The translations under genes were made by a program, and so were the position numbers. A DNA stretch of 13,336 bases from contig JAQTMA010000111.1 in assembly GCA_028714615.1 (NCBI GenBank), positions 1-13,336 on the forward strand, written 5' to 3'. Under the pieces are notes generated by a model. That model was not told the DNA's origin and did not search any database. It was given only the letters and a program-made list of their open reading frames with translations. This DNA comes from Anaerolineaceae bacterium (GTDB lineage: Bacteria; Chloroflexota; Anaerolineae; Anaerolineales; Anaerolineaceae). Shown piece after piece: positions 1-13,336 of the stretch (position 1 is its first letter; the number at the start of each line of letters is the position of its first letter).

Positions 1-67
1 AGCCTGGATCCCCGCGCTCAAGGCAACCCAAATGCATCCGGTGGAAACGCTCCGGGGATGGGAGTAA
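1..67 (+). CDS. C-terminal end of an FtsX-type ABC permease (partial, cut by window start)
   Basis: Reading in the frame that ends at TAA 65-67, the residues AWIPALKATQMHPVETLRGWE are the same as the last residues of the permease at 1703-4396 (quoted here in part: the end is ETLRGWE). In that family this is the cytoplasmic tail after the last membrane helix, with the common P-x-E-x-L-R ending. Only about 21 codons lie in the window, so it cannot be said whether the upstream gene is full length or a remnant like the copy at 7165-7425. The stop is followed 4 bp later by the ATG of an ATPase remnant, the same spacing as at 4396/4401. Confidence 0.7.
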   Translation, partial: AWIPALKATQMHPVETLRGWE

Positions 68-127
68 GGCAATGTTGCAGATGGTCGACCTGGTAAAAAC
101 CTATGGGGATGGCGCGGCGGTGCGAGC
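1..127 (+). repeat. ABC junction repeat, copy 1 (permease 3' end plus ATPase 5' end)
   Basis: This segment matches 4330-4456 without a difference that I can find by eye. It holds the last codons of an FtsX-type permease (stop codon 65-67), the 4-bp gap and the first 19 codons of an ABC ATPase. Homology ends abruptly after GTGCGAGC at about 127 and lower-GC sequence begins. The left end is cut by the window edge, so the upstream permease may be complete. Copy 3 (7365-7491) differs at several positions, so copies 1 and 2 are the closest pair and probably the most recent duplication or gene-conversion product. Confidence 0.9.
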
Positions 128-257
128 AGGAAATCAAGTTAACATTAATTCAATGAGCATTCCTGGTAAACCAATCGGGAATTTTCTATCTCGTAGATAT
201 GGATATTCGATATCGGAGCTTACCTCGAATTCAGTGGAAATATGGCGAAAGTCATAG
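72..257 (+). pseudogene. ABC ATPase 5' remnant fused to unrelated sequence (61 codons)
   Basis: The first 19 residues ([19 protein letters not shown]) are identical to the N-terminus of the intact ATPase at 7436-8098. After that come 42 residues with no resemblance to an ATPase: Walker A, Q-loop, signature and Walker B are all absent. The junction at base 127/128 coincides with a shift to more AT-rich sequence. The open frame ends at TGA or TAG-type stop by 257. I read it as a truncated gene joined to foreign DNA. A short translated leader ahead of the cargo genes is possible, but nothing in the sequence demonstrates it. The 42-residue tail is not recognised. Confidence 0.7.
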
Positions 258-355
258 GGTTAAAGTCTTGGGTAAATCGTGACTTTGACCCTATTGGTGT
301 GACAAGTGAAAAAGTATACAATGCCTTTAGGAGAAGATCTGATCTGAGATTCTAG
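197..355 (+). other. Short open frame, possible coding remnant of unknown origin
   Basis: The frame between a stop at 194-196 and TAG at 353-355 is open for 52 codons, with an ATG at 242 (37 residues beginning MAKVIGLKSWVNRDFDP). The composition, with several Trp, Asp and Phe residues, reads like protein, but there is no convincing ribosome binding site (GTGGA lies only 3-4 bases before the ATG). It overlaps the tail of the ATPase remnant in another frame. It may be a broken piece of the gene that supplied the cargo DNA. I do not recognise it and it may be chance. Confidence 0.2.
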
Positions 356-569
356 ATTGGATGTATACATCGCATTCTCCTGGGGATTAAAAAGCTTATT
401 GATACAAAACCAAACCCCATCGGATTGCAGCGAGAATAGGCCATGATAAGTTCCGGAAAAATGAAAACTTTACGAAGATTTAACTTCCTGCATGCTATGA
501 TTAACATAACTATAAATTTGAACCAGATCACAAATCAATCGGGTTTCACTATGGTTTTGGAGTGAAAGA
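356..569. other. Noncoding, AT-rich leader of the thioredoxin-fold gene
   Basis: No gene-like frame is seen here. A 10-bp palindrome ATGTATACAT lies at 361-370, and GTATAC also occurs at 314-319. TATAAA at 511-516 is a possible -10 element about 54 bases before the ATG at 570, but no good -35 element is at the right distance. The segment probably carries the promoter of the gene pair 570-1567; this is inference. Confidence 0.3.
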
Positions 570-1133
570 ATGAATAATATCAAACCCGGTGCTATAAATC
601 TGATCTTGATCGGATGCGTTATAGTATTGCTTCTTTCAAACCTGGGTCTATTCCTACGCATGAATGAATTACAGATCGAGATAATCCAGTTTTTACGAGC
701 TTCACAATTCTCATCAGATATGCCAAAGGGTCTCCAAAAAGGTGTCAAAGCACCCCAATTCAGCTTGGCAGATACAACAGGGCATATAGTTACGCTTGAG
801 GATTTTAGGGGACAGACCATACTAGTAGTTTTCTCGAGAACGACATGCCCAGCATGTCAGAAGATGTATCCGGTTTTAAAGAGTTTCCACGAGAGCCACC
901 CTTCACAGGTTATTATAATGATTTCAAGCGGCACAGAAGAAGAAAACCGCCAAATACTCATAAAAGAGGAATTAGATTTTCCAATATTGAAATGGCAAGA
1001 TAGTATAACCAGTACATATCAGGTCCCAGGTACGCCATTCTTTTATATTATTGATGGCCAGGGCTTCATTCTCAGAAGTGAATTTGCGGATTCATTAGCA
1101 AGTATTGAAGCCCTTTTTCGTTTCGATCATTGA
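570..1133 (+). CDS. Membrane-anchored thioredoxin-fold protein (TlpA/MauD-like) with CPAC motif
   Basis: This is a 187-residue protein. One hydrophobic helix at about residues 9-29 should anchor it in the membrane with the catalytic domain outside. The domain starts at about residue 58 with the pattern GVKAPQFSLADTTG, followed by LEDFRGQTILVVF, which is typical of redoxin/AhpC-TSA-like and TlpA proteins. The redox site is C93-P-A-C96, and a Thr-Pro at 155-156 fits the cis-proline loop beside the active site. In known relatives this fold reduces, oxidises or isomerises disulfides of exported proteins; MauD, for example, is needed to mature the cysteine-rich subunit of methylamine dehydrogenase. 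ATG 570 is preceded by GGAG at 559-562, 7 bases away. The next gene encodes an eight-cysteine exported protein, an obvious candidate substrate. The fold is clear; the direction of the reaction is not. Confidence 0.85.
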   Translation: MNNIKPGAINLILIGCVIVLLLSNLGLFLRMNELQIEIIQFLRASQFSSDMPKGLQKGVKAPQFSLADTTGHIVTLEDFRGQTILVVFSRTTCPACQKMYPVLKSFHESHPSQVIIMISSGTEEENRQILIKEELDFPILKWQDSITSTYQVPGTPFFYIIDGQGFILRSEFADSLASIEALFRFDH

Positions 1134-1156
1134 CATACTAAGTCAGCCCACGCTGA

Positions 1157-1163
1157 AAGGAGG
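1157..1163 (+). promoter_or_regulatory. Orphan Shine-Dalgarno-like AAGGAGG
   Basis: A full-strength AAGGAGG sits 24 bases after the stop of the thioredoxin-fold gene, but no ATG, GTG or TTG follows at a usable distance in a frame that stays open. An ATT-start reading would stop after about four codons. It may be a relic of a lost small gene, or chance. A weak hairpin TGGGTT/AACCCA (1192-1197 with 1205-1210) lies between it and the next gene. Confidence 0.3.
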
Positions 1164-1249
1164 AGATTAAATTTATTCGATCTATATAGAGTGGGTTCTG
1201 TATCAACCCAGATTATCACGATCCAACATATATCCAGAAGGAGGATTTG

Positions 1250-1567
1250 ATGGCAACCTATGGAAAAGCCGACCATATTTTATTAAGCCTGCTATTGATT
1301 ATGTTCATAGCGGGGATTGCGTTAGCTGCGACAAATTTCGTAGCCTATGCTGCCACATCTGACCTACCAAAACAACAAGATGCAAATATACGAAGGCTAT
1401 GTCCAATAGAGTATTGCCGTCTTATCAGTACGGCTGATTGTGGTTCTTGCTTTGCGAATGACCAACCTGGAAAAATTCGACACTGGAAATGTCACATCGA
1501 AGATCCATGTACTGGTTATGTTGGTGCGGAATATGACACATATGAATGCGTATTGATCTGTGGATGA
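1250..1567 (+). CDS. Exported cysteine-rich small protein, unknown function
   Basis: This is a 105-residue protein from ATG 1250; a TTG three bases upstream is in frame, but AAGGAGG at 1238-1244 is 5 bases from the ATG and favours it. Residues about 9-35 are hydrophobic and end in an Ala-rich stretch (FVAYAA), fitting a signal peptide with cleavage near residue 35, or else a single anchor. The remaining 70 residues carry eight cysteines (51, 56, 64, 67, 81, 87, 100, 104), one Trp (79) and few hydrophobic runs, as in a small disulfide-stabilised domain. The even cysteine number suggests four disulfides. Its upstream partner is a thioredoxin-fold protein 116 bp away. The pair resembles MauD plus the cysteine-rich MauA in layout, but a single Trp excludes a tryptophan tryptophylquinone made from two Trp residues. 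I do not recognise the family; a toxin, bacteriocin or enzyme small subunit are all possible. Confidence 0.75.
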   Translation: MATYGKADHILLSLLLIMFIAGIALAATNFVAYAATSDLPKQQDANIRRLCPIEYCRLISTADCGSCFANDQPGKIRHWKCHIEDPCTGYVGAEYDTYECVLICG

Positions 1568-1621
1568 GGGAATTGGCGTCTCTTTTGATCCTCATAATGA
1601 TCTACATCATTAATACGGGCA

Positions 1622-1685
1622 CGAGGTTGAAGAACCAAAGTATTACTTAATTGGAATCTTCAACCTCGGACTCACCCCCTTTTTT
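1622..1685 (+). terminator. Probable rho-independent terminator or attenuator
   Basis: A perfect 12-bp inverted repeat pairs 1622-1633 (CGAGGTTGAAGA) with 1657-1668, enclosing a 23-base loop. Six T residues follow at 1680-1685, about 11 bases after the stem, which is farther than in a strong terminator. It would close the transcript of 570-1567. The permease ATG at 1703 is only 17 bases beyond the T-tract, so no promoter fits between them. The permease is therefore expressed by read-through or from a promoter before the hairpin. Confidence 0.6.
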
Positions 1686-1702
1686 ACAACAATTCCTAAT
1701 CG

Positions 1703-4396
1703 ATGGGATGTATTCGATTGAACAATGTGAAGAATCCTCAATACGTACCCAATCTCTTGCGCAGATTTGTTCATTTTAGATTCCTTGCTTTCGGGTTGCT
1801 AATCATCAGCCTGGCCTTCCAGTTTGTGAGTGCGGCAATCTATACAACAAATCTAACTGCCGATCGAGACCTTTCCGGGCATTGGCGTACTTCATACGAT
1901 ATACTGGTGCGCCCACCCGAGAGTCGTAATGATATCGAAGAGCACCATGGGCTGGTGGAGGCCAACAGCCTATCCGGAATTGCTGGGGGGATCACTTACA
2001 GCCAGTTCGAACTGATCAAAGCCCTTCCTGGGATTGAGGTTGCTGCGCCGATTGCCATGCTTGGATACATCCCTGAAAGACTCCAGGCTGCCAATTTCGG
2101 TGTGCAAGCTAAACCGGGAATTTACGAGTCTTCCGTAACTCTGGAGATTAACAATGGCGTCAATAGTTACAGCACCGTTTATGGCGGCATGAATTTTTAC
2201 GTCGGAGCGGACGCAAAAGGCGGGTTTAGTTCCGTACCTAAGCTTGGCATGACTGCGGTAAACCCACCATATTCAATAACCTCGAACGTTGATTTATCTT
2301 TCTTGATGGCCGGGATTGATCCTTTCCAGGAGTCACAACTTGTTGGGTTGGACCGGGCTTTGTTAACGAATGAGGTGCTAGAGGCAAGTTTGACCGACCC
2401 TTCATATGAGAAAGCGCTTCACCAGGCTCTGATCCAGGGATTGATCCAGAGTGTATACCTGGATGACAATAAGACCGTATCGATTCAGAAGATTACAGAT
2501 CGGGAAGGTAAGCCTGAAACTCTGGTGAATGTCCCCGTGCTCATCAACGCTACCCCTTACGTACAGCTAAAATTGCGCACCGAATTGAAACGTAAAGTGT
2601 TACCTCCTGAGGTCACAACACTTGCAGAAATCATCACCCGAGGGGGTGGTACTTATTTGGCCTCGCTGCCTGAAGAATTGGTGGCAACCAAAGAAATGGA
2701 TAGCGCTCAAGCTTATAAGCAACTGGCGATCAATTTACTACTCCCCAATGGTTTGGCATCCCGCAACCCTTTTCCATTTCCGGAAACTGCGACGATGCAG
2801 ACCTTCTCTGCCAGTATCCCCAGCCCAATCAAGTATCAAGAAGCCCAGTTGCCTTTCCCTGGTGGAGGGAATCATCTGGAGATCCTCCTACCTCAAGGGT
2901 CTGAGGCGATTGGGTACAAGGCTGAACCCGCCTACCGCGAATCAACCGATGGGTCGACTGCAGGAAAACAAAATCGGTTTAATGCGAATTTCATCTTGGA
3001 TGCAATCGGCGTTTTTGATATCGAACGCCTGCCTAAACCTACGGATGCCAATCGTGTGCCATTGGAAACGTACTTCCCACCACTTGCCATCCTGCGCTAT
3101 GATATGGAAGGGCATCCGGTCGAACCTCGCATGTTGAATCCCACCCTCAACCTGGCCGGGTATATTCAATCCCCACCCCTTATTCTCACTACCTTGAAGG
3201 CCGCGCGGCTCATAGCTGGAGAAGACTGCATCAGTGCGATCCGCATCCGTATAAAGGGGCTTGATCGTCTGGATCATACTGCTCAACAAAAGATCGAAGC
3301 TATTGCCAGTGAGATTCACCGCCTAACTGGATTGGATGTGGACATCATGGTTGGATCTTCGCCCAAACGTATTCTGGTAAAGGTGCCGGATATTGGCATC
3401 GTTGAAGAACAGTGGGTGCAAAAGGGGGTCAATACTCAGATCGGCCAAAGCATCAATCAGACCAACCTGTTCCTACTGGGGGTTTTCTCCGGGGTATGTG
3501 TCATATTCGTTTTCAGTACAACGTTGGTAAGCGTCATCCAACGGAAGAGTGAGATTGGCTTACTCAAAGCACTCGGATGGCGCTCGCACACCGTATTTAA
3601 TACCTTCATCGCTGAAATCCTTGGGGTGGTTTTCTTCAGTACCCTCTTGGGAATCGGGCTATCCGTTGGATTGTCGTGGCTTTTTCACCTTGACTTCCTC
3701 TGGAGCTGGGCGGGTGAAGCCTTCGTGCTTACACTGGTAGTTGGTGGTGTCGGAGGTCTTCTCCCGGTTTGGTCCAGCATCCATAGCACCCCAGCCGTCA
3801 CTCTCCAGATGGGTCAGATTTCGCCCATCCGTCAGCTTTGGTTTTCCAGCAATTACCCCTTGCAAAGCTTGTACCGTCGCCCAGTGCGTAATTTGGTGGT
3901 CATGCTCGGGCAAGCGGCAGGCAGTGGTATGGTGGTCCTGATTCTCCTCGCCATTTTCCAAAGTCATGGGTATCTGGTTGGGACACTAACCCTGCTGGGA
4001 GAATATATCCAGCAGCGGGTTGGATGTTTTCATTACCTGATTGCAACTCTTTGCCTGTTGTTATCGGGGTTGAGTTTGAGTGATCAGATGATCCTGGCGG
4101 TTCGAGAACAATCCCGAGAAATTGGCTTGTTGATGGCTGTCGGTTGGCGAACGCGGGGTATTTTTACAGTGTTTATCACCCAGGGTTTGGCGCTTGGACT
4201 GGTCGGGGGGATTATCGGATCGCTCAGCGCGGTGATGTTTTATGGGTTGCTTTCCACAAGTCTGCCCTGGAGTGCGCTATGGTTTGGACTGTTGGGTATA
4301 TGCTTAAGTGCTGCAACCGGGGGGATTGCAGCCTGGATCCCCGCGCTCAAGGCAACCCAAATGCATCCGGTGGAAACGCTCCGGGGATGGGAGTAA
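1703..4396 (+). CDS. FtsX/MacB-type ABC transporter permease, full length
   Basis: This is an 897-residue membrane protein. A first membrane helix (about 27-47) is followed by a large extracytoplasmic domain (about 50-580), then three helices (about 588-608, 635-660, 668-690) forming the first FtsX domain. The second bundle lies at about 730-752, 774-794, 820-850 and 858-882. Each bundle has the typical cytoplasmic coupling segment: EIGLLKALGW near 617 and EIGLLMAVGW near 806, where the ATPase docks. Such permeases act with a LolD/MacB-class ATPase in lipoprotein or peptide export, or in mechanotransmission such as cell-wall hydrolase control. The start at ATG 1703 has no clear ribosome binding site; TTG 1718 and GTG 1727 are in-frame alternatives. 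Its own ATPase partner 4 bp downstream is broken, so it probably works with the intact ATPase at 7436-8098. The substrate is unknown. Confidence 0.9.
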   Translation: MGCIRLNNVKNPQYVPNLLRRFVHFRFLAFGLLIISLAFQFVSAAIYTTNLTADRDLSGHWRTSYDILVRPPESRNDIEEHHGLVEANSLSGIAGGITYSQFELIKALPGIEVAAPIAMLGYIPERLQAANFGVQAKPGIYESSVTLEINNGVNSYSTVYGGMNFYVGADAKGGFSSVPKLGMTAVNPPYSITSNVDLSFLMAGIDPFQESQLVGLDRALLTNEVLEASLTDPSYEKALHQALIQGLIQSVYLDDNKTVSIQKITDREGKPETLVNVPVLINATPYVQLKLRTELKRKVLPPEVTTLAEIITRGGGTYLASLPEELVATKEMDSAQAYKQLAINLLLPNGLASRNPFPFPETATMQTFSASIPSPIKYQEAQLPFPGGGNHLEILLPQGSEAIGYKAEPAYRESTDGSTAGKQNRFNANFILDAIGVFDIERLPKPTDANRVPLETYFPPLAILRYDMEGHPVEPRMLNPTLNLAGYIQSPPLILTTLKAARLIAGEDCISAIRIRIKGLDRLDHTAQQKIEAIASEIHRLTGLDVDIMVGSSPKRILVKVPDIGIVEEQWVQKGVNTQIGQSINQTNLFLLGVFSGVCVIFVFSTTLVSVIQRKSEIGLLKALGWRSHTVFNTFIAEILGVVFFSTLLGIGLSVGLSWLFHLDFLWSWAGEAFVLTLVVGGVGGLLPVWSSIHSTPAVTLQMGQISPIRQLWFSSNYPLQSLYRRPVRNLVVMLGQAAGSGMVVLILLAIFQSHGYLVGTLTLLGEYIQQRVGCFHYLIATLCLLLSGLSLSDQMILAVREQSREIGLLMAVGWRTRGIFTVFITQGLALGLVGGIIGSLSAVMFYGLLSTSLPWSALWFGLLGICLSAATGGIAAWIPALKATQMHPVETLRGWE

Positions 4397-4475
4397 GGCA
4401 ATGTTGCAGATGGTCGACCTGGTAAAAACCTATGGGGATGGCGCGGCGGTGCGAGCCGTTGATGGGATCAACCTG
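4144..4475 (+). repeat. ABC junction repeat, copy 2
   Basis: These 332 bases align without a gap to 7179-7510 and, over 4330-4456, to bases 1-127. They span the end of the permease gene, the 4-bp gap and the first 25 codons of the ATPase. Differences from copy 3 include CTCAAGG against CGCAAAG near the permease end and TGG against TAG in the last codons. Homology with the intact ATPase resumes after a deletion, at 4476-4608 against 7790-7922. Confidence 0.9.
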
Positions 4476-4661
4476 AAGGATCGTGCCCAGGAGCTGTTGC
4501 AGAAGGTGGACATGGAGAAACGCCTGCACCACCTGCCGGGGCAGCTATCGGGAGGAGAGCAGCAGCGAAGGGCCATCGCGCGGGATTTGATCAACGCATG
4601 CGCATCCATTTTCGTTGATTATTCGGAAATCCTTATTCAATTACCCTCAAGGAGACTATAA
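4401..4661 (+). pseudogene. ABC ATPase remnant lacking Walker A and Walker B
   Basis: This is an 86-codon open frame derived from the same ATPase as 7436-8098. Residues 1-25 match, then residues 26-118 of the intact protein are missing (279 bases, 93 codons, frame kept). The end points lie in similar sequences (ATCAACCTG and TTCAATCTA), as in slippage between short repeats. What remains includes the signature LSGGEQQR, but with V-to-R and A-to-D changes right after it. Homology ends near 4608, before Walker B. With no P-loop it cannot bind ATP normally. Its stop (4659-4661) is 2 bases before the amidase ATG, and its last codons overlap that gene's AAGGAG, so it might act as a translated leader through coupling; this is inference. 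Confidence 0.85.
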
Positions 4662-4663
4662 AA

Positions 4664-5905
4664 ATGAATATGCATTCAAGCAAGCTAACCTTCAATATCT
4701 TTGCGGTTCTGGGATTATTATTAACGCCATTTAGCTTAGCGTCAACCAACAGAGAACAGGCAATTGGTTTCACACATGATCAAGAGGTAATTTCCCATTC
4801 CTTAAAAACGCGGGTTAATCCCTGGATAACCGATGAAGATAAAATCAAGGCGGTAATCAACTCTTACTTTTATTTACGTTACGAGGGGCAGAAGCAACTT
4901 AAAGAACAAGATTATTCTTCTCTCTTGGCAGATAAAACACAGAAATGGGTCCAGGAAGAAGAAGATAAACGCGAGATCGAATTCTATGTTGCATCGATTT
5001 TTAAGCTCAATTATGTGGATTATAAATATGCACTCGATTATGATTCTATTGAAATCATAAGCAACATTGCGACGGTCCATTTACGCGAGAATCATGAAGT
5101 GATATTTGAAGCCATTGCTCCAGAAGTATCTAAACTGGCTAATCTTGAGCATGTAATTACTCTCCGTAAATCCTCATACAGGTGGGCAATTGTAAGTGAC
5201 GAGTATCAGGACGAGGTTACTAGAATGATGACTGCCGAGACCAAAGAAAGTATCCTTAAACGGGTACGCCTCAATTATGAGGATGATTTACACCGAGCCA
5301 TTGTTATAGAAGGTGGGAAGAATACACATAAGTCGCCATATACTACTGATTATTTGTATGATAGAACCCTAGCAGTCAACTACGCAGATTCATATTGGGA
5401 TAGTACAGGTCCCCATTATCGACGTGATCCATCTGGTAATGACTGTACCAATTTTGTGTCACAGTCTATTTACGCTGGTCAAAGTAAATCTCCACCTGAC
5501 ACAGATGGAATGGGATCACCGAGCAGTGATCCAATAAGCTGGGAGTATGGACACAATTGGTATTATCGGTTCGACAGCGGGTCTTCCTCAACACCTCTCA
5601 ATCAATCAGCATCTTATGCATGGATAAATGTGGGAGGACAGAACAATTTCATACAGACCGGCTACACAACGGGGCCATTTGGTTATGAAACCAATATCTG
5701 CACAATTCGCGATGGTGATGTAATTCAATATAAGGTAAACGGGTACTGGTCTCATGAGGGGATGTTGGTTCAAATAATAGGCCCATGTACAAGCCTATCC
5801 AACTTTTTAATTGATGCACATACATCTGATCGATATCACTATCCCCTTTCCTACTGGAGTTCATTTGAGCTCAATTATCTTGTCATCGATGGATGGCGAG
5901 GATAG
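4664..5905 (+). CDS. Secreted putative amidase (Amidase_6-type cysteine hydrolase)
   Basis: This is a 413-residue exported protein. A signal peptide of about 26 residues ends near SLAS. Residues about 30-220 form a charged, partly helical region of unknown role. The C-terminal domain begins near residue 228 with YLYDRTLAVNYADSYW and has the hallmark DCTNFVSQ (D260, C261) of the putative amidase domain Pfam Amidase_6. Candidate catalytic partners are H364 in WSHEGM and D384/H386 in IDAHTSD. Members of this family are thought to cut amide bonds, probably in cell wall or peptides, but few have been assayed. ATG 4664 has AAGGAG at 4649-4654, 9 bases away; ATG 4670 is an in-frame alternative. The gene is more AT-rich than the ABC genes around it and sits between two copies of the ABC junction repeat, so it looks like acquired cargo. 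The next gene is a lipoprotein 136 bp downstream. Confidence 0.8.
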   Translation: MNMHSSKLTFNIFAVLGLLLTPFSLASTNREQAIGFTHDQEVISHSLKTRVNPWITDEDKIKAVINSYFYLRYEGQKQLKEQDYSSLLADKTQKWVQEEEDKREIEFYVASIFKLNYVDYKYALDYDSIEIISNIATVHLRENHEVIFEAIAPEVSKLANLEHVITLRKSSYRWAIVSDEYQDEVTRMMTAETKESILKRVRLNYEDDLHRAIVIEGGKNTHKSPYTTDYLYDRTLAVNYADSYWDSTGPHYRRDPSGNDCTNFVSQSIYAGQSKSPPDTDGMGSPSSDPISWEYGHNWYYRFDSGSSSTPLNQSASYAWINVGGQNNFIQTGYTTGPFGYETNICTIRDGDVIQYKVNGYWSHEGMLVQIIGPCTSLSNFLIDAHTSDRYHYPLSYWSSFELNYLVIDGWRG

Positions 5906-6041
5906 AATTACGATCTAATTCTCCTCAAATATGTGACGATTATAATAAATCCGCCGAATTATCCTTACCCCATTGGATTGTAGATAGGTTTATAGTAGTA
6001 TGACTTTCGAGATATCCATTTTACGTTAGGAAATCCCAATT

Positions 6042-7118
6042 ATGGCTATCATTTTTGTGCGTTTGCTGAAAAGAGGAATGATCTTGCTAATTATTATTTG
6101 CCTGGATAGTTGCAATCATCCATCGATCAACCAATTGACACCTACCGCGAAAATTCCGGCATCTGGTATACAAGGAGTGACTGACGTCCCAATATCGGGA
6201 CAATCAACATTATCAACTGCCCCATCATTAACGCCGCAAGGCTCTCGGATACCTGTGTCTCTCCCGGATAATTTGGAGGTGGAAGAATACACGCTTAAGT
6301 CAAAGCCTCAACTCGACCCCTTGAGTTTTGAAGTAACACAGGGTTCAACGGCAGAGGTGCTGAAAAAACACCAGGTTGCGCGAAGTATGAAGCTCCACCT
6401 GTCAGATACCAACGATAAACTCGGACAATTCGGTTATAGCTTAACTCCAGTGAAAGCTTCGAGATCTTATATACTCAATCGCAATCAACGCCCCTTCCTC
6501 CAGAACATTGAAAGTTTTGGAAAGGTCTCGATAAACACTTCGGGAACTGATTTCGTGATAGTAATCATTACTAAAGATTCAACGGTGTTGGTCAGCAAAG
6601 CCCATGTGACTCAAACGAATCCTTGGGAAGCCAGTCATAATATTTTCGCAGTTTTTCTGGGAGATGATTTGCTGATTGCCCAACAAGTTGACATAGATGG
6701 TTTTCAGGTTCAAGTAACGCAAGCCGGAAAAACGATTTTTATGGATACTTCTATACCAGCAGGGTATAGGTCAGTTGCCACACCATTACAAGGTTTGTGG
6801 GTAGATGAAGGACATTGGTATCTGGAAGTGGGTGGTGAAGTTTTCCTGGATGGAGAATCCTTGAACAGGCAATATGACTATACTGAAGTTTTTCATTTTC
6901 AATTGATTCATGGCCATCCCTTCTATTTTTTTAATGACGGGACCGGTATTGGCGTTTCGTACAACCATCAAATACTTCCCTTGCGTTATACCGAAATACC
7001 GCACTATGAGTGCTGCAGTGCAGCAGAATTGAATCCAGTTGGCAGAGAGAATATCGTTGCATTCTTTGCCCAACGTCAAGGAATATGGTCCTACGTGGAG
7101 ATTAGTGTTTTTCCCTGA
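6042..7118 (+). CDS. Putative lipoprotein, unknown family (paralogue of 10627-11640)
   Basis: This is a 358-residue protein with an N-terminal hydrophobic segment (about 13-21) and C24 in LDSC. That resembles a lipobox, though Asp at position -2 is unusual. A Thr/Pro/Ser-rich linker runs to about residue 75. The folded part begins with EEYTLKSKPQLDPLSFE and ends with a well-marked motif IPHYECCSAAELNP, with adjacent cysteines C324-C325, then VAFFAQR and W-YVE. All these motifs recur in the protein at 10627-11640, so they define a local family. Relative to that paralogue it has about 70 extra residues in the middle. TAGGA at 6027-6031 lies 10 bases before ATG 6042; ATG 6078 is a weaker alternative. 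It follows the secreted amidase and may be its surface partner, but this is only proximity. The function is not recognised. Confidence 0.75.
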   Translation: MAIIFVRLLKRGMILLIIICLDSCNHPSINQLTPTAKIPASGIQGVTDVPISGQSTLSTAPSLTPQGSRIPVSLPDNLEVEEYTLKSKPQLDPLSFEVTQGSTAEVLKKHQVARSMKLHLSDTNDKLGQFGYSLTPVKASRSYILNRNQRPFLQNIESFGKVSINTSGTDFVIVIITKDSTVLVSKAHVTQTNPWEASHNIFAVFLGDDLLIAQQVDIDGFQVQVTQAGKTIFMDTSIPAGYRSVATPLQGLWVDEGHWYLEVGGEVFLDGESLNRQYDYTEVFHFQLIHGHPFYFFNDGTGIGVSYNHQILPLRYTEIPHYECCSAAELNPVGRENIVAFFAQRQGIWSYVEISVFP

Positions 7119-7164
7119 TCCGGGCCGGCTGGCCGGCATCGCAGCCGGAACAGTGATGAAACAC

Positions 7165-7425
7165 ATGGTGAGTGTCTATTGGCGAACGCGGGGTATTTTT
7201 ACGGTGTTCATCACCCAGGGTATGGCTCTTGGACTGGTCGGGGGAATTATCGGATCGATCAGCGCGGTGATGTTTTATGGGTTGCTTTCCACAAGTCTGC
7301 CCTGGAGTGCGCTATGGTTTGGATTGTTGGGTATATGCTTAAGTGTTGCTACCGGGGGGATTGCAGCCTGGATCCCCGCGCGCAAAGCAACCCAAATGCA
7401 TCCGGTGGAAACGCTCCGGGGATAG
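7165..7425 (+). pseudogene. FtsX-type permease 3' remnant
   Basis: Only the last 82 or so codons of the permease survive, from the WRTRGIFTVFITQG segment on. They cover the final two membrane helices and the tail MHPVETLRG. In the complete gene this corresponds to 4144-4396. The last Trp codon has become TAG, so the frame ends two residues early (7423-7425). Clear homology starts at 7179; MVSVYW just before it may be a diverged LMAVGW. The segment 7119-7160 between the lipoprotein stop and this remnant is a GC-rich patch (GCCGGCTGGCCGGC) unlike the AT-rich gene before it, and may mark the recombination join. No coupling helix or extracytoplasmic domain remains, so this is not a working permease. 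Confidence 0.85.
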
Positions 7426-7510
7426 GAGTAAGGCAATGTTGCAGATGGTCGACCTGGTAAAAACCTATGGGGATGGCGCTGCGGTGCGAGCCGTGGATGG
7501 GATCAACCTG
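7179..7510 (+). repeat. ABC junction repeat, copy 3
   Basis: These 332 bases align without a gap to 4144-4475 and partly to 1-127. It is the most divergent of the three copies, with scattered substitutions (for example CGCAAAG, GATAGGAG, GGCGCTGCGG). It is also the copy that leads into the only complete ATPase gene in the window. Confidence 0.9.
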
Positions 7511-8098
7511 GAGATTCAAATGGGTGAATTCGTCGCCCTGGTCGGGCCTTCCGGTTCGGGGAAGACCACCTTGCTGAACCTGATCGGCACCCTGGATCAG
7601 CCAACCTCGGGCAAAGTGGTCATTGAAGGGGTGGATACTAGCACCTTACGCGGCGACGGAATGGCCGATTTCCGGCGCACCACGATCGGGTTTATCTTCC
7701 AGATGTTCAATCTCATTCCAACCCTCACAGCCTGGGAGAATGTGATGCTGCCGTTGACGCCGTACCGGCGCGGACTCAAGTTCAATCTAAAGGACCACGC
7801 CCGGGAACTGTTGCAGAAGGTGGGCATGGAGAAACGCCTGCAGCACCTGCCGGGGCAGCTATCGGGTGGGGAGCAGCAGCGAGTGGCCATCGCGCGGGCA
7901 TTGATCAACGCTCCGCGCATCATCCTGGCCGATGAGCCCACCGGCAACCTGGACTCAAAGTCGGGTGAGGAGGTGGTCAGCCTGCTGGAAAGCCTGGTGC
8001 GGGAGCAAGGGCTGACCCTGGTGCTGGTGACCCACAATGCGGAGATTGCCGGTCAGGCGGATCGGGTGATCCATTTGCAAGATGGCAGGTTGGTCTAA
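7436..8098 (+). CDS. ABC transporter ATPase, LolD/MacB class, intact
   Basis: This 220-residue protein has the usual length for the class. It has all the working motifs: Walker A GPSGSGKT (37-44), Q-loop Q89 in FQMFNLIP, signature LSGGEQQR (142-149), Walker B IILADEP (162-168, with D166 and E167), D-loop NLDS and switch H200. It would power an FtsX/MacB-type permease at the membrane. ATG 7436 is chosen because it matches the N-terminus of the two remnants and sits 10 bases after the stop of the permease remnant; an upstream in-frame start would run through the permease gene in the wrong frame. Its immediate permease is broken, so its likely partner is the permease at 1703-4396 or one outside the window. 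It ends 5 bp from the stop of the convergent M23 gene. Confidence 0.95.
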
Positions 8099-8103
8099 GA
8101 ATG

Positions 8104-10302
8104 CTACGGGAATGCCTGCGCCAGCCAGACCAGCGGATCGACCTGGACACCGTTGGCCCATACCTCCCAATGCAAATGATCCCCGGTTACCCGCCCGGTT
8201 GCTCCGATCTTCCCAATCACCTGGCCGGCTGAGACCTGGTCGCCAACCTGGACGTCGATTTCGCTTTGGTGCCAGAAGCCGCTGTAGATGCCCCAGCCAT
8301 GATTGAGGATGGTGGCATTGCCGCGGACGGTCAGGCTGCCGGTAAACACGACCACTCCGGCCGCCGGGGCAAAGATATTTTTCGTATCGCACAGGCCGAA
8401 ATCCAACCCGCCGTGGAAGAACGTATAAGCGGAACCGTTATACGAGCGACGGTTGCCATAGCCCGAGGGTTGGCAAGATCGATCGACAGGGCGCATGAAA
8501 ACACCGTTCCAGCGTTTCTGGGGGCTGGCCGGGGCAGTGAGTGCGGCGACCTTGCTTTCTTCGGGCTGGGTGACAGCCGGGTCCAGTGTTTGGGGATCGA
8601 CGTCTAGCGGCGGATCCTGGATGAACTGCCGGGCAAGCAACAGCATCGCCTGTTCGTATTCAGAATTTTGTCCTCCTTCGGCAGCGGCGCTGACCGACAG
8701 ATCGGTGAGTCCCGGTGCGGCCATGGCGTGGATGCCCTGGATTGCCACGTATTCGTGTTCTCCCTCCTGGAAAAAGTGCAACGCACGGCCATCGAGCCAC
8801 CCGGTCAGAACAGCCGGGGTGGTTGTCTCTACGCGGATTACGGTTGTATTACCTTGTTCGACGCTTTGCGCATCCAGCGTCACTTGAACGATCAAGGGGT
8901 GCTGATTACTTGGGTCGTCTTCATTCTGGCCAGGCGGCAAAAGAAGCGGTTCCCCGGGCAGGAGTAGCTCTGGAGAAGCTGCCTGGTTAGCCCAGGCTAG
9001 GATCCACGGGTTCTTCTCGTGGAGCAGCGCATATTCCATGACAGACTGTCCGGGTTCAAGTGATGGCAAATTCACCGGTTGGCGAATTGCTTTCCCGACC
9101 GGGAGCGCCAGGAGCGATCCGGCATACAGTTCTTCCGGATTGACGATGCGGTTCAAACGGCTCCATTCATCCCAGGGAATCCCCATCCGGCGCGCCAACC
9201 CTTGCGCCGTCTCGCCGGTGGGCATCTTCTCGATTGTCAATTCGCCTGCCAGACCATCTCGTCCGGGGATGGAAAGGTGCAAACCCTCGCTTAGCATGTC
9301 TGGGTTGGCGTCCGGGTTGGCCTCGATCAGCTCCGCTACGGAGACCTTGAACTCCCGGGCGACCAGCGTGAACGAATCGCCCGGTTGGGCGACATAATAG
9401 GGAAGGCCGCTTACTTCCGGCGTGGGAGTATTCCCGCCTGGGCAAGGTACGATCTTTTCGACCTGGCTCTGCGCGCGGCGCTCGCTCAACCAGCCGGTGA
9501 GGGCTTTTCGCTGGATGGCCCGGTAAGCCGTTGGCGTGAGCGGCCGGCCGGGTTGCAATGCGGTCACTTGCACGATGTGGTATCCGAGGGGTGTGTGGAT
9601 GATGGGGCTTACCTGGCCGGGTTTGAGGGCAAATGCAGCCGTTTCGATCTCCGGTTGGGTGAGGGCGCCTCGCGGAAACCAGCCAAGGTCGCCCCCGGTA
9701 ACCGGCGAGACTGGCTCGACCAGTTCCTGGAAGGTTGCCTTCCCTTGCTGCAACTGCGCGAGGGCGATGTCCGCCTCCGCCTGACCGGTAAAGAGCATCT
9801 GACGGGCATGCACCTGATCGGCTTGAGAAGGCGTCTGCGCCAGGATGCGGTCGCGCTGCCAGGCAGCCGCTATCGAGCGCCTGATGCGCAAGGAAAGTCC
9901 ATCAGGCGTCAACTGGTCGCCTACCAGGGGCGCGACCAGGGCGGCGCGATTGCTGAGTTCTGCTTCGCCAGGCGTAAAACCATTTTCCAGCGCGGCTTGC
10001 GCCAGGAGGAGTTCATCGACCAATGCGTTCAAAGTGGTTTCACACTGCCGGTTCTTTGTCCAGTGGGTTTGGAGGGCCTGGTCGGCAGCCTGTACCGCCT
10101 GTAGCTCGGCGGTATAAGCTGCCAGCGTGATGCCTTCCCCGTTGACCCTGGCTGCCAGCGCTTCCGAAGTTGGGGATGGCTGGATGAGAGGCGCTGTGGT
10201 GGTGGCGGGGGTTGCCGCGGGCGTATAGCGCGGCGATGGGTTACAGGCGCAGGCGAGAAGGGTTGATCCAACAATCAGGGGCACGATTTTTTGAATCTTC
10301 AT
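8104..10302 (-). CDS. Lipoprotein with PpiC-type prolyl isomerase, LysM and M23 peptidase domains
   Basis: This is a 732-residue exported protein. The lipobox LLAC places the lipidated cysteine at C18, followed by a Pro/Thr-rich linker. Residues about 50-160 resemble the SurA-type N-terminal helical region. A PpiC rotamase domain lies at about 165-250 (GGDLGWFPRG, GYHIVQV). A LysM repeat lies at about 302-347 (YYVAQPGDSF), with two weaker LysM-like repeats at about 355-402 and 412-457. The C-terminal M23/LytM domain (about 600-730) keeps H630-G-G-L-D634, H678 and H709-L-H711, the zinc and catalytic residues, so it should be an active endopeptidase on peptidoglycan cross-links. ATG at 10302 has GGAGGG (complement of 10309-10314) 6 bases away. 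It converges on the ABC ATPase with a 5-bp gap. A link between FtsX-type ABC systems and M23 enzymes is known (FtsEX-EnvC); here it is only proximity. Confidence 0.92.
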   Translation of the reverse strand: MKIQKIVPLIVGSTLLACACNPSPRYTPAATPATTTAPLIQPSPTSEALAARVNGEGITLAAYTAELQAVQAADQALQTHWTKNRQCETTLNALVDELLLAQAALENGFTPGEAELSNRAALVAPLVGDQLTPDGLSLRIRRSIAAAWQRDRILAQTPSQADQVHARQMLFTGQAEADIALAQLQQGKATFQELVEPVSPVTGGDLGWFPRGALTQPEIETAAFALKPGQVSPIIHTPLGYHIVQVTALQPGRPLTPTAYRAIQRKALTGWLSERRAQSQVEKIVPCPGGNTPTPEVSGLPYYVAQPGDSFTLVAREFKVSVAELIEANPDANPDMLSEGLHLSIPGRDGLAGELTIEKMPTGETAQGLARRMGIPWDEWSRLNRIVNPEELYAGSLLALPVGKAIRQPVNLPSLEPGQSVMEYALLHEKNPWILAWANQAASPELLLPGEPLLLPPGQNEDDPSNQHPLIVQVTLDAQSVEQGNTTVIRVETTTPAVLTGWLDGRALHFFQEGEHEYVAIQGIHAMAAPGLTDLSVSAAAEGGQNSEYEQAMLLLARQFIQDPPLDVDPQTLDPAVTQPEESKVAALTAPASPQKRWNGVFMRPVDRSCQPSGYGNRRSYNGSAYTFFHGGLDFGLCDTKNIFAPAAGVVVFTGSLTVRGNATILNHGWGIYSGFWHQSEIDVQVGDQVSAGQVIGKIGATGRVTGDHLHWEVWANGVQVDPLVWLAQAFP

Positions 10303-10626
10303 AGTTAACCCTCCGTGTTGATTGGATCGAGATTACTTTGTGGACATGCCTGCCATATGTGTACGCCATCAGGTGTGGAACCGGTTTGATTCATAGCTTT
10401 TTCCTCCATGCATGCAAGCTATGGAGGAGAGTACCGGTTTTTACCGGTGATGCGAAAAGTTAGGGATACGTAAATAGAAGACGCACACCCTATGCGAAAA
10501 GTTCCTGCCTGCTTTGCCTTTGTCATGCAGATTCATAGGGACCGTGGGAATTTCATTGTAAACAAGTTGGTGGGAACTCCCTCGGCATTCGAACCGTCTC
10601 CATCAGAGGAAGTGGAGTCGCCAACC
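10303..10626. promoter_or_regulatory. Divergent intergenic region with nested hairpins
   Basis: This region separates two divergently read lipoprotein genes and must hold both promoters. ACCGGT occurs three times, as ACCGGTTT at 10380-10387 and 10433-10440 and as ACCGGT at 10443-10448; the last two form a hairpin with a TTTT loop (10433-10448). Two mutually exclusive stems precede it: CATAGCTT (10392-10399) with AAGCTATG (10416-10423), and CCTCCAT (10403-10409) with ATGGAGG (10421-10427). I see no convincing -35/-10 pair. An open frame upstream of 10627 (from ATG 10492) is in frame with the lipoprotein, but has no signal sequence or ribosome binding site and is probably leader. Confidence 0.45.
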
Positions 10627-11640
10627 ATGATCTCGACCCGGATCGTTCCGTTTCTGACCATACTCCTGCTGAGTGGGTGCATTCCCGCCCAGGCGCCTGT
10701 CGCGACGATTATCCCCACTCCACAGGACTGGGGAACGCAACAGGTTGCCACGCCTGAGGGTACTCTTGTGGGCGAGCAGGGCTGCTTGCCGGGGCGATTG
10801 ACCTGTGCGAGCGCTACTTTAACACCCCCGCCATCCCCCAATGCATGGGACGTCCGATTGACAAAGACAACCCTGACCCCGATCCCTTCAGCCACAGAAG
10901 AAGCGCCCACGCCTGTCTCCATTCCGTCCTACTCGCATCGCTTTCCCTCGGGATTGGTCGTGGAAGAGTATGAGCTCAAAGCGGCTCCCCAGATGGAACC
11001 GCTGACATTTGATCCCGTCCAGGGCTCCCAAGCCTCAATTTTGGAAAAACATCGCGTGGAAAGAGAACGGTATTTCTACCGCCGCAGCATCTATAGTCCA
11101 GAAATGTTGATCTATCCAGCCACCGGAGAAGGCCAATACCTGGCCAAGCAGGTGTCTGCGGATGTCGATGGGCGCATGAAAGTATCGGTTGAGGTATTAA
11201 AGGATGGGAAGGTCATCTTCACGGCGCCGGCGGGCGACATCAGCCCACTGGATGCGGTGCGTGGACTATGGGTCTCCGCAGGTCATTGGGTGATCGAGTA
11301 CGCCGATGTGACCAGCACGAAGGCCAATGCGTTGGAAAGCAGATTAACGAAAGTTGGGCAAGTCGTCCAGGATGGCGTCCTCATCAATCAGCGGGATGGG
11401 GTGCAAGAAGTTTTCGGTTTCCAACTATTGAAGGACCAGCCGTTTTATTTCTACAAGAAAAGTGACCAGATCAAGGTCGCTTATGCTGGAGAAAATTATC
11501 CCATAGGGTACGACGATATCCCCCACTACGGCTGTTGCAGTTCTGCAGCGCTCAATCCGATCCAGGCGAAAAATATGGTAGCTTTTTTTGCCCGGCGGAA
11601 CACCACCTGGTACTATGTGGAGATGGGCCGGTACGATTGA
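10627..11640 (+). CDS. Putative lipoprotein, unknown family (paralogue of 6042-7118)
   Basis: This is a 337-residue protein from ATG 10627. That start gives a clean signal peptide ending in the lipobox LSGC (C18) and has GGAG at 10614-10617, 9 bases away. The longer frame from 10492 adds 45 residues that would bury the signal and is rejected. After C18 a Thr/Pro-rich linker runs to about residue 105. The folded part starts with EEYELKAAPQMEPLTFD and ends with IPHYGCCSSAALNP (C303-C304), VAFFARR and WYYVEM, all shared with the protein at 6042-7118. It lacks about 70 central residues found there and is more GC-rich, so the two copies are old relatives or came by different routes. The paired cysteines are conserved and may form a disulfide or bind a ligand. 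The function is not recognised. Confidence 0.85.
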   Translation: MISTRIVPFLTILLLSGCIPAQAPVATIIPTPQDWGTQQVATPEGTLVGEQGCLPGRLTCASATLTPPPSPNAWDVRLTKTTLTPIPSATEEAPTPVSIPSYSHRFPSGLVVEEYELKAAPQMEPLTFDPVQGSQASILEKHRVERERYFYRRSIYSPEMLIYPATGEGQYLAKQVSADVDGRMKVSVEVLKDGKVIFTAPAGDISPLDAVRGLWVSAGHWVIEYADVTSTKANALESRLTKVGQVVQDGVLINQRDGVQEVFGFQLLKDQPFYFYKKSDQIKVAYAGENYPIGYDDIPHYGCCSSAALNPIQAKNMVAFFARRNTTWYYVEMGRYD

Positions 11641-11753
11641 GGGAAGAGGCTTGACCGTCCCTGGATTATCCGCCTGCAACTTCGTCTCCCGAAGGTCTTG
11701 CTTAAAGATGATGAAAAGAGCAGCCCTTCCCCGCCTATTCTAATAATTCGTTC

Positions 11754-12318
11754 TTGGAAAACCAACCCCCCGCCGTAGGGGAGTATGAGTACTGGTCCGT
11801 AATTCAAGAGGGACGGATTTATCGGAGCAACCATCCACTCGGCCTTGCGGCAATCCAGGTTGATCAACTGATTGAGGAATACGATTTTCCGCTTACCGAA
11901 GGCGCCAGCTGGTGCCCCATTCATTCCCAAAATGGTTACGTGGCCAATTCACTAGAGACACCTTTCCCCTGCGAATACACCGGAATGCGGAAGGTGGAGC
12001 GCATCGGCTCGTATCAGAATACATCTGGCAGCTTTCGGCAGTGCTCCCAGGTGGTCGACCATTCGAATAGTGGAAACACGTTGAGCTGGTTCTGCGATGG
12101 CGTCGGGCTGGTGCCCAAAAAAATTCGATCACGCCGGCACGCGTTTCGGCTTCGCGCAAGAATTGGTGAGTGTTACCACCCCGTCAACACAAACCGACCC
12201 AACTCTTACCCCGACCCCGGATGTTGCTGCAACGGTGATGGCGAATCGCCAACCAGAAATTGTTGTTAGCATGCCTTCTCCAAGAAATGGATTCTTGATG
12301 CATAGATGCAGAAGTTGA
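11754..12318 (+). pseudogene. Secreted or lipid-anchored protein gene broken by a frameshift at A7
   Basis: The frame open from 11715 to 12269 reads EYEYWSVIQEGRIYRS..., then FPLTEGASW and WFCDGVGLV, and then loses sense after a run of seven A at 12117-12123. Removing one A joins it to the frame that continues KKFDHAGTRFGFAQELVSV and ends at 12316-12318 after a TPTP linker. The joined reading has a regular pattern of Trp, Cys and Gly-Val-Gly, as in exported beta-rich domains, so one gene was shifted. The N-terminus is uncertain: stops precede 11715, no ribosome binding site is seen and TTG 11754 is only nominal, so the front may also be lost. A sequencing or assembly error in the A-run is a real alternative. 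The family is not identified. Confidence 0.6.
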
Positions 12319-12471
12319 CCCCTGCCCCCGCGACAGCGCCGTGAGTCCTAAGCACAAGGGTAGGCTGGGTGGTGGGGATGTAACCCTCCACCCCCACACT
12401 ACGGCTGGCGCTCAATTCCGGGTGACCGAGCGCCATTGTAGTGACCGACCCATGTATCGGCCATCTTGGCT
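12319..12471. other. Noncoding segment before the repeat array
   Basis: No gene is seen. An 8-bp inverted repeat TGGCGCTC/GAGCGCCA (12406-12413 with 12428-12435, 14-base loop) lacks a T-tract and so is not a standard terminator. It could still stabilise the 3' end of the upstream transcript. Confidence 0.35.
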
Positions 12472-13302
12472 TGTAGAGACGCCCCGGTGGGGCATCTTCC
12501 CCGGGTGAATTGGATCTCTGCACTGCAGCGTCTGGCCCCAAAGAATGTAGAGACGCCCCGGTGGGGCGTCTTCCCCGAGGTAAATTGGATCTCTGCGCTG
12601 CAGCGTCTGGCCCCAAAGAATGTAGAGACGCCCCGGTGGGGCGTCTTCCCCGAGGTAAATTGGATCTCTGCGCTGCAGCGTCTGGCCCCCAAAGAATGTA
12701 GAGACGGCCCGGTGGGGCATCTTCCCCGAGGTAAATTAGATCTCTGCACTGCAGCGTCTGGCCCCCAAAGAATGTAGAGACGAACCGGTGGGGCATCTTC
12801 CCCGAGGTAAATTGGATCTCTGCGCTGCACCGTCAGGCCCCAAAGAATGTAGAGACGCCCCGGTGGGGCATCTTCCCCGAGGTAAATTGGATCTCTGCGC
12901 AGCAGCGTCTGGCCCCAAAGAATGTTGAGACGCCCCGGTGGGGCGTCTTCCCCGAGGTAAATTGGATCTCTGCGCTGCAGCGTCTGGCCTCAAAGAATGT
13001 AGAGACGCCCCGGTGGGGCGTCTTCCCCGAGGTAAATTGAATCTCTGCGCTGCAGCGTCTGGCCCCAAAGAATGTAGAGACGCCCCGGTGGGGCGTCTTC
13101 CCCGAGGTGAATTAGATCTCTGCGCTGCAGCGTCTGGCCCCAAAGAATGTAGAGACGCCCCGGTGGGGCGTCTTCCCCGGGTGAATTGGATCTCTGCGCT
13201 GCAGCGTCAGGCCCCAAAGAATGTAGAGACGCCCCGGTGGGGCGTCTTCCCCGGGTGAATTGGATCTCCCAAGTGCCAGACGCTGCAGCGCAGCGTCTCT
13301 AC
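12472..13302. repeat. Tandem array of eleven ~75-bp palindromic repeats
   Basis: Units begin with GTAGAGAC (GTTGAGAC in one) at 12473, 12547, 12622, 12698, 12774, 12849, 12924, 12999, 13074, 13149 and 13223, so the spacing is 74-76 bases. Each unit has a hairpin AGACGCCCC-GGT-GGGGCGTCT, a spacer with CTTCCCCGAGGTAAATTGG, and a 10-bp palindrome CGCTGCAGCG. Units near 12999 and 13074 are almost identical, while the units at 12698 and 12774 have a damaged left hairpin arm. The last unit is partial and ends in an inverted copy of the unit's own end: 13276-13292 is the reverse complement of TGCGCTGCAGCGTCTGG, and 13294-13302 (CGTCTCTAC) is the inverse of the leading GTAGAGACG. There are no variable spacers, so it is not CRISPR. 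It resembles REP/MITE-type palindromic elements that have expanded in tandem. Confidence 0.92.
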
Positions 13303-13336
13303 GATTTGGGCTACTGAAATTTCCCAAGGTCACCCA

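Follow-up and report, generated by a model that had tools for sequence, protein, structure and literature searches.

How does one stretch of DNA come to carry the same permease/ATPase junction three times, and what do the genes around these junctions do? The window analysed here, the whole stretch of 13,336 nucleotides, stems from a probable Chloroflexota bacterium, and we consider it probable that it is part of a tandem peptide-secretion array, which was multiplied and had peptide cores and permease ectodomains exchanged by recombination, and in which spare ATPases are decaying. The features on which this reading is built are the following.

1 to 127, forward strand: junction copy 1 at the contig edge, with the C-terminal end of a permease (2 to 64) and the start of an ATPase (72 to 127, about 18 codons), from identity to 4330 to 4456 and tblastn.
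570 to 1133, forward strand: TlpA/ResA-type thioredoxin with an N-terminal membrane segment (residues 3 to 32, by hydropathy) and a CPAC motif; AhpC-TSA 51.6 bits.
1250 to 1567, forward strand: putative Cys-rich peptide precursor of 105 amino acids with 8 Cys and a hydrophobic leader (residues 5 to 36), of a location and type common to relatives.
1622 to 1668, forward strand: inverted repeat, a predicted hairpin between the peptide and permease genes; fold of 1568 to 1702 with z -4.92.
1703 to 4396, forward strand: FtsX-type permease of 897 amino acids with a membrane segment (21 to 49), a large outer domain and more segments from residue 584 (by hydropathy).
4144 to 4475, forward strand: junction copy 2, the permease from about residue 814 to its end and about 25 ATPase codons; 318/332 positions identical to copy 3.
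4401 to 4619, forward strand: ATPase remnant, consisting of the start, a 279-bp internal deletion and then the LSGGEQQR region; GPSGSGKT and ILADEP, two stretches present in the intact ATPase, are missing.
4664 to 5905, forward strand: Amidase_6 protein of 413 amino acids (PF12671, 79.7 bits, cut-off 23.2).
6042 to 7118, forward strand: lipoprotein-like protein of 358 amino acids without Pfam match; paralogue at 10492 to 11640.
7179 to 7510, forward strand: junction copy 3, a permease C-terminal remnant (7179 to 7431), the final Trp codon of which is changed to a stop, and the start of the intact ATPase.
7436 to 8098, forward strand: intact LolD/MacB-type ATPase of 220 amino acids; ABC_tran 126.2 bits.

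The permease contains an FtsX-like domain (PF02687, 75.9 bits at a cut-off of 25.5), which places it among the FtsX/MacB-type (type VII) ABC transporters, and has 203 homologues at E<=1e-20. Its PDB profile matches, to solved MacB and LolC/E, are confined to the C-terminal domain (57 bits for MacB); the boundaries of the ectodomain were set by hydropathy and alignment. The intact ATPase is assigned to the LolD/MacB type as it matched MJ0796 with 218 bits, MacB with 207.7 bits and LolD with about 190 bits in a PDB search. Among the 25 NCBIfam families listed no cut-off was reached, LolD scoring 233.8 bits for the ATPase at a cut-off of 307.75, and the cut-off of 966 for the MacB equivalog PRK10535 was reached neither by the permease (58.2 bits) nor by the ATPase (231 bits). 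The assignment of the TlpA protein rests on the ResA rows of a PDB search, the top row of which was a TAL-effector entry over 36 residues. The 8-Cys protein matched no Pfam or NCBIfam family and retrieved only itself as single-sequence query, and its PDB matches, with E 0.68 at best, did not rise above chance.

The original prediction had placed direct repeats at the three junctions, with a single full permease and a single full ATPase, and with genes for a thioredoxin-fold protein, an eight-cysteine protein, an amidase and a lipoprotein between the copies, and all of this was borne out. Copies 2 and 3 form a gap-free alignment of 332 bp in which 14 positions differ (95.8% identity), the longest identical run common to both being 65 bp, and copy 1 is identical to 4330–4456 at 127/127 positions and to copy 3 at 123/127. 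A further repeat block relates 4468–4597 to 7782–7911 (88% alike). Since the offsets of the blocks, 3314 and 3035, differ by 279, copy 2 carries a second ATPase piece beyond an internal deletion of that length. The similarity and complementary truncation of copies 2 and 3 could reflect a plain tandem duplication of a permease-ATPase unit and its subsequent complementary decay, without module exchange in the window and with the amidase and lipoprotein genes landing later, and a relative in which two permeases 93% alike are accompanied by one ATPase (L129) points the same way. We regard this course of events as unlikely, because the genes in the three intervals are unrelated and have a low GC content (40% for TlpA, 42% for the Cys protein, 41% for the amidase and 43% for the lipoprotein) as compared to 50–60% in permease and ATPase, and because the permease stub in another relative, L012, may originate from another permease type.

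Copy 1 starts at the first base of the contig, and its match spans exactly 127 bases. A metaSPAdes run with -k 33,55,77,99,127, the largest k being 127, is described in the accessible part of PMC7171226, and the extent of copy 1 is probably a k-mer overlap set by the assembly, if, as we infer, the contig was made in such a run. Copy 1 would then be merely the last 127 bases of a longer repeat, the junction itself being real. The permease end at the copy 1 sequence has two continuations, 128 onwards and 4457 onwards, and copy 1 may represent a circle or a strain branch. The exact overlap at the contig edge, and the link between 4456 and 4457 that runs through the same sequence, would also be expected if the contig joined paths of different strains through the repeat, so that the gene order were not that of one genome. 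The chance of such a mixture appears small, as L012, from another genome, has the same order of permease, other genes, permease stub and ATPase, and as a k of 127 keeps apart copies 2 and 3 with their identical runs of at most 65 bases. Improbable, too, is an origin from small circles, whereby a circular TlpA-peptide-permease molecule would integrate through one crossover within the permease/ATPase region and leave a full permease, a cut ATPase, the insert, a cut permease and a full ATPase. The window start recurs at 4330 and would close a loop of 4329 bp, and L006 is a contig of 3905 bp with identical 141-bp ends that carries TlpA, peptide and permease without ATPase, but tandem repeats assembled from short reads would account equally for the loop and the ends of L006. 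Moreover, a Pfam scan of ten window ORFs revealed no recombinase- or replication-like protein, no permease relative was found in viral contigs, and the six matches of the permease to plasmid records are all at 25–33% identity.

The amidase and the lipoprotein had been predicted to be exported cargo, and as alternative cargo they would have been swapped in at the permease/ATPase border. Both lie between junction copies and share the low GC content of the TlpA and Cys genes. Amidase relatives occur in 4 of 396 genomes and lipoprotein relatives in 17 of 396, but 0 of 13 loci of 8 to 20 kb around such relatives, drawn from all four genomes with amidase matches and nine of the 17 with lipoprotein matches, hold this permease or TlpA. 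In addition, the lipoprotein and its paralogue are just 39% alike over 173 columns, so this duplication does not date from the repeat. A role as alternative cargo is very improbable, and both proteins are probable passengers. The overall prediction is partly supported, namely for the multiplied and decaying locus.

What could the cargo be instead? TlpA, the 8-Cys protein, the permease and the ATPase constitute a recurrent operon. A Cys-rich leader ORF lies within 1.3 kb upstream of 31 of the 60 distinct permeases (63 less three duplicate loci; unfiltered, 34 of 63), as compared to 0.012 (1.2%) at 20,000 random places, and 29 of the 63 are without such an upstream peptide. The number of core Cys is even in 46 of 50 peptides, in 22 of 25 after removal of cores at least 50% alike, and in 14 of 21 ORFs without permease link, all three being counts from sequence. 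Within leader groups, which were chosen by leader motif and are thus biased, the median identity is 0.50–0.71, and that of cores without Cys is 0.19–0.21 versus 0.17–0.18 for shuffled sequences; for 127 pairs of peptides picked by position the medians are 0.35 for the leader and 0.27 for the core. The leader is kept while the core differs, as in a locus for RiPPs or secreted disulfide peptides, and the gene set looks like one for oxidising and secreting a small Cys-rich peptide. The idea that the cores are under diversifying selection is weakened by eight pairs with permease identity of at least 0.74, the cores of which are 0.76–0.96 alike. An alignment of 11 peptides, used as query, brought up 22 more entries at E up to 10, all of which lack a Pfam domain; two are identical with the peptides of L014 and L017, and a third, P0143, is a weak match (E 3.1). 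In the family scans of the peptides a Tat-signal model came nearest to its cut-off, with 14.2 bits versus 16.7 for a leader in L102, where it matched one peptide.

Comparison of the locus in related genomes, which had been proposed together with the original prediction, revealed tandem units with different peptides and a permease 3' end common to the otherwise different units L013 and L014. All three arrays with an ATPase on the contig (L027, L129, L130) have two permeases and one distal ATPase, partial TlpA copies occur in L004 and L013, and the anatomy of L012 resembles that of the window. These relatives agree with the predicted tandemly multiplied locus that loses parts, and the ATPase and permease stubs in the window look like an array shedding spare parts. 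L019 also has the look of permease, cargo and stub, but its insert reads as a pair of transposase-like ORFs, which we take to be IS630-like, and it was excluded from the arrays. An upstream permease end of 24 amino acids in L021 is weak and was left out.

How could different peptides come to lie between similar ends? Read from the table of close pairs, 5 of 13 replace the peptide core and the permease ectodomain together while the leader and the permease C-terminus stay alike, these five having loci in common and not being independent; the other 8 of 13 are collinear. L003 and L016 are 91.7% identical over 9.65 kb through about codon 22 of the peptide and 84.8% again from about permease residue 385, with no match in between except for a 225-bp patch at 68%. 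In the four of the five exchange pairs tested, the third base is the same at 29–33% of 4-fold sites inside versus 69–86% in the C-terminal part, so that synonymous sites inside are near saturation, which points to recombination. Part of this contrast may be due to rate, as third bases of the pair L006/L010 agree at 46% in residues 1–420 and at 79% thereafter despite collinearity. The peptide genes by themselves hold too few 4-fold sites for such a comparison (6 and 7 in the cores), and in L010/L018 those few agree at 83%. Exchange is not seen when the window is compared with P0003, the relative nearest to it, since the ectodomain (73% alike) is more similar than the last 130 residues (63%). 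The repeated permease end in the window fits a handle for such an exchange, which for the window would be extrapolated from its relatives. The predicted swap of exported cargo between copies can be refined, in that relatives are seen to exchange the peptide core with the N-terminal/ectodomain part of the permease, and is not supported for the amidase and the lipoprotein.

According to the array model each unit would once have consisted of TlpA, Cys-rich peptide, permease and ATPase. Homologous recombination between common ends, formed by TlpA with the peptide leader at the left and by the permease C-terminus with the ATPase start at the right, would multiply the units and swap what lies between, the peptide core together with the ectodomain of its permease. 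Sequences of relatives show this swap, and for the window it may be assumed. As one ATPase can serve several permeases, spare ATPases would decay; the window would keep two such stubs of ATPases, in copies 1 and 2, the last unit being a permease stub before the sole intact ATPase, and the amidase and the lipoprotein would have entered the decaying interval. We lean towards a polymorphic secreted-peptide system, in which core and matching ectodomain move as one module between fixed ends and modules in tandem arrays share one ATPase and often one TlpA, the window being an intermediate with cast-off ATPase and permease ends. It would then offer a concrete route by which one-ATPase arrays could arise, and if core and ectodomain change places together, the part of the permease that reads the substrate would be revealed by natural recombination.

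Functionally, the leader would export the peptide, TlpA would form or correct its disulfides outside, and the MacB-type permease and ATPase would expel the folded peptide or protect the producer, with the ectodomain recognising the core. Alternatively, and with lower probability though still worth consideration, permease and ATPase could sense the peptide or protect the producer in a BceAB- or YknXYZ-like manner without export. The accessible part of PMC5985334 ascribes sensing or detoxification to MacB-type systems that lack outer-membrane partners, and the permease resembles solved MacB and LolC/E in the C-terminal domain only; the presence of one permease per peptide and the order helper, peptide, permease suit export equally.

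The locus suggests that there is a group of secreted peptides, rich in disulfides and so far without a name, which occurs mainly in Chloroflexota and in which every peptide has its thioredoxin-fold helper and its MacB-type permease, and no description of such a locus type was found in the accessible part of the literature searched, most subscription journals lying outside it. In methylamine dehydrogenase, MauD is a thioredoxin-fold helper for the neighbouring Cys-rich protein MauA. The window likewise has such a helper beside a Cys-rich protein; unlike MauD, however, its TlpA reaches with its best NCBIfam match, MauD itself, only 66 bits at a cut-off of 188.6, and 20 peptides scanned had no match to the MauA light-chain model at E up to 10, HMMER filters dropping most weak matches. 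The Streptomyces candidate families of decRiPPter combine mauE/mauD with precursors containing at least 8 Cys (PMC7794033, as far as accessible), and there as well a MauD-like thioredoxin adjoins a Cys-rich precursor, whereas an FtsX permease, a tandem array and core-ectodomain exchange are not mentioned in the accessible part of that paper. In Escherichia coli the small peptide STII, which contains disulfides, is exported by Sec and oxidised outside before MacAB-TolC moves it on (PMC5985334, accessible part). The ATPase and the C-terminal permease domain of the window are related to MacB, but here two genes encode permease and ATPase, the permease has about 900 amino acids and two FtsX-type stretches, the operon includes a dedicated TlpA, and neither a MacA nor a TolC gene was noticed within the window. 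The ATPase belongs to the same broad family as the lactococcin 972-type bacteriocin export ABC protein (TIGR03608), with 207.6 bits under the cut-off of 254.85. As to the predicted hairpin upstream of the permease, folds in 12 chosen loci have z <= -2 in nine cases and lie above this value in L004, L018 and L006.

The multiplied junction is embedded in the following genes of the window, 13,336 bases with the character of a metagenome contig. Named homologues of its permease come mostly from Anaerolineae and relatives, so the host probably belongs to Chloroflexota.

Genes and junction pieces of the window
1-127, junction piece (copy 1)
570-1133, TlpA-type thioredoxin
1250-1567, 8-cysteine protein, 105 aa
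1703-4396, FtsX-type permease, 897 aa
4401-4619, ATPase remnant
4664-5905, Amidase_6 protein
6042-7118, lipoprotein-like protein
7179-7431, permease C-terminal remnant
7436-8098, intact ATPase

Convergent with the intact ATPase lies a 732-aa protein (8104-10302, minus strand) that unites a PpiC-type rotamase with LysM repeats and an M23 peptidase.

What accompanies this permease in other genomes? A permease alignment of 24 sequences led to 42 loci in genome contigs, and the permease was found in 19 of 396 genomes of the class (whole-genome search, E<=1e-60), in 14 of 400 genomes of the phylum (E<=1e-100), a sample that overlaps that of the class in some genomes, and in 9 of 131 relatives of genome G009 (E<=1e-100). 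Counting only permeases preceded by 500 bases of sequence or more, a cysteine-rich ORF with a hydrophobic leader was present on the same strand within 1.3 kb upstream of 34/63 permeases (68 loci), or 31/60 once the duplicates L092, L098 and L100 were dropped; in a random control of 20,000 places, linked ORFs excluded, the frequency was 0.012. No such ORF was found within 1.3 kb upstream of 29 of the 63, including Dormibacterota and Salinispora records. A TlpA match occurred within 1.6 kb upstream of 23/66 permease matches; the ATPase followed directly downstream in 28/66, lay upstream within 6 kb in 12/66 and was on neither side in 26/66, the contig end being the cause in some.

The peptides (n=50, 31 chosen by position and 19 from a peptide search) carry an even number of cysteines past residue 25 in 46 cases, and in 22/25 once cores at least 50% alike were removed; for permease-unlinked ORFs of the same kind, a set that includes some true peptides, the count was 14/21. 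A cysteine lies within the last three residues of 28/33 peptides (three leader groups), and none of 20 peptides scanned reached a Pfam or NCBIfam cut-off. Of 12 loci folded, 9 have a stable RNA fold between the peptide and permease genes (z <= -2; the window has z -4.92); such a fold would be consistent with a partial terminator yielding more peptide than permease. The peptides of L102, L130, L133 and L134, distant loci from the Chloroflexota search, carry leaders of a twin-arginine-like type (RRTFLKW, RRSLLKW or similar) that are not Sec-like, so their first export step may differ; the L102 leaders score weakly in the Tat model. A third leader type (MLKEYLSEAVSLL...) in L002, L003, L009, L016 and L026 looks amphipathic and unlike a Sec signal, and a second cysteine-rich leader ORF in L009 (119-379), upstream of TlpA, has a leader unlike its neighbour's.

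Comparison of closely related loci reveals an exchange within the operon. L003 and L016, from Anaerolineales MAGs, agree at 91.7% over 9.65 kb as far as about codon 22 of the peptide, lose DNA homology across the core and permease residues 1 to ~385 except for a 225-bp patch (68%), and resume it thereafter at 84.8%. L010 and L018, from one MAG by record title, match at 94.5% from TlpA into the leader and then not before the middle of the permease (83.9%), and L013 and L014, likewise from one MAG by title, have leader (89%) and permease end (85%) in common, the sequence upstream of the leader not being alike. Thirteen pairs reach 76% identity or more upstream or at the permease end; we read five of them as exchanged and eight as collinear, the five having loci in common and thus not being independent. 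Third-base agreement at 4-fold sites of identical residues was determined for the permease in four of the five, the fifth being L006/L013; peptide cores have too few sites. Inside the module it was 33% for L003/L016, 31% for L010/L018, 29% for L006/L018 and 31% for L013/L014, as against 69%, 86%, 76% and 86% in the permease C-terminal part; the control pair L022/L030 gave 83% in both. Since near-saturated synonymous sites adjoin well-kept ones, these data speak for replacement of the module by a distant allele in the tested pairs. A difference in rate may add to the contrast, because the collinear pair L006/L010 also shows it (46% versus 79%). The exchange edges correspond to window permease residues 436-495, ahead of the second membrane segment at 584, and the shared permease end begins at residue ~733 in L013/L014; the window repeat runs from ~814 into the ATPase. 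Judged by these alignments, the exchanged part in relatives is the peptide core plus the permease ectodomain. The exchange is seen in relatives only: between the window and P0003, its nearest relative, the ectodomain is the better-kept part (73% versus 63% for the last 130 residues).

Gene order, stubs, repeats, arrays and the exchange in relatives can be read directly from the sequences; as to how the operon works, the peptide would be exported via its leader and oxidised by TlpA, the permease would act at the outer face, and core and ectodomain may be matched as a pair. The permease may alternatively serve self-protection or sensing. The nearest tested parallel in the literature is export of STII by MacAB-TolC following Sec transport and Dsb oxidation (PMC5985334), and the nearest printed lead is the decRiPPter mauE/mauD families of Streptomyces, whose precursors hold 8 Cys or more (PMC7794033).

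The original prediction of a tripled permease/ATPase junction is borne out: copies 2 and 3 (4144-4475 and 7179-7510) are identical at 318/332 bases, and copy 1, cut by the assembly, matches copy 2 at 127/127 from base 1 to base 127. Settings of -k 33,55,77,99,127 for metaSPAdes are described in PMC7171226, and we infer that a metaSPAdes-type run with k up to 127 made the contig. An overlap of exactly 127 bases is the trace expected of an assembly-graph edge; if this reading holds, the branch is real and the permease end runs on to 128 or 4457. To the left of copy 1 there may be another unit or the same 4329-bp unit repeated in tandem, or the sequence may close into a circle.

Copies 2 and 3 bear signs of decay. 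The copy 2 ATPase keeps ~25 codons, followed by an in-frame loss of 279 bp including GPSGSGKT; LSGGEQQR is present, and the gene ends before ILADEP. These three we take to be functional ATPase motifs, and without the GPSGSGKT and ILADEP parts the product is probably not a working ATPase. Of the copy 3 permease only the last ~83 residues are left, a Trp near the end being replaced by a stop. Comparison of copies 2 and 3 across 84 codons gives 7 synonymous differences and 5 non-synonymous ones, the stop being one of the 5. Tandem arrays recur in relatives.

Arrays in relative loci
L130, peptide - permease - TlpA - peptide - permease - ATPase
L129, permease - TlpA - peptide - permease - ATPase
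L027, permease - permease - ATPase; a peptide was looked for and none found
L004, three different peptides, one full and two partial TlpA
L013 and L021, two permeases each; ATPase absent on the contig
L012, permease, TlpA, peptide, other-type ABC ATPase, two large ORFs, 34-aa permease stub, ATPase

Each of the three arrays with an ATPase on the contig (L130, L129, L027) has a single one, placed distally. L012 has the anatomy of the window; its stub differs in permease type from its own permease, and its two large ORFs have no Pfam match. Both ends of the L006 contig are identical over 141 bp, which makes this locus a TlpA - peptide - permease unit that is either closed or repeated in tandem. 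The L020 TlpA is truncated and continues directly into a permease without a start; L020 and L026, of the same MAG by title, both stop inside the permease and share 73 identical bases there, which again suggests that near-identical copies interrupted the assembly.

The original interpretation is partly supported: a multiplied, decaying array fits the data, and the idea that amidase and lipoprotein are swapped export cargo fared worse. Amidase relatives occur in 4/396 genomes and lipoprotein relatives in 17/396, and neither permease nor TlpA was found in any of 13 loci (8 to 20 kb) around them, covering all 4 amidase genomes and 9 of the 17 lipoprotein genomes. The two are probably not cargo and are best read as passengers. 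A second lipoprotein-like protein (10492-11640) is 39% identical to that at 6042-7118 over the C-terminal half, and lipoprotein relatives are paired neighbours also in L123 and L126. Near the right contig end lies a 75-bp direct-repeat array (12424-13270) with a GC-rich, palindrome-like core, its 47-base part occurring 11 times at a spacing of 74-76.
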